From SAR86 cluster bacterium AG-313-D11 (GTDB lineage Bacteria > Pseudomonadota > Gammaproteobacteria > Magnimaribacterales > D2472), in the NCBI GenBank assembly GCA_003284215.1, contig QBVW01000003.1, positions 62,001 to 126,000 of the forward strand: DNA of 64,000 nucleotides, in the 5' to 3' direction. Numbering within the stretch: position 1 is the stretch's first letter; each line of letters begins with the position of its first letter. The notes beneath the pieces were generated by a model that was not told the DNA's origin, searched no databases, and saw only the letters and a program-made list of their open reading frames with translations. Position numbers and translations under genes: made by a program. Below, in pieces: positions 1 through 64,000 of the stretch.

Positions 1-476
1 CGGGTAAACCCACCAAGGCCGGCTTTGCTAGCGGAGTAATTAACTTGACCAGGGTTTCCCATTAATCCAGCAACACTAGAAATATTAATAATTGAACCAG
101 CACGTTCTTTTATCATCGATTTAATAAATAATTTAGTCATATTGAAAACGCTTGTAAGGTTTGACTCTATAACATCATCCCAATCTTCGTCTTTCATTTT
201 TAAAAAAAGCTGATCTTTAGTTATACCAGCATTGTTTATAAGTACATTGGGGATTATATTCTGCTCCTTCAATTTTGATAAACAGGATGACACTTGATCT
301 CTATTTGTAACGTCCAGTGGAATATGAAGGCATTGATCAGAGCTCAAAGCATCATGAAGATTAAATTCTGACCTAGAAGTTCCAATCACAAAAAAACCAT
401 CGTTTGAAAAACATTTAGCTATCTCTAACCCAATGCCTCTCGATACACCTGTAATAAAAACTATTTTTTTATCCAT
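1..476 (-). CDS. fabG: 3-oxoacyl-ACP reductase FabG (partial, C-terminus beyond window)
   Basis: This is a short-chain dehydrogenase/reductase that would reduce 3-oxoacyl-ACP with NADPH in fatty-acid elongation. Reading left from the ATG at 476, the protein opens with a TGxxxGIG cofactor motif, then the NNAG motif, the ISS serine and the YSASK catalytic Tyr/Lys motif. About 158 residues are visible before the window ends. Its ATG overlaps the fabD stop by 8 bases, so translation is probably coupled. The order rpmF-fabD-fabG is typical of gammaproteobacterial fab clusters, here without plsX and fabH between rpmF and fabD. The motifs and context make FabG the best reading among SDR enzymes. Confidence 0.9.
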   Translation of the reverse strand, partial: MDKKIVFITGVSRGIGLEIAKCFSNDGFFVIGTSRSEFNLHDALSSDQCLHIPLDVTNRDQVSSCLSKLKEQNIIPNVLINNAGITKDQLFLKMKDEDWDDVIESNLTSVFNMTKLFIKSMIKERAGSIINISSVAGLMGNPGQVNYSASKAGLGGFT

Positions 477-1407
477 AACTATTTATCTTCTCATAAAAAT
501 CTACATCAGAAACAGAAAAATAGTTTTCAAGTTTATTTGCTTTAAATAAACCTGATAAAACTTTCCCGGGACCACACTCAATGATCGGTAGATCCAACGT
601 TGAAATGAGATTACATGTTTCGACCCATCTAACAGGCGAGTACAGTTGAGAATTTAGGAGAGATCTAATGTCATCAAGCGATGATGATGGCTCTGCAGAT
701 ACATTATGAATAATTTGCATATCTGGCAAAGAAAAATCTGCAGCTTTTAAACTCTCTTTAAATGCATTAGCAGCTTCTAGCATCAGCATACTATGTGAGG
801 CAATACTAACATTGAGCTTTACTGAACGTTTTGCACCTTGTTTAATGCAAAGATCTTGCGCTCTATCAACTGCATCTTCATGCCCTGAAATAACAGTCTG
901 ATTGGGCGAATTCAAATTAGCGCATTGAACATTAGAATGAGTTCCATTCGATGCAGTTTCGCAAATGTCAGCTATAGTATCTTGTCCTAAACCCATAATC
1001 GCAGACATTCTGCCTTTAGGGGCTTGCTCCATTAACTGCCCTCTTTTTCTCACTAGAGCTAAAGCTTCATTAATTGATATGGAATTAGCAGCAACCAATG
1101 CAGAATATTCACCCAATGAATGTCCAGCTAGATAAGTGGGAGTTACATTTATAGAATTAAGTAATTGATGATAGTGAAGATAAGAACATAGCACCAAAAG
1201 AGGCTGAGTAATTGAAGTTTGATTAATTAAATCTTCAGGGCCCTCCTCGATTAATTTATAAGCATCATGCGATATCAAGTCGCTACAGCACTCAATTGCA
1301 TTGGAATATTCGCTTGAAAGAGCTATCTTTTCAATTCCACCCTTGGATAGCATGGAAAGATGCTGTGATCCTTGACCGGGAAACGCTAAGAAAGCAGAAA
1401 AAGACAT
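469..1407 (-). CDS. fabD: Malonyl-CoA:ACP transacylase FabD
   Basis: FabD transfers malonyl from CoA to acyl carrier protein, supplying the extender unit for fatty-acid synthesis in the cytoplasm. The 312-residue protein has the family's usual length. It shows the N-terminal GQGSQ motif (residues 11-15), the nucleophile elbow GHSLGE (95-100, Ser97) and the partner histidine in the SHS motif near residue 205. It lies 2 bases downstream of rpmF and overlaps fabG, which marks one transcription unit running leftward. Confidence 0.96.
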   Translation of the reverse strand: MSFSAFLAFPGQGSQHLSMLSKGGIEKIALSSEYSNAIECCSDLISHDAYKLIEEGPEDLINQTSITQPLLVLCSYLHYHQLLNSINVTPTYLAGHSLGEYSALVAANSISINEALALVRKRGQLMEQAPKGRMSAIMGLGQDTIADICETASNGTHSNVQCANLNSPNQTVISGHEDAVDRAQDLCIKQGAKRSVKLNVSIASHSMLMLEAANAFKESLKAADFSLPDMQIIHNVSAEPSSSLDDIRSLLNSQLYSPVRWVETCNLISTLDLPIIECGPGKVLSGLFKANKLENYFSVSDVDFYEKINSYG

Positions 1408-1409
1408 GG

Positions 1410-1622
1410 TTAGTCTTGAGCTTCGTTGTCCTCTACTTCTTTGATTGGTTTTCTTAAATCTTTGATTAGACGTCCCTTGTAAAAACCATCGGCTGTCATT
1501 TGATGACGTAGATGCCTCTCTCCAGAAACGGGATCAGTTGATAGGGTTAGATCGGAAAGATGATCGTGAGAGCGAATCATTCCCCGTTTTGATCTGGTTT
1601 TTTTACTTTTTTGTACTGCCAT
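1410..1622 (-). CDS. rpmF: 50S ribosomal protein L32
   Basis: The 70-residue basic protein begins [20 protein letters not shown], the typical L32 N-terminus, and carries the conserved GERHLRH and GFYKGR segments. It is a structural protein of the large ribosomal subunit. It lacks the zinc-binding cysteines found in some L32 forms. It heads the fatty-acid synthesis cluster, the standard bacterial arrangement that links ribosome and membrane synthesis. Confidence 0.95.
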
Positions 1623-1657
1623 AATATTTTAGAAAAAATGCATACTATCAGATTAAA

Positions 1658-2599
1658 TTAAGATTTAATAGTTAATTTATTTAGCTTCGACAACAGTATA
1701 TCAAAATCATTATTTTTTTGACCTTCATAGCTTACTTTTTGGCCATCTAAGGTTTCGAATGATATTGAGGAGGCATGTAAAGCAAGTCGAGATATAGATG
1801 TCTCACGAGCTATGAATTGATTTAAACTGAATAAACCATACTTTCTATCATTTACTATGGGGTGATTAAGGTTTGCGCTCTGAAGACGTATTTGATGCAT
1901 TCTACCTGTTGATATGAGGATTTCAGCATGGGTGAAAGATTTATATTTTTTTTGAATCTTAAATATAGAAATCGCTTTTTTACCATCTTTTGATTCTTTT
2001 ACCTTGTGATGGTGTTCTTTTGTAGATATATCAATATTTGTCTGAATTTTTATATCCTTTTTTAGAACTCCAACCAAGATAGCTTCATATTTTTTAATAA
2101 CTCCATTAGCTTTTAATTGCTCATGAAAATGTCTTAAAAAAAGTTTATTTTTTGATATTAATACACATCCAGAAGTTGATTTATCTATTCGATGACAAAG
2201 ATCAATCTCTAATAATGGAAATTTAGCTCTTGCTATGTCAATAAGCCCAAATTGATTGTTGGTTCCAGAATGAACACTCAATTCAGGTTCTTTATTTACT
2301 ACAATGTAATCATCGTTTTGATAAATAATAGATTCTACGAATGCTTTAATCCTTGATGGTGGGATCTTTAAATCTAATTCTGCATTCTTAAAATCAATTA
2401 GATATGGCGGTATTCTAATTTCATCATTTAAAGCTAATTTATATGTAGGTTTGATACGACCAGAATTAACTCTTATCTCACCTTTTCGAATCATGCTATA
2501 AATTTTTGATTTGGGAAGAGATTTATAAATGTTAAATAAATAGTTATCAATTCGCCTACCAAAGTTATCTTTATCTATTTTTAGGTTTTTACCACTCAT
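1658..2599 (-). CDS. rluC: 23S rRNA pseudouridine synthase, RluC/RluD family
   Basis: This enzyme would isomerise uridines in 23S rRNA to pseudouridine. The 313-residue protein has an N-terminal S4 RNA-binding domain (about residues 13-65) followed by the RluA-type catalytic domain with HRIDKSTSG (136-144), whose Asp139 is the expected catalytic aspartate, and a later GRMHQIR motif. Divergent placement next to rne matches the rluC/rne neighbourhood of many gammaproteobacteria, which favours RluC over RluD. Confidence 0.88.
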   Translation of the reverse strand: MSGKNLKIDKDNFGRRIDNYLFNIYKSLPKSKIYSMIRKGEIRVNSGRIKPTYKLALNDEIRIPPYLIDFKNAELDLKIPPSRIKAFVESIIYQNDDYIVVNKEPELSVHSGTNNQFGLIDIARAKFPLLEIDLCHRIDKSTSGCVLISKNKLFLRHFHEQLKANGVIKKYEAILVGVLKKDIKIQTNIDISTKEHHHKVKESKDGKKAISIFKIQKKYKSFTHAEILISTGRMHQIRLQSANLNHPIVNDRKYGLFSLNQFIARETSISRLALHASSISFETLDGQKVSYEGQKNNDFDILLSKLNKLTIKS

Positions 2600-2639
2600 T
2601 AAGGTAGAATACTCGAAATTGTAAGTTTATATATATAAA

Positions 2640-2863
2640 GCTACAGGAATAAAGCTTACGGCAAGAAGCCTTAAGCACTAATAGAAAATGCTGCATGGCA
2701 GCGTAACAAGAGAAAGTTACTAAAGCACAAGGGTGCTTTGAGAATAAAACAAGTTTAAAAACTCCAAGTATAAATGGGGTAAGTTAAAAGAGCTCCAAGC
2801 GATAAGACTCTGATAACTCGTAAAGCACAAGTGCTATTCACTTTCTCTGTATCGGAGAAAAAA
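2640..2863 (+). promoter_or_regulatory. Structured 5' leader of rne with consecutive hairpins
   Basis: A TATATATA run at about 2628-2637 could be the -10 region. The following stretch holds a series of hairpins: GCTTA-C-GGC/GCC-T-TAAGC (2654-2676), GCTGC/GCAGC with a triloop (2690-2702), GTAAC/GTTAC (2703-2720), a perfect AAAGCAC/GTGCTTT stem with a 4-base loop (2722-2739), and ACTCC/GGGGT (2761-2780). AAAGCAC recurs at 2822-2828, just before the Shine-Dalgarno (GGAG near 2854), so GTGCTTT at 2733-2739 has two possible partners. E. coli rne mRNA has a structured leader through which RNase E controls its own mRNA stability. A similar role here is inference. Confidence 0.55.
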
Positions 2864-4948
2864 ATGAAAAGAATTTTAATTAATTGCTCGTATTCTGATG
2901 AGCTTCGCGTAGCGCTAGTTGATGGGGCTAAACTATTTGATTTAGATAATGAATTTAATGCGCAATCACTCTTAAAAGGAAGTGTGTTTAAAGCAACAGT
3001 TTCTAGAGTTGAAACAAGCTTAGATGCTGCATTTATAAATTTTGGAAGCGAAAGACATGGTTTTTTACCATTAAAGGAGTTATCAAGTGCATACTTCACA
3101 AAAGATGCAGATGGCAAAAGAAAATGCACTCTTAAGGAAGGTGATGAAATCCTTATTCAGGTTCTTAAAGAAGAACGAGGAACTAAAGGGGCCGCACTTT
3201 CAAATCAGATATCACTAGCAGGAAGATTCATAGTTTTGATCCCAAACTCTGAAAAGTCAGGTGGTGTTTCAAGAAGAATATCAGGGGAAGAAAGAGATGA
3301 CATTAAGAGTGCGTTAAACGCATTAGAAATACCAGAAGGCATGAGTGTGATTGTAAGAACTGCTGGATTGGGAAGATCTACAGAAGAATTAAAATGGGAT
3401 TTAGATTACTTAATGAATCTTTGGAATCAAATCAACTCAACTGTTACTGAGGCTCCAAGTCCCAGTTTAATCTATAAAGATGATAAATTGATTTTGAGAG
3501 TATTCAGAGATTATTTTAGAGATGATATTGAAGAGATACTCATTGATGACGAAGCTATTCATGCAGAAGCGTTAGATTTTGCCAAATCAGTAATTCCAGA
3601 TCATGCAGATAAAGTAATTTTTTACAATGAAGATATTCCCTTGTTCAATAGATATCAAATAGAAAGCCAAATCGAATTAGCCTTTCAAAGAGAAATATCT
3701 TTGCCATCTGGCGGATCAATCGTAATAGATCCCACTGAAGCAATGGTTTCAATAGACGTTAACTCTGCACGTTCAACAAAAGGCAAGGATATTGAGTCGA
3801 CAGCATTTGCAACAAATATGGAGGCTGCTAAAGAAGTTGCTAGACAGCTTAGACTTAGAGATTTAGGTGGTCTCATAGTTATTGATTTTATTGATATGCA
3901 AGATGAAAAACATCAACAAAAAGTAGAAAATACTTTTAGATCAGCTGTTCAATCTGATAGAGCTAGAATCCAGATAGCTGGAATATCTAGATTTGGATTA
4001 CTCGAGCTTTCTAGACAGCGACTCAGACCATCACTGGAAGAAACTTACGATATTCAGCATGTCCAAGTACGTGGAACTAGATCTTTGGGTCAATCAATTT
4101 TAAGAATAATTGGTGAAGATGCTGCAAAAGAAAACACTGGAGAAATTCATGTGTATGTTCCAGCAGATGTTTCAAGCTATCTTTTAAACGAAAAAAGAAG
4201 GGATATCATTGCTATCGAGAATAGCTATCAAGTTAATATTTTAATCATTGCTGATCCATATAAATCTAGACCTTATTATAAAGTTGCAAGAGTTAAAGCG
4301 GCTGCTGGAAAAAAACCTTTTTCATATGATATGACTCCTAATAGCCCAGAACCATCTATGGACTGGCGCGATGTAAATTCTAATAAAAAATCATTAAAGC
4401 CCTTAGTGAAAGTATCTGTTCCCCCAAGAATGCCAAAGAAAAAAAATAAAAATGGATTCTTAGCTCTTATAAAATCTATTCTTACTCTTTCCATCTTCAT
4501 CGGTATTTTCAAATCAAAAAAGAAAAAGAACACAAAAAATAAAAGATCAAGAAACTACAGAAAAGGACAACCCAGAGTAAATAGAAATAACAGGAATGAT
4601 AAAAACCATAACAACAAAGGCAGAAGACCGAACACTAAAAATCATGAAGCTAATCAGTCTAAAGCTAAGCCAAAAAAATCATTAAAACCAGTTGTGATAC
4701 CACCTAAGAAAGCTTCACAAGGTGATGATAAAAAATCGCAGGTTGACACAGCTAAGAATGCGAATTCGGACAAAAGCAGAAATAAATCAAAAGTCGAGCC
4801 TTCGACGTCTTCAGCACCAACTATTGCACCCAAGCCAATGCCAACTCCTTCACCTACATCAGCACCAACTACTGCACCTACACCAACGCCAACTTCATCA
4901 CCTAAGCCTACTAGAGCTTTAAACGATCCTCGATATAAAAACGAATAA
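2864..4948 (+). CDS. rne: Ribonuclease E, lacking the zinc-link cysteines
   Basis: RNase E is the endonuclease that starts mRNA decay and processes rRNA and tRNA. The ATG at 2864 is chosen over an in-frame GTG at 2831 because MKRILIN matches the family start and GGAG lies 7-10 bases upstream. The 694-residue product has an S1 domain (about 38-120) and a DNase I-like catalytic core with Asp298 (SIDVNSAR) and Asp341 (VIDFID). The usual CPRC zinc-link motif is absent: after RQRLRPSLEETYDIQ the sequence reads HVQVRGTRSLGQ, about residues 399-410. A hydrophobic segment flanked by lysines (about 531-549) resembles the membrane-targeting helix. The tail is basic, then rich in Pro, Thr and Ser. Its last 38 bases overlap nudC, which runs the other way. 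Confidence 0.95.
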   Translation: MKRILINCSYSDELRVALVDGAKLFDLDNEFNAQSLLKGSVFKATVSRVETSLDAAFINFGSERHGFLPLKELSSAYFTKDADGKRKCTLKEGDEILIQVLKEERGTKGAALSNQISLAGRFIVLIPNSEKSGGVSRRISGEERDDIKSALNALEIPEGMSVIVRTAGLGRSTEELKWDLDYLMNLWNQINSTVTEAPSPSLIYKDDKLILRVFRDYFRDDIEEILIDDEAIHAEALDFAKSVIPDHADKVIFYNEDIPLFNRYQIESQIELAFQREISLPSGGSIVIDPTEAMVSIDVNSARSTKGKDIESTAFATNMEAAKEVARQLRLRDLGGLIVIDFIDMQDEKHQQKVENTFRSAVQSDRARIQIAGISRFGLLELSRQRLRPSLEETYDIQHVQVRGTRSLGQSILRIIGEDAAKENTGEIHVYVPADVSSYLLNEKRRDIIAIENSYQVNILIIADPYKSRPYYKVARVKAAAGKKPFSYDMTPNSPEPSMDWRDVNSNKKSLKPLVKVSVPPRMPKKKNKNGFLALIKSILTLSIFIGIFKSKKKKNTKNKRSRNYRKGQPRVNRNNRNDKNHNNKGRRPNTKNHEANQSKAKPKKSLKPVVIPPKKASQGDDKKSQVDTAKNANSDKSRNKSKVEPSTSSAPTIAPKPMPTPSPTSAPTTAPTPTPTSSPKPTRALNDPRYKNE

Positions 4949-5738
4949 GTTGTCCAGATATTGATGCATCAGGTGGGATGATAGGCAAATCTTTTATATC
5001 AAACCACCTTGCGTCTTCTAACTCATCATCATTCAAGATAATATCTCCAGCTTTGTATTTGCAAAAGTAGCCAAGCATTAATTGAGCTGGAAATGGCCAT
5101 GATTGAGAGGAATGATATTTAATTTCTGAAACTTCAACATTTACTTCCTCTTTTACTTCTCTTATTAATGCTTCTTCAGCATTTTCACCAGCTTCGATAA
5201 AACCGGCAAGTGTGCTGTACATGTTTTCTGGAAAGAATTTACTCCTTCCAAGTAAAATCCTCTCTTCATCATGGATCAAAGTAATAATGCAAGGAGATAT
5301 AGATGGATATTTTGGAGCTTTATTGCAAATGCATTCAAAAGCGCCCTCCTCTAAATTAAATGCATTAATATCTCCACAGATACTACAAAAATTATTAGTA
5401 GCGACCCATAATTTTAATATTGATGCTCGGGATACTAATAAGAAGCTCTTCTGATCTAATAAACTTAAAATGTGTCTTAAATCGACAAAATTAGTAGATT
5501 TTGGATCCAAAAATATACCTAAGACATTTTCATCTTTATCAATATTTACTGAATAAATATAACAATTATCAACAAGTGCTATTGCCAAGAATGGTCCTGC
5601 TTGATTATCTAGATTTAAATCTTTTCTTTTAAAACTATAAGTATTTTCAGTTTGACCGTATAAAATCTTGTTATCACAAAATATAATAAGCTTAGAGTCT
5701 TCTTTTATTGTTTCGTGTAGCTCTCTTATTAATTTCAT
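4911..5738 (-). CDS. nudC: NADH pyrophosphatase / NAD-cap hydrolase NudC
   Basis: NudC hydrolyses NAD(H) to nicotinamide mononucleotide and AMP and can remove NAD caps from RNA. The 275-residue protein has a zinc ribbon with Cys118, Cys121, Cys136 and Cys138, a Nudix box (179-201, GFIEAGE...REVKEEVNV) with Asn in place of the usual glycine near its end, and the NudC signature SQSWPFP (211-217), where E. coli has SQPWPFP. The 3' end overlaps the rne 3' end tail to tail. Confidence 0.93.
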
Positions 5739-5756
5739 AGGGATCAGGATTTAATT

Positions 5757-7268
5757 ATGATAAATAACTTATACAACATGTTTCTCGGTGATTCGCCTGA
5801 CTGGTACAAAAATACCATCATAGCGTTTTTAATAATTAATCCCACGACTTTGTTAATTTTAAATTCCATTGGTCTTAGCGGTGACTTTATTGTTGGTTGG
5901 ATGATTTTATTAGAATTTATATTTACCCTTGCTCTTGCATTAAAATGTTACCCACTCCAGCCTGGGGGATTAATTGCGATCCAAGCATTATTCTTAGGAC
6001 TAACCAACCCCTACTCACTACTCTATGAAATTGAACATAATTTAGAAGTTATCTTATTACTCGTGTTTATGGTTGCTGGTATTTATTTCATGAAAAATTT
6101 AATGCTAACAATATTTACAAAACTACTTCTTACCATTCATTCAAAAACAAAATTATCATTGATGTTTTGTTTTGTATCAGCTTTCTTGTCTGCTTTCCTT
6201 GATGCCTTAACAGTTACAGCAGTTTTAATAGCTGTTGCTGTAGGTTTTTATAGAATTTTTCATCTAGCAAATTCAGGACTTGCATTCTCAGTATCAGATC
6301 ATGATTATCAAAATGATGCTTCTCTATCCAAGGCTGGTATTGAAGATTTGGAAAACTTCAAAGCCTTTCTTAGAGATTTGATTATGCACGGTGTTGTTGG
6401 AACAGCTCTTGGAGGTGTTTGTACGATTGTTGGAGAGCCACAAAATTTGCTGATTGCTAATGTTGCAGGTTGGGAGTTTATTGAATTTATGATAAAAATG
6501 GCACCAATAACTGTCCCAGTTTTTATAGCTGGAATGATTACCTGCTTTGCAATTGAAAAATTTCATATCTGTGGTTTTGGAAATCCCCTGCCTCTTAGAA
6601 TCAAGAATATGTTCCATGAATATAATGAGTATGAGATATCTCAGAGAACTGATGAGAGTAAGTTAGAGATTTATATTGAAATACTAGTTGGTATTTTTCT
6701 GATGATAGCATTGGCACTTCATTTGGCTGCAGTTGGAATCATTGGTTTAGGCGTGATTATTCTTTTAACATCCTTTAAAGGTATTACACATGAACATGAT
6801 CTGGGAGATGCATTTAAAGAAGCTCTGCCATTTACTGCATTGTTGGTAGTGTTTTTTGGAGTGGTAAGCGTGATAGCAGATCAGCAATTATTTACACCAA
6901 TTATTTCTTACGTGCTAGCTCAGGAAGCTAGCAATCAAGCTCCTATTTTCTTTGTAGCTAACGGAGTTTTATCTGCAATAAGTGACAATGTATTTGTTGC
7001 AACAATATACATAAATGAAATAAAAGATGCTTTAGATATGAATATCATCTCTAGAGATCAGTTTGATAAGCTTGCTATTGCTATTAATACTGGAACAAAT
7101 ATTCCAAGTGTAGCTACTCCTAATGGCCAGGCAGCCTTTCTATTTTTATTAACATCATCATTGGCACCGCTTATTAATCTTTCCTATATGAGGATGGTTA
7201 TCATGGCACTCCCTTACACGATTGTTTTAAGCATTGTTGGGTTTATATCAGTGGTTACATTTCTGTAA
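5757..7268 (+). CDS. nhaB: Na+/H+ antiporter NhaB
   Basis: NhaB exports sodium in exchange for protons across the inner membrane. The 503-residue protein matches the family almost throughout, with GDSPDWYK near the N-terminus, [46 protein letters not shown]-like and [19 protein letters not shown] motifs, and about a dozen hydrophobic segments. It starts 18 bases from the divergent nudC start and ends 3 bases before the dusA ATG, so nhaB and dusA are probably one operon. NhaB suits a marine organism with sodium bioenergetics. Confidence 0.97.
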
Positions 7269-7271
7269 TTG

Positions 7272-8234
7272 ATGTCCTTGAGTCATAAATTCTGCATTGC
7301 ACCAATGATGCAATGTACTGATATTCATGATCGTTTTTTATTTCGCCTTATAACAAAAAAAGCTTTTTTATATACTGAAATGGTCACCACTGGAGCGATT
7401 ATCCATGGTGGATGTCTTGAGCAATTATCTTTTAATAATGATATTGAACATCCGGTTGCGGTTCAGTTAGGCGGATCAGATCCTGGCGACCTTGCTGAAT
7501 GCTCTAAAATCTGCGCGACTCTTGGATATGATGAAATTAATTTAAATATTGGCTGTCCTTCTGAAAGAGTTCAAAAAGGTTCATTTGGTGCCTGCTTAAT
7601 GGAAGACCCAGAACTAGTAAAAGAATGCTTAGAAGCGATGCAAGAGGTTACATCTACACCAATCACAGTTAAATGCAGAATAGGTATCAATGAAAGAGAT
7701 GATAAAGATTTTTTAATTCAGTTTGTATCTAAAATCTTAAATCCAAATCTTAAAACGATCATTGTTCATGCGAGGGTAGCAATCTTAAAAGGTCTTACAC
7801 CTCGACAAAATAGACAAATCCCTCCATTAAAATATGACAATGTTTATCAACTCAAAAAAGAATTTCCTGATTTAGATATTGTTATCAACGGTGGAATTTT
7901 AGATGTTAATGAATCATTGAAGCATTTAGAAAAAGTAGATGGTGTAATGCTTGGTAGAAGTCCATATGACAATCCGATGATTGTAAGCAATGTTGATTCG
8001 ATTATTTTCAATGAAGCTGATCTTGGAGAAGATAGAAGATCAATATTAAAAAAGTATTTACAATATTGTTTAATTCAAAAAGAGCAAGGTCATCCACTTT
8101 CAAGGACCCTCAAGCATATCTTTGGCTTAAATCGGGGGCTAAAGAATGCTAGGGCTTACAGATCATTAATTCTTGAGACTATGCAACAGAATAATTTAGA
8201 GAAAACTAAAGAAGATTTAATAGCAATGGTGTAA
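7272..8234 (+). CDS. dusA: tRNA-dihydrouridine synthase DusA
   Basis: DusA reduces uridines in the D-loop of tRNA using FMN and NADPH. The 320-residue product starts at the ATG at 7272; a TTG directly before it is less likely. It has the APMMQCTD N-terminal FMN motif, YTEMVTTGAIIHG, NIGCPSERVQKG and the catalytic Cys108 in GACLM. The EMVTTGAI segment favours DusA over DusB or DusC. It follows nhaB by 3 bases. Confidence 0.94.
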   Translation: MSLSHKFCIAPMMQCTDIHDRFLFRLITKKAFLYTEMVTTGAIIHGGCLEQLSFNNDIEHPVAVQLGGSDPGDLAECSKICATLGYDEINLNIGCPSERVQKGSFGACLMEDPELVKECLEAMQEVTSTPITVKCRIGINERDDKDFLIQFVSKILNPNLKTIIVHARVAILKGLTPRQNRQIPPLKYDNVYQLKKEFPDLDIVINGGILDVNESLKHLEKVDGVMLGRSPYDNPMIVSNVDSIIFNEADLGEDRRSILKKYLQYCLIQKEQGHPLSRTLKHIFGLNRGLKNARAYRSLILETMQQNNLEKTKEDLIAMV

Positions 8235-8237
8235 GAA

Positions 8238-8942
8238 TCAATCTAACAAGAAATCATCCATATCATCCACAAAATCATCTGACTGATTTTCTCCATTACT
8301 AGATTCAAACTCTTGATACTGCATATATGAGTCTCTGATGAATGAATATCTATCACCTATAATTAAAGTCTCAACCTCTAAATATCTTGCTCGAGTCTCT
8401 AAGGCGTCAAGAGCTGTAATTCCTATCCTTACATCAGTTTCCTCGATTGCAAATGTTCCACTTAAAACTGAACTAACGCTTCTTCCAGCTAAGCCTCGAG
8501 GAGTCGATGGTCCATACAAAGGAAGCATTAAGAATGGTCCAGAACCTACTCCCCATGCTCCTAGAGTTTGACCAAAATCTTCATCGTGCCTTTCTAAACC
8601 AAAGCTTGATCCAACATCTATAAAGCCTCCAAGGCCTATGGTGGTATTAATTAAAAATCGAGAAAAATCATTTACAGCAAGAAGAGGCTTGCCTTGCAAT
8701 AATTGATTGGCTGTATTATCTAGTTCATTTAGATTTCTAAAAAAATTTGAAATTGCTATTTCTACAAAGTTAGGAGCAATTGATGTATAAACTTCAGCTG
8801 TTGGTTTAGCGAAATTATCATCAAGAAATTCATTAAAAGCCCAAATTTTTCTGTTGTAATCTTCAAAAGGATCATCTGCAGCAAGAGATTGAAAACTTAA
8901 TAGGAATGATAAATAAATTACGATGTATTTATTAAATTTCAT
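8238..8942 (-). CDS. mlaA: MlaA/VacJ-family outer-membrane lipid-asymmetry protein without a lipobox
   Basis: MlaA sits in the outer membrane and removes misplaced phospholipids from the outer leaflet, passing them to MlaC. The 234-residue protein has an N-terminal signal peptide ending near SLAADDP, then the family signature DPFEDYNRKIWAFNEFLDD and the segments GLGGFIDVGS and GPFLMLPLYGPSTPRG. MlaA is normally a lipoprotein, but this protein contains no cysteine, so it is predicted to be cut by signal peptidase I. The C-terminus is strongly acidic. Its start overlaps the mrp stop by 4 bases (ATGA). Confidence 0.9.
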   Translation of the reverse strand: MKFNKYIVIYLSFLLSFQSLAADDPFEDYNRKIWAFNEFLDDNFAKPTAEVYTSIAPNFVEIAISNFFRNLNELDNTANQLLQGKPLLAVNDFSRFLINTTIGLGGFIDVGSSFGLERHDEDFGQTLGAWGVGSGPFLMLPLYGPSTPRGLAGRSVSSVLSGTFAIEETDVRIGITALDALETRARYLEVETLIIGDRYSFIRDSYMQYQEFESSNGENQSDDFVDDMDDFLLD

Positions 8943-9658
8943 GATGTGATTTTAACGATTTTATTGTAAAGGGGCTCAAAAAAAGATGATAATTTATTTG
9001 GATTAAACTCAGCTAAATCTCTTATTCTGGGGATAGACCCTAAAACTTTTAAACCAGTCTCATCCTCAAGATCAATTAGGTCAAACTCAGAGACTTCTTC
9101 ACCAGAGACCGGATGAATAGAGTGGGACATATTGTCCACAACTCCGATCATCGGTATCTTTAGTTTGTCAAACATTGTCTTTGATTTAATTGTATCTTGA
9201 ACAGCTAACTTACTTTGAGAGGTAACCAAAAGCACATTATTTGGTTTAATCTCTGATGCTACAGTCAAATAAGCATCGCCAGTCCCTGGCGGCATATCAA
9301 TAAATAAATAATCTAGATCGCCCCACTGTGTTAGTTCCTTGAGCTGCTTAATAGCACCGCTAAGCATAGGCCCTCTCCACATTGCAGCTTTATCTTTATC
9401 AAGAATAAATCCCATGCTGTTTAAAAGAATATTATTTACTTCAATCGGTATGAATGATTTATGTCCATCAACGGTCTTAACCTCAGGCTTAGAGTTAAAA
9501 ACATTAAAGAGAATATGTTGGTTAGGTCCATATATATCTGCATCAAGAATCCCAACTTTAAAATCTTGCGCAAAATAAGAAGCCAGATTTGCACAAATAG
9601 TTGATTTGCCAACTCCACCTTTTGCTGAAGCTACAGCAATTATTTGTTTGATGCCCAT
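8939..9658 (-). CDS. mrp: Mrp/ApbC-type iron-sulfur carrier ATPase, lacking the CxxC motif
   Basis: Mrp-family P-loop ATPases carry or insert Fe-S clusters. The 239-residue protein has the deviant Walker A motif SAKGGVGKST (11-20), DADIYGPN (40-47) and DMPPGTGD (121-128). It lacks the N-terminal MIP18-like (DUF59) domain of longer Mrp proteins. The cluster-binding CxxC that normally follows NMS is absent: the protein reads DNMSHSIHPVSGEE (175-188), and its only cysteine is Cys22. Placement divergent from metG is conserved in gammaproteobacteria and supports orthology. Confidence 0.9.
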   Translation of the reverse strand: MGIKQIIAVASAKGGVGKSTICANLASYFAQDFKVGILDADIYGPNQHILFNVFNSKPEVKTVDGHKSFIPIEVNNILLNSMGFILDKDKAAMWRGPMLSGAIKQLKELTQWGDLDYLFIDMPPGTGDAYLTVASEIKPNNVLLVTSQSKLAVQDTIKSKTMFDKLKIPMIGVVDNMSHSIHPVSGEEVSEFDLIDLEDETGLKVLGSIPRIRDLAEFNPNKLSSFFEPLYNKIVKITS

Positions 9659-9676
9659 TGATATAATGTTTTGACT

Positions 9677-9682
9677 TATAAT
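9677..9682 (+). promoter_or_regulatory. Candidate -10 box (TATAAT) for metG
   Basis: A perfect TATAAT lies in the short mrp-metG divergent spacer. Transcription from it would start near 9690, leaving a leader of only about 25 bases before the ATT codon at 9714. No good -35 match is seen at the right distance, and there is no clear Shine-Dalgarno before 9714. Confidence 0.4.
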
Positions 9683-9713
9683 ACTCGATAAGTAGTTAAA
9701 TTGGGTCTCTCAA

Positions 9714-11681
9714 ATTAATAAATCAAGAAAAATAATCGTAACAAACGCTCTTCCATATGCAAATGGTGATATCCATGTCGGTCATATTTTAGAGCACATT
9801 CAAACAGATATTTGGTCTCGCTTTATGAGATTGACAAATAATGAAGTTTTAACATTTTGTGCTGATGATGCGCATGGTGCTCCAATTATGATGAAAGCGG
9901 ATGAGCTCGGCATCGAGCCCAGTGCATTTATAGATAAAATAAATAAAAGTCATCAGGTATCGTTAGCTAAATTTGGAATCGAATATACTAATTATTACTC
10001 AACACACTCATCAGAAAATGAAGCCTTGGTTTCAGAAATATATCTTGACGCAAAATCATCAGGATATATTTACAAAAAAGACGTAGAGCAATGTTTTGAT
10101 GAGCAAAAACAAATGTTCCTGGCCGATAGATATATCATTGGAGATTGCCCTAAATGCTCTGCAAAGAATCAATATGGAGATGGGTGTGAGGAATGCGGAG
10201 CGACCTACTCAGCTACTGAACTAGTCAATCCAAAATCATCTTTATCTGGCACTACACCAATAACAAAAATTTCCGAACATATATTTTTTGATCTAGAAAA
10301 AGCAAAAGACAATTTAATAAATTTTCTTGAAAAATCAACATTACAAAAATCAATAGTCGCAAAATTATCAGAGTGGCTTGATGGTGACTTGAAGAGCTGG
10401 GATATATCAAGGGATGCACCCTACTTTGGATTTAAAGTACCCAATGAAACGGATAAATATTTTTATGTTTGGGTTGATGCTCCTATTGGATATATCGCAT
10501 CAGCAACAAATTGGGCTAATAAGAACAATCAATCACTTGAAAATTTATGGGGCAAAAATTCACAATATGAAATACATCATTTTATTGGCAAAGATATAAC
10601 TTATTTTCATGGACTATTTTGGCCAGCTTTATTGATGAAATCAAAATATAAACTTCCTGATACTATTCATGTGCATGGTTTTGTAACTATAAATGGGGAA
10701 AAGATGTCTAAGTCAAAGGGCACATTCATTACAGCCGACCAATTTGCTGAAGCGTGTGATCCAGAGTTATTGAGATATTATTTTGCAAGCAAGTTGAACT
10801 CTAAAATTGAAGATCTAGATCTGAATCTTGAAGATTTAGCACAAAAAATAAATTCAGATTTAGTTGGTAAATTTTCAAATATATTTAGCCGCTCCGCACC
10901 ATTTATTTCAAAAAATAAAAACTGCTTAAGCAATGAAATTCATCAAGAGCATTTATCGCAGTGTAATAAAAATATCGAAAAGATATTAGAACACTACGAA
11001 GATAAAGAATTCTCTAAAGCAATCAAGCTGATCATGGAGATAGCTGATGATACTAATAAATTTATCAATGAGCATGCTCCCTGGAAGCTTGATCAAGCTG
11101 CTGCCGTTATTGTTGCAACAACATCAATCAATGTTTTTAAAAACTTATGTATTTTGTTGTCTCCAGTCACTCCAAAGCTATGCAAGCAAATGTTATTGAT
11201 GTTAAATATTGATCAGTACAGCATTGAAGATTTACAAACTCAATTAATTGATAGTGAAATTAGTGAATTTAAAGCTATCCTCTCGAGGGTTGAACCTCTG
11301 GATATTAAAGATTTTTATAAAAAGGATGAAAAGATGAGCGAAGAAGATGACAATATCATTCAAATAGACGACTTTATGAAAGTTGATCTAAGGGTTGCTA
11401 AAGTAATAGAAGCCTCATATGTAGAAGGTGCTGATAAATTACTAGCTATAAAGTTAGACTTAGGGCACTTAGGCACGAAAAATGTATTTGCAGGAATTAA
11501 ATCGGCATATGAGCCCTCTCAATTAGAAGGAAAGTTAGTTGCAATGGTTTATAACCTTGCTCCAAGAAAGATGAAATTTGGTGTATCTGAGGGTATGATC
11601 TTGGCAGCAAGTGATTCTGATGGTGGCATCTTTGTGCTATCTCCTGATTCAGGAGCGCAACCAGGACAAAAAATTAAATGA
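9714..11681 (+). CDS. metG: Methionyl-tRNA synthetase with probable AUU start
   Basis: MetRS charges methionine onto initiator and elongator tRNA. The reading frame carries KIIVTNALPYANGDIHVGH with the HIGH-type motif HVGH at 9774-9785, a four-cysteine zinc knuckle (CPKC...CEEC), KMSKS, and a C-terminal tRNA-binding dimerisation domain from about 11380. The first in-frame ATG (9825) lies after the HIGH motif, so it cannot be the true start. Between the in-frame TAG at 9693 and 9825 there is no ATG, GTG or TTG codon. ATT at 9714 gives INKSRKIIVTNALPYANG, which aligns with the family N-terminus and yields 655 residues, close to E. coli's 677. The exact start remains unproven. The stop overlaps the next ATG (ATGA). 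Confidence 0.92.
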   Translation: MNKSRKIIVTNALPYANGDIHVGHILEHIQTDIWSRFMRLTNNEVLTFCADDAHGAPIMMKADELGIEPSAFIDKINKSHQVSLAKFGIEYTNYYSTHSSENEALVSEIYLDAKSSGYIYKKDVEQCFDEQKQMFLADRYIIGDCPKCSAKNQYGDGCEECGATYSATELVNPKSSLSGTTPITKISEHIFFDLEKAKDNLINFLEKSTLQKSIVAKLSEWLDGDLKSWDISRDAPYFGFKVPNETDKYFYVWVDAPIGYIASATNWANKNNQSLENLWGKNSQYEIHHFIGKDITYFHGLFWPALLMKSKYKLPDTIHVHGFVTINGEKMSKSKGTFITADQFAEACDPELLRYYFASKLNSKIEDLDLNLEDLAQKINSDLVGKFSNIFSRSAPFISKNKNCLSNEIHQEHLSQCNKNIEKILEHYEDKEFSKAIKLIMEIADDTNKFINEHAPWKLDQAAAVIVATTSINVFKNLCILLSPVTPKLCKQMLLMLNIDQYSIEDLQTQLIDSEISEFKAILSRVEPLDIKDFYKKDEKMSEEDDNIIQIDDFMKVDLRVAKVIEASYVEGADKLLAIKLDLGHLGTKNVFAGIKSAYEPSQLEGKLVAMVYNLAPRKMKFGVSEGMILAASDSDGGIFVLSPDSGAQPGQKIK

Positions 11682-12721
11682 AGATTGAAACAGATATACT
11701 AGTGATCGGTGCTGGCCCAGTTGGTCTATTTACTGTGTTTGAAGCGGGTTTATTGGGTCTCAAATGCACCTTAATTGATAACTTGGACAAAGTTGGTGGG
11801 CAATGCTCAGAACTCTATCCAGAAAAACCAATTTATGACATTCCAGGCGTGCCATTTCAGACTGCTCAAGAACATGTTGATGCATTGATCGAGCAAATTA
11901 AACCATTTGAATATAATTTACATCTCTCTCAAAGAGTTGAATCAATTGAAGTTGATTCAGTTTCAGAGGAAATAACAACCTGGATTGTAAAAACCAATGA
12001 AGGGGTTGAATGTGTTACTAAAAATATATTTATCGCAGCTGGCGCTGGTTCCTTTGAACCTAGGAGGCCTCCTAATATTGAAGATCCTGATAGATTTTTA
12101 GATAAGGGAGTAAGTTATGCTGTTAAATCAAAAGATCTATATAAAGATAAAAATTTATTTATTTTTGGTGGTGGTGATTCAGCATTGGATTGGACTGTTG
12201 AATTAGCAAAAATTGCCAAATCGGTGAGTCTAATCCATCGAAGAGATCAGTTTAGAGGTGCTCAACATACTGAAGCTCAAATGAGAGATTTGGTAAAAAC
12301 TGGCGCTGTCAATCTGCTTACGCCCTTTCAAATTGAAGAGATTTTAGGCGATGATAACGTAACGGGAGTGTCATTGAAAAACTTTGATACAAAAGAATCG
12401 ACCTCTCATGATGCAGATGAGCTATTATTTTTATTTGGTCTAAACAAAAAGCTCGGTCCAATCCTTGAATGGGAGCTTGAGTTGGCATCAAAAAAAATAG
12501 CTGTAAATACAGAAGATTTTCAGACTAATAGAGATGGCATTTTTGCTGTTGGAGATATCAATGACTATCCAGGCAAATTAGATTTAATACTATGTGGTTT
12601 TCATGAAACAACACTTGCAGTACAGAAAGCTTATCAAAGAAATTTTCCTGGTGAACGAGTTCCTTTTGGATATACAACTTCAAATACAAAATTACAAAGG
12701 AAGCTTGGCGTTGCTGAGTAA
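11678..12721 (+). CDS. Ferredoxin/flavodoxin-NADP reductase, thioredoxin-reductase-like type
   Basis: The 347-residue flavoprotein belongs to the TrxR-like ferredoxin-NADP+ reductase group (YumC/FNR2). It has an FAD-binding GAGPVGLF motif (11-18), VGGQCSELYPEKPIYDIPG, a second dinucleotide motif FGGGDSALDW and a C-terminal AVGDINDYPGKLDLILCGFHE segment. It lacks the CxxC redox pair of true thioredoxin reductases. It overlaps metG by 4 bases and lies 5 bases before an RnfB-like ferredoxin gene, so the two probably form an NADPH-ferredoxin electron pair. Confidence 0.88.
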   Translation: MKIETDILVIGAGPVGLFTVFEAGLLGLKCTLIDNLDKVGGQCSELYPEKPIYDIPGVPFQTAQEHVDALIEQIKPFEYNLHLSQRVESIEVDSVSEEITTWIVKTNEGVECVTKNIFIAAGAGSFEPRRPPNIEDPDRFLDKGVSYAVKSKDLYKDKNLFIFGGGDSALDWTVELAKIAKSVSLIHRRDQFRGAQHTEAQMRDLVKTGAVNLLTPFQIEEILGDDNVTGVSLKNFDTKESTSHDADELLFLFGLNKKLGPILEWELELASKKIAVNTEDFQTNRDGIFAVGDINDYPGKLDLILCGFHETTLAVQKAYQRNFPGERVPFGYTTSNTKLQRKLGVAE

Positions 12722-12726
12722 TTTAA

Positions 12727-13398
12727 ATGAGCGATTTGATTGAGATAATTAACGCTGAACTACCTCAATTTCAATGTGGGCGTTGTGATACTCCAGGCTG
12801 CAGACCTTATGCTGAAGAGATAGTAAAGGGTTCTCCACATAATAGATGTGTACCAGGTGGGCAAGAAGCTTTAGATAAAATTTCAATTATCCTAAAAACA
12901 GAAGCCTTAATGTTAGATAATGCCTATGGTCCTGAAATAAAACCTCAGATTGCAAATATTATTGAAGAGGATTGTATTGGATGCACTAAGTGCATTGATG
13001 CATGTCCAGTAGATGCAATTTCAGGTTCAGCCAACCTTATGCATAACATTATCAGTGATTTATGTACTGGATGTGAATTGTGCATTGAACCATGTCCAGT
13101 GGACTGCATAGAATTGCTTGAGGTTGATGAAGATCAAGCGTTAATGTCACGCAATCAATCTGAGTATTTTTTTGATCTTAAAATTGAATTAAATCAACGT
13201 AAGAAAAAGAAATCAAAAATGAATAAAAGCATTTTAGAAAATTTAGATCTTGCTCAGTCGATCAACCAAAAATTAAAGAATAGGAATATTGATAAAACAT
13301 CATCCATAAAAAAATTACAGCTAGAGATGCTAGATGCTCAAAAAACTGAAAAATTTATAAATATCTCAGATTTAGAGATATTAAAAAAGCAATTATAG
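12727..13398 (+). CDS. RnfB-like soluble ferredoxin (three predicted [4Fe-4S] sites)
   Basis: The 223-residue protein resembles the ferredoxin core of RnfB/RsxB without the N-terminal membrane helix. It begins with the Fes-type 4Fe-4S domain (Cys17, Cys20, Cys25, Cys41 in QCGRCDTPGCRPYA...NRCVPGG), followed by two ferredoxin motifs (Cys83/86/89/93 and Cys113/116/119/123). The remaining 90 residues are lysine-rich with no known domain. No other Rnf subunit is nearby, so it is probably a stand-alone electron carrier partnered with the reductase just upstream rather than a sodium pump subunit. Similar RnfB-like genes lie downstream of metG in other gammaproteobacteria. Confidence 0.85.
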   Translation: MSDLIEIINAELPQFQCGRCDTPGCRPYAEEIVKGSPHNRCVPGGQEALDKISIILKTEALMLDNAYGPEIKPQIANIIEEDCIGCTKCIDACPVDAISGSANLMHNIISDLCTGCELCIEPCPVDCIELLEVDEDQALMSRNQSEYFFDLKIELNQRKKKKSKMNKSILENLDLAQSINQKLKNRNIDKTSSIKKLQLEMLDAQKTEKFINISDLEILKKQL

Positions 13399-13541
13399 GG
13401 CGAGAAAATTCAGCACTTCTTGGTTGAAATTGATTGTTATTAAATTTAATCGCACTTCTTAAACCTGATTTGCTATATCTTTAAAAATCATAATTGAATA
13501 AAATTTTTATTTATATTGAATACATACATAAAAAGTCCCAA

Positions 13542-14129
13542 ATGTTAAAAGATAGATTTAGAAAATTTTTACCAGTGGTTGTTGATTTAGAGACTGGTGG
13601 TTTCGATTCAAAAAAAAATGCTATTTTAGAAATTGCAATTCAGCTAATTGATGAAGAGAAATCTAGCCTTGTGCTTGGTGAATCAATTAGATTTCATATT
13701 GAACCATTTGAAGGATTAAATGTAGATAAGGACGCTTTGGAATTTTTAAAATTAGATTTAAAACATCCGTTAAGGTCAGCAGTCGAAGAAAAATTTGCTC
13801 TTAATGAAATATTTAAAATTATCAATATACAAAAAAGTAAATACGAATGTTCTAGAGCAATACTAGTTGGTCACAATGCATTTTTTGACCACAGCTTCCT
13901 TCTGGAAGCATGCATAAGAAACAATGTTAAAAAATCTCCATTTCATCCATTCTCATTAATTGATACGGTAAGTTTAGGTGTGCTTGCTACGAAGCAGACT
14001 GTATTGGCGAGAATTTGTAAAGAATTAGAAATTCCATATGACAATGAAGAAGCTCATAGTGCTGCATATGACGCTATGGTTACTGCGCAAGTCTTTTGCA
14101 AAATAATCAATGAGTTTGATTTAAATTAG
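13542..14129 (+). CDS. rnt: Ribonuclease T
   Basis: RNase T is a DEDD-family 3'-5' exonuclease that trims the 3' ends of tRNA and other stable RNAs. The ATG at 13542 gives 195 residues beginning MLKDRFRKFLPVVVDLETGGF, matching the family's RFRGFYPVVIDVET start; an in-frame TTG at 13494 would add an unrelated extension. The DEDDh residues are visible: Asp and Glu in VDLETGGF, GHNAFFDHSFL, and His and Asp in AHSAAYDAMVTAQVF. The product is about 20 residues shorter than E. coli RNase T. Confidence 0.92.
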   Translation: MLKDRFRKFLPVVVDLETGGFDSKKNAILEIAIQLIDEEKSSLVLGESIRFHIEPFEGLNVDKDALEFLKLDLKHPLRSAVEEKFALNEIFKIINIQKSKYECSRAILVGHNAFFDHSFLLEACIRNNVKKSPFHPFSLIDTVSLGVLATKQTVLARICKELEIPYDNEEAHSAAYDAMVTAQVFCKIINEFDLN

Positions 14130-14133
14130 TTTT

Positions 14134-14859
14134 CTATAAGCTAAGTGAATCACCCACTTGATTACAGCTTACAGGCATAAAATCAATGTCCTGATAATAT
14201 TCTTTGATAGTCAATAAATAGCCTATCATTCCTCTTGTTCGTTTTGGAGCAATGCCAGTTGCAATTAAATATTTAGCATTTAATTCAGATTGAGCTATTT
14301 TAGCTTGATCAAGCCCCATGGAAACTTGAACCAATCCGAAAACTTTAACCATATCAACTGTAATAATGCATGCGTCAACATTATCAATTTTTAATTTATT
14401 ATTAAATATATGAGGCTCATGAAAAATCTTCGAGTGCATATCACTTAAAGAGTATGCAAAAGTTGTCGTATTATACGGTTTGCCTGCCTTATAAATTTTT
14501 AGCTTAAGTGAATTAAGATCATAAACATTGTTAGTTTTAACTATTTTTACTTTTGAAAAACCTGCCTTGATTAAAACTTTTGAGGCCTCCTCGGTTGTGT
14601 AAATAGGAATATCAGCTTTAAATAATTTAAGTGAATCAATATCAAGATGATCTGAGAAATGAGCAGTAACAATAATATGTGTAACCTTTTGAATTAGTTC
14701 GTTTTCTAATAGATATGCTTTTCGCGTAGATTCGCGACTTAATAACCAATTTATTTTTGGGAAGACCTGTCTTTTTGTGAGCCATGGATCAACGACAACC
14801 AAATCATCTTGATTAGCATAAATCCAAGATTGATAATCATCACCTCTTATAACTTGCAT
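14134..14859 (-). CDS. Metallo-beta-lactamase-fold protein with altered metal motif
   Basis: The 241-residue protein has the layout of UlaG-like MBL-fold hydrolases (WIYANQDDLVVVDPWLT near the start, then VTAHFSDHLD). The usual HxHxDH motif is degenerate: AHFSDH keeps the Asp-His pair but not the two preceding histidines at their normal positions. It may bind metal differently or have lost activity. It is transcribed away from the bacterioferritin-like gene, with a Fur box in the shared upstream region, so an iron-related role is possible but unproven. Confidence 0.65.
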   Translation of the reverse strand: MQVIRGDDYQSWIYANQDDLVVVDPWLTKRQVFPKINWLLSRESTRKAYLLENELIQKVTHIIVTAHFSDHLDIDSLKLFKADIPIYTTEEASKVLIKAGFSKVKIVKTNNVYDLNSLKLKIYKAGKPYNTTTFAYSLSDMHSKIFHEPHIFNNKLKIDNVDACIITVDMVKVFGLVQVSMGLDQAKIAQSELNAKYLIATGIAPKRTRGMIGYLLTIKEYYQDIDFMPVSCNQVGDSLSL

Positions 14860-14897
14860 ATATATATAATTTCATAAATGAGAATAAAAACCATAGT

Positions 14898-14916
14898 GAT
14901 AATGATTATCATTAAA
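14898..14916 (+). promoter_or_regulatory. Fur box
   Basis: GATAATGATTATCATTAAA matches 16 of 19 positions of the classical Fur consensus (GATAATGATAATCATTATC) and is an almost perfect inverted repeat. It lies 81 bases before the bacterioferritin-like gene and 39 bases before the divergent MBL-fold gene, so it could control either or both in response to iron. Confidence 0.8.
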
Positions 14917-14996
14917 AAAATACCCTAAATCAGTACTTTACATAATATATAAAAAATAATAAAGTAAATTAAAATTTAAATAAAACTAATAATATT

Positions 14997-15437
14997 ATGG
15001 AAATGAAAGATATAAATTCTACAAAAGTATGTGGCATATTAAACGAAATAATGGAATACGAACTAGCAGGAGTGGTGAGATATACACACTCATCTTTAAT
15101 GGTTTCTGGGCCATATAGATTACCTATAGTTACATTTCTTAAAGAGCAAGCTGCGGAATCAATGGTTCATGCACAACAGGCAGGTGAATTGCTTGTTGGG
15201 TTAGATGGCCATCCAAGTCTAAAGGTTGCAAAAATTGAAGAGACTCATCGACATTCTATTAAAGACATTTTAGAAGAGGGTCTTGAGCATGAATTACATG
15301 CGTTAAGTTTATACAAAAAGTTATTATCAAGTGTAGCGGATGCTTCAGTCTATTTAGAAGAATATGCAAGGAGTATGATAAGAGAAGAGGAGCAGCATAC
15401 CCTCGAGCTTAAAGCTATGTTAAAAGACTTTGGTTAG
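14997..15437 (+). CDS. Bacterioferritin-like ferritin superfamily protein
   Basis: The 146-residue, mostly helical protein belongs to the ferritin-like superfamily. Ferritin-type carboxylate and histidine positions appear in four helices: NEIMEYELAGVVRYTHSS, EQAAESMVHAQQAGE, EEGLEHELHALSLYKKL and REEEQHTLELKAM. A Met before His in the second helix resembles the haem-ligand region of bacterioferritin, though the adjacent glutamate is shifted, so haem binding is uncertain. It is slightly shorter than typical Bfr (about 155-160 residues). The upstream Fur box supports a role in iron storage or iron-linked oxidative defence. A Dps-like role is the main alternative. Confidence 0.8.
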   Translation: MEMKDINSTKVCGILNEIMEYELAGVVRYTHSSLMVSGPYRLPIVTFLKEQAAESMVHAQQAGELLVGLDGHPSLKVAKIEETHRHSIKDILEEGLEHELHALSLYKKLLSSVADASVYLEEYARSMIREEEQHTLELKAMLKDFG

Positions 15438-15440
15438 TAC

Positions 15441-15755
15441 TTAGGATGCCGCTTCTTTGATGATAGTCTGGAGTTCTCCAGCTTCGTGCATCTCAGTTAC
15501 AATATCACATCCACCGATGAGCTCTCCAGAAACAAAGACCTGAGGAAAAGTTGGCCATTCCGAAATACTTGGGAGCATCTGTCTTATTTCTTGGTTATCT
15601 AATATATCAACATATGAAAATTCAGCACCGCAATCAATTAATGCTTGAACTGTTTTTGCAGAAAAGCCACATTTAGGCTCATAAGGTGAACCCTTCATAT
15701 ATATTAAAATCTTATTATCTTTGATTTGGTCTTTTATTTTTTCTTCGATAGACAT
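15441..15755 (-). CDS. grxD: Monothiol glutaredoxin (Grx4/GrxD)
   Basis: The 104-residue protein carries the monothiol CGFS active site (29-32), preceded by KGSPYEPK and followed by a WPTFPQVFVSGELIGGCDI segment that binds glutathione. CGFS glutaredoxins form bridging [2Fe-2S] clusters and act in Fe-S delivery. It overlaps the pdxJ stop by one base and is the last gene of the leftward operon that begins at the KstD-like gene. Confidence 0.95.
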   Translation of the reverse strand: MSIEEKIKDQIKDNKILIYMKGSPYEPKCGFSAKTVQALIDCGAEFSYVDILDNQEIRQMLPSISEWPTFPQVFVSGELIGGCDIVTEMHEAGELQTIIKEAAS

Positions 15756-16510
15756 TAATTTTTCCTTACTGTTGTGATGTATTTTATTATGGTGTCCTCA
15801 AAACCAAATTTCAATGCATCTGTAATAATTGCGTGGCCAATTGAAACCTCATCTACCTTTCCGCATTGGATTAAATGAGGTAAATTAATCAAATTCAAAT
15901 CATGACCAGCATTAATACCCAAATTAAGTTGTGTAGCTAAATTTATAGAATCAGTAATATTAGTCTTACATAAATCAAAATTTGAGGTTTCATCATTTGC
16001 TAGATAGTTGGCAAATGGCCCTGTATAAATTTCCACCCTATCAAAGCCAATGTCTGCTGCATACTGAACTGAATTGGGGCTAGCATCAATAAATAAGCTT
16101 GTTCTTGACTTAGAATCATGGAGAAAACCAAGGAAGTTCTTCAATTCGTCGTCTAAAAATCCAGGTTGCCAACCATGATCAGAGGTAATTTGATTAAGAT
16201 CATCTGGTACAAATGTAATTTGATCAGGGGCTGCATTCATACATAATTCTTGAAAGCCAATAAAGTCACCTTCAGGAAGTGAGAAAGGATTGCCCTCTAA
16301 ATTAAATTCTATATTGTGATCTTTGCATATATTAGAAATATTAATTGCATCCTCTGAAGTGGCGTGTCGATGATCTGGTCTTGGATGAAGGGTTAATCCA
16401 TCAACTCCAAGATCAATGCATATTTTTGCATAGTCAATTAATGAGGGGTTGTTATTGCCACGAGAATTTCTAATTAAAGCAATTTTATTTAAATTAACGC
16501 TTAGCTTCAT
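15755..16510 (-). CDS. pdxJ: Pyridoxine 5'-phosphate synthase PdxJ
   Basis: PdxJ condenses 1-deoxyxylulose 5-phosphate with 3-amino-2-oxopropyl phosphate to make pyridoxine 5'-phosphate. The 251-residue TIM-barrel protein has the family start LSVNLNKIALIRNSRG, the phosphate and substrate motif LTLHPRPDHRH, and late NLGINAGHDLNL and EVSIGHAIITDAL segments. It is 14 bases downstream of a SnoaL-like gene and 1 base into grxD, an unusual operon setting for a vitamin B6 gene. Confidence 0.96.
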   Translation of the reverse strand: MKLSVNLNKIALIRNSRGNNNPSLIDYAKICIDLGVDGLTLHPRPDHRHATSEDAINISNICKDHNIEFNLEGNPFSLPEGDFIGFQELCMNAAPDQITFVPDDLNQITSDHGWQPGFLDDELKNFLGFLHDSKSRTSLFIDASPNSVQYAADIGFDRVEIYTGPFANYLANDETSNFDLCKTNITDSINLATQLNLGINAGHDLNLINLPHLIQCGKVDEVSIGHAIITDALKFGFEDTIIKYITTVRKN

Positions 16511-16524
16511 GTAGCAGAGAAGAT

Positions 16525-16953
16525 TTAACTTCTATCTTTAAAATCATCGATATTAATATCAATCGAGTTTAATTCATCTGGCTGTGTAATTGATGATTCA
16601 TCCCAAAAAGCGCGACCGCTAGTAATTTTTCCTTCATCATTCACCACAAAATGATCAACTATAGAAATGTCCATTCCAGTATTATCATTAATATTTCTTA
16701 CCTGCATCACTGCCTTTAAAATACCCTCATTCGCACAAATTATAGTTTCAACATTTGCAGGCGTTATTTGCATCCCTTCACTGTGCCCGAAATCCCAAAA
16801 TGCACATATCTCCTCAATTCCATTACAAGGATCTGCACCCACTGGATCTTCAAATATAGCCTCATTATCCCAAAGGCTTTTAAAGAGCTCTTTGTCATTG
16901 TTTGTATATGCTAGTACATAATTATCAAGCGCTGATTGAACCATTTCTTTCAT
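16525..16953 (-). CDS. SnoaL/NTF2-like protein (ketosteroid isomerase-like)
   Basis: The 142-residue protein has the cone-shaped NTF2-like fold pattern: N-terminal helices, FKSLWDNEAIFEDPVGADPCNGIEEICAFWDF, and C-terminal strands ending in DHFVVNDEGKITSGRAFWDE. Such proteins include ketosteroid isomerases, hydratases and polyketide cyclases. It sits in an operon with a KstD-like flavoprotein, an SDR and another SnoaL-like protein, which favours a role in steroid-type or cyclic-lipid metabolism. The substrate is not known. Confidence 0.75.
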   Translation of the reverse strand: MKEMVQSALDNYVLAYTNNDKELFKSLWDNEAIFEDPVGADPCNGIEEICAFWDFGHSEGMQITPANVETIICANEGILKAVMQVRNINDNTGMDISIVDHFVVNDEGKITSGRAFWDESSITQPDELNSIDINIDDFKDRS

Positions 16954-16961
16954 GTTTATTC

Positions 16962-17447
16962 CTATTTTTGAATTCCTTTTTCCTTTAAGAGAATTGTAGT
17001 AAATTTATCATCGGGATTGATGGGAGATACTTGTTCCCATATACGATCATACTCTGAGTGGAGAATAAGCCACTTATCATTATGCTTGATGTATTTATCT
17101 TCATATAGAGCAGTACCCTGAGTAACACTACCTAAATCAAAGTTATAAAAAATATCTTGCAAATACCATTTACCAGTAGCCTCAATAGCTGAAAGAATAT
17201 CAATTTCTGGATGATGTGCAGTATGCATAGCTGCAGTCTGATTATGAAATGCATGTTTTAAACTTTCTTTGATGGTCTCTTTGCCCTCTGATTCCCATCT
17301 GTATGTTCCACCTCGATAGTCAATTGTAATATCTTGAGAAAATACATTGTCTAATAAATCAAAGTCAGCCATATCTATTGCTCTAAAATATCTATGCTTT
17401 AAATTTTTAATCTCCTCTATATCAATTAGTTTTTGAAGTTTATCCAT
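16962..17447 (-). CDS. SnoaL-like (NTF2 superfamily) protein
   Basis: The 161-residue protein matches SnoaL_4-type proteins: LIDIEEIKNLKHRYFRAIDMADFDLLDNVFSQDITIDYRGG near the start, AMHTAHHPEIDI in the middle and DKWLILHSEYDRIWE near the end. Relatives include dehydratase- and isomerase-like enzymes acting on ring systems. It is 7 bases from the SDR gene upstream and 8 bases from the second SnoaL-like gene downstream. Confidence 0.75.
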   Translation of the reverse strand: MDKLQKLIDIEEIKNLKHRYFRAIDMADFDLLDNVFSQDITIDYRGGTYRWESEGKETIKESLKHAFHNQTAAMHTAHHPEIDILSAIEATGKWYLQDIFYNFDLGSVTQGTALYEDKYIKHNDKWLILHSEYDRIWEQVSPINPDDKFTTILLKEKGIQK

Positions 17448-17454
17448 TTTTGAT

Positions 17455-18207
17455 TTACCTTAAATATGCTTGACCACCATCGATCATGATAGTTGATCCG
17501 GTAATGTAATTCATTCCATCAGATAGAATATGACAAACAGCTTGACCAATATCGTTTTGACAATCGCCTACCCTTCCAAGCGGGATGGTTTTAAGAAATT
17601 CGTCAGCTTCATTTGGGTGCTCATTCATCCACCAATCCATTCCAGTTGATTTAGCAAGAGGCATTATGCAATTTACTAAAATATTATCTTGCCCCCACTC
17701 AACTGCAGCTGCTCTAGATAAAGAACGAATTGACTCTTTAACAGCAGCATAAGCTCCGTAAGAATTTGAATCAGGTCTTAATGCAGAAGAACTGGCTAAG
17801 TTAATAACTTTACCGCCTCCTTTTAAATATGGATGACTAGCTTTCATAAAACGAAACGTAGCCAGAGGTCCTGAATTCCATCCGTTAATAAAAGATTCAT
17901 CTGTAACATCTAATATATTTCCAAGCGGTACCTCTTGAGCATTATTAACTAAAATATTTAAAGAATTAAAGTTTGAAAGAGTAGTTTCGATAGATTGATT
18001 TATCGATTCATTACTTTTTACATCACACTCAATTGCAATTGCTGATCCACCATTTTTATTAATATCCATAGCAACAGCCTCTACTTTAGAAAAAGTTCGG
18101 CCGACCAGGCATACATTTGCTCCGTATGATGCAAGAGCTCTAGCAATACCCTCTCCAACTCCTTGACCGGAACCAGTTATTAAAGCTGTTTTGGTAGAGA
18201 AATCCAT
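17455..18207 (-). CDS. Short-chain dehydrogenase/reductase
   Basis: This 250-residue classical SDR has the cofactor motif TGSGQGVGEG (11-20), NNAQ in the NNAG position, a serine in LASSSALRP and the catalytic YAAVK motif. An NAD(P)-dependent alcohol or ketone substrate is expected. Only 2 bases separate it from the KstD-like gene, so it probably acts on the same compound class. The exact substrate cannot be read from the sequence. Confidence 0.88.
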   Translation of the reverse strand: MDFSTKTALITGSGQGVGEGIARALASYGANVCLVGRTFSKVEAVAMDINKNGGSAIAIECDVKSNESINQSIETTLSNFNSLNILVNNAQEVPLGNILDVTDESFINGWNSGPLATFRFMKASHPYLKGGGKVINLASSSALRPDSNSYGAYAAVKESIRSLSRAAAVEWGQDNILVNCIMPLAKSTGMDWWMNEHPNEADEFLKTIPLGRVGDCQNDIGQAVCHILSDGMNYITGSTIMIDGGQAYLR

Positions 18208-18209
18208 AT

Positions 18210-19919
18210 TTAGAAATTTGAACCAGTAATATCTCTCGCAGCCAAGTATCCAAAAGTCATTGCCGGACCAAGAGTTGAGCCTGGACCAGGATATGTTGGA
18301 AGCAAGGCTGTAGAGCAGTTACCACATGCATAAAGCCCTGGTATAGCATTGCCTTCTTTATTAAGAACTCTTGCATTTGTATCTATGACTAAACCACCTG
18401 CAGTTCCCATCTCACCAGGATATAAAACCATACAATAGTAAGGGCCTGTTTCAAGTGGAGCAAGACATGGATTTGGTGTTACGGAAGGATCCCCATAATA
18501 CCTATCATAAACGCTATCGCCGCGATGTAGATCAAGATCTTTGCCGGACGCAGCAAATTCATTAACTTTTGCCTGAGTTGCTAAAAGACCGTCAACGTTA
18601 ATTCCAGCAATTTCAGCCAGCTCTTCTAGTGTTTCACCTTTTGACAAGAAAGATGGAGTCCACCATTCTTTAGGAACGGCTGAATCAGGCTGCATAGATG
18701 CTTGCAGAAGAGGTCCGCAGGGTCTATTTTTTCTAAATGTACTATCAAAAATCATATAGCATGGTGCACATGGATTACCTTCAGCATATTTATCAAACAT
18801 ATCATTTACAAAACTGACATAATTCTGAGATTCATTTGAAAATCTTTCACCATTTTTATTAACTGTAAAATTTCCCGGCATTGATTTGTCTACCATTGAG
18901 AGCCACCCTTTGTCTTGCCCAGGCACCTTCATAACAGTAGACCACCAACCTGTGTCCATTTGATGAGTATCTGCTCCTAATTTTAGAGCAGCTTTTAATG
19001 CGTCTCCTGTGTTATGGGTATTAGCAGCACTCCACTCAATATTAGTGGGTTTAGGTAAGTATTGATCTCTTAGGCCTTGATCCTTTTCAAATCCGCCTGA
19101 AGCAAGAATAACTCCTTTATTGGCTTTAATATTTATTTCAACATTATCTTGAATAGCTTTTATACCAACTACTGAACCATTTTCATCAATAATGTCGTTC
19201 ATTGCAGTTTCTGTCCATAAATCTACATTTCTATCTTTTAAAGATAAAATTAATCGCGCAACACCTGCATTACCCATTGTTAAACGTCTGTCTTTCCAAC
19301 CCCACTTTAATCTCATAGGTATGTCCAAAATATATTTACTGAATAATTTTGCGAATAGAGATTTCCAGCCTGGTAAGGCTCCTAGAAGTAACTGACCTTC
19401 CACTTGAGTAAAATTCATATTTATTGGTCCCATGGTGAATGCAGTTTGAGGATGTTGGCCCCTTAGTTTGCCAAGATCATCTCCAAGCTCTGTTCCTTTG
19501 ATAGGCTCAGGCTCCATGGATCTATTACCTGCCTTTCCACCGGGATTATCTGGAAAGTAATCTGGATAGTGAGCTAAATTTCTGTACTTAACTTGAGAGT
19601 ATTCATGAAGATAATCAATCATTTTTGGGCCTTCAGAGAGATAGGTTTCGACTAGCTCATCTTTAATTTTTCCTTCAGGTGAAACGCTATTGATATAGTT
19701 TCTAGCATCTTCATCACAATCATCAACATTCTCAGCTTTTGCATACCTATTATTAGGTATCCATACGCCTCCACCCGATGTTGCAGAAGTTCCTCCAAAT
19801 TGAGTGCTTTTTTCAATCACTAGTGTTTTAGCGCCACCATCATGACAGCATAAAGCCGATGTTAATGCTCCATTACCAGAACCGATTACCACCACATCAA
19901 ATTCATAATCCCATTTCAT
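18210..19919 (-). CDS. FAD-dependent 3-ketosteroid-delta1-dehydrogenase-like flavoprotein
   Basis: The 569-residue flavoprotein belongs to the fumarate reductase/KstD family. It starts with DVVVIGSGNGALTSALCCHDGG and EKSTQFGGTSATSGGGVWIPNN, and ends with GPYYCMVLYPGEMGTAGGLVID and NCSTALLPTYPGPGSTLGPAMTFG. The length and the Tyr-rich GPYY...GTAGG segment resemble 3-ketosteroid dehydrogenases, which desaturate ring A of steroids. Other FAD-dependent dehydrogenases of this family act on different rings or on fumarate-like acids, so the substrate is inferred. It is the first gene of a six-gene leftward operon ending in pdxJ-grxD. Confidence 0.82.
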   Translation of the reverse strand: MKWDYEFDVVVIGSGNGALTSALCCHDGGAKTLVIEKSTQFGGTSATSGGGVWIPNNRYAKAENVDDCDEDARNYINSVSPEGKIKDELVETYLSEGPKMIDYLHEYSQVKYRNLAHYPDYFPDNPGGKAGNRSMEPEPIKGTELGDDLGKLRGQHPQTAFTMGPINMNFTQVEGQLLLGALPGWKSLFAKLFSKYILDIPMRLKWGWKDRRLTMGNAGVARLILSLKDRNVDLWTETAMNDIIDENGSVVGIKAIQDNVEINIKANKGVILASGGFEKDQGLRDQYLPKPTNIEWSAANTHNTGDALKAALKLGADTHQMDTGWWSTVMKVPGQDKGWLSMVDKSMPGNFTVNKNGERFSNESQNYVSFVNDMFDKYAEGNPCAPCYMIFDSTFRKNRPCGPLLQASMQPDSAVPKEWWTPSFLSKGETLEELAEIAGINVDGLLATQAKVNEFAASGKDLDLHRGDSVYDRYYGDPSVTPNPCLAPLETGPYYCMVLYPGEMGTAGGLVIDTNARVLNKEGNAIPGLYACGNCSTALLPTYPGPGSTLGPAMTFGYLAARDITGSNF

Positions 19920-20091
19920 AATATTTTGTAATTATTTTTTTTAAATTGTAACTAATTCACTATAACTCATCGGGGTTTTTTTTAAAAAAAATGATATATA
20001 TTAAAAATCATTGACAAAATTTATGTAATTGATACTCACAAATTAATTAGATTAATGTCTATAATCTATTTTTATAAAAAATAAAAAATAA

Positions 20092-21222
20092 ATGAAAACA
20101 GATATTTGTAAAAAACTTGGTATTGAATATCCCATTTTTGCTTTTACACATTGCAGAGATGTGGTTGTAGCAGTAAGCAAGGCAGGTGGAATTGGAGTAC
20201 TTGGAGCTGTAGGTTACTCTCCAGAGCAACTTAAGGAAGAGCTTGAATGGATAGATGAACATATTGGAGATTATCCATATGGTGTAGATACGGTAATTCC
20301 ACAAAAATATGAAGGAATGGATCAAAAAGATCCAGAGCAATTATTAGAATCTTTGCAAAAAATGATACCTGATGGTCATAAAGATTTTGTTGATAGTCTT
20401 CTATCAGACAATGGTGTTCCGGAAGCTCCAGAAACTAATGGTCCAAAAGGCGGGTTATTAGGATGGACAGAGGCAACAGCTGAACCTCAAATTGATGAAG
20501 CTTTAAAACATCCAAATGTAAAATTGATTGCTAATGCACTAGGTACACCTCCTGCTGACATGATCAAGAAAATTCAAGATAAAGGCGTCCTAATTGGAGC
20601 ATTATGTGGAAAAATTAAGCAGGCAGTTGCTCATAAGGAAGCAGGACTAGATTTTATAATTGCCCAAGGAGGAGAAGGTGGTGGTCATACTGGTGAAATT
20701 GGTAGTATTGTTTTGTGGCCTCAGATTGTTGATGCAGTAGACGGCTTACCCGTTCTTGCTGCTGGCGGAATTGGCAATGGCAGACAGATGGCTGCGGCTA
20801 TGTCTTCAGGCGCTCAAGGTATTTGGTGTGGTTCATTGTGGCTTGCAGTTGAAGAAGCTGCAGCTCAACCTGCTGAGAAAGACTCGTATTTAAATGCAAC
20901 TAGCGAAGATACGATAAGAAGCAAGGCTTGGACAGGAAAACCTGCTCGAATGTTAAAGAATAAATGGACTGAAGCTTGGGAAAACCCTGAAAATCCAGAC
21001 CCATTACCAATGCCACTTCAAGGGATGATTACTTTTGATGCGATGAGGCGAACCTCAATATATGCGGGTTCTGGAAATACACAAGATGTATCGTTTAATG
21101 CTGCTGGACAGGTTATCGGCCAAGTAAATCAAATTGAATCTGTAAAAGATGTAATTTATAGAATTATTAACGAATATCTTGATTCAATTGATCGCTTAAA
21201 CTCTTTGCTGCCAAAAGAATAG
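20092..21222 (+). CDS. Nitronate monooxygenase / 2-nitropropane dioxygenase family FMN enzyme
   Basis: The 376-residue TIM-barrel flavoprotein begins CKKLGIEYPIFAF and carries AVSKAGGIGVLGA, AQGGEGGGHTGEIGSIVLWPQIVDAV and VLAAGGIGNGRQMAAAMSSGAQGIWCGSLWL, the FMN phosphate-binding region of the family. Members oxidise nitronates or act as NAD(P)H:flavin or quinone reductases. It is transcribed away from the KstD-like operon across a 172-base AT-rich spacer that holds a TTGACA (20011-20016) and a TATAAT (20060-20065) too far apart to be a single ideal promoter. Confidence 0.85.
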   Translation: MKTDICKKLGIEYPIFAFTHCRDVVVAVSKAGGIGVLGAVGYSPEQLKEELEWIDEHIGDYPYGVDTVIPQKYEGMDQKDPEQLLESLQKMIPDGHKDFVDSLLSDNGVPEAPETNGPKGGLLGWTEATAEPQIDEALKHPNVKLIANALGTPPADMIKKIQDKGVLIGALCGKIKQAVAHKEAGLDFIIAQGGEGGGHTGEIGSIVLWPQIVDAVDGLPVLAAGGIGNGRQMAAAMSSGAQGIWCGSLWLAVEEAAAQPAEKDSYLNATSEDTIRSKAWTGKPARMLKNKWTEAWENPENPDPLPMPLQGMITFDAMRRTSIYAGSGNTQDVSFNAAGQVIGQVNQIESVKDVIYRIINEYLDSIDRLNSLLPKE

Positions 21223-21228
21223 ATTTTA

Positions 21229-21411
21229 ATGCTTGAAAGCCTCTTTTCTGAGCTAGAAGATTTGCTATGGGGACTTGGTATAGTCTCTTTTGCAATCATA
21301 GGATTATTGGTATTACCAAAAAATATCTCAAATAAGCTTGGTCAATACCCTCTAATTCTAACAATTATGTTTTTTTTGATTCTATTTGCAGTAATAAGAG
21401 TGTTTAACTAA
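21229..21411 (+). CDS. Small hydrophobic protein with two predicted membrane segments
   Basis: The 60-residue protein has two hydrophobic stretches (about residues 14-30 and 39-57) separated by a short polar loop with PKNISNKLGQYP. It follows the nitronate monooxygenase-like gene by 6 bases and overlaps the 3' end of the M20 gene by 4 bases. No family was recognised. Confidence 0.5.
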   Translation: MLESLFSELEDLLWGLGIVSFAIIGLLVLPKNISNKLGQYPLILTIMFFLILFAVIRVFN

Positions 21412-22712
21412 TTGCTTGAGTTGAAATCAGCTGAGAAGTCCTGAACTAAGTTTACAAATGCTTTAACGCCATTAGATAATGCGGAATCGTCAACATAAAA
21501 GTATGGTGAATGATTTGATGGACTATCCTCATCACCTGGTGCATTAACTCCTAGGAAAAAGAATAATCCTGGAGTTTGCTGAGCATAAAATGAAAAGTCT
21601 TCGGCGCCAGTTCTTGGTACTCTTGCCTCAAAAAAATCTCCATTTGCAGCTTCAATCAAAGAGGAGGAATATTTTTTAGCAAGCTCTTCATCATTAAAAG
21701 TTACTGGATACCCTCCGTAAACCTTAAATTCAGCAACCGCTGTAGCATGATGAGCAGCGGCTACATTTTCAGCAATAAGCTTTATTTCATCTCGTATTTG
21801 ATCCGCATAAGAATCTTTAAATGTTCTTATGGTGCCTTCTAACATGGCTGTGGAGGGAATGATATTATTTCTTGTTCCTGCTTTCATTATTCCGACAGTT
21901 ACTACTGCTTGGCTATCTAAGAGATTCAATCTTCTACTAACAATCGTTTGTAGAGTTGTTGCTATATCAGATGCTGCAATAATTGGATCAACCCCACTCC
22001 ATGGTCTTGAACCATGAGTTTGTTTGCCTTGTACAGTTATTCTAAAAGCTTCTGCTGAAGCCATAATTGGTCCAGGTTTGGTCCAAATTTGGCCATTTTT
22101 AAAGTTTGATACATGCAAGCCAAAAATGGCATCAGGCTTTTCAATCTCAAATAAACCTTGTTTAAGCATCAACTCTGCACCACCCTCTTCTCCTTCAGGC
22201 GCTCCTTCTTCAGCAGGTTGAAAGATTAGCAAAATATCACCACTTAACTTATCAGTATTTCTAGAGAGGAAACTTGCGACTCCAAGTAACACTGCTATGT
22301 GAGCATCATGACCGCATGCATGCATGACTCCAACTTCATTTCCTTGATATGTAGTTTTAACTTTTGATGAAAATGGTAAATTGAGTTTTTCTGTAACTGG
22401 CAACCCATCAATATCTGCTCTAAGTGCAATTAATGGACCTGGATTTTGACCTCTTATAAATGCAGTGACCCCAGTAATACCAAATTCTGTATTAGGCTCA
22501 AGACCCATTTCAGTGAGCGCGTTAACTATAGATTCTTGTGTTTTATACTCTCTGTTTGAAAGCTCTGGATACTGGTGAAAATAATGTCTCCAATCAGTAA
22601 CCTTGGTCATCACTCTTTGAAGATCTCTATCCAATTGAGTCTTTAAGTCATCTGCTGACAAGGGATTTATCAATAACAGTAAAGCAATGAAGATATTAAA
22701 AATTCTCATCAA
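21408..22712 (-). CDS. Exported M20-family amidohydrolase
   Basis: The 434-residue protein has an N-terminal signal peptide ending near LSADD, so it is probably periplasmic. It carries the M20D metal-binding motif HACGHDAH, PAEEGAPEGEEGGA, and late TGAEDFSFYAQQ and NHSPYF segments, as in N-acyl-amino-acid, hippurate or indole-acetyl-amino-acid hydrolases. Its start directly abuts the DUF1295 gene stop, which makes it the last gene of the F420 operon. Trimming of gamma-glutamyl or other amide products would fit, but that is speculation. Confidence 0.88.
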   Translation of the reverse strand: MMRIFNIFIALLLLINPLSADDLKTQLDRDLQRVMTKVTDWRHYFHQYPELSNREYKTQESIVNALTEMGLEPNTEFGITGVTAFIRGQNPGPLIALRADIDGLPVTEKLNLPFSSKVKTTYQGNEVGVMHACGHDAHIAVLLGVASFLSRNTDKLSGDILLIFQPAEEGAPEGEEGGAELMLKQGLFEIEKPDAIFGLHVSNFKNGQIWTKPGPIMASAEAFRITVQGKQTHGSRPWSGVDPIIAASDIATTLQTIVSRRLNLLDSQAVVTVGIMKAGTRNNIIPSTAMLEGTIRTFKDSYADQIRDEIKLIAENVAAAHHATAVAEFKVYGGYPVTFNDEELAKKYSSSLIEAANGDFFEARVPRTGAEDFSFYAQQTPGLFFFLGVNAPGDEDSPSNHSPYFYVDDSALSNGVKAFVNLVQDFSADFNSSN

Positions 22713-23591
22713 CTAACCTTTTTTAAATATATTTATAAGAATTGCAGGAGTTGAATTCATGTAATCTCTAAAATCTGAACGTCTTTCTAATGAACGTTTA
22801 TCCATCATTGAAACAGAAGCTATAGCTATCAAAGCATACATAATTATTGGCCCTATTATGAGCCATCCAAAAGATAAATTAGATGCCAAAGCAAACACAT
22901 AAAGGCTAAACCAAAACAATATTTCTCCAAAATAATTTGGATGACGTGAGTAATACCATAAACCGGATTTCATGGTTTTACGCTCACTAAGATTTTTTCT
23001 AAAGTTATACATCTGTTGATCAGAGATAATTTGAATGATGACAGCTAGTACAGCCAAAAAAGCAGCAAGTAGATCCAAGTTATTTAATTCACTCCCAGAG
23101 TACGCAAGTGCGTAAATCATTGGAAGTAATGCCATATACACACAAAGGGTTGGAATTAAATGGATCGATCCAAAGTCTACTATAAAATATTGGAATTTAT
23201 TATTTGTCTTCCCTTTCATCATGATGTATCGCCAATCTTCATGTGAGAAGCCATCCCACGACCTCATCCAGTTATAAGTTAACCTTATGGCCCAGAATAA
23301 TAAACATGCATGCATTAAATATGCTCTTTGAATATTGCCTGCTGCCGAAATATCAGACCAACACATCATTGCAAGAACAACTGGAATCACAGACCAAAAA
23401 GCATCATACCAACTAGAGTTATTAAAAATTACGCTTAAGAGATAAATAAAGATTGTTGCCTCAACATGACAAATAAGAACTTTCAGTATTAGAGATGATC
23501 CTAGAAAATAGTTCCAAGTTAACAACATAGAATAGATGCATGCTATGTATCCAATTAATATAACTAAAAGATGTGCAAATTTATTATTCAT
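22713..23591 (-). CDS. DUF1295 (steroid 5-alpha-reductase fold) membrane protein
   Basis: The 292-residue integral membrane protein has about seven hydrophobic segments and the DUF1295 signature region MKSGLWYYSRHPNYFGEILFWF, with WDGFSHEDWRYIMMKGK earlier. The family shares the fold of steroid 5-alpha reductases and isoprenylcysteine methyltransferases, and some relatives reduce double bonds with NADPH. Its start overlaps the fbiC stop by 4 bases, so it is translationally coupled to F420 synthesis. An F420H2-linked reductase role is a testable guess, not a call. Confidence 0.85.
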   Translation of the reverse strand: MNNKFAHLLVILIGYIACIYSMLLTWNYFLGSSLILKVLICHVEATIFIYLLSVIFNNSSWYDAFWSVIPVVLAMMCWSDISAAGNIQRAYLMHACLLFWAIRLTYNWMRSWDGFSHEDWRYIMMKGKTNNKFQYFIVDFGSIHLIPTLCVYMALLPMIYALAYSGSELNNLDLLAAFLAVLAVIIQIISDQQMYNFRKNLSERKTMKSGLWYYSRHPNYFGEILFWFSLYVFALASNLSFGWLIIGPIIMYALIAIASVSMMDKRSLERRSDFRDYMNSTPAILINIFKKG

Positions 23592-26002
23592 AAAGTAGTA
23601 ATTATTTTTTTAGGTTGATGATAGTCATTAATTATTGGAATTAATGGAATGGACTGTAAGTTGATTAAGTCTTGAAGGTTATTACTAAGGGGCTCATAAA
23701 GGGTATTTCTTTGTTTCAAGTTTAAATTTAACTCATCAGCAATACTTATAACGTCATCAAGATTAAGCTCCTGACCAAAAGATGCTCCAGCTGACCTTGT
23801 AATCGATTCGTTCATTAAAACACCCCCAATATCATTAATTCCAGAAGATAAAAGATATTTTAACCCCGGTAGGCCCATTTTAACCCATGAGCCTTGAATA
23901 TTATTTATGCTTCCATTAAAAAGAATCCTCGCAACTGAATGCACTAGAATTGTTTCTTTGAAGGTAGGCCCAGGTCTTGATTTGCCTCTCCTATAAATAG
24001 GTGCTTCGTCTGCAACGAATGGCAAGGGAACGAATTCAGTTAATCCATTAGTACTGTTTTGAATATCTAAAAGCCTCATTAAATGATGAGCAACATGAAA
24101 CATATTTTCAACGTGCCCAAACATCATCGTAGATGTTGTGGGTAATCCTACAGAGTGAGCAGATTTAATGATCTCTACCCATTCATCAGAATTGAGCTTA
24201 TCAGGACAAATAATAGAACGAATGTCATCATGCAAAATCTCAGCTGCTGTTCCAGGAAGTGAATTTAGTCCTGCTTTTTTGAGCTCAATTAAAAAATCTT
24301 TGACAGAAATATTCAAAGTTTTTCTACCATGGTCTATTTCAAGAGGAGAAAATGCATGGATGTGTATAGAATTGGAAACTGACCTAATAGTTCTAACAAT
24401 ATCAAGATATGTTTCTCCAGAGAATTTCGGATGAATCCCGCCTTGCAAACAAACCTCTGTAGCGCCTCGATCAATAGCTTCCTTTGTTCTTCGCATTATT
24501 TCATCTTCAGAAATATTATATGGTTTGCCTCTTAAGTCATCATGGCCTTTGCCTTTAGAAAAAGCACAAAAGTTACATTTGAAAGAACATATATTTGTAT
24601 AGTTAATATTTCGATTAATAACAAAACTTATATCTGAACCATGGATTTGTGATTTAACGTCATTAGCGTATTCAACAATGTATTTAAAATCATTTTCGGA
24701 GGTCTCTAATAGCAATTGAATATTTTTGGTAGAAGGATTTGTTTCAACATCTTTAATAAGTGAACGTATATTGGAATTAAGAATTGCCTCTGGATAGGAT
24801 GGAATATTTTTACTCACCCCAGACTTCCAATTATCAGATCGAATAAGTGATTGTGAGTCTGTGATCTGTAATAACTTGGATGATATTTTATCTGTAGAAA
24901 AAGTCTCAAGGTCTGAGAAATATTTTGGATACAATGTTGCTCTAGGCTTTAAGATCTGGTCAGTCTTTAAAACAATTTGATTCAACCTTTCTATCTCAGG
25001 CCAAGGCGCTTCTGGATTGACATAATCCTTGGTGACCGGAGAAATACCTCCAAAATCATTGATCCCAGAAAGCGTTAATTGATTAATGTGTTCTGTATTT
25101 AAATTAGGCGGTACTTGCAGGCTAATATCACCTGGTAAAATCAATCTTGCCATAGCAATTGTCCACATTAGATCATCAAATGATGGTTCTGCAGCATTTG
25201 TCATTAATGTATTGGGTTTAGCTTTAAAGTTTTGAACTATAACTTCTTGAATATGATTATACTTTTGATGTAACTCTGCAATTTTGTGCAATGACTCCAA
25301 ACGTTCTAGCCTTGTCTCACCTATTCCAATTAATATTCCAGTTGTGAAAGGAACGTTTTGTTTTCCAGCCTCCTCTAACGTCTGCATTCTAAATAATGGC
25401 TCTTTATCAGGCGATCCATAATGAGGTTGACCTTTTTCAGTAAGACGCGTTGATAAAGATTCAACCATGAGTCCCATTGATCCACTTAAGGGTTTTAATT
25501 GAGTAATTTCACTAGGTGTTAAACAGCCAGGATTGAGATGAGGAATAAGGGATGTTTCATTTAAAACTGCTGCTGAGCAGGCACCAAGATACTCATTTGT
25601 TGTCTTAAAACCATTAGCTTCAAGCCATTCTCTTGCAGCTTTGTACCTCAATTCAGGCTTATCACCAAGAGTAAATAAAGCCTCAAAACAGCCATTAGCC
25701 TCGCCCTCTTTTGCTATTGCAATAACTTGTTCAATTGATAAATAAGGAGTTTCAACTTTTTTAGGAGTCTTAGCAAAAGTACAGTAATGACACACATCGC
25801 GACATAGAAACGTTAACGGTATGAAAACCTTTGGCGAATAGGTAAGTAAATTTCTAAAGTGAATTTGTTTCTTCTCATAAGATGATTGAATTAAAGCATC
25901 AGATAAACAAATATTAGCCAAAGAAATCAGATCACAATAATTGATAGATCCAGTAGCAATTAATTGCTTCAAATGCTGATTTGATTGTTCTTGAATTTTC
26001 AA
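23588..26002 (-). CDS. fbiC: FO synthase FbiC (fused CofG-CofH radical SAM enzyme)
   Basis: FbiC makes the deazaflavin FO (7,8-didemethyl-8-hydroxy-5-deazariboflavin) from tyrosine and 5-amino-6-ribitylaminouracil. The 804-residue protein has two radical-SAM halves: an N-terminal CofG-like half with Cys67, Cys71 and Cys74 (CRDVCHYC), and a C-terminal CofH-like half with Cys472, Cys476 and Cys479 (CSFKCNFC). Further matches are GINDFGGISPVTKDYVNPE, LQGGIHP and LPGTAAEIL. The fused arrangement is that of Actinobacteria and other bacteria; archaea use two separate proteins. It lies 4 bases after cofC. Confidence 0.96.
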   Translation of the reverse strand: MKIQEQSNQHLKQLIATGSINYCDLISLANICLSDALIQSSYEKKQIHFRNLLTYSPKVFIPLTFLCRDVCHYCTFAKTPKKVETPYLSIEQVIAIAKEGEANGCFEALFTLGDKPELRYKAAREWLEANGFKTTNEYLGACSAAVLNETSLIPHLNPGCLTPSEITQLKPLSGSMGLMVESLSTRLTEKGQPHYGSPDKEPLFRMQTLEEAGKQNVPFTTGILIGIGETRLERLESLHKIAELHQKYNHIQEVIVQNFKAKPNTLMTNAAEPSFDDLMWTIAMARLILPGDISLQVPPNLNTEHINQLTLSGINDFGGISPVTKDYVNPEAPWPEIERLNQIVLKTDQILKPRATLYPKYFSDLETFSTDKISSKLLQITDSQSLIRSDNWKSGVSKNIPSYPEAILNSNIRSLIKDVETNPSTKNIQLLLETSENDFKYIVEYANDVKSQIHGSDISFVINRNINYTNICSFKCNFCAFSKGKGHDDLRGKPYNISEDEIMRRTKEAIDRGATEVCLQGGIHPKFSGETYLDIVRTIRSVSNSIHIHAFSPLEIDHGRKTLNISVKDFLIELKKAGLNSLPGTAAEILHDDIRSIICPDKLNSDEWVEIIKSAHSVGLPTTSTMMFGHVENMFHVAHHLMRLLDIQNSTNGLTEFVPLPFVADEAPIYRRGKSRPGPTFKETILVHSVARILFNGSINNIQGSWVKMGLPGLKYLLSSGINDIGGVLMNESITRSAGASFGQELNLDDVISIADELNLNLKQRNTLYEPLSNNLQDLINLQSIPLIPIINDYHQPKKIITTL

Positions 26003-26006
26003 CGGG

Positions 26007-26582
26007 CTAACTCTTAATATATTTAATTAGTTTGAAGTAATCTTCCTCGGAGTCAAGGTCGTCCTGAAGGCTTTCTATATTAATATCTTGATAATTTATG
26101 TCATTGTATTTAAATTCATGCTGAAAAAGATTGTAGCTATCTAAACCAAATTTAAGTTGAAAATTTATAGATGCATTAAACATCAAACAATTAGTTCCTT
26201 GTTTGTGAAGATCGGAAACTATGCTTACTTTTTTGCTGGAATAACTATTTGCAAGGATTTGTAAATCAAATTCATTAATTCGTGGAAGATCGGCATGCAT
26301 TATTAAAATAATTTCATTATTGGCATGTGATTTAATAGCTTCCTCTAAACTTTGATTTAATGATAAGTCAGAAAAATAGGACTTAGAATTATTTAAATCT
26401 AAACTTTGGTCATTGGTAACAACTGTAATTGAGTCGCATATCTTAGATTTAGATAAAATATCTATTGTATTTTTAGCCATTGAGGCTGCAAGAGACTCTC
26501 TTTCTGAATAGTCTATTATATTAGATAGTCTTTTTTTTGAAGTCGAAAACTTTTTAATTGGTATATATGCTGAGACATTCAT
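26007..26582 (-). CDS. cofC: CofC/FbiD-type guanylyltransferase for F420 synthesis
   Basis: CofC activates 2-phospholactate, phosphoenolpyruvate or 3-phosphoglycerate with GTP for transfer to FO. The 191-residue protein shows the family features: IPIKKFSTSKKRLS at the N-terminus, a SDLHKQGTNCLMF segment with the GTN motif, and DLDSEEDYFKL near the end. Which phospho-acid it uses cannot be read by eye. Its ATG directly follows the cofD stop codon. Confidence 0.88.
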   Translation of the reverse strand: MNVSAYIPIKKFSTSKKRLSNIIDYSERESLAASMAKNTIDILSKSKICDSITVVTNDQSLDLNNSKSYFSDLSLNQSLEEAIKSHANNEIILIMHADLPRINEFDLQILANSYSSKKVSIVSDLHKQGTNCLMFNASINFQLKFGLDSYNLFQHEFKYNDINYQDINIESLQDDLDSEEDYFKLIKYIKS

Positions 26583-27512
26583 TTATCTTGATTCAAGCAA
26601 TTGTATGATTTCATGGGCAAGTGCATTTTTAGACTTAGTATTATTCATAATCAAGTTAGCATTATTGACCTCATATCCCAATTCATTTAATTTTGAAGAT
26701 TCCTTTAAATCAGATGTATCTATAAAAATTCTTTGAGAATAGTTTTGATAAAATTTACCAATTGTTACAACGCTAATTTGATGCCCCAACTCTAACATCA
26801 TCTTTGCAGTTGGGCCCTTTAAAGATTTGGAATTTACAATCGGACTAATGACGGTCACCTTTTGTGAAAAATCTTGCAGATGTTTACTTAAAGCACCTAA
26901 TTGAAGCATTGGATTGATGCTTACATATGGGTTGGAAGGACATATAATAATCTCATCATAAGTCGATAAATCTAAATCTTTATTGAATTCAGCCTTATCA
27001 AGGCCTTTAAACACAAAATCCGTTACAGGAGGCTCACACTTCAGTTTTACAAAGTATTCTTGAAAAGAAAGCAATCTGTTTTTCGTTTGGATATAAGTTT
27101 CAACAGGTTGATTGCACATTGGAAAAATATTTTTTTGTAAATTAAAAGATTCACATAGATTATGCGTGGCCTGGGTGAGGGAAAGACCAGATCTGAGTAA
27201 TTGTGTTCTCTGAATGTGTGTGGCTAAATCTTTATCTCCTAGTTGAAACCAAGTTTCTCCACCCATATCATCCAATGCTGAGAGCATATTCCATGATTCA
27301 TCTCTTCTTCCCCATCCCTTTGATACATCAGATTCACCAGCAAGTGTATACATAACTGTATCTAGATCGGGACAAATTTTAAAATCAAGATGTGTAAAAT
27401 CATCTCCAGTATTAACGGCAATAGTTAAATGCTTTGGATCGATTGAATTCTTAAATCCAAGGGCAAGTTTAGCGCCCCCTACTCCTCCGCAAAGTAAAAG
27501 ATAGTTTTTCAT
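26583..27512 (-). CDS. cofD: CofD/FbiA phospholactate (or related) transferase
   Basis: CofD transfers the activated phospho-acid from GDP or GMP linkage to FO, giving F420-0 or its dehydro form. The 309-residue protein has LLCGGVGGAKLALGF (7-21), NTGDDFTHLDFKICPDLDTVMYTLAG and WFQLGDKDLATHIQRT, plus a late VISPIVNSKSLKGPTAKMM segment, all hallmarks of the family. Its start overlaps the cofE stop by 4 bases. Confidence 0.95.
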   Translation of the reverse strand: MKNYLLLCGGVGGAKLALGFKNSIDPKHLTIAVNTGDDFTHLDFKICPDLDTVMYTLAGESDVSKGWGRRDESWNMLSALDDMGGETWFQLGDKDLATHIQRTQLLRSGLSLTQATHNLCESFNLQKNIFPMCNQPVETYIQTKNRLLSFQEYFVKLKCEPPVTDFVFKGLDKAEFNKDLDLSTYDEIIICPSNPYVSINPMLQLGALSKHLQDFSQKVTVISPIVNSKSLKGPTAKMMLELGHQISVVTIGKFYQNYSQRIFIDTSDLKESSKLNELGYEVNNANLIMNNTKSKNALAHEIIQLLESR

Positions 27513-28261
27513 CTAAACAAATCCTCTTCTTCACCACGAATTAATGATTGAGAATCGCTGAGATTATTTTGTTTAAATTGATACCCCTTAATTAATATAA
27601 CTGGTTTTTTTTGAGCAGCCTGACCCATCAATAATGATGAAGCCGCTGCTAACTCATCTGCAATGCCAATCTGTGTAACTCTCAATTTATTTCCATAAAG
27701 GTCTTTTTTTCCTCTCTCATCTAAAAGACATTCTATGTTGTGACTACCAATGGTAAACCCAACTATGCCATTTCTAAATGGCCTACCCATGGTATCGGTA
27801 ATTATTACAGATATATTTTTTGTAAAAAATTTAGATAAAGATTTTGAAATTGCTTTTGCAGATGCATCAGGATCCTCTGGAAGCAACAATACAATGTCTT
27901 GCTCTTGATCAATATTTGATCTATCAATCCCAGCATTTGCATGAATAAATCCTAACTTATGCTCTACAATCAATACTCCCATTCTGTAACGTACAACTTT
28001 CTTAGACTCATTAAGTATGGCTTGAATAAACTTTGGATCTTTATCAATCTGCTTCGATAAAGTTATAGCCTCATCCGAGGGGCTAAGTAATGAAATATCT
28101 AGATATCTATTTTCTGATTTTGAGACTATCTTTTGAGCAATTGCAATGACATCTCCATCATCAACTTCTATTGATTCTGAGCTAATAGCTTTAATAATTT
28201 CCTTAGACAGATCCTGACCAGGCTTGATAAGAGGCAATGTCTCTAACGCAATGAGTTTAAT
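27509..28261 (-). CDS. cofE: F420-0:gamma-glutamyl ligase CofE, single-domain, with unclear start
   Basis: CofE adds gamma-linked glutamates to F420-0 using GTP. From a TTG at 28237 the protein has 242 residues with GDVIAIAQKIVSK, SENRYL, ITDTMGRPFRNG and QIGIADELAAA. It has only the ligase domain and lacks the C-terminal nitroreductase-like domain of mycobacterial FbiB. The frame stays open upstream of the TTG and encodes IKLIALETLPLIKPGQDL, which aligns with the usual CofE start (VEVFPVEGLPLI-like). No ATG or GTG is available there. ATT codons at 28261, 28270 or 28273 could start translation; the end coordinate given uses 28261. Confidence 0.88.
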   Translation of the reverse strand: MKLIALETLPLIKPGQDLSKEIIKAISSESIEVDDGDVIAIAQKIVSKSENRYLDISLLSPSDEAITLSKQIDKDPKFIQAILNESKKVVRYRMGVLIVEHKLGFIHANAGIDRSNIDQEQDIVLLLPEDPDASAKAISKSLSKFFTKNISVIITDTMGRPFRNGIVGFTIGSHNIECLLDERGKKDLYGNKLRVTQIGIADELAAASSLLMGQAAQKKPVILIKGYQFKQNNLSDSQSLIRGEEEDLFR

Positions 28262-28283
28262 TGAACTAATAATATTTCTCTTG

Positions 28284-28916
28284 TTAGTGACCGGTAATTT
28301 TAATGCCAGAATGAGCTAATGAGTGCTTTTTATTAATAGCGATCAGTATTGAAGTTAAGGCTTCAGCTGCAACTGAATTGCATAAAGGCCCAGCATGCCA
28401 GCCAGTCAGGCCGGCATCAGCTGCCAAATCAATTACGATATTTCTAGCATCAATTAAATCTCCAGCCACTAAAACATCACAATCTATATCAGCATCAGTT
28501 TGAAGTAATTCAGCTGAAATATTTTGAAAAGCAGAAACCACAGTTGTATCTGTGCCTAAAATGGCTTGAGCATTTAATGCTGCAGAACCAACTTCAGGCA
28601 ACTGAACTCTCATAACTTTTGGGGGCATCAAGGGTACTGTTGCATCAATCAATATCTTATTAACCAAAGCATCATTGATGCTTAATAAAGTTGATTCTTG
28701 ATGTGCAAATGGCACAGTTAAACAAGCGAGTTCACAGGATTTAGCTGCGTCAAGATTCAGCATCCCTGATGAAGCATCCAGGCCTAATTTGATTGAAATC
28801 TCTTTGGCTTTAGCTAAATCACGACTCCCTATAAGGACATCATGTCCAGCTTTTATCCACCTTGAGGCTAATCCTTTGCCCAATGACCCTGTTCCTCCGA
28901 GAATAGCTAATTTCAT
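28284..28916 (-). CDS. npdG: NADPH:F420 oxidoreductase (Fno/NpdG)
   Basis: Fno moves hydride between NADPH and F420, making F420H2 available or returning its electrons. The 210-residue Rossmann protein starts MKLAILGGTGSLGKGLASRW, followed by GSRDLAKA, ACLTVPFAHQ, DATVPL and a GWHAGPLCNSVAAEALTSILIAIN C-terminal region typical of the family. It is the first gene of the F420 operon, with a strong AGGAG Shine-Dalgarno and a -10 box close upstream. Confidence 0.92.
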   Translation of the reverse strand: MKLAILGGTGSLGKGLASRWIKAGHDVLIGSRDLAKAKEISIKLGLDASSGMLNLDAAKSCELACLTVPFAHQESTLLSINDALVNKILIDATVPLMPPKVMRVQLPEVGSAALNAQAILGTDTTVVSAFQNISAELLQTDADIDCDVLVAGDLIDARNIVIDLAADAGLTGWHAGPLCNSVAAEALTSILIAINKKHSLAHSGIKITGH

Positions 28917-28946
28917 TCAATATCTCCTTATTAATATTTAACAAAT

Positions 28947-28952
28947 ATTATA
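28947..28952 (-). promoter_or_regulatory. Candidate -10 box for the F420 operon
   Basis: On the minus strand the sequence upstream of npdG reads TTTGTATAATATTTG, a perfect TATAAT with the upstream TTTG of an extended -10. Transcription would start near 28940, 24 bases before the ATG, with AGGAG just before the start codon. No good -35 at 17 bases was found. Confidence 0.5.
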
Positions 28953-29059
28953 CAAATTCACCAACCAATCAATGGGTATCTTCAAGAATAAATTTGTCAA
29001 TATAAATTAAAGTTGCATACTCTATAATTAAATAGTTTAAATCAGCAAAAATACTAAAA

Positions 29060-29824
29060 ATGATAAATTTAAAAAATAAATCAATAGTCGTTACCGGAGG
29101 TACAAAAGGCATAGGTGTTGAGATTACTAAATCTTTTTTAAAGCAAAATGCTCAAGTCTATGTTCTTGCAAGACAAAAACCTAAAAAAATTATTCAAGCG
29201 AAAGGTAACAAAGCTATATTTATTGAATGTGATATTAGAAATATTCAATCTCTTGATAGTGCTGTAAAAGAAATAAACGCTCTATCAAAATCAATAGATG
29301 TTTTAATAAATAATGCTGGTGGAGCTCCAATGGCTAGCGCTTTAACAGCTTCAAATAAATTCCATGAGGCAATCATTGATCTTAATTTATCTGCCCCACT
29401 AAATGTAAGTCAGAGATTCGCTAAAATTATGATGAAACAGAAGACAGTTTCAAACATAATTAATATATCGAGCGTAACAGCAACTAGACCTACGCCAGGA
29501 AGTGCTGCTTATGGAGCAGCCAAGGGAGGTCTAGTAAATCTAACTAAAACTTTGGCAGTTGAGTGGGCTCCTAAAATAAAAGTTAACTCTATAATTGTAG
29601 GTTACATAGAAACAGAAAATTCGATACTCCATTACGGCAGTAAAAAAGAAATTAATAAAATCGCTAAAACTATACCAATGAAAAGAATGGGAAAACCTGA
29701 AGACATTGCAAATGCTTGTTTATTCTTCTCTTCTCAGCTTGCAGATTGGATTACAGGATCAGCTCTAGAGGTTCATGGCGGAGGAGAAAAACCAACTTAT
29801 TTAGATGTAGCTAAACCTAAATGA
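29060..29824 (+). CDS. Short-chain dehydrogenase/reductase
   Basis: The 254-residue classical SDR has the cofactor motif TGGTKGIG (12-19), NNAGG, the serine in NISSVTATRP and the catalytic YGAAK motif. It is divergent from the F420 operon across 143 bases that hold a TATAAT at 29023-29028 on its own strand. Shared control with the F420 operon is possible. The substrate is unknown. Confidence 0.88.
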   Translation: MINLKNKSIVVTGGTKGIGVEITKSFLKQNAQVYVLARQKPKKIIQAKGNKAIFIECDIRNIQSLDSAVKEINALSKSIDVLINNAGGAPMASALTASNKFHEAIIDLNLSAPLNVSQRFAKIMMKQKTVSNIINISSVTATRPTPGSAAYGAAKGGLVNLTKTLAVEWAPKIKVNSIIVGYIETENSILHYGSKKEINKIAKTIPMKRMGKPEDIANACLFFSSQLADWITGSALEVHGGGEKPTYLDVAKPK

Positions 29825-29826
29825 AA

Positions 29827-31353
29827 TTAGCCAAATAATTTTCTTACAAGCCTATTTCCCCAAAATATTTTTAAGGCACCCTTGAGTTGTTCGAATGATT
29901 TATCAGTATAGGGATAAGTTGATGCAGATTTCTTGCCGATAATAATTGGCATTGGGTGTGCATAAGCTAGCAAGCCCTCTTTACCATTCACCACACCTAG
30001 TCCGCTTTCTTTAACACCACCAAACGGCACTTCATTGACGCCATAGCTCATTGCCATATCGTTTACAGAACATGCCCCAGTCTCAATTGATTTTGCTAAT
30101 CTTTGACCTTTAACCAAATCTTTAGTCCAAACATTTCCATTTAAACCGTAATGAGATTGGTTTGCGAGCATTAATGCCTCGTCTTCAGATTGAACTTTCA
30201 TAATAGAGATGATTGGTCCAAAAGTTTCATCCTTCATGATCTTCATTTCATGAGTAACCTCAATCAAGACAGTGGGTTCAAAATATAGACCTTCATAATT
30301 AGGGTTTCTTTTTCCACCAACTAATACCTTAGCTCCTTTGGCAACAGCATCATTGACATGATCTTCAATAATGTTGACTTGTTTATCCCAAAAGGTAGGA
30401 CCCACATCGCCCTTGCAATCATTTGATTGAATGAGTGACTGAGTTATGGCTACAACTTCCTCAACGAATTGATCATACACATCATCCATAACATAAATTC
30501 TTTCTGTGCCGCAGCAATATTGCCCTGCATTCATGCATGATCCGACAACTGCCCCACTTGCTGCATCTTTAATATCAGCATCAGAGCATACAATCATTGC
30601 GTCTTTACCGCCTAGTTCGAGGCTATAGGGAATTAGCATTTCGCCACATTTTGCTGCAATCTTTTTTCCAGTAGAGACACTGCCTGTAAAAGATACTTTA
30701 TCTGGACTCTGATCAATTAATTCAGCGCCTGTCTCCCCATCTCCAATAACTGTCTGAACTAAATGTTGTGGAGCTTCTGCTAATGCAAAAATCTCTTCAA
30801 CAAGTGCTCCGGACATAGGTGTAACTTCAGATGGCTTGACCACTACGCTATTTCCACAAAGAATCGCTTGGATAACTGGGTTAATAGAAAGGATAAATGG
30901 ACCATTCCATGGCGTAATAACAGCCACAACACCTCTTGGCTTATATGTGATGATAGTTTTTTTCAGAAATTTCATTGGGCCATGCATCTTAATTTTTTTA
31001 TCTGCTAACCATTTACGAGCTCTTTTTGCGTAAAATACCAAAGAGTCTACAGCTGAAAATACTTCCATAGCCATAGCTTCTTGCTCTGGTTTACCAGTTT
31101 CCCTCATGACAACATCCATAATTCTGTCTTGCTGCTGAATCACGATATCAGCAACTCTATGCATTAATTCAACCCTTTCTTTTAAGGTTGTTTTCTTCCA
31201 TTTACTTTGGGCAACTTTAGCCTGAGTCATGATTGTTGAAATTTCTTCAGCTGAAGCGCATTCGTAAGTATCAATATGAGAAAGATCAACTGGGCTTTTT
31301 AAAGTTAATAATTTTTTACCACTTTCAGAATGCGAAATAGAAAAAATAGCCAT
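29827..31353 (-). CDS. NAD(P)-dependent aldehyde dehydrogenase
   Basis: The 508-residue protein is an ALDH superfamily enzyme oxidising an aldehyde to an acid. It has the ITPWNGPF cofactor segment, Glu246 in LELGGKD, the catalytic Cys280 in NAGQYCCG and late PFGGVKESGLG. Its start is 2 bases after the APH-like gene, so the two are one leftward operon. Substrate specificity cannot be inferred. Confidence 0.92.
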   Translation of the reverse strand: MAIFSISHSESGKKLLTLKSPVDLSHIDTYECASAEEISTIMTQAKVAQSKWKKTTLKERVELMHRVADIVIQQQDRIMDVVMRETGKPEQEAMAMEVFSAVDSLVFYAKRARKWLADKKIKMHGPMKFLKKTIITYKPRGVVAVITPWNGPFILSINPVIQAILCGNSVVVKPSEVTPMSGALVEEIFALAEAPQHLVQTVIGDGETGAELIDQSPDKVSFTGSVSTGKKIAAKCGEMLIPYSLELGGKDAMIVCSDADIKDAASGAVVGSCMNAGQYCCGTERIYVMDDVYDQFVEEVVAITQSLIQSNDCKGDVGPTFWDKQVNIIEDHVNDAVAKGAKVLVGGKRNPNYEGLYFEPTVLIEVTHEMKIMKDETFGPIISIMKVQSEDEALMLANQSHYGLNGNVWTKDLVKGQRLAKSIETGACSVNDMAMSYGVNEVPFGGVKESGLGVVNGKEGLLAYAHPMPIIIGKKSASTYPYTDKSFEQLKGALKIFWGNRLVRKLFG

Positions 31354-31355
31354 TT

Positions 31356-32426
31356 TTATAACTCCTTAAGTTTTGCTTCAAGCATAGGTGTTACATGATT
31401 ATTAATATGAGCATTCATGCCCATTGGCATAATTTCATAATGCTCTAGTTTTCTAACAACCTTCACCATGATGACTGTAAATTTATACAGAGCTAAAATA
31501 TAGTAGTAATCAAAATCATCTGCGCTAAATCCAGTCAGAGCTTCCCATTTAGCAATTGTTGCCACTGGCCCAGGAAAACCATTCAATCTTTCAACATGCA
31601 CCCCTTTTGAGTTGCAATCATCAATAGCTATTCCCCAGGCAAGATCCATACAAGGATCTCCAAGCGCAGCCATTTCCCAATCTAAAACAGCTGAGACTGT
31701 CCCATCAGGATCATACATAATGTTTGCACATCTACAATCTCCCCAAAGAATTGAGGATTGAGTAGGTTTAGGTTTATTAGCCTTGAGCCATTTTCGTGCT
31801 TCATCAGCAACTGGATGAGCCTCATCTTCCATAGCCCAATCATGAAAACTAAAATAATAATTTAACTCTTGATCAAGATAGTCTTCTGCGAGCTTAGGCC
31901 TATTAAGAAATTCAAAATCCCCATTCGATATATCTACTTGATGAATTTTAGCCATTTGCTCAACCCAACCCCACCAAATTCTCTCTCTCACATCTTCGGA
32001 GGATTCAGCAACCCATCCCTCTTGATGAAACGGAGGATTATCTGAAGGAGCATCACCACTAGCCATTTCCATAACATAAAAAGATGTTCCAAAAACTTCA
32101 TTACTAGGCTCATACCAGAGAACTTTAGGAACTTTAATATCGTGATCAAATAATTTCTGCATAATTAAAAATTGCTTATGAATGTCATAATCAGGAAATA
32201 CAAAAAAACCTTCAGGATAGAATCTGAGAACCATTCCAGTATTAATTTTTACACCCTCTAATTCATATGAAACATTAAAACTCAATGTTTCATTTGAAAA
32301 ACCTGTATTCTCAGGGCCTCCTAATAATTCAACATTCAAGTCGGTAGATCCATCTAATTGGGATTGAAGCCAGCTAGTAAAAATTACTTTGGTTTCGTCT
32401 AAATCTCGTTCTTGTGGCTTTGGCAT
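31356..32426 (-). CDS. Aminoglycoside phosphotransferase-fold (ACAD10/11-type) kinase
   Basis: The 356-residue protein belongs to the APH-like kinase family found with acyl-CoA dehydrogenases and lipid degradation genes. Motifs are FYVMEMASGDAP, the catalytic-loop segment WGDCRCANIMYD (Trp replaces the usual His of HGD) and the metal-binding VLDWEMAALGDP. In related families such proteins phosphorylate hydroxy-acyl substrates. It is the first gene of the pair with aldehyde dehydrogenase and is divergent from the DUF1214 gene. Confidence 0.85.
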   Translation of the reverse strand: MPKPQERDLDETKVIFTSWLQSQLDGSTDLNVELLGGPENTGFSNETLSFNVSYELEGVKINTGMVLRFYPEGFFVFPDYDIHKQFLIMQKLFDHDIKVPKVLWYEPSNEVFGTSFYVMEMASGDAPSDNPPFHQEGWVAESSEDVRERIWWGWVEQMAKIHQVDISNGDFEFLNRPKLAEDYLDQELNYYFSFHDWAMEDEAHPVADEARKWLKANKPKPTQSSILWGDCRCANIMYDPDGTVSAVLDWEMAALGDPCMDLAWGIAIDDCNSKGVHVERLNGFPGPVATIAKWEALTGFSADDFDYYYILALYKFTVIMVKVVRKLEHYEIMPMGMNAHINNHVTPMLEAKLKEL

Positions 32427-32493
32427 TGTATTGTTGTATTCATTGATTAAACATCAACCTTAATATAAATTTAATCAATTAAAAAGAAAAACT

Positions 32494-33576
32494 ATGGCTG
32501 ATTTATTCAAAGAAAAATGGAATGCATTTTGTGAAAACCTAAAAGATGTTGGATCAATTATTGAATCAGAATCATCGCTTTCCGAAACAGACCAAGCCGA
32601 AGGATATAGATACTTACTTCGTTTAATGCGCTTATCATTAGAAATGAATTTAGAACATTCAAACCCGTCAACACCATCTTTTTATAATCTCTCTCATGAG
32701 ACTGCAAAAATAGGTGCAGATAATCCAGATAATATTTATCTAAATTCAAACATAGATGGATCTCAATCATATGAAGTTTTTGGAAATATTGGTGAGTCAG
32801 ACTATTTAAGTTTTGGCCTCAAAGAAAATAGGTACAGCAAAGATGGCACCATGCTATCTTTAGGGGAAATTGATCTTAGAGATATGATGGTTGATAGCAC
32901 AGGGAATTTTATTTTATATCTTGGCGGAGATACTAATTCTAAAAATTTTTTACCACTTCCTGCAAATGCAAATATGTTGATAGTTCGACAAACCTATAAA
33001 AATAGAATTTCTCAAACGCATGCTAAAATTAATATCAGAACTACTAGCGCAACAGCTTCTCCCGAACTTTTAACACCCTCTATGCTTGAGACTCAACTCA
33101 ATCAGTCTCTTGCTTTCGTTAAAGGAACTGCATCAACCTTTATAAAGTGGGTGCATGAATTTAAAGCCAATCATAAAAATCAATTACCCATCGGTGATCA
33201 AGCTTTTTTTCAAGCAGCCGGTGGAGATCCTAAAATTTGTTACCTACATGGATATTATGACTTTGGTAAAGATGAATATATGGAAATCACTACGGATATA
33301 CCTGAATGCGAGTATTGGAATTTTCAATTAGAAAATTATTGGATGGAATCCCTGGATTATAGGCATTTCCCTATTCATATAAATGAATCATCCGCTATTC
33401 TAAATAAAGATAAGACTTTAACTATTAACGTTAGTCACCACCGTATTAATATAAAAAATAATCTTATCACCGAGGGTCGTAATAATGGAGCCATGCTTCT
33501 TCGATGGATAGGTGCAAGTGCTCATCCAATCCCAAATGTAGAAATAAAAAAACTTGATTCTATGGAGGCAGGTTAA
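32494..33576 (+). CDS. DUF1214 domain protein
   Basis: The 360-residue protein has a C-terminal DUF1214 region (DIPECEYWNFQLENYWMESLDYRHFPIHINESSA...LTINVSHH). The family's function is not established. It overlaps the sulfotransferase ATG by one base and heads a rightward set of genes. DUF1214 proteins often neighbour sulfotransferase and SDR genes in actinobacterial and marine proteobacterial lipid-related clusters. Confidence 0.8.
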   Translation: MADLFKEKWNAFCENLKDVGSIIESESSLSETDQAEGYRYLLRLMRLSLEMNLEHSNPSTPSFYNLSHETAKIGADNPDNIYLNSNIDGSQSYEVFGNIGESDYLSFGLKENRYSKDGTMLSLGEIDLRDMMVDSTGNFILYLGGDTNSKNFLPLPANANMLIVRQTYKNRISQTHAKINIRTTSATASPELLTPSMLETQLNQSLAFVKGTASTFIKWVHEFKANHKNQLPIGDQAFFQAAGGDPKICYLHGYYDFGKDEYMEITTDIPECEYWNFQLENYWMESLDYRHFPIHINESSAILNKDKTLTINVSHHRINIKNNLITEGRNNGAMLLRWIGASAHPIPNVEIKKLDSMEAG

Positions 33577-34715
33577 TGCTTAATTCTTCAACAATAAAAA
33601 ATGAAGCTATAGAACAAACTAATTTAGAGAACTTTGGTAATCCATTATTTTTGGAAGGATTTGAAAGACTTGTTCAATCTATTAATCATGAAGCAGATTT
33701 AAATGATGTTGGTTTAAATGCTCAAAGATTTAGATTAACTGGAGTATTGGCTAATTTACTAATGATAGAAGAGGCATGCATTAGACACCCAGAAATACTG
33801 AACGAAGAAATTCATTCTCCTGTTGTGATTGTTGGACTTCCAAGAACAGGAAGCACCATGACCCACAGGCTTCTTGCTTCTGATCCAAACCATACTGCAA
33901 TGCTTTGGTGGGAAGGAAGATATCCAGCAATGTTAGAAAATGAATTGCGTGGCAATCCAGAAAAACGAATGGAAATGGGAAAAGCTGAAGTTGAAGCAGT
34001 GATGCAGGCCTCCCCAGAAGCCCTCACCATCCACCCTTGGGATTACAAAGGCGCAGATGAAGAAATTTTACTTTTAGAGCATACATTTTTTAGCACAGTG
34101 CCAGAATCATTTATGCGCCTGCCCTCCTATTCTAAGTGGGTTGAATCACAAGATCATATTCATGCATATGCACAACTTAAAAAAATGCTTCAATACCTTC
34201 AATGGCAAAACCCAGGAAGAGAAAAGAAAAGATGGGTATTAAAATCACCCCATCATTTGGGTTTTATTGATAAATTATTAGATATTTTTCCAGATTCAAA
34301 AGTTATACAGACTCATAGAGACCCATTAAAAACTGTGCCATCGTTTTGTTCAATGTGCGCAAATTTATTTGAGCCTCTTACAAATTCATATGATAAAAAT
34401 GAAATTGGTCATCATTGGGCGCACAAATTAGCCAAGGTATTGAATCACTGTATGAAGATTAGCAATGATAATAAAGACAATTTCCTTGATCTTGAATTCA
34501 GCAAAATGATCCAAGATCCCATTCTTGAAATGAATGAAGTTTATAACTTTATTGGGGAGGATTTTACTGATCAAGCAGAAAATGCAATGAATGCATGGAA
34601 AGAAGAAAATCAGCATGAAATGGGCGCCCATCAATATTCACTCGAAGAATTTGGATTGGAAAGTTCGTTCATTGATAATTACTTTCAAGACTATATTAAT
34701 CAATACATAAAATAG
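33576..34715 (+). CDS. Sulfotransferase family protein
   Basis: The 379-residue protein has the 5'-phosphosulfate-binding loop GLPRTGST (87-94) and the 3'-phosphate-binding segment QTHRDPLKTVPSFCSM, as in PAPS-dependent sulfotransferases. Acceptors in the family include sterols, phenols and carbohydrates. It lies between DUF1214 and SDR genes with overlap or very short spacing, so it acts in the same pathway. Confidence 0.87.
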   Translation: MLNSSTIKNEAIEQTNLENFGNPLFLEGFERLVQSINHEADLNDVGLNAQRFRLTGVLANLLMIEEACIRHPEILNEEIHSPVVIVGLPRTGSTMTHRLLASDPNHTAMLWWEGRYPAMLENELRGNPEKRMEMGKAEVEAVMQASPEALTIHPWDYKGADEEILLLEHTFFSTVPESFMRLPSYSKWVESQDHIHAYAQLKKMLQYLQWQNPGREKKRWVLKSPHHLGFIDKLLDIFPDSKVIQTHRDPLKTVPSFCSMCANLFEPLTNSYDKNEIGHHWAHKLAKVLNHCMKISNDNKDNFLDLEFSKMIQDPILEMNEVYNFIGEDFTDQAENAMNAWKEENQHEMGAHQYSLEEFGLESSFIDNYFQDYINQYIK

Positions 34716-34723
34716 GAAAAAAG

Positions 34724-35500
34724 ATGTTATTAAAAGATAAAGTGGTAATTGTCTCTGGTATTGGACCAGGTCTGGGTCAAGAGCTTGCATATGGGGCAGC
34801 CAGAGAGGGTGCAAAAATTGCTATAGCGGCTAGATCATCAGAACTATTAAATAAACTCAAAGGAGAGATTGGAAAAAAGTCAGAAGTGATCGCAATCCCT
34901 TGTGACATCACAAAACCTGAAGAGTGTAAAAATTTAGTTGATGAAACAATTAAAAAATATGGAAAGCTTGATGGCTTAATCAATAGTGCTTATCGTGCAG
35001 GAGATTTTAAAGAAATTGAGGAGTCTGATTTTTCTGATTGGCAGGAAACCATGAATACAAACTTTTTTGGAACCATGAACCTAACGATGGCTGCAGTTAA
35101 AGAAATGACTCCAAATCAACAAGGTTCAATTGTAATGATCAACAGCCTAATAACAAAGAAACCTTTACCAACTCAAGGTGGATATGCGGCATCAAAAGGT
35201 GCCCTAGCGACTGCAACTAAAATTCTTGCAAAAGAACTAGGCCCAAAAGGAATCAGAGTGAATTCCGTTTATATGGGTTGGATGTGGGGTCCACCAGTTG
35301 AAATGTATGTAAACTTTACCGCTGAATCTATGGGGGTTGAACCAAAAGATGTAATAGATGGAGTTACCAAGGATATTCCATTGGGCATCATTCCAGATGA
35401 TAGTGACTGTGCAAATGCTGCATTATTTCTAATCTCAGATCTTGCGAAAGTTATTACTGGCGCTAATTTAGATGTAAATGGTGGAGAATTTATGACTTGA
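34724..35500 (+). CDS. Short-chain dehydrogenase/reductase
   Basis: The 258-residue SDR has GIGPGLGQE (12-20) as cofactor motif, NSAYRAGD in the NNAG position, the serine in MINSLITKKP and YAASK as catalytic motif. It follows the sulfotransferase gene by 8 bases. The variant NNAG region (NSAY) is shared by a subset of SDRs near sterol-type genes, but specificity is not known. Confidence 0.87.
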   Translation: MLLKDKVVIVSGIGPGLGQELAYGAAREGAKIAIAARSSELLNKLKGEIGKKSEVIAIPCDITKPEECKNLVDETIKKYGKLDGLINSAYRAGDFKEIEESDFSDWQETMNTNFFGTMNLTMAAVKEMTPNQQGSIVMINSLITKKPLPTQGGYAASKGALATATKILAKELGPKGIRVNSVYMGWMWGPPVEMYVNFTAESMGVEPKDVIDGVTKDIPLGIIPDDSDCANAALFLISDLAKVITGANLDVNGGEFMT

Positions 35501-35599
35501 TGAGTATCGAATGATATTTATTCGTCAAGTTAAATAAAAGTATTTATCATTTTTTTTTGAAAAAAGATTTTCTTCATAATTATTGTTTAAAATAATTGA

Positions 35600-36472
35600 A
35601 TGGCTATAAATAAAGACATACATACCATTGATTTAATGCTTGGCATACCTGAGCAAGAAGATAGATCAGATTGGTATAAATTTATGGAACCATTGCTTCG
35701 TGATGAGGAGTCTAGGTCTATGTTTAAAATGCCTGCTCAATATATGTTTAAAGATATACCTGAAACCGGATCTCATGATGACTTTATCCAATTCACAATT
35801 GAGCAAATGGACAAATTTAATATCAATCAAGCAATGATAGGCTTTCATGAGAAATCAGAAGTAAAAATTGAGGCTGCAAAAAATCATGCAGATAGATTCT
35901 TTTTTGACCTCCCGGTGAACGCTAATATTGAAGATGAAGCTCAGAACATTAAAAGACATTATGAAACTTTTGGCATAAAAGCTGTCAGTGCATTTCCATC
36001 TGGCATGTACCCTCAAGTTGCAATCAATGATCCAAAGTGGCACCCAATATATGAGATGTGTGTTGAATTAGACATACCCTTTTTCTGCTGTGTTGGCGTT
36101 CCTGGACCAAGAATACCAATGGCACCTCAGAAAGTTGAGTTAATCGATGAAGTTTGTTGGTATTTTCCAGAATTAAAGTTTGTCATGCGTCATGGAGCTG
36201 AACCCTGGACAGCTCTTGCGTGTAAATTAATGCTCAAATATCCAAACTTGTATTACTCAACTAGCGCTTTCTCACCAAAACATTATCCCAAAGACATAAT
36301 AAATTTTGCAAATACGCGTGGAAAAAATAAAATTATGTATGCAGGATATTTTCCGATGGGCTTATCTTTAGATAAAATTTTTAGTGAAATGGATAACGTT
36401 CCTTTAAATGATGATGTTTGGCCATTGTTTTTAGGAGAGAATGCTAAGAGAGTCCTTAAATTAGATATATAA
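35600..36472 (+). CDS. Amidohydrolase_2 (ACMSD-like TIM-barrel) metal-dependent hydrolase
   Basis: The 290-residue protein matches amidohydrolase_2 proteins, with AVSAFPSGMYPQVAINDPKWHPIYEMC, DIPFFCCVGVPGP, FVMRHGAEPW with a metal-ligand type histidine, and a C-terminal FLGENAKRVLKL. The N-terminal HxH metal motif of canonical members is not obvious; it reads HTIDLMLG. The family includes decarboxylases and hydrolases of aromatic or ring-cleavage products. It is 26 bases before the Rieske oxygenase gene. The 99 bases before it contain AT-rich sequence with no clear promoter. Confidence 0.78.
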   Translation: MAINKDIHTIDLMLGIPEQEDRSDWYKFMEPLLRDEESRSMFKMPAQYMFKDIPETGSHDDFIQFTIEQMDKFNINQAMIGFHEKSEVKIEAAKNHADRFFFDLPVNANIEDEAQNIKRHYETFGIKAVSAFPSGMYPQVAINDPKWHPIYEMCVELDIPFFCCVGVPGPRIPMAPQKVELIDEVCWYFPELKFVMRHGAEPWTALACKLMLKYPNLYYSTSAFSPKHYPKDIINFANTRGKNKIMYAGYFPMGLSLDKIFSEMDNVPLNDDVWPLFLGENAKRVLKLDI

Positions 36473-36498
36473 TTAACAATCATTAAATACCACAAGCT

Positions 36499-37461
36499 AT
36501 GACAGAAAAACAAAGATACGCAATGTTACAAATTCCATTTGGTTGGTATGTCGTTGATTATTCTAATGAATTAAAACCAGGTGATGTAAAAGCTGTGCGT
36601 TATTTTGCGCAAGATCAAGTTTTGTTTAGAACTGAATCAGGCGAAGTCAGTATGCTTGATGCTTATTGTCCTCACTTAGGAGCGCATCTTGGTCACGGCG
36701 GAATAATTAATGGTGAGTGCATTGAATGCCCATTTCACGCATGGAGATGGAAGACAGATGGAAAAATTGGTGAAATCCCCTACGCAAAAAATATTCCCCC
36801 AAAAGCAAAAGAAACCAAAATATTTACATACCCAACAGTTGAAAAAAATAATCTTATATATGCTTGGTATCATCCAAGTGGTGAAGAGCCTCATTATGAA
36901 GTGGAAACCTATCCAGAAATTAGTGACCCTGAATGGGGCGATGAATTTGAAAAATTTGAATACCGTATTAAATGTCATATACAAGATATGGCCGAAAACG
37001 CTGTTGATGCTGCCCATTTTATGTATGTTCATGGCGTTGCTTCATATCCAGAGTTTGAGGTTACCTATAAAGATCAAAAAAGATTTTTTTATCAAAAAGC
37101 AGACATGGTTACCCCAAGAGGCACTGTGAAAGGAAAAATATCTGGGGCATCTAATGGGCCTGGTGATAACTTTACTAAATTCGAAGGCATCTGTGACACT
37201 CTTCTTTTGGGGTCTACTACGCCAACTGAAAATGAAGAAGTGATCACAAGATTTTCTTTTCTGCAGAAAAAAGTTAATGGAGAAGTTCCTACTGGTGGCG
37301 TTGGTGCTGCGATCATTGCAGATATAAACAAGCAAGTTAAAGAAGACATACCAGTTTGGGAAAATAAAAAATATTCTTCTAAGCCGGTGCTTTGTGACTC
37401 TGATGGTCCGATTGCTAAGTTTAGAAAGCATTTTGCAACTTTCTATGCAGATCAATCGTAG
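36499..37461 (+). CDS. Rieske oxygenase, KshA-like (3-ketosteroid 9-alpha-hydroxylase oxygenase-like)
   Basis: The 320-residue protein has a Rieske [2Fe-2S] site (Cys57-x-His59 and Cys77-x2-His80), and a mononuclear iron site in ENAVDAAHFMYVHG with Asn167, Asp170, His173 and His178. The layout and FHAWRW segment resemble KshA, which hydroxylates C9 of steroids. A partner reductase (KshB) was not found in the window. A terpenoid or other ring substrate is the main alternative. Confidence 0.82.
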   Translation: MTEKQRYAMLQIPFGWYVVDYSNELKPGDVKAVRYFAQDQVLFRTESGEVSMLDAYCPHLGAHLGHGGIINGECIECPFHAWRWKTDGKIGEIPYAKNIPPKAKETKIFTYPTVEKNNLIYAWYHPSGEEPHYEVETYPEISDPEWGDEFEKFEYRIKCHIQDMAENAVDAAHFMYVHGVASYPEFEVTYKDQKRFFYQKADMVTPRGTVKGKISGASNGPGDNFTKFEGICDTLLLGSTTPTENEEVITRFSFLQKKVNGEVPTGGVGAAIIADINKQVKEDIPVWENKKYSSKPVLCDSDGPIAKFRKHFATFYADQS

Positions 37462-37514
37462 TTGATAGTATTTAAATCAACAAAATATTAAGCTTATCGA
37501 AAGCCGCTATTAAA

Positions 37515-38006
37515 TTAATTTTTTAAGATAAATGAGATATTCTCCTCTAAAGTTATAGGAATAATAATACCTCCTTCAATTCGAGACTTAGGTGATTCCT
37601 CAATTCTGCCAATTTCCTCACCATATCTATAGAAGATTATTGTTGGTGTCTTTTTTATCTCTAATAATGTGCCTCTATTTAGGGGTTCATTCTTCTGATA
37701 GTTTAGGCCAATCAAAGAAATCATTTCAGGTTTCATATCAATATCTTCGAGAATTCTTAACAATTTTGGTATTTCTCTCGCACTGTCATGACACCAGGTA
37801 CCAAACAGAATTTTAAGACTGATACCATCAAGATCAAAAGTTTGATCTAAACTAAAAACTTGAGCATCAAGATAATTTTGATGAAATTGTTTGTTAGTAG
37901 AAAAAAGTTCGTTCTTGGTAATATCACCAACTAACAATGAGTGAGTTGAGCCAAAAACTTGGATGCTCATAAAGAGAACCAAGTATAGGTTTATGAATTT
38001 AATCAA
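37515..38006 (-). CDS. Exported thioredoxin-fold protein with a single active-site cysteine
   Basis: The 163-residue protein has an N-terminal signal peptide (about 1-20) and a thioredoxin-like fold with FGTWCHDSA (69-76) and the cis-proline segment KKTPTIIFY. The usual CxxC is reduced to Cys72, with Ser75 in place of the second cysteine, so it would not act as a normal disulfide oxidase. It follows the rubredoxin gene by 12 bases. Confidence 0.72.
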   Translation of the reverse strand: MIKFINLYLVLFMSIQVFGSTHSLLVGDITKNELFSTNKQFHQNYLDAQVFSLDQTFDLDGISLKILFGTWCHDSAREIPKLLRILEDIDMKPEMISLIGLNYQKNEPLNRGTLLEIKKTPTIIFYRYGEEIGRIEESPKSRIEGGIIIPITLEENISFILKN

Positions 38007-38018
38007 TATTATTAGGTC

Positions 38019-38189
38019 CTAAGAATCAATAGGCTCAAAATCAAACTTACTTACTCCACATTCTGGGCATACCCAGTCATCAGGAATGTCCTCCCATTTA
38101 GTTCCAGCAGGAATACCATCTTCGGGATCACCTAACTCCTCATCATAGATATGACCGCATATTACACATTCATACTTTCTATACTGCAT
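38019..38189 (-). CDS. Rubredoxin
   Basis: A 56-residue protein reads MQYRKYECVICGHIYDEELG, then DPEDGIPAGTKWEDIPDDW, then VCPECGVSKFDFEPIDS. The two CxxC pairs (Cys8/Cys11 and Cys41/Cys44) and the DPEDGIPAGT and VCPECG segments are diagnostic for a one-iron rubredoxin. Its ATG overlaps the MFS stop by 11 bases. Rubredoxins donate electrons to alkane hydroxylases, oxidases or peroxide-reducing enzymes; no obvious partner is adjacent. Confidence 0.95.
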   Translation of the reverse strand: MQYRKYECVICGHIYDEELGDPEDGIPAGTKWEDIPDDWVCPECGVSKFDFEPIDS

Positions 38190-39528
38190 TTTTACTTAAT
38201 TTTGATTTAATTTCTTCGTGATCTGCTCTTCCCAAAGAATGAGTAAAGAGTAGATATGCTGCTATAGAATAACTAATAATTGGTACGAATGTATAAATAT
38301 AGTAAATTGCCATTTTTGATGACTCCGTATTTGCTGTTCCAATAGATATATCAAATCCCCAATAAAGCTCCAAGACAAGATAAGGAAGAACTGCTGCCAG
38401 CGCAAATCCAACTTTCGTGAGAGTGGTTAAGAATGAAAAAACAGTTCCAGACATATTCTCTCCAACTTCTACAGCCAACTTATCAGAAACATCTGCAGTC
38501 ATGGCATTGATTAACGGAAGCGGACCAGAAAAAGATATGCCGTATAAGACTATGAATGATCCTACAGCAATTAATTTATATGTTGTCTCAAGATCTCTTA
38601 TAAACCAATACCCAATAAAGCCGGATATCAAGATTATCGTTGCATAAATGCATGATATACCTGCAGCAAAATGCTTTGAAGTTTTTAAGCTTAAATATCT
38701 CCATATCGCTAAGCCAAATACGCTCACAATATAATAAATAAGCATCAATCTTGACGAGTACTCAGGTAGCTCAACAACAACTTCCATCCAGATCAAATAC
38801 AAAGCTCCATTCAAACTCATGCAAAAAGCAATTAAAACTGCAGCAATTACAATTCTAATTAATATTGTATTTGAAAATAATTTCTTAAAATTTTTGAATG
38901 GATTATCTAAAGTCTTACGAGGGCTGGTCTCTAAAGAATCAGGTGTCTGTATAAGGGCATTCAGAGTAATTATTGGAATGCAAAATAGTACAAAAATACC
39001 AATAGCATTAACTTTTGCCTGTAGGGAAGGATCTGTTATTTCAACAAATGCTGGGATTGCAATAACTGAAAACATTCCTAGAAGTGCCATCAGTTCTCTT
39101 AGTGTTAGCAACTTAGTTCTATCGTCGTAATCAGGTGCTAAAAAAGTTGCCCAAGATAGCTGAGTGATACTGCTGAGAGTAAAAGCTGAGTAAAGCAAAA
39201 ACAATCCTACAAAAAAATAAATTGAGGAAGGTGATGACGTAGGGGGTAAAAAAATTAAAAAAGTAGCTATCATAAATATGGGAGCAGAAAGAAAAATCCA
39301 ATGTTTATGTTTGCCCCATCTAGATGGAAATTTATCTATTAAAAGCCCCATCACCGGATCGGTTAAAATATCAGTAAATCTTCCAAGAAAAAAAATAATA
39401 CCAACCAAGGAAAGACCTAAGCCTAAATCATCAGCATAAAAAGGTAAAATAAATATAAAAATTGGCATTCCAGCTGCAGAAGTTGGAAGATTTAGAGCAG
39501 AATATGACAGCCGCTGATAAAATTTCAT
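38179..39528 (-). CDS. MFS transporter, GPH (glycoside-pentoside-hexuronide) type
   Basis: The 449-residue membrane protein has about twelve hydrophobic segments. Its LGRFTDILTDPVMGLLIDKFPSRWGKHKHWI segment is typical of the GPH sugar:cation symporter family, with DPxxG and WGKHK motifs. GPH relatives in marine bacteria may carry substrates other than sugars. It lies 13 bases after the CBS gene and overlaps rubredoxin. Confidence 0.85.
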   Translation of the reverse strand: MKFYQRLSYSALNLPTSAAGMPIFIFILPFYADDLGLGLSLVGIIFFLGRFTDILTDPVMGLLIDKFPSRWGKHKHWIFLSAPIFMIATFLIFLPPTSSPSSIYFFVGLFLLYSAFTLSSITQLSWATFLAPDYDDRTKLLTLRELMALLGMFSVIAIPAFVEITDPSLQAKVNAIGIFVLFCIPIITLNALIQTPDSLETSPRKTLDNPFKNFKKLFSNTILIRIVIAAVLIAFCMSLNGALYLIWMEVVVELPEYSSRLMLIYYIVSVFGLAIWRYLSLKTSKHFAAGISCIYATIILISGFIGYWFIRDLETTYKLIAVGSFIVLYGISFSGPLPLINAMTADVSDKLAVEVGENMSGTVFSFLTTLTKVGFALAAVLPYLVLELYWGFDISIGTANTESSKMAIYYIYTFVPIISYSIAAYLLFTHSLGRADHEEIKSKLSKNAV

Positions 39529-39541
39529 ATTGTTAGAGTGC

Positions 39542-39952
39542 TTATGATTTAAAAACGTCTCTCATTGAAATAATGCCGACAAGATGCTCTCCAGAAAACA
39601 CCGGTAAATGTCGAATCTGGTTTTCAAGCATAATTTTTTTTGCTTCAGCGTTAGAAGTATCTGGACAAGTAAAAATTAATTTCTTGGTCATAACATCTTT
39701 GACAGTTTTAGATTCAAATGTTTTGGATCCTCCAGACAATGCATAAACAAAATCTCGCTCAGTTAATATACCAACAACAGATGATTTACACAGATGGTCG
39801 TCTGAACCACATTTAGATATCATCAGAGCTCCAATTTTATTTTTATTCATTAAAACAGCAGCTTCAAATAAATTTGAATCCTCAGAAATAGTAAAAATAT
39901 CCCAGTATTTTTGTTCATTTAGATGATCTTTAACTTTTTTCATAGTTTTCAA
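39542..39952 (-). CDS. Two-CBS-domain protein
   Basis: The 136-residue protein consists of two CBS motifs, with GALMISKCGSD..VVGILTERDFVYAL and IRHLPVFSGEHLVGIISMRDVFKS. CBS pairs bind adenine nucleotides or similar ligands and regulate partner proteins. It is the first gene of a leftward set with the MFS transporter, rubredoxin and thioredoxin-like protein, so it may sense energy state for that unit. Confidence 0.88.
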   Translation of the reverse strand: MKTMKKVKDHLNEQKYWDIFTISEDSNLFEAAVLMNKNKIGALMISKCGSDDHLCKSSVVGILTERDFVYALSGGSKTFESKTVKDVMTKKLIFTCPDTSNAEAKKIMLENQIRHLPVFSGEHLVGIISMRDVFKS

Positions 39953-40080
39953 GTAGGAAGCGGTAGCCTTGTAGTAATTATGTAAAAGATATTAACACCC
40001 AATCTATTTTCTTGGTATCATATTGTTAACTACGTATAAGATTTACGTACTTTTTTTAACATTTTAAACATTTGATCAAT

Positions 40081-40455
40081 ATGAAATCATTAAATTGCCT
40101 AATATTTATTCTTTTTGCATTTTTATTTGCCTTGCCTTCTCTTGCAGGCGATAAAGGCTATGTTGGAGAAGAAGGAACTGAAATTGAAGTAAATAGAGTG
40201 TCTAGTCCTTCTCCTGAATACCCTAGACGTGCTATTCGACTTGGAGTCGAGGGTTCAGTTCGATTAGAATTTGATGTAGATACTGATGGCTCAGTCCTCG
40301 ATCCATATGTGGTTGAGAGTAGCCCTGCAGGTGTTTTTGACAGAGCAGCAATTAAAGCGGTCAGAAAGTTTTTATATGAACCGCCAACTTACAATGGAAC
40401 TTCAGTCAAGGTAAATAACGTCCAAATTGATCTTACCTTTAAGCTAGCTAACTAA
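40081..40455 (+). CDS. Exported TonB C-terminal domain protein
   Basis: The ATG at 40081 gives 124 residues; a TTG at 40072 is less likely. A signal peptide ends near LPSLAG, so there is no stable inner-membrane anchor as in true TonB. The rest is a TonB_C domain: SPSPEYPRRAIRLGVEGSVRLEFDVDTDGSVLDPYVVESSPAGVFDRAAIKAVRKFLYEP. Stand-alone periplasmic domains of this type may help envelope processes rather than energise receptors. It is 29 bases before the hybrid kinase. Confidence 0.8.
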   Translation: MKSLNCLIFILFAFLFALPSLAGDKGYVGEEGTEIEVNRVSSPSPEYPRRAIRLGVEGSVRLEFDVDTDGSVLDPYVVESSPAGVFDRAAIKAVRKFLYEPPTYNGTSVKVNNVQIDLTFKLAN

Positions 40456-40484
40456 GCTCTATTTCGAATAAATACAGGTAAATT

Positions 40485-43463
40485 ATGCCTATAAGACTCC
40501 AGTTACTATTATTTGGGGTCATTGGTAATATTCTTGTCGCGGCCATCTTTATATTTTCATTTGGTTATAGAGAAAATATACAAGAAGACTCCTCGAATGA
40601 ATCACTTCTAACGCTTTATGAGTCTGCTTGGTATCAAACATATAATAAGTCTTTTGATGTTATGTCAAAATGGCTGCCGGTCACTGGTGAAAATGCATCA
40701 TTTTGGGATCCGGATTCAGAAATTTTTCTTGATGAAGTTGACTCCAGTAATAATTTCGTAAACCCATTACTTGATACTATCAGCGCAAATAGAATTGGAG
40801 ATGCGCAATATTTAATTGAACTATTTTTTGAAGAAGAACTAGACTATGGAAACTTAAGTTATGTGATGGCTTATTTTCCATCAGGTGAAAGAATTTATTG
40901 TGGTAGCGCCTTAGACCTCTTGGGTGTAGATCCTTGTTCACCTGCTGCAAGACCTGATTTTTTTAGCTTTCTTGATTCCTATCTTACAGAAGCCTCAACG
41001 AGACCAAGACAATCAATTGTAAAAATTAGAGATAAAAATGAAGAGCAAGCAGCCACACTTAACCAAGCTCTGTCATTTCCCGTAAAAGTAGAAGGTGAAA
41101 CACTAGCAATTGTTAGCTTAGGTGTTGATATACGAAAAGGTCTTGAGGTATTTGAGGATGAGTTTGAGGTAAGAACTGCAATTAATACCCAATCAGGTTT
41201 AATTTCACTAAATGACTATTATCAACAATTTGGTGATACAGAAGATGATTTATTTGATTTAGAAAACTTTAAGAAATTAACAGATAAGGCTGCTTCTTTT
41301 AAAGAGGAAAATGGATCTAGATATTCACAAAAAGATACTGAACTGGGCACTTCAGTTACCCTGCTTCAATTAAGTTCTTCTCTTTCTGCAGATGAAGCTC
41401 AACTGTATGTTTTTAAAGACGAAAGAGAAAATATTCTTAGGGCAGCTAATGTTTTAAATCTAACTTACATTGCAGCAATCTCTTTTGTAATTTTTATAAT
41501 CTCTTTAATTGCATTTATCACCACAAGAACATTTGGAGGAATCACAAAAGCTATTGAGGTGCTGGAAGGACTAACAAAAGGTGATCACACTCAAGAAATG
41601 CCAGTTAGAAAAGGTATCCTTGCCTCGGAGAGTGATGAGGTTGGCCAACTATCTACTGCCTTAAAATCATATAAATCGCATCTTGTTGAAATGGAATCCA
41701 TACGAGGAGAACAAGCTAAAAGAAGACATGAGAGAGATGAGGTAATTATTGAAAAGATGTCAGCACTAGCTGATCAATTAGATGGAAGTGCAAGAACATT
41801 AATTCTGAATGACATTAAAAAGATGAAAGATCTTGCTGATAACTCTGATAGAAACTCAAGTGAGGAAGCTTCAGTAGAACTCATGTTGGTAGCTTTCTCA
41901 AGAATGTCAGATGAAGTGAATGGTTTAATTGATGCTAGAACTGGTGAAATGGAAACTGCCCGAGATGAAGCAAGGGATGCAAGTGATCAAAAAACTAAAT
42001 TCTTTGCAAACATGAGTCATGAGCTTAGAACTCCTCTCAATGCAATTCTGGGATATGGAGAAATGCTTTATGAGGATTGTGAGGACCTTGGTTATGATGA
42101 TTTATTACCAGATTTAAAGAAAATTACCTCCTCTGGATCGCATCTATTATCACTAATCAATAATATTTTAGATTTATCTAAAATTGAAGCCGGAAAAATG
42201 GAATTATTTATCACTAGTTTTGAAATTGAAAATATGATTCAAACTATAAAAGATGTTTCAGAACCATTGGCGGCTAAGAATGATAATGGTTTTGTTATCA
42301 ACCTCGATGGTGCTATGGGCTCAATGTCACAAGATGAAACAAAACTAAGACAATGTCTTACAAATTTTTTAAGTAATGGATTTAAATTTACAAAAAATGG
42401 AACCGTTACTCTTGATGTTAAGTCACGACTAGATGGGGATACTGAATTTATAGACTTTGCTGTAATTGATACTGGCGCAGGAATGAGCGCTGAAGGAGTC
42501 GCAAAAGTTTTCGAGGAATATACTCAAGCTGAGCGATCAACGTCTGCTAATTATGGTGGTACTGGATTAGGGTTACCTATTTCTAAAAAGTTTGCAGAAA
42601 TGATGGGTGGCGATGTTGTTGTTACTAGTGAAGAAGGTGCTGGCTCTGTATTTACTCTCTCAGTACCTAGGGAATGTCCCGAATATAATGAAGATGAAGT
42701 TGATAGCAACGTTATCAATTTAGATGCTGATGATAATCTTGTGGTTCTAGTTGACGATGATGTCGCTATGCATGATCTGATTAAAAGAACAATTTCTAAA
42801 CTGAATTTAACTCTTATTGGCGCGACGAATAGTGAAAAAGGAATGGAGTTAATTAGAGAGGTTAAGCCTAAATTAATTCTTCTGGATGTCTTAATGCCTG
42901 GAAGAGATGGATGGTCATTGCTTAAAGAATGTAAGACCGACACAGAGCTTAAAGACATTCCAGTTATTATGATCAGTCAATTAAATCAATCCAATCTTGC
43001 AGCCTCTCTCGGTGCAAATGATTATTTAACAAAACCCATCGACAGAACTCATTTTGTAAATACAATTCAAAGACTTCTTGGAACAGGAGGAAAAGATCAA
43101 AAAGTTCTTGTCATTGATGATGATAAAGATGTACGGGAGTTACTCTCAAGACTCCTCAAAGATGCCGGCTATAGGCCTATTGATGCCAGAGATGGAAAAG
43201 AAGGTTTGGAGCGAACAAAAGATGAGCCTGCTTTGATTATTTTAGATCTTGAAATGCCCCGCATGGATGGTTTTGAATTTCTTGATAATTATATAAAGGA
43301 TGTTTCCGAAGAAAAAAGAGCGCCTGTACTAGTTTTTTCTGGAAAAGATTTAACAGATGTTCAAGAAGATCTTTTAAAAGAACGAGTGGTGGGTTTAGTT
43401 AAAAAAGATGATGTATCTATGGATAATCTTTCCAAGATGATACAAGGAATAGTTCAAAAATAA
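40485..43463 (+). CDS. Hybrid sensor histidine kinase with two receiver domains
   Basis: The 992-residue protein has TM1 near the N-terminus (about 7-25), a periplasmic sensor region, TM2 (about 326-346), HAMP, coiled coil, a HisKA domain with H-box NMSHELRTPLNAILGYGEML (His near 513), and a HATPase domain with DTGAGM and GGTGLGLPIS. REC1 starts near 752 (VVLVDDD, LLDVLMPGRDG) and REC2 near 872 (VLVIDDD, ILDLEMPRMDG). It is likely the input of the signalling block with the response regulator and DHp-REC-GGDEF genes that converge on it. The signal is unknown. Confidence 0.92.
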   Translation: MPIRLQLLLFGVIGNILVAAIFIFSFGYRENIQEDSSNESLLTLYESAWYQTYNKSFDVMSKWLPVTGENASFWDPDSEIFLDEVDSSNNFVNPLLDTISANRIGDAQYLIELFFEEELDYGNLSYVMAYFPSGERIYCGSALDLLGVDPCSPAARPDFFSFLDSYLTEASTRPRQSIVKIRDKNEEQAATLNQALSFPVKVEGETLAIVSLGVDIRKGLEVFEDEFEVRTAINTQSGLISLNDYYQQFGDTEDDLFDLENFKKLTDKAASFKEENGSRYSQKDTELGTSVTLLQLSSSLSADEAQLYVFKDERENILRAANVLNLTYIAAISFVIFIISLIAFITTRTFGGITKAIEVLEGLTKGDHTQEMPVRKGILASESDEVGQLSTALKSYKSHLVEMESIRGEQAKRRHERDEVIIEKMSALADQLDGSARTLILNDIKKMKDLADNSDRNSSEEASVELMLVAFSRMSDEVNGLIDARTGEMETARDEARDASDQKTKFFANMSHELRTPLNAILGYGEMLYEDCEDLGYDDLLPDLKKITSSGSHLLSLINNILDLSKIEAGKMELFITSFEIENMIQTIKDVSEPLAAKNDNGFVINLDGAMGSMSQDETKLRQCLTNFLSNGFKFTKNGTVTLDVKSRLDGDTEFIDFAVIDTGAGMSAEGVAKVFEEYTQAERSTSANYGGTGLGLPISKKFAEMMGGDVVVTSEEGAGSVFTLSVPRECPEYNEDEVDSNVINLDADDNLVVLVDDDVAMHDLIKRTISKLNLTLIGATNSEKGMELIREVKPKLILLDVLMPGRDGWSLLKECKTDTELKDIPVIMISQLNQSNLAASLGANDYLTKPIDRTHFVNTIQRLLGTGGKDQKVLVIDDDKDVRELLSRLLKDAGYRPIDARDGKEGLERTKDEPALIILDLEMPRMDGFEFLDNYIKDVSEEKRAPVLVFSGKDLTDVQEDLLKERVVGLVKKDDVSMDNLSKMIQGIVQK

Positions 43464-43466
43464 CTG

Positions 43467-43829
43467 CTAATTAAGCAGGGCTTCTATCTTTTCTAGCAAT
43501 CTCTTGAAATCGACTGGCTTAGTATCAAAATCATCTGCGCCACACTCTAATGCTTTCTGTTTATCTGATTCTAATGCATGCGCTGTCAGAGCAATAATGG
43601 GAATAGAGTTGATAGAATCATCAGCTTTGGCTTGAATTGTTGCTTCCCAACCATCAAGAATTGGCAGTCCCATATCCATTAAGACTATATCAGGTGAATC
43701 ATTTCTCATCATATCCAAACCAGCTTGACCGTCAAATGCCATAATAATGTCATAACCCCTTCTGGTTAATCGCCTTGAGAGCATGTCACGATTCATTTCA
43801 TTATCTTCAACATATAGTATCTTTGCCAT
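43467..43829 (-). CDS. Single-domain response regulator (DivK/CheY-like)
   Basis: The 120-residue protein is a lone receiver domain: ILYVEDNEMNRDMLSRRL, phosphoacceptor Asp in VLMDMGLPILDGWEA, IALTAHAL and the conserved Lys in DTKPVDF. With no output domain it acts by binding partners or passing phosphate. Its start overlaps the stop of the DHp-REC-GGDEF gene by one base, so the two are coupled. Confidence 0.92.
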   Translation of the reverse strand: MAKILYVEDNEMNRDMLSRRLTRRGYDIIMAFDGQAGLDMMRNDSPDIVLMDMGLPILDGWEATIQAKADDSINSIPIIALTAHALESDKQKALECGADDFDTKPVDFKRLLEKIEALLN

Positions 43830-45316
43830 TATTGGTCTCCTACTAATTCAGTATCTATCAATTTAAATCTATTTCTACCTGATTTCTTTGCCTCATAAAG
43901 GCGCTCATCAGCTTTGTTAGTTAGGTCAGCAGAGGTTTCTGTTTCTGTAGAAAATGCAACGCCGCCACTTGAAGTAATTTTAATATCAATACCATCAAAG
44001 TGAACAGTATTATTATTTATTTTTATGATTAATTTTTTACAAAATTCAGCTGCCTGATCTTGATTCAAATATAAAATTGCCAAAAACTCCTCGCCACCGA
44101 TTCGACCAACAACATTTGGAGAGGTAATTTCCGTTTCTAGTAATTTAGCAAATTCAATCAATACGGCATCGCCACCTGCATGCCCATAGGTATCATTCAC
44201 TTGTTTGAAAAAATCAATATCGAACATAATTGTTGTAAATTGTCTTTCTTGCGACTCATTAGCCTTGTCCATTGCCTCATCCAAGGCTTCAAAAACAACA
44301 CGGCGATTAAAAATTCCAGTAAGTTGATCTGTGGTTGCTTGAATATGAAGCTCATTAACAAGCTCTTTTTCTCTTTCTCTCCAAAACTTTCTTTCCAATG
44401 CAGCTACTACCTTTGCCAATAGGATTGTTCCATTGATGGGTTTAGGGAGATAATCTTGGGCTCCAAGCTGAATACACTTAGATATGCTATCAACATCATT
44501 AAAAGCTGAAACCATAATCACCGGAAGTGATTCAGCGTTATGCTCTTTTCTAAAGGTTTTCAGCAACTCTAGTCCATTAATATCTGGCAAAATTACATCT
44601 AGAAGAATTAAATCGGGAGTCTTTTTAAATACTTCTTCTAAAGCTGTTGTTCCATCATATGCAGTTCTACAGCTCAAGCCTTGCATGGATAGACGTCTTT
44701 GAAGAACTTCACAGTTCGTCACGTTATCGTCAACAATCAAAATATCTGACTCCTTAATATCATCATCAAGTGATATTGAGTACTCTATGTCTCCCAGTGA
44801 CTTAAATAATGATTCTGCTGATTCTAGTTGATTGGATACATTATCATTATTAGGATCTATTGCTTCTCCTCTAATGTAGTCAACAAATACCTCAATAGCT
44901 TTTTCAGTCTCTCTGGCTAAATTGATAATTTGTTGAAAGTCCTCAATGGCAGATTCCTCCAAATCATCTTCATAATCTTCCATCAAGATTTCACTGTAGC
45001 CAATAATTGCATTAAGTGGTGTTCTTAAATTGTGACGTAGTTCTGAATATTCTTCTGGAGTTTTTTTGGTATCTTCTGCGTTTGCTCCAGTATTTTGAAC
45101 AAATGCTACTTCGTATTGCTCAATCAAATGAGTGCAGGATGATTTAATTTGAGCTATTTCATCATCAGATACCAACTCAGCATCATTGAGAAATTTCTCA
45201 ACAATATCAACATAATCAAAGATAGCATTTGCTGGCGTTATAAAATCTTGTTTGATTTGAGTAAGAACGATTTCTTCGGCGCCCTTAGAAGTATCCTTGG
45301 GAGTAAGCTTATCCAT
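43829..45316 (-). CDS. Diguanylate cyclase with DHp and receiver domains (DHp-REC-GGDEF)
   Basis: The 495-residue protein has a HisKA-like dimerisation helix pair with ELRHNLRTPLNAIIGYSEILMEDYE (about 90-118) but no HATPase domain. A receiver domain follows (ILIVDDNVTNCEVLQRRL, LLDVILPDINGLEL) and then a GGDEF domain with RIGGEEF near residue 405, an active-type signature. No RxxD inhibitory site is seen before it. It should make cyclic di-GMP, controlled by phosphorylation of the receiver or by phosphotransfer to the DHp histidine. Its neighbours are an EAL gene and a lone receiver. Confidence 0.9.
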   Translation of the reverse strand: MDKLTPKDTSKGAEEIVLTQIKQDFITPANAIFDYVDIVEKFLNDAELVSDDEIAQIKSSCTHLIEQYEVAFVQNTGANAEDTKKTPEEYSELRHNLRTPLNAIIGYSEILMEDYEDDLEESAIEDFQQIINLARETEKAIEVFVDYIRGEAIDPNNDNVSNQLESAESLFKSLGDIEYSISLDDDIKESDILIVDDNVTNCEVLQRRLSMQGLSCRTAYDGTTALEEVFKKTPDLILLDVILPDINGLELLKTFRKEHNAESLPVIMVSAFNDVDSISKCIQLGAQDYLPKPINGTILLAKVVAALERKFWREREKELVNELHIQATTDQLTGIFNRRVVFEALDEAMDKANESQERQFTTIMFDIDFFKQVNDTYGHAGGDAVLIEFAKLLETEITSPNVVGRIGGEEFLAILYLNQDQAAEFCKKLIIKINNNTVHFDGIDIKITSSGGVAFSTETETSADLTNKADERLYEAKKSGRNRFKLIDTELVGDQ

Positions 45317-45319
45317 AAT

Positions 45320-46414
45320 TTATGTTTCCTTCACTTTAAATGAATCCAAGAAATCAGGACGATGCATTAAATATCCTTGGCCAATTTTACATCCTAAATC
45401 TAACATCATTTGCTTATCTTCTTCAGTCTCAATACCCTCTCCAATCATTTCCAAGTTAAGATCTTCGCAAACTTCTGAAACAAAACTTATAAGCCTAGCA
45501 GTAGAAGGATCTGAAACATTAAATGTGAAGTGCTTATCTAATTTCACAACATCAATAGGGAGGTCTCTTACATATTTTAAAGAGGCATACCCAGCACCAA
45601 AGTCATCTAGAGCAATTTTAATCCCTTTATCTTTTAACAAGCTAAGAGATTTAGAAGCAATAGTTATATCAGAAAGCTCTGCAGTTTCTGTGACCTCTAA
45701 ACCAAATTTATTTGGAGAAAGTTGATGCTTATCAACAAAATCAGTAAAAATAGAACAAAAATCTGGATGCATGATTGTGTGCGCTGAAACATTTAAATAC
45801 AAAGTTGCATCTGCGAAACCTAATTCATCTTTTATTGCGAAGAATTTTTCTAACTGGACTAGTGATTCTAAAACAACCAAAGAAAATAGACTCTCACCTT
45901 CAATCTGAGGAATAATTTCATCATTGGGCAAATAGCCACCTTTGCCATCTTGAAGTCTTAGGAGAGCCTCAATACCGGTAACTTCATTGGTCTCAAGATC
46001 TACTTGTTTTTGGTATGCTAATTCAATTCTTTTATGCTCTATACAATCTATTGTATTTCTTAAAGCATCAAGTCCTGACCTAGAAGAACATAACAGCTCT
46101 ATAAGCATGATACCGTTTGATTCGTCAACCGGAATCATATGGACCCTTGTTCGCATTAAAAAATTGATTTTTCTTAATGATATTTCAATTGGAGTATCGT
46201 AATAAAGAGCAATTGATTCCAAATCACCAAAATTATTTTTTACCTGATCATCAATTTTGATAACTGATATTTCATCCAAACTTGATAGGTTAAAAATATA
46301 ATTTGCTGCTAAGTTTGCCCAAGCAATAGAACCATCAAGCTCATAAATAATATAAGGGCTAGGATGGTGTAGCAGCGATTTTGTTAAATAATTTAATTCT
46401 TGATCAGAATGCAT
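45320..46414 (-). CDS. PAS-like/EAL cyclic-di-GMP phosphodiesterase
   Basis: The 364-residue protein has an N-terminal PAS-like region (YIIYELDGSIAWANLAANYIFNL) and an EAL domain. The EAL motif is intact (GIEALLRLQDG), with VTETAEL, ALDDFGAGYASLKYVRDLP, KLDKHF and GEGIETEE..GCKIGQGYLMHRP, so catalysis is likely. It is 3 bases upstream of the GGDEF gene, giving an opposing cyclase-phosphodiesterase pair in one operon. Confidence 0.9.
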   Translation of the reverse strand: MHSDQELNYLTKSLLHHPSPYIIYELDGSIAWANLAANYIFNLSSLDEISVIKIDDQVKNNFGDLESIALYYDTPIEISLRKINFLMRTRVHMIPVDESNGIMLIELLCSSRSGLDALRNTIDCIEHKRIELAYQKQVDLETNEVTGIEALLRLQDGKGGYLPNDEIIPQIEGESLFSLVVLESLVQLEKFFAIKDELGFADATLYLNVSAHTIMHPDFCSIFTDFVDKHQLSPNKFGLEVTETAELSDITIASKSLSLLKDKGIKIALDDFGAGYASLKYVRDLPIDVVKLDKHFTFNVSDPSTARLISFVSEVCEDLNLEMIGEGIETEEDKQMMLDLGCKIGQGYLMHRPDFLDSFKVKET

Positions 46415-46419
46415 TTCTA

Positions 46420-46887
46420 TTATCCATATAACTTACTTTGTTTGATTTGCTCATCAACAAGCTCAACAAAATCTTCAGCAAAAGTTATTTTAATAAATGC
46501 CCATATTTCAAGATGCTTGGGTTCTTTAAAAAGTGTTTTAAAAGAAATCAACATCGCATTCCATTCGTCTTCATCCAACATCCCAATCTTGAATTGATAA
46601 AATTGATTTTCTCGAGCTCTTAACATCACACTGAAATATGTTAAGTAAACAGCGTTTTCTTCTTTCGTTAATTCTTCATTATTTCTTAGCTTAATCTTCG
46701 TATCTACCAAAATTGGTTTCATCCCTGCAAGAGCAACTTTTTGATGGGAATCTGCAATGTTTTGTCTTGCATTTGCTCTAGCAACTCTATTTTGCTCTCT
46801 TAATTCAGTAACCAAGAAATAAACTGTAACAAGCACGGTAAATGGTCCGACAGTTTGAAGAACTAATATGATTGTTTCAAAATTCAC
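46420..46887 (-). CDS. Membrane-anchored protein of unknown function
   Basis: The 155-residue protein has one N-terminal hydrophobic segment (about 5-26) followed by ELREQNRVARANARQNIADSHQKVAL and a helical cytoplasmic part with ENAVYLTYFSVMLRARENQFYQFKIGMLDEDEWNAMLIS. Similar uncharacterised proteins with this arrangement occur widely in bacteria. It is the first gene of the signalling operon, 5 bases before the EAL gene, and could be a membrane sensor or scaffold. Confidence 0.55.
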   Translation of the reverse strand: MNFETIILVLQTVGPFTVLVTVYFLVTELREQNRVARANARQNIADSHQKVALAGMKPILVDTKIKLRNNEELTKEENAVYLTYFSVMLRARENQFYQFKIGMLDEDEWNAMLISFKTLFKEPKHLEIWAFIKITFAEDFVELVDEQIKQSKLYG

Positions 46888-46981
46888 TTGAGAGCTAAAT
46901 GTGTTTTTTTATAGCTTTAATATAAGGTTTTTTTACAGGTCGGTAAAGAAACTTGGGGGATATAAAAAAATATTTCTAACG

Positions 46982-46987
46982 TATAAT
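46982..46987 (+). promoter_or_regulatory. -10 box (TATAAT) for tRNA-Arg(ACG)
   Basis: A perfect TATAAT ends 8 bases before the mature tRNA 5' end, so the precursor would have almost no leader. No -35 match is seen at the normal spacing. Confidence 0.5.
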
Positions 46988-46995
46988 AATGACGT

Positions 46996-47072
46996 GCGCC
47001 CGTAGCTCAGCTGGATAGAGTACTTGGCTACGAACCAAGGGGTCGGGAGTTCGAATCTCTCCGGGTGCGCCA
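46996..47072 (+). tRNA. tRNA-Arg(ACG)
   Basis: The 77 bases fold as a full cloverleaf with encoded CCA: acceptor GCGCCCG/CGGGTGC, D stem GCTC/GAGT, anticodon stem CTTGG/CCAAG with loop CTACGAA (anticodon ACG), and T stem GGGAG/CTCTC with loop TTCGAAT. The ACG wobble base is expected to be edited to inosine. The acceptor stem has a G3:U70 pair, usually a tRNA-Ala identity element; E. coli tRNA-Arg(ACG) has A-U there. It differs at three positions from the tRNA at 60278-60354. Confidence 0.97.
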
Positions 47073-47076
47073 GTGT

Positions 47077-48522
47077 TTATTTTGAATTATAAAACTTCAA
47101 TGTTGAATCTTTGATTGATAGTAATCTAACTAGAAAAATATCTTTTATATAGTTTTGATAATTGCGCCATGGAGATTTCATGCCTTGCTTAGGCATTCTA
47201 TTTAAAGCTCTTTGAACATACCCAGAAGTAAAATCAATATATTCATCATCAACCATTGCACTTGGATCTTCTTGAGGAATACAAGCTGTAACTCCCTGTT
47301 TATCCATTTGATTTAATAATCTACATACATATTCACAAGTAAGATCTGCTCTCAAAGTCCATGAAGCATTTACGTAACCAAAAGAGAAAGCTAGGTTTGG
47401 AACTCCGCTTAACATCATGCCCTTGTAGGAAAGTTTGTTGTGAGGTTCAACATTTACATGATCGATTGAGACTTCAATATCATTCAAAGCATTTATTTCT
47501 ATTCCAGTTGCTGAAACAATAATATCAGCATCAATAACTTTGCCTGATTTAACCAAGATTCCATCTGCAGTAAATCTATCTATATGATCAGTGACCACAG
47601 ATGCACGCTCATCTTTAATTGCATTAAAAAGATCGCTATCTGGAACAAGGCACATACGCTGATCCCAAGGGTTATATCTTGGAGTAAAATGTTTCTCCAC
47701 ATCAAAATCTTCGCCTAACTCCTCGCGAACTAAATTAATCAGTCTTTCTTTCACCTTGGCAGGATACTTTCTTGATAAATAAAAACCTAAGCTAGTCCTT
47801 AAAACATTTTTCCATCTAATTAAGAAATACGTTAAACGAATAGGTAAAATTTTATTTAATGCTTTGCTCCATGAATCCTCACCAGGCGCAGAAACAACAT
47901 AGCTAGGGGATCTTTGTAACATAGTTACATGTCCAGCTTTCTCTGCAATTGCAGGCACCAAGGTGACTGCGGTTGCACCGCTCCCAATGACGACTACTTT
48001 TTTATTTGTATAGTCCATGGATTCATCCCAAAACTGAGGATGAATCAGCCTACCGTTAAATTCATCCTGATTGGGGAATGTTGGCATGTATGGCTTGTCA
48101 TAACTGTAGTAGCCTCCACACAGAAATAAGAAGTTACATGTCATAGATGATTGCTGACCATTTCTTTCAATTGTTAATTCCCATATTGATCTTTCAGGAA
48201 CCCAATTAGATGCAATAACTTTTTGATTAAAAATTATTTTTTTTCTTAGATCATATTCATCAACAGTTTCGTTGAGATATTCAAGAATAGAGGCACCATC
48301 TGCAATTGATTTTTTGTGAATCCAAGGCTTAAAACGAAAGCCAAGTGTGTGCATATCAGAGTCTGAGCGGACGCCAGGATATTTGAATAAGTCCCATGTA
48401 CCACCAAGTGAATCTCTGCCCTCTAAAATAAGAAAAGATTTATTGGGGCAGCTTTTTTGAAGATTATAGCCTGCAGCAATGCCGGAAATTCCAGCACCAA
48501 CCACAATAACATCTTTATGCAT
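47077..48522 (-). CDS. Flavin-containing / Baeyer-Villiger-type monooxygenase
   Basis: The 481-residue protein has an N-terminal FAD motif (VGAGISGIAAG, 8-18), GGTWDLFKYPGVRSDSDM, the BVMO/FMO fingerprint FNGRLIHPQFW (155-165) and a second nucleotide motif VIGSGATAV (178-186). It would insert or add oxygen using NADPH, for example on a ketone. It overlaps the upstream M28 gene by one base and converges on the tRNA gene with a 4-base spacer. Confidence 0.88.
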   Translation of the reverse strand: MHKDVIVVGAGISGIAAGYNLQKSCPNKSFLILEGRDSLGGTWDLFKYPGVRSDSDMHTLGFRFKPWIHKKSIADGASILEYLNETVDEYDLRKKIIFNQKVIASNWVPERSIWELTIERNGQQSSMTCNFLFLCGGYYSYDKPYMPTFPNQDEFNGRLIHPQFWDESMDYTNKKVVVIGSGATAVTLVPAIAEKAGHVTMLQRSPSYVVSAPGEDSWSKALNKILPIRLTYFLIRWKNVLRTSLGFYLSRKYPAKVKERLINLVREELGEDFDVEKHFTPRYNPWDQRMCLVPDSDLFNAIKDERASVVTDHIDRFTADGILVKSGKVIDADIIVSATGIEINALNDIEVSIDHVNVEPHNKLSYKGMMLSGVPNLAFSFGYVNASWTLRADLTCEYVCRLLNQMDKQGVTACIPQEDPSAMVDDEYIDFTSGYVQRALNRMPKQGMKSPWRNYQNYIKDIFLVRLLSIKDSTLKFYNSK

Positions 48523-50177
48523 TACAAATCTTCCTTTGCTGCACGCGATAGATCTCTGACTGCTTTAAATTCATTCCCTTCATACCAATTAGGCCATTGT
48601 GAGCTATTGGCTAGCTCATTACTAATATTAAATATTGCATCAATAGATTGATTAAGGCCAGCTAAATCCCAGGATTCGTTATATTCATCTTTGACACCGT
48701 GATAAGCCTCTGTTTGGTATTGTTCAGCTATGAGAAATCCTTTTTCTCTCCCGCCTTCAACCAAATCAAAGCCTCCGGATGAATATAGAACTGGTACCCC
48801 TCGTTTTGCAAAACTAATATGATCAGATCTATAAAAATATCCTTTTTCTGGATTCGGATCTGGGTTGATATAACGCCCTGATTTAATAAGCTCTTTCTCT
48901 AAAAGGTCCTCTAACTCGGAGGCGCCGTAACCCACCACAATCATATCTTTTGTTAATCCAGTGGGTAGAATCGCATCGTAATTAAAACCAGCAACAATAT
49001 TTGATAAATCAAAGGGTGGATATTTTGCAAAATACTCAGATCCTAACAAACCAGATTCCTCCAAGGTAACCGCAAGAAACAGCATAGATCTTTTAGTCTC
49101 AATTTCAGAAAATCTTTTTGCAAGCTCTAATACTGCTGCGACGCCTGTAGCATTATCAACAGCCCCATTGGCAATATTATCTTGCCCTATTTGTGCGCCA
49201 TCCATGAGACCAAGATGATCCCAATGAGCCATAAATAAAATATATTCATCTGGTTGAGAGCTGCCCTGTTTTTTAGCTGCAATATTATGAGATTGAAGAT
49301 ATCTTACTTTATTGTGAATCTCTGAATTAAGAGTTAAGCCTCTTAATGAGAATGCAGAAAATGTTTTTTCAAGTGCTATTTCTTTAAGCGCATCATAATT
49401 AAAACCAGTAAAACTAAGCACATCATTTAAAGTGCTATCTCTTATCCAGCCTTCTAAAATTACTCTATCATTTCCCAAATCATCCCGCTGAAGATCAAGC
49501 TGGGGGCCTTGCCAACTATTTTCAACCACTGACCATGGATATCCTGCTGGATCCTCTTCATGAATGACTATGGCTGCTGCAGCGCCTTGGCGAGCGGCTT
49601 CCTCAAATTTATAAGTCCATCTTCCGTAGTAAGTCATTGATTTACCATTGAAAAGTCTTAATTTTCCAGTAGCGAAACCTGGATCATTTACTAAGATAAC
49701 CACCGTTTTACCCCTAACATCAACACCCTCATAATCATTCCAATTATATTCAGGAGCAACGATTCCATAACCAACAAAAACAACCTCGCTATCTCTAATT
49801 TTTCTATATTCCCTAGCCTGTTTAGTCCAAAAAACCACTTCTTTACCTGCTATCATTTTTTGATCGTTACCTCTAAATGATAGTGTTAGGTAGGAAGAAT
49901 CTTTTAACGTAATTTCTGAAGTGGGAACTTCTAGAAAATAACTACCATTAACTGGCTCTAAATCCATATCTTTAAATGTTTTTGAAATAAAGTTTTTAGT
50001 TAATTTACCGCCCTCAGTTCCCGGTGCCCTTCCTTCAAACTCATCAGATGAAAGGGTTGAAATCCAATACCTTAATCTGCCCTCAGTTGTATCACTCAAA
50101 GTATCTGAACAGCTAGTAATAAGAATTGAAAATCCTAGAAGCGCTAAAAAATGAGTTTTACTAATTTTCATGGTCAT
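48522..50177 (-). CDS. M28-family metallopeptidase lipoprotein
   Basis: The 551-residue protein has a lipoprotein signal with lipobox ITSC (Cys23), a PA-like insertion (about 120-260) and the M28 zinc peptidase domain: AHWDHLG, NGAVDNATGVAAVLELA and EESGLLGSEYF. It should be an envelope aminopeptidase or related amide hydrolase. It is translationally coupled to the BVMO-like gene and divergent from the M16 peptidase gene. Confidence 0.9.
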   Translation of the reverse strand: MTMKISKTHFLALLGFSILITSCSDTLSDTTEGRLRYWISTLSSDEFEGRAPGTEGGKLTKNFISKTFKDMDLEPVNGSYFLEVPTSEITLKDSSYLTLSFRGNDQKMIAGKEVVFWTKQAREYRKIRDSEVVFVGYGIVAPEYNWNDYEGVDVRGKTVVILVNDPGFATGKLRLFNGKSMTYYGRWTYKFEEAARQGAAAAIVIHEEDPAGYPWSVVENSWQGPQLDLQRDDLGNDRVILEGWIRDSTLNDVLSFTGFNYDALKEIALEKTFSAFSLRGLTLNSEIHNKVRYLQSHNIAAKKQGSSQPDEYILFMAHWDHLGLMDGAQIGQDNIANGAVDNATGVAAVLELAKRFSEIETKRSMLFLAVTLEESGLLGSEYFAKYPPFDLSNIVAGFNYDAILPTGLTKDMIVVGYGASELEDLLEKELIKSGRYINPDPNPEKGYFYRSDHISFAKRGVPVLYSSGGFDLVEGGREKGFLIAEQYQTEAYHGVKDEYNESWDLAGLNQSIDAIFNISNELANSSQWPNWYEGNEFKAVRDLSRAAKEDL

Positions 50178-50234
50178 ATGTATATTCAGATAACTAAAGT
50201 ATAAAATATCTTAATTCTTATGGGGTACATATCA

Positions 50235-52955
50235 ATGAAAACATTTTTAAATGCTTTAACGCTTAATTTTATATTTATTCTTTCAATACAAGCTTCGTTA
50301 CTTGAAGATCTTCCTGAAATTGAATATGAGTCATTCAAACTCGATAATGGTCTGACGGTAATTGTGCACGAAGATAAAAAAGTTCCCATGGTTGCAGTCA
50401 ATGTTTGGTATCACGTTGGATCAAAAAATGAAAAAGTTGGTAAGACTGGTTTTGCTCATCTATTTGAACATTTAATGTTTAATGGAACAGAAAATTATAA
50501 CAATGAATACTTTGAGCCCTTTGAAAAGATTGGGTCAACAGACCAAAATGGCACCACCAATTCAGATAGAACTAATTATTTTCAAAATGTACCAACCAAT
50601 GCGTTAGATTTAGCTTTGTGGATGGAATCTGATCGAATGGGTCATTTGCTTGGTGTTGTTGATCAAGAAAAACTAGATGAGCAACGAGGAGTGGTTCAAA
50701 ATGAAAAACGCCAAGGTGAAAATCAACCATATGGAAAGGCCTTTACTGCAATAAGTGAGTCTGCTTTTCCTAAAGGTCATCCCTACTCATGGACCACTAT
50801 TGGTTCAATGGAAGATCTTGACGCAGCCTCTCTTGAAGATGTGCAAGACTGGTTTAAAACTTATTATGGCCCAAATAATGCTGTCCTTGCATTAGCTGGG
50901 GACATTGATTTAGAAACAGCTAAAGCTAAAGTCACTAAGTTCTTTGGTGACATACCTGCTGGCCCTCCCCTGATTAAGCCTGAAAGATGGATTGCAAAAC
51001 GTTTGGAAGAAAAACGAGAGGTTATGTTTGATAATGTTCCCCAGGCTAGGATTTATAAAATATGGAATGTGCCTGAAAGAGACACAGAAGCAGCAGCTCA
51101 TTTTGATTTGGCTTCTAGCATCCTAGTAGGCGGCAAAAACTCTCCACTCTACAAAGAACTTGTTTATGAAAAGCAGATAGCAACCAACGTTTCTTCCTTT
51201 TATTATGATCGAGAAATTGCAGGCATGTTTTTTATAACTGCAGATGTTGTTGCCGGAGTTGATCCAGCCATTGTTGAACAATCGATGGATGAGGTGATGG
51301 AGGCATTTATAAAAAAAGGGCCAAGCACCAAACTTTTAAAAGCTGAAAAAACTAAGGCAATTGCTGGGTTTATTAGAGGCATACAAAGGATAGGTGGTTT
51401 TGGTGGTAAATCAGATTTATTAGCAACCTGTCAAACCTATACAGGCAATCCGGGATGCTATCAAGAATCTGCTAAGTACTTAGATGCAGCAACCTCATCA
51501 AAAATAAAAGCAACTTTTGCTAAGTGGATTGATGATACGCCTTATGTTCTGACTATTTTACCTTCTGACCAATATGGATTAAGTGATGAGTCGGTAGATC
51601 GCTCAACAGGTGTACCCTATCCCACTGAAAAAGTATCATTTAAATTTCCAACATTGCAGACTGCTACTTTATCTAATGGAGCAAAAGTTGTTCTTGCGCA
51701 AAGATCAGATGTACCTTTAGTTGAAATGAATTTTCAATTTAACTTTGGCTATGCTCAAGAAAATAATGATGAGCTTGGATTCACTAACTTCATGATGGAC
51801 ATGCTCAATGAGGGCACTAAAAAATATTCTTCCCTGCAATTTGATGAGGCGTTAGATTCGCTGGGCTCTAATTTAGGCTTCGGCTCTGGTCTTGATACTT
51901 CAGTCATATCACTATCAAGTCTTAAAGGGAATCTTGCGGATACTTTGGATTTAGCCAAGGAGGCTTTAATCAGTCCAAGCTTCCCTCAAGCTGAAATTGA
52001 TCGCATTAAGAGCCAAACTCTGGCATCCATTGTGCAAGAAGAAAATAGGCCAGCATCCATTGCTTATAGAAACATTGGTAAATTGCTATATGGAGATACA
52101 CATCCTTATGGCAAACCTCTTACTGGAAGCGGTTTATCGGATACCATTTCAAGCATTACTCGTTCGAATATTATTGATCTTCATGCAAGAGCTCTGAGCC
52201 CTGATAATCTTACTTTTGCAGTTGCTGGAGATATTAATTTAGAGACATTGGTAGACCTGTTAGAGAATAAATTTGGTGGTTGGAAAGGAAATTCCACAAG
52301 CAAGCTAAAAGCTTTCACAACCGTTGCTTTACCATCTCAAAGAACTGTTTACCTAATCGATAAACCCAATGCACAACAATCCTTCATTGTAGCTGGACAA
52401 TTGCTCCCACCCTCAGCAACTGATGAAGAGATTAAGCTTGATTACATGAATTATGCAATTGGTGGCAGTTTTACATCCAGACTCAATATGAATCTTCGAG
52501 AGGATAAAAGTTGGTCTTATGGTGTGCGCACAAGACTAGCTTCTGCAAAAGGCCAAAGAGCTATGCTCGTCACTGCACCAGTGCAAACAGATAAAACCTC
52601 AGAATCTATTGCTGAAATAGCGAAAGAATACGCAGCTTATCTCAGCGATAACCCCGTTACAGATGCAGAATTAGCCAAAGGTAAAGCATCAAAAACGCTT
52701 CGACTGCCAGGTCAGTTTGAGACTTTAGGCGCATTAAAAAGTGGTGTTTCTGGGATAGTTACTTATAACAGAGATTTAGATTACTTAAATCAATTGCCTG
52801 GGCTTTTAGATGAACCTACCTTGGCAGATGTGCAAAATATGGCTCAAGCATATATTAAGCCTGATCAATGGATATGGCTCATTGTTGGAGACCTTAGCAA
52901 AATTGAGGAGCCTATTAGAAATTTAAATCTTGGCAAAGTAGAGGTAATAGACTAA
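50235..52955 (+). CDS. Exported M16-family zinc metallopeptidase
   Basis: The ATG at 50235 gives a signal peptide (MKTFLNALTLNFIFILSIQA); an in-frame ATG at 50220 only adds five residues. The product is about 906 residues and contains two M16 units. The first has the inverse zinc motif HLFEH (75-79) and later FAGxx-type segments; the second (from about residue 480) lacks the motif and is probably structural. It would degrade peptides in the periplasm. The stop overlaps the P450 ATG by one base. Confidence 0.92.
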   Translation: MKTFLNALTLNFIFILSIQASLLEDLPEIEYESFKLDNGLTVIVHEDKKVPMVAVNVWYHVGSKNEKVGKTGFAHLFEHLMFNGTENYNNEYFEPFEKIGSTDQNGTTNSDRTNYFQNVPTNALDLALWMESDRMGHLLGVVDQEKLDEQRGVVQNEKRQGENQPYGKAFTAISESAFPKGHPYSWTTIGSMEDLDAASLEDVQDWFKTYYGPNNAVLALAGDIDLETAKAKVTKFFGDIPAGPPLIKPERWIAKRLEEKREVMFDNVPQARIYKIWNVPERDTEAAAHFDLASSILVGGKNSPLYKELVYEKQIATNVSSFYYDREIAGMFFITADVVAGVDPAIVEQSMDEVMEAFIKKGPSTKLLKAEKTKAIAGFIRGIQRIGGFGGKSDLLATCQTYTGNPGCYQESAKYLDAATSSKIKATFAKWIDDTPYVLTILPSDQYGLSDESVDRSTGVPYPTEKVSFKFPTLQTATLSNGAKVVLAQRSDVPLVEMNFQFNFGYAQENNDELGFTNFMMDMLNEGTKKYSSLQFDEALDSLGSNLGFGSGLDTSVISLSSLKGNLADTLDLAKEALISPSFPQAEIDRIKSQTLASIVQEENRPASIAYRNIGKLLYGDTHPYGKPLTGSGLSDTISSITRSNIIDLHARALSPDNLTFAVAGDINLETLVDLLENKFGGWKGNSTSKLKAFTTVALPSQRTVYLIDKPNAQQSFIVAGQLLPPSATDEEIKLDYMNYAIGGSFTSRLNMNLREDKSWSYGVRTRLASAKGQRAMLVTAPVQTDKTSESIAEIAKEYAAYLSDNPVTDAELAKGKASKTLRLPGQFETLGALKSGVSGIVTYNRDLDYLNQLPGLLDEPTLADVQNMAQAYIKPDQWIWLIVGDLSKIEEPIRNLNLGKVEVID

Positions 52956-54307
52956 TGAGTGAACCTATTTCCATAAGCAATGCCATTGCAAATAAAACTT
53001 TTAGTTCTAATGCATATCCACCTCTAAATGATTTGAAATCCAAAGTTAATTTCACTGACTTAGATGTTTTCACTCAAGGGCAGCCTTTTGAGCATTTTAA
53101 GAAAATGCGCGAAGAAGCGCCTGTATTTTTACACCCACCCTTTTTTAATGATCCTGAACCAGGCTTTTGGTCGCTTACAAGACATGAAGATATTTTAAAA
53201 GTTTCCTCTGATCCAAAAACTTTTTCATCGCAAGCAGGTACGGGAACTATGATCACTCTTGGCAGTGAAGATAGAAGACATCCTAAGCTTTGGAGATCTG
53301 CAGTTGATCACATGTTAAATCTGGATGGAGACATGCATATCAATCTAAGACGAGAGCACATGCCCTTTTTCAAACCTGATTATGTATCTAACCTAAGGAT
53401 TAAAGTTCAAGCAAAAGTTACCTCCCTCTTGGATGCGATTGATACCAGCCAAGATTGTAATTTTGTTACCGCATTCTCGCAGCAATTACCTATTTTCACT
53501 CTTTCTGAAATTTTGGGTATCCCAGAGGCTGATAGACCCAAGCTTGTAACCTGGATGGAGTTTTTAGAATTAGCTCAATACATCCAAGTTGAACAAATGA
53601 AAAAAGAGCAAGAAGGCGAGCAAAATAACGAACCCGTTAACACTGACATGATTGATATGTTTAACAATATGATTGATGAAATGTTTGAGTATGGAAGAGA
53701 CATCATGAATGCCAAGAGAAAGGATCCTGCTGACGATTTGCTCTCTGCAATTGCGAATGCAGAATTAGAAGGTCATCAACTCAGTCCAGAGTTTCTAGAT
53801 GGTTCTTGGTTGTTAATCATTTTTGCTGGCAATGACACCACTAGAAACACTTTAAGTGGGGCAATCAAACTATTAACTGAAAATCCTGAGCAAAAGCAAA
53901 AACTCATAGATAATCCAGAGTTAATGCCAAATTTCCTTCAAGAATGCATTCGCATGATTTCTCCAGTCATGCATATGCGCAGAACGACAATGTGTGAAAC
54001 TGAAGTAGGTGGACAAAAGATGGGTCCGGGTGAAAAGGTTGTCATGTGGTACGGTGCTGCTAACAGAGATCCTGCAATCTTTTCAAACCCAGATCAATTT
54101 GATATTGAAAGAGCTAATGCTGATAAACATTTAGCATTTGGTATTGGTAGGCATACCTGTATTGGCAAACCTGTTGCCTTGATGCAATTAGAAGAATCTT
54201 ACAAGCAAATCTTGACACGCTTCCCTAACATTCATATGAGTGGAGATTGGAAAGTTGCACCGAATAATTTTGTGCATGCGATACAAGAAATGCCAGTTAA
54301 ATTTTAA
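52955..54307 (+). CDS. Cytochrome P450 (CYP125/124/142-like by appearance)
   Basis: The 450-residue P450 has the oxygen-activation motif AGNDTTRN (291-298), ExxR at Glu330-Arg333 and the haem-binding FGIGRHTCIG with Cys402 as thiolate ligand. The overall layout, with MLNLDGDMHINLRR before the B-C region and a long insertion at about 215-235, resembles bacterial sterol or fatty-acid side-chain hydroxylases, but the CYP family cannot be fixed by eye. It needs ferredoxin-type electron supply; the FNR and ferredoxin pair or rubredoxin elsewhere in the window are candidates. Confidence 0.88.
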   Translation: MSEPISISNAIANKTFSSNAYPPLNDLKSKVNFTDLDVFTQGQPFEHFKKMREEAPVFLHPPFFNDPEPGFWSLTRHEDILKVSSDPKTFSSQAGTGTMITLGSEDRRHPKLWRSAVDHMLNLDGDMHINLRREHMPFFKPDYVSNLRIKVQAKVTSLLDAIDTSQDCNFVTAFSQQLPIFTLSEILGIPEADRPKLVTWMEFLELAQYIQVEQMKKEQEGEQNNEPVNTDMIDMFNNMIDEMFEYGRDIMNAKRKDPADDLLSAIANAELEGHQLSPEFLDGSWLLIIFAGNDTTRNTLSGAIKLLTENPEQKQKLIDNPELMPNFLQECIRMISPVMHMRRTTMCETEVGGQKMGPGEKVVMWYGAANRDPAIFSNPDQFDIERANADKHLAFGIGRHTCIGKPVALMQLEESYKQILTRFPNIHMSGDWKVAPNNFVHAIQEMPVKF

Positions 54308-54308
54308 C

Positions 54309-56180
54309 TTAACTCGCAGCTTCTAATTGTTCGCTTAGGTTAAGCCAGACTTGCTCCACTTCTTCTATTTCGGACTTTAACTCTGATTGATTTCTAATTA
54401 AATCATGTAAATCCTCTTGAAAGTCGCCATCGTAGGTATCTGGTGATTGCAAGACTGCTTCAACCTCGGTAATTTTTCCTTGCAGTCTTTTGAGTCTCTT
54501 TTCGGCTGCCATAACTTCTGCTTTAAGTTGACGAATAATTTTTTGTTCAGCCTTTTTGTTTGCACCTTCTGTTGGGCTATCTTTTTTCTTTGATTTACCC
54601 GACTGCGCTTTGTTTAAATTTTTTAAGATCCTTAGACTGTAATCATGCAAGTCACCATCAAACTCATTTAGACCCCCATCTTCAACCAATAGAAATTGAT
54701 CTACATTGTTCGCTAATAAATGTCTGTCATGTGAAATAAGTAAAATGGCTCCCCCGAAAGATTGCAAAGCCATGGTTAATGCTTGTCTCATTTCCATATC
54801 AAGGTGATTGGTTGGCTCATCCATGAGCAGTAAATTAGGTTTTTGATAAGCGATAATCGCAAGTGCCAGCCTGGCCTTCTCTCCACCAGAGAAAAGTTTG
54901 ATTGGATCTTTTACCTTTTCATTTTTAAAGTCATATCCTCCTAGATATGTTCTAACTTGCTGCTCTGTTTTTTCGGTATCCAATTGATGGATGCATTGAT
55001 ACGCGGTTTTAGATAAATCTAAATCGTCAACCTGGTGTTGTGAAAAATAACCCACTTTTAAGTTCCCGCCCTCAAATTTATGTCCATCCAGCAACGAGAT
55101 AGCTCCGACTAAACTTTTCATGAGGGTCGACTTACCAGCTCCATTGGGACCCAACAAGCCTATTCTATCGCCAGGATGGAGACTGAGATTGATTTTTTGA
55201 AGCACCGGCTCAGAGTATCCCAGCGATGCTTCATCCAGTGTTAATAGTGGATCTGAGATTTTGTCTGCTTGCGGGATACTAAAATGAAACGGTGAATCAA
55301 CATGTGCAGGAGCAATCACTTCCATTCTCTCTAAAGCCTTGACTCTACTTTGTGCTTGACGGGCCTTGGTTGCCTTGGCTTTAAAGCGTCTAACGAAATC
55401 TTGCATGTGTGCAATTTCTCTTTGTTGTTTTTTGAATGTTGCAGCTTGCTCGGCTAATCGCAATGCCTTTACCTCTTCAAATTGCGAGTAATTGCCTGTG
55501 TAAAGCTCAATGGCTTGGCGGTAAATATGGGCAATGGTATTGACGCATTCATCCAAAAATTCCCTGTCATGAGAGATAAGTATGAGGGCGCCTTTAAAAG
55601 ATTTAATCCAATCAGCCAACCAGACAATGGCATCTAAATCTAAGTGATTGGTTGGCTCATCAAGCAGCAATAAATCAGAAGGCTGCATTAATGTTCGAGC
55701 AAGATTTAAACGTACTCTCCAACCGCCTGAGAAATCTTTTACACTCTTAGTCAGATCTTCCTGAGCAAATCCTAAGCCGATCATCAATTGCTCTGCTTTG
55801 GATAATGCAGCATAACCATCCATAGAGTTATAAATAGCATGCAGCTCTCCTAATTCATCAAATTGCTCATTAGCCTCTGCCAGTTTAATCTTTTCCTGAA
55901 TTTCAATCAGTTGCTTATCGCCCTCTAAAACATATTGCACCGCAACCTCATCAGTCCCAGGAACCTCTTGAGCCAGATAAGAGATTCTTAAATCTTGAGG
56001 GTAATCTAAATACCCCTCTTCAACATCAAGCTCGCCAGTGATCATTTTAAAGAGACTAGTTTTACCTGCGCCATTTGCTCCGATCAAACCAACTTTTTTA
56101 TCGTGATGAATTACAAAAGATACATCTTCAAATAAAAGATTCGGGCCTCTGCGCAGAGCTAGATTTGTAAATGAAAGCAT
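54309..56180 (-). CDS. ABC-F family ATPase (YheS-like)
   Basis: The 623-residue protein has two ABC ATPase domains without membrane segments: Walker A GANGAGKTS (34-42) and GPNGAGKST, signatures FSGGWRVRLN and FSGGEKARLA, and Walker B LLLLDEPTNHLD and LLLMDEPTNHLD. A charged linker joins them, and a C-terminal coiled coil follows a lysine-rich stretch. ABC-F proteins act on ribosomes. The overall order and C-terminal coiled coil favour the YheS group over Uup. Confidence 0.92.
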   Translation of the reverse strand: MLSFTNLALRRGPNLLFEDVSFVIHHDKKVGLIGANGAGKTSLFKMITGELDVEEGYLDYPQDLRISYLAQEVPGTDEVAVQYVLEGDKQLIEIQEKIKLAEANEQFDELGELHAIYNSMDGYAALSKAEQLMIGLGFAQEDLTKSVKDFSGGWRVRLNLARTLMQPSDLLLLDEPTNHLDLDAIVWLADWIKSFKGALILISHDREFLDECVNTIAHIYRQAIELYTGNYSQFEEVKALRLAEQAATFKKQQREIAHMQDFVRRFKAKATKARQAQSRVKALERMEVIAPAHVDSPFHFSIPQADKISDPLLTLDEASLGYSEPVLQKINLSLHPGDRIGLLGPNGAGKSTLMKSLVGAISLLDGHKFEGGNLKVGYFSQHQVDDLDLSKTAYQCIHQLDTEKTEQQVRTYLGGYDFKNEKVKDPIKLFSGGEKARLALAIIAYQKPNLLLMDEPTNHLDMEMRQALTMALQSFGGAILLISHDRHLLANNVDQFLLVEDGGLNEFDGDLHDYSLRILKNLNKAQSGKSKKKDSPTEGANKKAEQKIIRQLKAEVMAAEKRLKRLQGKITEVEAVLQSPDTYDGDFQEDLHDLIRNQSELKSEIEEVEQVWLNLSEQLEAAS

Positions 56181-56259
56181 CTATGGTGTCTTAAAAAAAT
56201 GTAAGTGTAACAAATACTCTTGCTCTTTTATTAACACAACATTCATATAAAATATTCAC

Positions 56260-56694
56260 ATGTCAAAATCTATTTGGTTTCATCCTATCTCAATTGAAGA
56301 TTTCAAAGATTCATCCATCAATATGGACAAACATCTTGATATAGAAATTATAGAAATTGGTGATGATTTTATTGTTGGCAAAATGCCAGTGGTTGAAAAA
56401 ACTAAACAACCTTATGGAATTCTTCATGGAGGGGCATCCTGTGTTTTGGCTGAAAGCGTTGGCAGCACAGCTGCAGCACTTTCAATGGATAACACCAAAA
56501 AATATCCTGTTGGTATTGAGATTAATGCGAATCATATCTCCTCTCCCACCGGTGGCTATGTATACGCTAGAGCAACTCCAGTGCACATAGGTGGATCAAC
56601 CTCAGTGTGGAACATTGATGTTTCGGATGATAATGGTAAACGCGTGGCCTTTTCTAGATTTACTGCTATGCACAAAGATCATCCCAAAATTTAA
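56260..56694 (+). CDS. Hotdog-fold acyl-CoA thioesterase (MenI/YdiI-like)
   Basis: The 144-residue protein has a hotdog-fold core with KTKQPYGILHGGASCVLAESVGSTAAAL and a later GGSTSVWNIDV strand, as in YdiI/MenI/PaaI-type thioesterases. The glutamate in LAES is the likely catalytic base. It would hydrolyse an acyl- or aryl-CoA. It is divergent from the ABC-F gene. Confidence 0.88.
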   Translation: MSKSIWFHPISIEDFKDSSINMDKHLDIEIIEIGDDFIVGKMPVVEKTKQPYGILHGGASCVLAESVGSTAAALSMDNTKKYPVGIEINANHISSPTGGYVYARATPVHIGGSTSVWNIDVSDDNGKRVAFSRFTAMHKDHPKI

Positions 56695-56739
56695 AAGATT
56701 ACTTTTAAAAGATAAAACGGTTAAATAAAAATTCCTCTT

Positions 56740-57108
56740 CTAGTTGATATCTAGTGCGTATTCTCTAAGAATTTTTAAAGGTACTAACTCTAATGTTTTC
56801 TCATGGGTTTTAGTTAGGTAAATCTTTGGTGCGCAGTTTGCTTCATAGGCTTCAACCCATCTGGGTGCACATAAACACCAGTCATCGCCCTCCTTTAAAC
56901 CGGGAAAACCATACTCAGGCATTGGAGTTGATAGATCATTGCCTTGAGCTTTAGAAAAAGCCAAGAATTCATCAGTCATATGAGCGCACACTGTGTGAAT
57001 GCCGTGATCTTGATCCATGGTTTCACAAGAGCCCGAACGTGTGAACCCTGTCATGGGATCTTCGCAACAAATTGGTAGTGGCTCACCAAATACATTTAAT
57101 TGTTCCAT
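56740..57108 (-). CDS. DUF2237 family protein
   Basis: The 122-residue protein matches DUF2237: NVFGEPLPICCEDPMTGFTRSGSCET near the start, HTVCAHMTDEFLAFSKAQGNDLSTP in the middle and DDWCLCAPRWVEAYEA. Several conserved cysteines are present. The family's function is not established. It is the third gene of a leftward set with the MBL-fold and DUF3604 genes, 16 bases after the MBL gene. Confidence 0.85.
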   Translation of the reverse strand: MEQLNVFGEPLPICCEDPMTGFTRSGSCETMDQDHGIHTVCAHMTDEFLAFSKAQGNDLSTPMPEYGFPGLKEGDDWCLCAPRWVEAYEANCAPKIYLTKTHEKTLELVPLKILREYALDIN

Positions 57109-57124
57109 AGTGTAATTATAAAAC

Positions 57125-58111
57125 TTATTTAGCTAATTGGAGAATCTCTCCAGGCTTGGGCGATATAAAAAAATCTGATTCTAGATTTTGTTTTTCAAGA
57201 GCTTCTTTTAGTCTTGCTGGGGGCTCAAGCACAGGCTCATCGGTTAAGGTGAAAGTACCCCAATGCATGCCAAAGGAGTGTGGAGTTTTTAGATCTAAAG
57301 CAATTTGCACTGCCTCTTCTGGATTAACATGAGAGTCTTTCATAAACCACCGTGGATCATAAGCTCCAATAGGAATAAAAGAGTAATCTGGTGCCCCTAA
57401 TCGCTCATAGGTGGTTTTAAAGTCGCTGGAATACCCTGTATCACCTGCATGGTATAAAGATAAATCATTTGATTTTATAAACCAGCCACCCCAAAGACTT
57501 TTATTACGATCAAAAAGGCCTCGCTTTGACCAATGCTGTACCGGAGTAAAGTGAAACTCTGTATTGCTAACTCTAAAGATATCCCACCAATTCATTTCAA
57601 CAACATTTCTGATGCCCGCTTTAACCAATCTTTTTTTATCTCCAGTTGGAACCAAAAAAATAGTTTCAGAGTTGAGCTTGAATAATTTTTTTAGAGACCA
57701 AATATCTAAATGATCATAATGATTATGACTGACAACAACTGCATCTATCTTAGGCAGATCATTCAAAGTCATGGCCGGAGGAATCATTCTTTTGGGGCCA
57801 GCAAAACCAACGGGTGATGCTCGTTTTGAAAAGATTGGGTCAGTTAAAATATTAATATCTCCATTATTAATAAGATAGGTTGCATGCCCTATCCAGACAG
57901 CGTAATTAGTTTGAGTAGGAGCTAATTCTTGCCATTGAGTTGAAGATTCAATTTCTACTTTCTCAGGACTTTTCTCTCCATCAAGAACCCATGTCATTAA
58001 CTGACCAAAAGTCTTTCCATTCTCTTGTTCATTGGTATTTTTATAGGTTTGTGCGCCAGCATAACTTGAGCAAAAAAAAGAGATAACGATAAACGCTAAA
58101 ATGTGTTTCAT
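57125..58111 (-). CDS. Exported MBL-fold hydrolase (NAPE-PLD-like)
   Basis: The 328-residue protein has a signal peptide ending near SYAGAQ and the intact MBL motif SHNHYDHLD, followed by LYHAGDTGYSSDF and SFGMHWGTF. The arrangement matches bacterial N-acyl-phosphatidylethanolamine phospholipase D-like and related UlaG-type enzymes, so a lipid or phosphodiester substrate in the periplasm is plausible. It is 13 bases after the DUF3604 gene. Confidence 0.85.
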   Translation of the reverse strand: MKHILAFIVISFFCSSYAGAQTYKNTNEQENGKTFGQLMTWVLDGEKSPEKVEIESSTQWQELAPTQTNYAVWIGHATYLINNGDINILTDPIFSKRASPVGFAGPKRMIPPAMTLNDLPKIDAVVVSHNHYDHLDIWSLKKLFKLNSETIFLVPTGDKKRLVKAGIRNVVEMNWWDIFRVSNTEFHFTPVQHWSKRGLFDRNKSLWGGWFIKSNDLSLYHAGDTGYSSDFKTTYERLGAPDYSFIPIGAYDPRWFMKDSHVNPEEAVQIALDLKTPHSFGMHWGTFTLTDEPVLEPPARLKEALEKQNLESDFFISPKPGEILQLAK

Positions 58112-58124
58112 GGGCTTTTATGTT

Positions 58125-60128
58125 TTATGGAATATAGTGAATGGGTGATGACCAAACGCGTTCTTGAATCGTTTTGGGCATGTCAGATCTTGGGGTAACA
58201 TTGTTTCTAATAGCATCCCATGTGCTCCACCTACATGTTGGATTTTCTAGAGCACGAACATAATAAAAGGCTCTTTGCTCAACTTCAAAAGTAGGATCGC
58301 TCCAGAATGTTTTGAGTTCAGCAGCTCCAACATCTAGAGAAAATGCACAGCTTGAAATGTCGACCTTGGCGTTATTATCTGGACATCTAAAACTATCAGG
58401 ATCAGGAATGCCTCCATCAGAACATGCAACATCGAAGACCTGCTCTTGAGGGTCACCATTCTCATCAACATAACCTTTCACAATTTGAACTCTTTGCAAG
58501 GGTGCGGTGAAGGTATCTCTAACAGCCCACACAAAGAAACTGGGTGTTTGCTGACCAATGCCATCTAGATCTGCTCCCATGGTTTTAGCATTTGCATAAA
58601 GATACTCAACTAAATCATTGTCATCAATTTTACTTGCATCTAAATCATAACCCGCAAAAAATCTTACTGTCATTCTAGGCCCAGAGGTAGCAAATGACTC
58701 TTTGCGCCTAAAAGCATCATAAATACTATTCCTAGTATTTGACTCAGCCCACACACCAGCAAGACCTGCTGCGCCCCATGTAATAGCAGATGAATTCATG
58801 TATTGATTACCATCAACCTCCTCAAAGGACTGATTTGAGGCAAGCATGGCTGGATCAGTTACAGGAATTGAGCCTCGCAAGGCAGCGCTAGAATCTAATA
58901 ACCCTATTTTAGAAAAGAAGTTATCCTCCTCTTGTGAAGAAGCTGCTGTATGAGTATCACTAGAGCCAATTAATCCAAATTTATAGGGATTATAACCCTC
59001 GGCCTCTTCCATCTTGATCCCTTCGAGCAATGCATCTCGAACATAACTCCCTTTGATCTTTGAAACACTTTGAGTTGCAACTTTATATGGCATGATTTCA
59101 AAGTCTGCCCACTCATCGTTATTGGAAAGAGCTGGATGTGTATCTGAAGTACCTTTGACTTGAGTGATCTCAACTATGGGTTCATTGCGCATTCTGAGTT
59201 CAGCATACTCTTTGGTTAATGGCTTCCCAAAAGAGTCTTTTAAAGCAAACATAAAGCCATCTGACCCATTGGAATTATGCGGAATAGCTAAACTCTCGAT
59301 TCCGTCTTCCCTTAATCTATCCATCCATTGCCATAGACCCTCAGGATCATTTGAATTAGCTCTACTATAAGGAACCGAAGGAATACGATTACTATCGCCT
59401 CTAAAAACTACATTTCTGTGCAGGTTACCCATGTCAGGAGTTGATGCAGTATATTCATAGGCAATAAAAGTTGTGAATTTGCCAGGATCATTATGTCTTT
59501 GTGCAGCAGCGACTGTATCAGCCCAGGCTCTTCTGCTGATACCATCCACGTATCTAATATCGAGCTTTTGGTCTCTTAAAGCATTAACAGTGTTAATCAA
59601 AAAACCTCCAAAGGCTTGCGTTCTTCTTGGGATAGTTGAGATATTTAAGTTTTCCGGACTATTAATATCATTCACTGGAGCACTTGATGGTGCTTCATAA
59701 TAAGGGGTTCCTGGTGTTGCTGCTTCTTCAACATGTCCTAGAAAAGTTCCATGATCTGTCACACCATAAAAGTCTAGAGGTCTATCTAAGCTGACATCAA
59801 AACCTGCTGGATGCTTGATAGATTTACCCTTAGCAAATTCGTACGCATCATCAGGTGTTGCTAGAGTACCAAAAATATAGGCATCAAATGAATAAGTGGT
59901 ATGTACATGTAGGTCACCGAATAAAGGTACTCTGGATGAACTGAGTTTTGGATTCATATTCATGTAGGGGTCTATAGCTTGAGAGTCCCAATCTATGGGC
60001 TGCTGACTAGCAAGGCCAACTCGCGCACCTGCTATATTTAGAAAACTATCAGACTCAATCTCCTCAACAGATTCTGAGCAACTAAAGACAGCTACAAAGA
60101 TGAATAATAAGCCAATATTTTTATACAT
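58125..60128 (-). CDS. DUF3604 domain lipoprotein
   Basis: The ATG at 60128 is chosen over an upstream one at 60194 because it starts a lipoprotein-like signal (MYKNIGLLFIFVAVFSC, Cys17). The 667-residue product carries DUF3604, a PHP-like metal-dependent fold: FGDLHVHTTYSFDAYIFG, FYGVTDHG, FIAYEYTAS, and GLIGSSDTH. Metal-binding histidines of the PHP type are present. The family is common in marine bacteria, but its substrate is unknown. It heads the operon with the MBL-fold and DUF2237 genes. Confidence 0.87.
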   Translation of the reverse strand: MYKNIGLLFIFVAVFSCSESVEEIESDSFLNIAGARVGLASQQPIDWDSQAIDPYMNMNPKLSSSRVPLFGDLHVHTTYSFDAYIFGTLATPDDAYEFAKGKSIKHPAGFDVSLDRPLDFYGVTDHGTFLGHVEEAATPGTPYYEAPSSAPVNDINSPENLNISTIPRRTQAFGGFLINTVNALRDQKLDIRYVDGISRRAWADTVAAAQRHNDPGKFTTFIAYEYTASTPDMGNLHRNVVFRGDSNRIPSVPYSRANSNDPEGLWQWMDRLREDGIESLAIPHNSNGSDGFMFALKDSFGKPLTKEYAELRMRNEPIVEITQVKGTSDTHPALSNNDEWADFEIMPYKVATQSVSKIKGSYVRDALLEGIKMEEAEGYNPYKFGLIGSSDTHTAASSQEEDNFFSKIGLLDSSAALRGSIPVTDPAMLASNQSFEEVDGNQYMNSSAITWGAAGLAGVWAESNTRNSIYDAFRRKESFATSGPRMTVRFFAGYDLDASKIDDNDLVEYLYANAKTMGADLDGIGQQTPSFFVWAVRDTFTAPLQRVQIVKGYVDENGDPQEQVFDVACSDGGIPDPDSFRCPDNNAKVDISSCAFSLDVGAAELKTFWSDPTFEVEQRAFYYVRALENPTCRWSTWDAIRNNVTPRSDMPKTIQERVWSSPIHYIP

Positions 60129-60277
60129 ATTGTTTCCCCAAATGTATGTATTGAGTCCATTATGTTTACCTTCTCTAAAATGTTCAAGGCTCATAGAATT
60201 ATTTCAAATGTAATCGTGAGGTAATATAAAATTCAGGAATATGTTTTGAAAATTTCAATTATAATCAAATTATTAAT

Positions 60278-60354
60278 GCGCCCGTAGCTCAGCTGGATAG
60301 AGTACTTGGCTTCGAACCAAGGGGTCGGGAGTTCGAATCTCTCCGGGCGTGCCA
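60278..60354 (+). tRNA. tRNA-Arg(TCG)
   Basis: The 77 bases fold as a cloverleaf with encoded CCA. The D, anticodon and T stems equal those of the tRNA at 46996-47072, but the anticodon loop is CTTCGAA (anticodon TCG). The acceptor 3' strand reads CGGGCGT, so pair 3-70 is G:C and pair 1-72 is a G:U wobble. Only three positions differ between the two genes. It ends 12 bases before the ggt start and may be co-transcribed with it. Confidence 0.96.
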
Positions 60355-60366
60355 AAGAAGAATATT

Positions 60367-62049
60367 ATGAAAAGAATACTAAGCTTTATACTGTTATTAA
60401 TAATGTCTAGCTCTGGATATGGATACGATCGAATCACAGGCGAGAAATTCGCCAGCAGATCTGAAGTCATTGGACAAAATGGTATGGTGGCAACGAGCCA
60501 TCCACTGGCAACTCAAATAGGCTTAGATATTTTAAAACAAGGCGGCACTGCTATAGATGCAGCAATTGCTGCCAATATTGCTTTGGGCCTTATGGAGCCG
60601 ACAGGCAATGGTATAGGCGGTGATTTATTTGCCATTGTTTGGGATGCCAAAACAAGAAAACTTTATGGCTTAAATGCAAGCGGTCCTGCGCCAAAAAATA
60701 TTTCAATTGATTACTTTAATAGCAAAGGGCTCAATAAAATCCCTTCATATGGCCCTCTCCCAATCACTGTTCCAGGAGCAGTAGATGGATGGGTAAAGTT
60801 ACATGAGAAATTTGGTAAGTTGAGTTTTAAATCCTTATTTTTACCTACAATTGAATATGCAAATAATGGCTTTCCTGTAACTGAGACCATTGCATATTAT
60901 TTAGATAGATCAAAAGAACGCTTTGAAAATTATCCAAACTTCAAAGAAGTTTGGATAAAGAATGGAAAAATGCCTGTCAAAGGTGAGTTATTTAAAAATC
61001 CTCAACTTGCTAATACTTTAGCAATTATTGCTGACAAAGGAAGAGCTGGCTTTTACGAAGGACAGATCGCTAAAACCATGGCAGATTTTATTCAATCTCA
61101 GGGTGGTTTTCTTAGTTATGAAGATCTTGCCTCATTTCATTCTGAGTGGACCCCGCCAGTTTCCTCTAATTATAGAGGCTTTGATGTTTGGGAGCTTCCT
61201 CCCAATGGTCAAGGTATTGCTGCTTTGCAAATTCTAAATATTTTAGAAAATTATGATCTTCAGAAAATGGGCCTCTTTAGCTCTGAATATATTCATTTGT
61301 TTACTGAAGCAAAGAAATTGGCATTTGCAGACAGAGCAAAATATTATGCTGATCCTAATTTTTCTAAAATTCCTGTTAAAGAACTGATCTCTAAATCTTA
61401 TGCAGATGAAAGATCAAAGCTTATTGACTTTAATAAAGCTGCTGCAACAGATCAAGCAGGAGTATTAGAATCAGGTGACACCATCTATCTTACTGCTGCC
61501 GATCAATATGGAAATATGATTTCACTCATTCAAAGTAATTACCGTGGCATGGGGTCTGGAATGATGCCACCAGGTTTAGGTTTTATGCTTCAGGATAGAG
61601 GTGAACTCTTTAGTCTCAATAAAGATCACAGGAATGCGCTTGTAGGAGGCAAACGTCCGTTTCATACCATTATTCCAGCCTTTGTAACTAAAGATGGTAA
61701 GCCCTTTATGAGCTTTGGGGTTATGGGAGGAGCTACGCAACCTCAAGCTCATGCGCAAATAATAATTAATATGATCGACTTTGGTCTTAATCTTCAAGAA
61801 GCGGGAGATGCACCAAGAATAGTTCACAGTGGTTCTTCTCAACCAACAGATGAGATTATGCAAAATGGAGGCACTTTAAGTCTTGAATCTGGGTTTGGGA
61901 AGATGATAGAAAATGAGCTAACTTCAAAGGGTCATAAATTGAAGTATGAGCCAGGTATCTTCGGTGGCTATCAAGCTATCATGCTCAAGAATGGAGTCTA
62001 TTTTGGAGCCTCAGAAACCAGAAAAGATGGTCAGGCAGCAGGATACTAA
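60367..62049 (+). CDS. ggt: Gamma-glutamyltransferase
   Basis: Ggt cleaves or transfers gamma-glutamyl groups, classically from glutathione, in the periplasm. The ATG at 60367 gives 560 residues with a signal peptide (MKRILSFILLLIMSSSGYG); an earlier GTG lies inside the tRNA. Motifs include GGTAIDAAIAANIALGLMEPTGNGIGGDLFA, ELPPNGQG and the autocatalytic cleavage site at Thr372 (SGDTIYLTAAD), and GMMPPGLGFMLQDRG. Self-cleavage into large and small subunits is expected. Confidence 0.94.
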   Translation: MKRILSFILLLIMSSSGYGYDRITGEKFASRSEVIGQNGMVATSHPLATQIGLDILKQGGTAIDAAIAANIALGLMEPTGNGIGGDLFAIVWDAKTRKLYGLNASGPAPKNISIDYFNSKGLNKIPSYGPLPITVPGAVDGWVKLHEKFGKLSFKSLFLPTIEYANNGFPVTETIAYYLDRSKERFENYPNFKEVWIKNGKMPVKGELFKNPQLANTLAIIADKGRAGFYEGQIAKTMADFIQSQGGFLSYEDLASFHSEWTPPVSSNYRGFDVWELPPNGQGIAALQILNILENYDLQKMGLFSSEYIHLFTEAKKLAFADRAKYYADPNFSKIPVKELISKSYADERSKLIDFNKAAATDQAGVLESGDTIYLTAADQYGNMISLIQSNYRGMGSGMMPPGLGFMLQDRGELFSLNKDHRNALVGGKRPFHTIIPAFVTKDGKPFMSFGVMGGATQPQAHAQIIINMIDFGLNLQEAGDAPRIVHSGSSQPTDEIMQNGGTLSLESGFGKMIENELTSKGHKLKYEPGIFGGYQAIMLKNGVYFGASETRKDGQAAGY

Positions 62050-62054
62050 AAGCT

Positions 62055-62456
62055 CTAGCTCATTCTTTTAAGAGCACAAATTTTATTACCAGATGGATCT
62101 CTTAGGTATGCCAAATACATGTTAGTTCCCATCAATTTCTTCACATCTCTTATGCCTGGAGGGCCTTCGCATGTCTCACCTCCATTATCTAAGCCAGCTT
62201 GATGCCAAGCATTGCCTGTCTCCTCATCAGGCACTAAGAAACCTATAGTGCTTCCATTGCCGATTGTTGATGGTTCGTCATTAATTGGCTCAGAAACAAT
62301 AAACATGTTGTTATCATGAATATATAAATATCTTGTTTGCCCAGTTGGGTTCACTGAAAGAATCCCCGGCTTGCAACCAAGAGTGCCTAAAACTGCATCA
62401 TAAAAAACTTTTGATGCTTCGATATCATTTGCTCCAACCATAATATGACTAAACAT
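62055..62456 (-). CDS. VOC/glyoxalase-fold protein
   Basis: The 133-residue protein shows the vicinal-oxygen-chelate pattern: MFSHIMVGANDIEASKVFYDAVLGTLG at the start and a C-terminal YLAYLRDPSGNKICAL with the typical DPxGN motif. It may bind metal or a small ligand and act as a lyase, isomerase or binding protein. It is 16 bases after the rhodanese gene. Confidence 0.85.
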   Translation of the reverse strand: MFSHIMVGANDIEASKVFYDAVLGTLGCKPGILSVNPTGQTRYLYIHDNNMFIVSEPINDEPSTIGNGSTIGFLVPDEETGNAWHQAGLDNGGETCEGPPGIRDVKKLMGTNMYLAYLRDPSGNKICALKRMS

Positions 62457-62472
62457 GTGAATTACTCCTATA

Positions 62473-62832
62473 TTAAATTAAGGGACTTTTATCAGCGCCC
62501 TGGTCAAGGATATCTTGAAATCCAACCAAATTAAAAACTTTTTTATATCCAATGTTCTTTAAATTATATCCAGCTATTGCTGACCTTATTCCTACTGCAC
62601 AAAAAACATATATCGAAGTATCAAAAGAAACTTCATCATTATTATTTAGCTTGAATTCTATTACACCTTTTGGAATATGTATTGATCCATTAATTTGGCC
62701 AGACGCTGCTAATTCCTCATGTTGCCTCACATCTATCATTAACTTAAAATTTTTATCGTTATAAAAATCCTTTAAACTTACTTTGGGAATAATTTCATTA
62801 GCTTTTTCTAGCAACTCTTCTGTATAACTCAT
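62473..62832 (-). CDS. Rhodanese-domain protein
   Basis: The ATG at 62832 gives 119 residues; an earlier ATG at 62871 would overlap the EamA gene. The rhodanese fold is visible in FKLMIDVRQHEELAASGQINGSIHIPKG, and the active-site loop CAVGIRS holds Cys78. It would carry or transfer sulfur. It is 7 bases downstream of the DMT transporter gene. Confidence 0.88.
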   Translation of the reverse strand: MSYTEELLEKANEIIPKVSLKDFYNDKNFKLMIDVRQHEELAASGQINGSIHIPKGVIEFKLNNNDEVSFDTSIYVFCAVGIRSAIAGYNLKNIGYKKVFNLVGFQDILDQGADKSPLI

Positions 62833-62839
62833 ATCAATA

Positions 62840-63700
62840 TTAAGACTTTGACTTTTTTGATGTATTAGCAAAGTACATCCCCATCATAACAAATATAAAA
62901 CCGCCAAGAATAATAAACGTGATTTGTTCTTGCAGAAAAATAGCCCCCCAGATAATGCTAAAAACTGGGAGAAGATATGTAAGAGTGACTGTTTTAACAG
63001 CGCCAATTCTGTCAATTAATCTTACATAACCCAAATAACCCACTCCAGTTGAAATGACCGCCAACCATAATAAGGCAAGAATAGAATTTATATCTGGCAT
63101 TGAATTAGGTAAATTGAAAGAGGCTAATGGGATCATGAAAAAACCACCAAATAACATTGACCAACCTATAAGAACTTTTTTATCTGAGTTTGAATGATAC
63201 TTCTGAAGATATACAGCATTAAATGCATAACACGAAGAGCCAATCATTGCGCACAAGCTGGCAATCAATGTTGTTGATCCATTGGATGGATTGACTAAAA
63301 TTAATACGCCTATAAAACCAAGAAGCAGACCAATTATCTGCTTTGAGGTTACGGATTCCTTTAACCAAAAATATGCAATAACAGTAGTTAAAAATGCAGT
63401 TGTGCCATTAAGAATTCCAAGCATGTTTGAAGTGGCTCCAAGTGAAGCATAAGCAAACATCGTAAAAGGAATAGCATTACTAACAATCGCAATAATGATG
63501 ATTGCTGGTAGGTAAGATTTAAACAAAAGTCTTTTTTTCTTTTGTAACAACAAAGGCATGAAGACCAAGCCTGCAATTAATAATCTAAGAGTCACTAAAA
63601 GAATGGGTCCAAATACAACCGCTGATATTTTTATAAACATAAAAGCGCTGCCCCAAATGGCAGCCAATGCAGTTAATAAAATCCAGTCTTTTAATTCCAT
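62840..63700 (-). CDS. EamA-family (DMT) transporter
   Basis: The 286-residue protein has about ten hydrophobic segments in two EamA repeats, with ALAAIWGSAFMFIKI near the N-terminus and STGVGYLGYVRLIDRIGAVKTVTLTYLLPVFSIIWGAIFLQE in the second half. Such carriers export amino acids, metabolites or drugs. It starts the leftward operon with the rhodanese and VOC genes. The structured RNA region at 63786-64000 lies directly upstream on the same strand. Confidence 0.9.
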   Translation of the reverse strand: MELKDWILLTALAAIWGSAFMFIKISAVVFGPILLVTLRLLIAGLVFMPLLLQKKKRLLFKSYLPAIIIIAIVSNAIPFTMFAYASLGATSNMLGILNGTTAFLTTVIAYFWLKESVTSKQIIGLLLGFIGVLILVNPSNGSTTLIASLCAMIGSSCYAFNAVYLQKYHSNSDKKVLIGWSMLFGGFFMIPLASFNLPNSMPDINSILALLWLAVISTGVGYLGYVRLIDRIGAVKTVTLTYLLPVFSIIWGAIFLQEQITFIILGGFIFVMMGMYFANTSKKSKS

Positions 63701-63785
63701 TGATAAATATCAATTATGAGCGTTGAAGAATTTTAAACTAATAGAAAAATTTTAGGGAAATAATTTAGATATAAACTATAAAAAA

Positions 63786-63809
63786 AGAAGCCTCTCGAAA
63801 GAGGCTTCT
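63786..63809 (-). terminator. Strong intrinsic terminator (leftward)
   Basis: A perfect 10-base stem AGAAGCCTCT/AGAGGCTTCT with a four-base loop is followed on the minus strand by a run of seven T. It should stop transcription arriving from beyond 63810, about 85 bases before the EamA start. It may end a separate RNA or act as an attenuator of the transporter operon. Confidence 0.88.
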
Positions 63810-63980
63810 AACTATCAGAGTTAGATAAGTCTGATAGGCGAATTCGGTGATTCACCTCTTGTCAAAAGGCGAACCCTCCGTTTCCTAATTTAATATAAAT
63901 ACTAATAAGATCACCTCCTGCGCAAGGGTATTAAAACAAACATAAACAAATCCCCTTAGTAACTTGTGTATGCGACATCT
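63786..63980 (-). ncRNA. Candidate structured non-coding RNA or attenuator leader
   Basis: On the minus strand a TATAAT (63992-63987) could start an RNA near 63980 that ends at the terminator, about 190 bases. It has an 8-base-pair hairpin with a 10-base loop (63812-63837), two TTCGCC copies that can each pair with the same GGTGAA (so two exclusive stems), and a GTTAGAT at its 5' end complementary to the hairpin loop. A mini-ORF of 10 codons with a good Shine-Dalgarno (63943-63911, MFVLIPLRRR) ends inside AGGAGGTGATC, an 11-base match to the ribosomal anti-Shine-Dalgarno. No known RNA family was recognised. The -35 region lies beyond the window. Confidence 0.45.
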
Positions 63981-64000
63981 AACTAAATTATATATAGAAA

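Follow-up and report, generated by a model that had tools for sequence, protein, structure and literature searches.

Initiation at AUU, AUC or AUA (AUH) is already known for a handful of genes (infC, pcnB and ccpN). Initiation factor IF3 disfavors start codons that do not end in G (PMC4611024; PMC10158994), and expression from AUU and AUA in S. aureus reporters was about 10% of that from AUG in poor medium (PMC13009471). Switches from AUG to AUU are scarce, with 1 among 61,358 ancestral AUG starts in 36 genome triplets (PMC5622118). The AUU start of E. coli pcnB was shown experimentally, according to Binns and Masters 2002 as cited in PMC13009471. The metG gene of a SAR86 genus, which encodes methionyl-tRNA synthetase (MetRS), very probably adds another case, and does so genus-wide.

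The stretch of DNA analysed here (the window, 64,000 nucleotides) comes from a SAR86-cluster genome (G000) assembled in 22 contigs of 1.30 Mb in total and about 75% complete. The features around metG, in window coordinates, are these:

8939 to 9658, minus strand: gene read from its sequence as an mrp/apbC-like P-loop ATPase, a family that we presume; divergent from metG and bordering the intergenic region
9677 to 9682, plus strand: TATAAT, probable -10 box of the metG promoter, present in every sequence of the genus that was read
9693 to 9695, plus strand: TAG, last in-frame stop 5' of metG, from the sequence reading
9703 to 9707, plus strand: GGGTC, weak Shine-Dalgarno-like element, of which GGTC (9704 to 9707) is nearly invariant in the main clade
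9714 to 9716, plus strand: ATT, putative start codon of metG, placed by alignment of relatives, alignment with a solved MetRS and the substitution pattern
9714 to 11681, plus strand: metG, methionyl-tRNA synthetase, 655 codons plus stop, with a C-terminal tRNA-binding domain
9774 to 9785, plus strand: HVGH, the HIGH-type signature of class I synthetases, 5' of the first ATG (9825)

The product matches Pfam domains PF09334 (4.6e-141) and PF01588 (2.4e-22), and it combines a class I MetRS catalytic domain, with HIGH and KMSKS motifs, and a C-terminal tRNA-binding domain. When translation is begun at 9714, the Pfam MetRS domain starts at residue 8. The 1.30-Mb assembly (about 75% complete) contains this one copy of metG, and no second MetRS was found in it. 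Reading the frame from 9693 to 9825 confirmed what a sequence-only reading of the window had reported, that no AUG, GUG or UUG precedes the HIGH motif: between the TAG at 9693 and the ATG at 9825, the frame that ends with the stop at 11681 lacks ATG, GTG and TTG altogether. It runs TAG (9693) TTA AAT TGG GTC TCT CAA ATT (9714), followed by AAT AAA TCA AGA AAA ATA ATC GTA ACA AAC GCT CTT CCA TAT. An open reading frame begun at ATG 9825 is missing the first 37 or so residues, HVGH included. Annotation limited to ATG, GTG and TTG would therefore truncate an essential MetRS in this marine group.

We read metG 5' ends in 23 species of the genus, 20 of which form its main clade. In 22 of the 23, AUU, AUC or AUA takes the place of AUG as the metG start, the exception being G014. 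The codon aligned with 9714 (codon 0) is ATT in 13 main-clade species, ATA in 6, ATC in 1 and ATG in none; ATT also stands there in G010 and G024, where an in-frame TTG or ATG further up precedes the conserved TATAAT, so that AUH occupies the homologous position in all 20 main-clade species and in these two. The proposal of the sequence-only reading that the ATT at 9714 is an AUU start is strongly supported by this comparison, which it had itself suggested: the arrangement recurs in 20 of 20 main-clade species, and relatives with ATG at this position, which would have spoken against it, number 0 among the 22 genomes in the genus that are of the ATH type. In the main clade, L015 alone carries an in-frame TTG, at codon -2; with that exception, no canonical start lies 5' of the conserved coding sequence. 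Eight species carry TAG at codon -4, nearer to the start than the stop at 9693.

Substitutions place the start at codon 0. Counted on a MetRS tree of the 20 main-clade species, codon 0 has undergone zero changes at bases 1 and 2 and at least 4 at base 3, a synonymous pattern that most of the codons after it share. Codons -1 and -2, by comparison, have changed at each of their bases, 13 times over the 6 positions, and encode Gln, Glu, Lys, Thr or Ile and Ser, Phe or Leu, respectively. Coding periodicity thus begins exactly at codon 0 on this tree, and no other codon between -3 and 3 reads ATH or NTG in every species. The Arg-Lys pair at codons 4 and 5 is invariant, indicating that the protein begins upstream of it. 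In the solved MetRS structure 7ulz, the native initiator Met aligns with codon 0, in agreement with the earlier observation that the product begun at 9714 matches the MetRS N-terminus, and Thiotrichales homologues have ATG exactly at this codon. From these comparisons, the metG start is almost certainly an AUH codon.

We rejected three other positions. A start at codon 6 or 7 (ATA or ATC) would omit the invariant Arg and Lys of codons 4 and 5, which are kept in ATG-started homologues. An upstream start with stop read-through is contradicted by the stops themselves, which vary among species and lie as near as codon -4. The TTG at 9701, in another frame, meets a stop within a few codons and is absent from species with TTAGG.

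The leader appears short. From TATAAT at 9677 to 9682, the transcript probably starts near 9689, giving a leader of about 25 nt; no -35 box of this promoter could be resolved. GGTC lies at -10 to -7, where G peaks upstream of ATG genes. The duplex of the leader with the 16S tail has an energy of about -3.1 kcal/mol, and 37% of ATG genes pair at least as strongly; extended Shine-Dalgarno pairing of the S. aureus type is thus lacking. Folding of the leader RNA in three species was no better than that of shuffled sequence.

The infC gene of the same genome starts with ATC (L105:5897-5899; contig C5, about 15897) behind the leader CAGGTCTCTAGTTATC. Across the genus, infC starts with ATC or ATT and never with ATG, and TTG follows two codons later in most genomes, though not in all; other genera and families of the order have ATA, ATC or ATG. 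The infC and metG leaders have the string GGTCTCT in common, a likeness that is suggestive. We base no claim on it because the genome contains 88 copies of this 7-mer and 8 of the full AGGTCTCTA. IF3 is intact, aligning along its full length with solved IF3 structures. ARAGORN found a single initiator-type tRNA in G000 (about 75% complete), whose anticodon is CAU and whose anticodon stem has the three G-C pairs. This tRNA (contig C1, 302773-302849) has U1 opposite U72; the E. coli initiator has C1-A72. The metG start codon thus lacks a 3' G while IF3 is intact and the initiator tRNA is of the CAU type, so that AUU, AUC and AUA should be mismatched at the third base and discrimination by IF3 is to be expected.

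To see how unusual metG is, we set 937 conserved stop-to-stop frames of G000 against their counterparts in most of G009. In 936 of these frames ATG, TTG or GTG comes first among the candidate starts, indicating that ordinary starts dominate genome-wide, and nowhere is coding conservation 5' of the first canonical start clearer than in metG. Three further starts were read in these two genomes. A trmB-like gene (PF02390; G000 contig C4, 48602 onward) has ATT after AAGG in both; its first canonical codon in G000 is codon 110 of a frame whose length is 223 in most genus members. A nitronate-monooxygenase-like gene (PF03060; contig C11, minus strand, near 13700) shows ATT ATT and 22 codons without a canonical start in both genomes. 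A cofE-like gene (PF01996; contig C3, minus strand, frame from 42265 on that strand) has no canonical start before its conserved N-terminus. A methylenetetrahydrofolate-reductase-like gene (L226) with ATT after GTGAGG in G000 was set aside, as its relatives have ATG or GTG and the ATT is not conserved.

These observations suggest how metG might be controlled. The normal CAU initiator tRNA would read AUU, AUC or AUA at 9714 with a third-base mismatch; such a codon would initiate poorly and be rejected by IF3, and MetRS would be made at a low rate. A shortage of free IF3 relative to 30S subunits would raise that rate, as with infC. Speculatively, MetRS, and hence the charging of initiator tRNA, would be kept in step with the supply of IF3 and ribosomes. 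From the known biochemistry of AUH starts, we judge weak, IF3-sensitive initiation at metG to be probable, with a good deal in its favor. The step from there to a cell that adjusts MetRS to IF3 and ribosome supply by means of the AUH start is tentative, possible but open to real doubt; a link between initiation fidelity and initiator tRNA charging does agree with how infC starts in these genomes and with the established discrimination of IF3 against AUH. A search of the literature turned up no measurement of MetRS under changed IF3. Overall, we regard an AUH-started metG with weak, IF3-sensitive initiation as the likely reading, and its tie to IF3 and ribosome supply as the speculative part of it.

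Several explanations would dispense with a weak AUH start. Translation might begin at the nearly invariant GTC at 9705, three codons upstream, as at the GTC start of Streptomyces sigR, for which IF3 control is documented (PMC5472188). GTC is found there in 19 of the 20 main-clade species, but L020 has TTC there, the amino acids of codons -2 and -1 vary freely whereas codon 0 is always AT followed by a variable third base, and GGTC is better read as the Shine-Dalgarno-like element; infC carries AGGTC about as far from its ATC, out of frame. We consider a GTC start very improbable. A hidden ATG has a negligible chance of being the answer: G000 is a draft, and the sequence-only reading had allowed for a one-base error, but the same gap recurs in independently assembled relatives, with one reading in 20 genomes and substitutions typical of real divergence. 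This recurrence rules the error out; together with the substitution pattern and the 7ulz alignment, it makes AUH initiation very likely. Scarcely any weight can be given to a special initiator tRNA that reads AUU and AUA, for which these codons would not be weak. Nothing was found in its support; a genome that is about 75% complete leaves room for a missed tRNA, but the single initiator-type tRNA identified has anticodon CAU, and canonical codons lead in all but one of the 937 conserved frames.

The main rival to co-regulation accepts the AUH codon as the true start and sees in it plain low expression without regulation, either as a cheap, constant setting in slow-growing, streamlined cells that need little MetRS, or as the relic of a start shift. 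We place its probability a little short of even. Base 3 of codon 0 alternates between T, C and A about as fast as synonymous sites change. In a control, 34 of 67 fourfold sites showing T, C and A were likewise without G across the same species. By this control the absence of G at base 3 is not significant, and with third bases that drift freely it is no proof of selection against ATG. The history of the leader also bears on the relic. G014, near the base of the genus, is the only species with an in-frame ATG within the probable transcript, and this ATG aligns to codon -4, the position used in four genomes of other genera of the family (L050, L051, L054 and L056). G010 and G024 keep an ATG out of frame; a small indel seems to have shifted the start to an existing ATH. 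In another genus, metG of G033 (L052) is without a canonical start in frame, with ATT at the corresponding place; its ATG appears to have been lost independently. These alignments point to an ancestral ATG at codon -4, its loss within the genus through small indels or substitutions around it and a move of the start to ATH, a reading drawn from the tree and the leader alignment, in which G014, G010/G024 and the main clade branch off in an ambiguous order. Against a mere relic, AUG is normally strongly favored, as the single AUU switch among the 61,358 ancestral starts illustrates, and ATG is one base change away yet never seen in the ATH lineage. This maintained avoidance may itself reflect tolerance rather than regulation, and the data fit constant low expression, or tolerance once the start had shifted, equally well.

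If the co-regulation reading holds, its reach could extend beyond one gene. A small IF3-sensed set in SAR86 under AUH starts (infC, metG and perhaps trmB and nitronate monooxygenase), with initiator tRNA charging coupled through metG to the IF3:30S ratio, is a conjecture that we think unlikely as it stands; if true, the AUH set would be a translational regulon, not single-gene autoregulation. In metG, a gene that charges the initiator tRNA and whose start is like that of infC, there is a concrete case for IF3 controlling more than itself.

Among described systems, infC is the closest. In E. coli and other bacteria, it is, like metG, an essential translation gene with an AUH start conserved over many species and read by a normal initiator tRNA, and in SAR86 the two genes share both an ATH start and a similar GGTCTCT leader string. 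They differ in that autoregulation by IF3 is proven for E. coli infC, whereas metG is known here from its sequence, and in that MetRS itself is no initiation factor. The pcnB gene of E. coli offers the parallel of an AUU start limiting the amount of an enzyme; it is not a translation gene, and its start, unlike that of metG, has been established by experiment. The conserved AUH starts of S. aureus ccpN (AUA) and cvfC1 (AUU) were mapped by ribosome profiling and come with extended Shine-Dalgarno sequences, whereas the metG element is weak and its start was located by comparison (PMC13009471). Streptomyces sigR resembles metG in having a genus-wide conserved non-canonical start outside infC, there with IF3 control, but its codon is GTC and its function is unrelated (PMC5472188).
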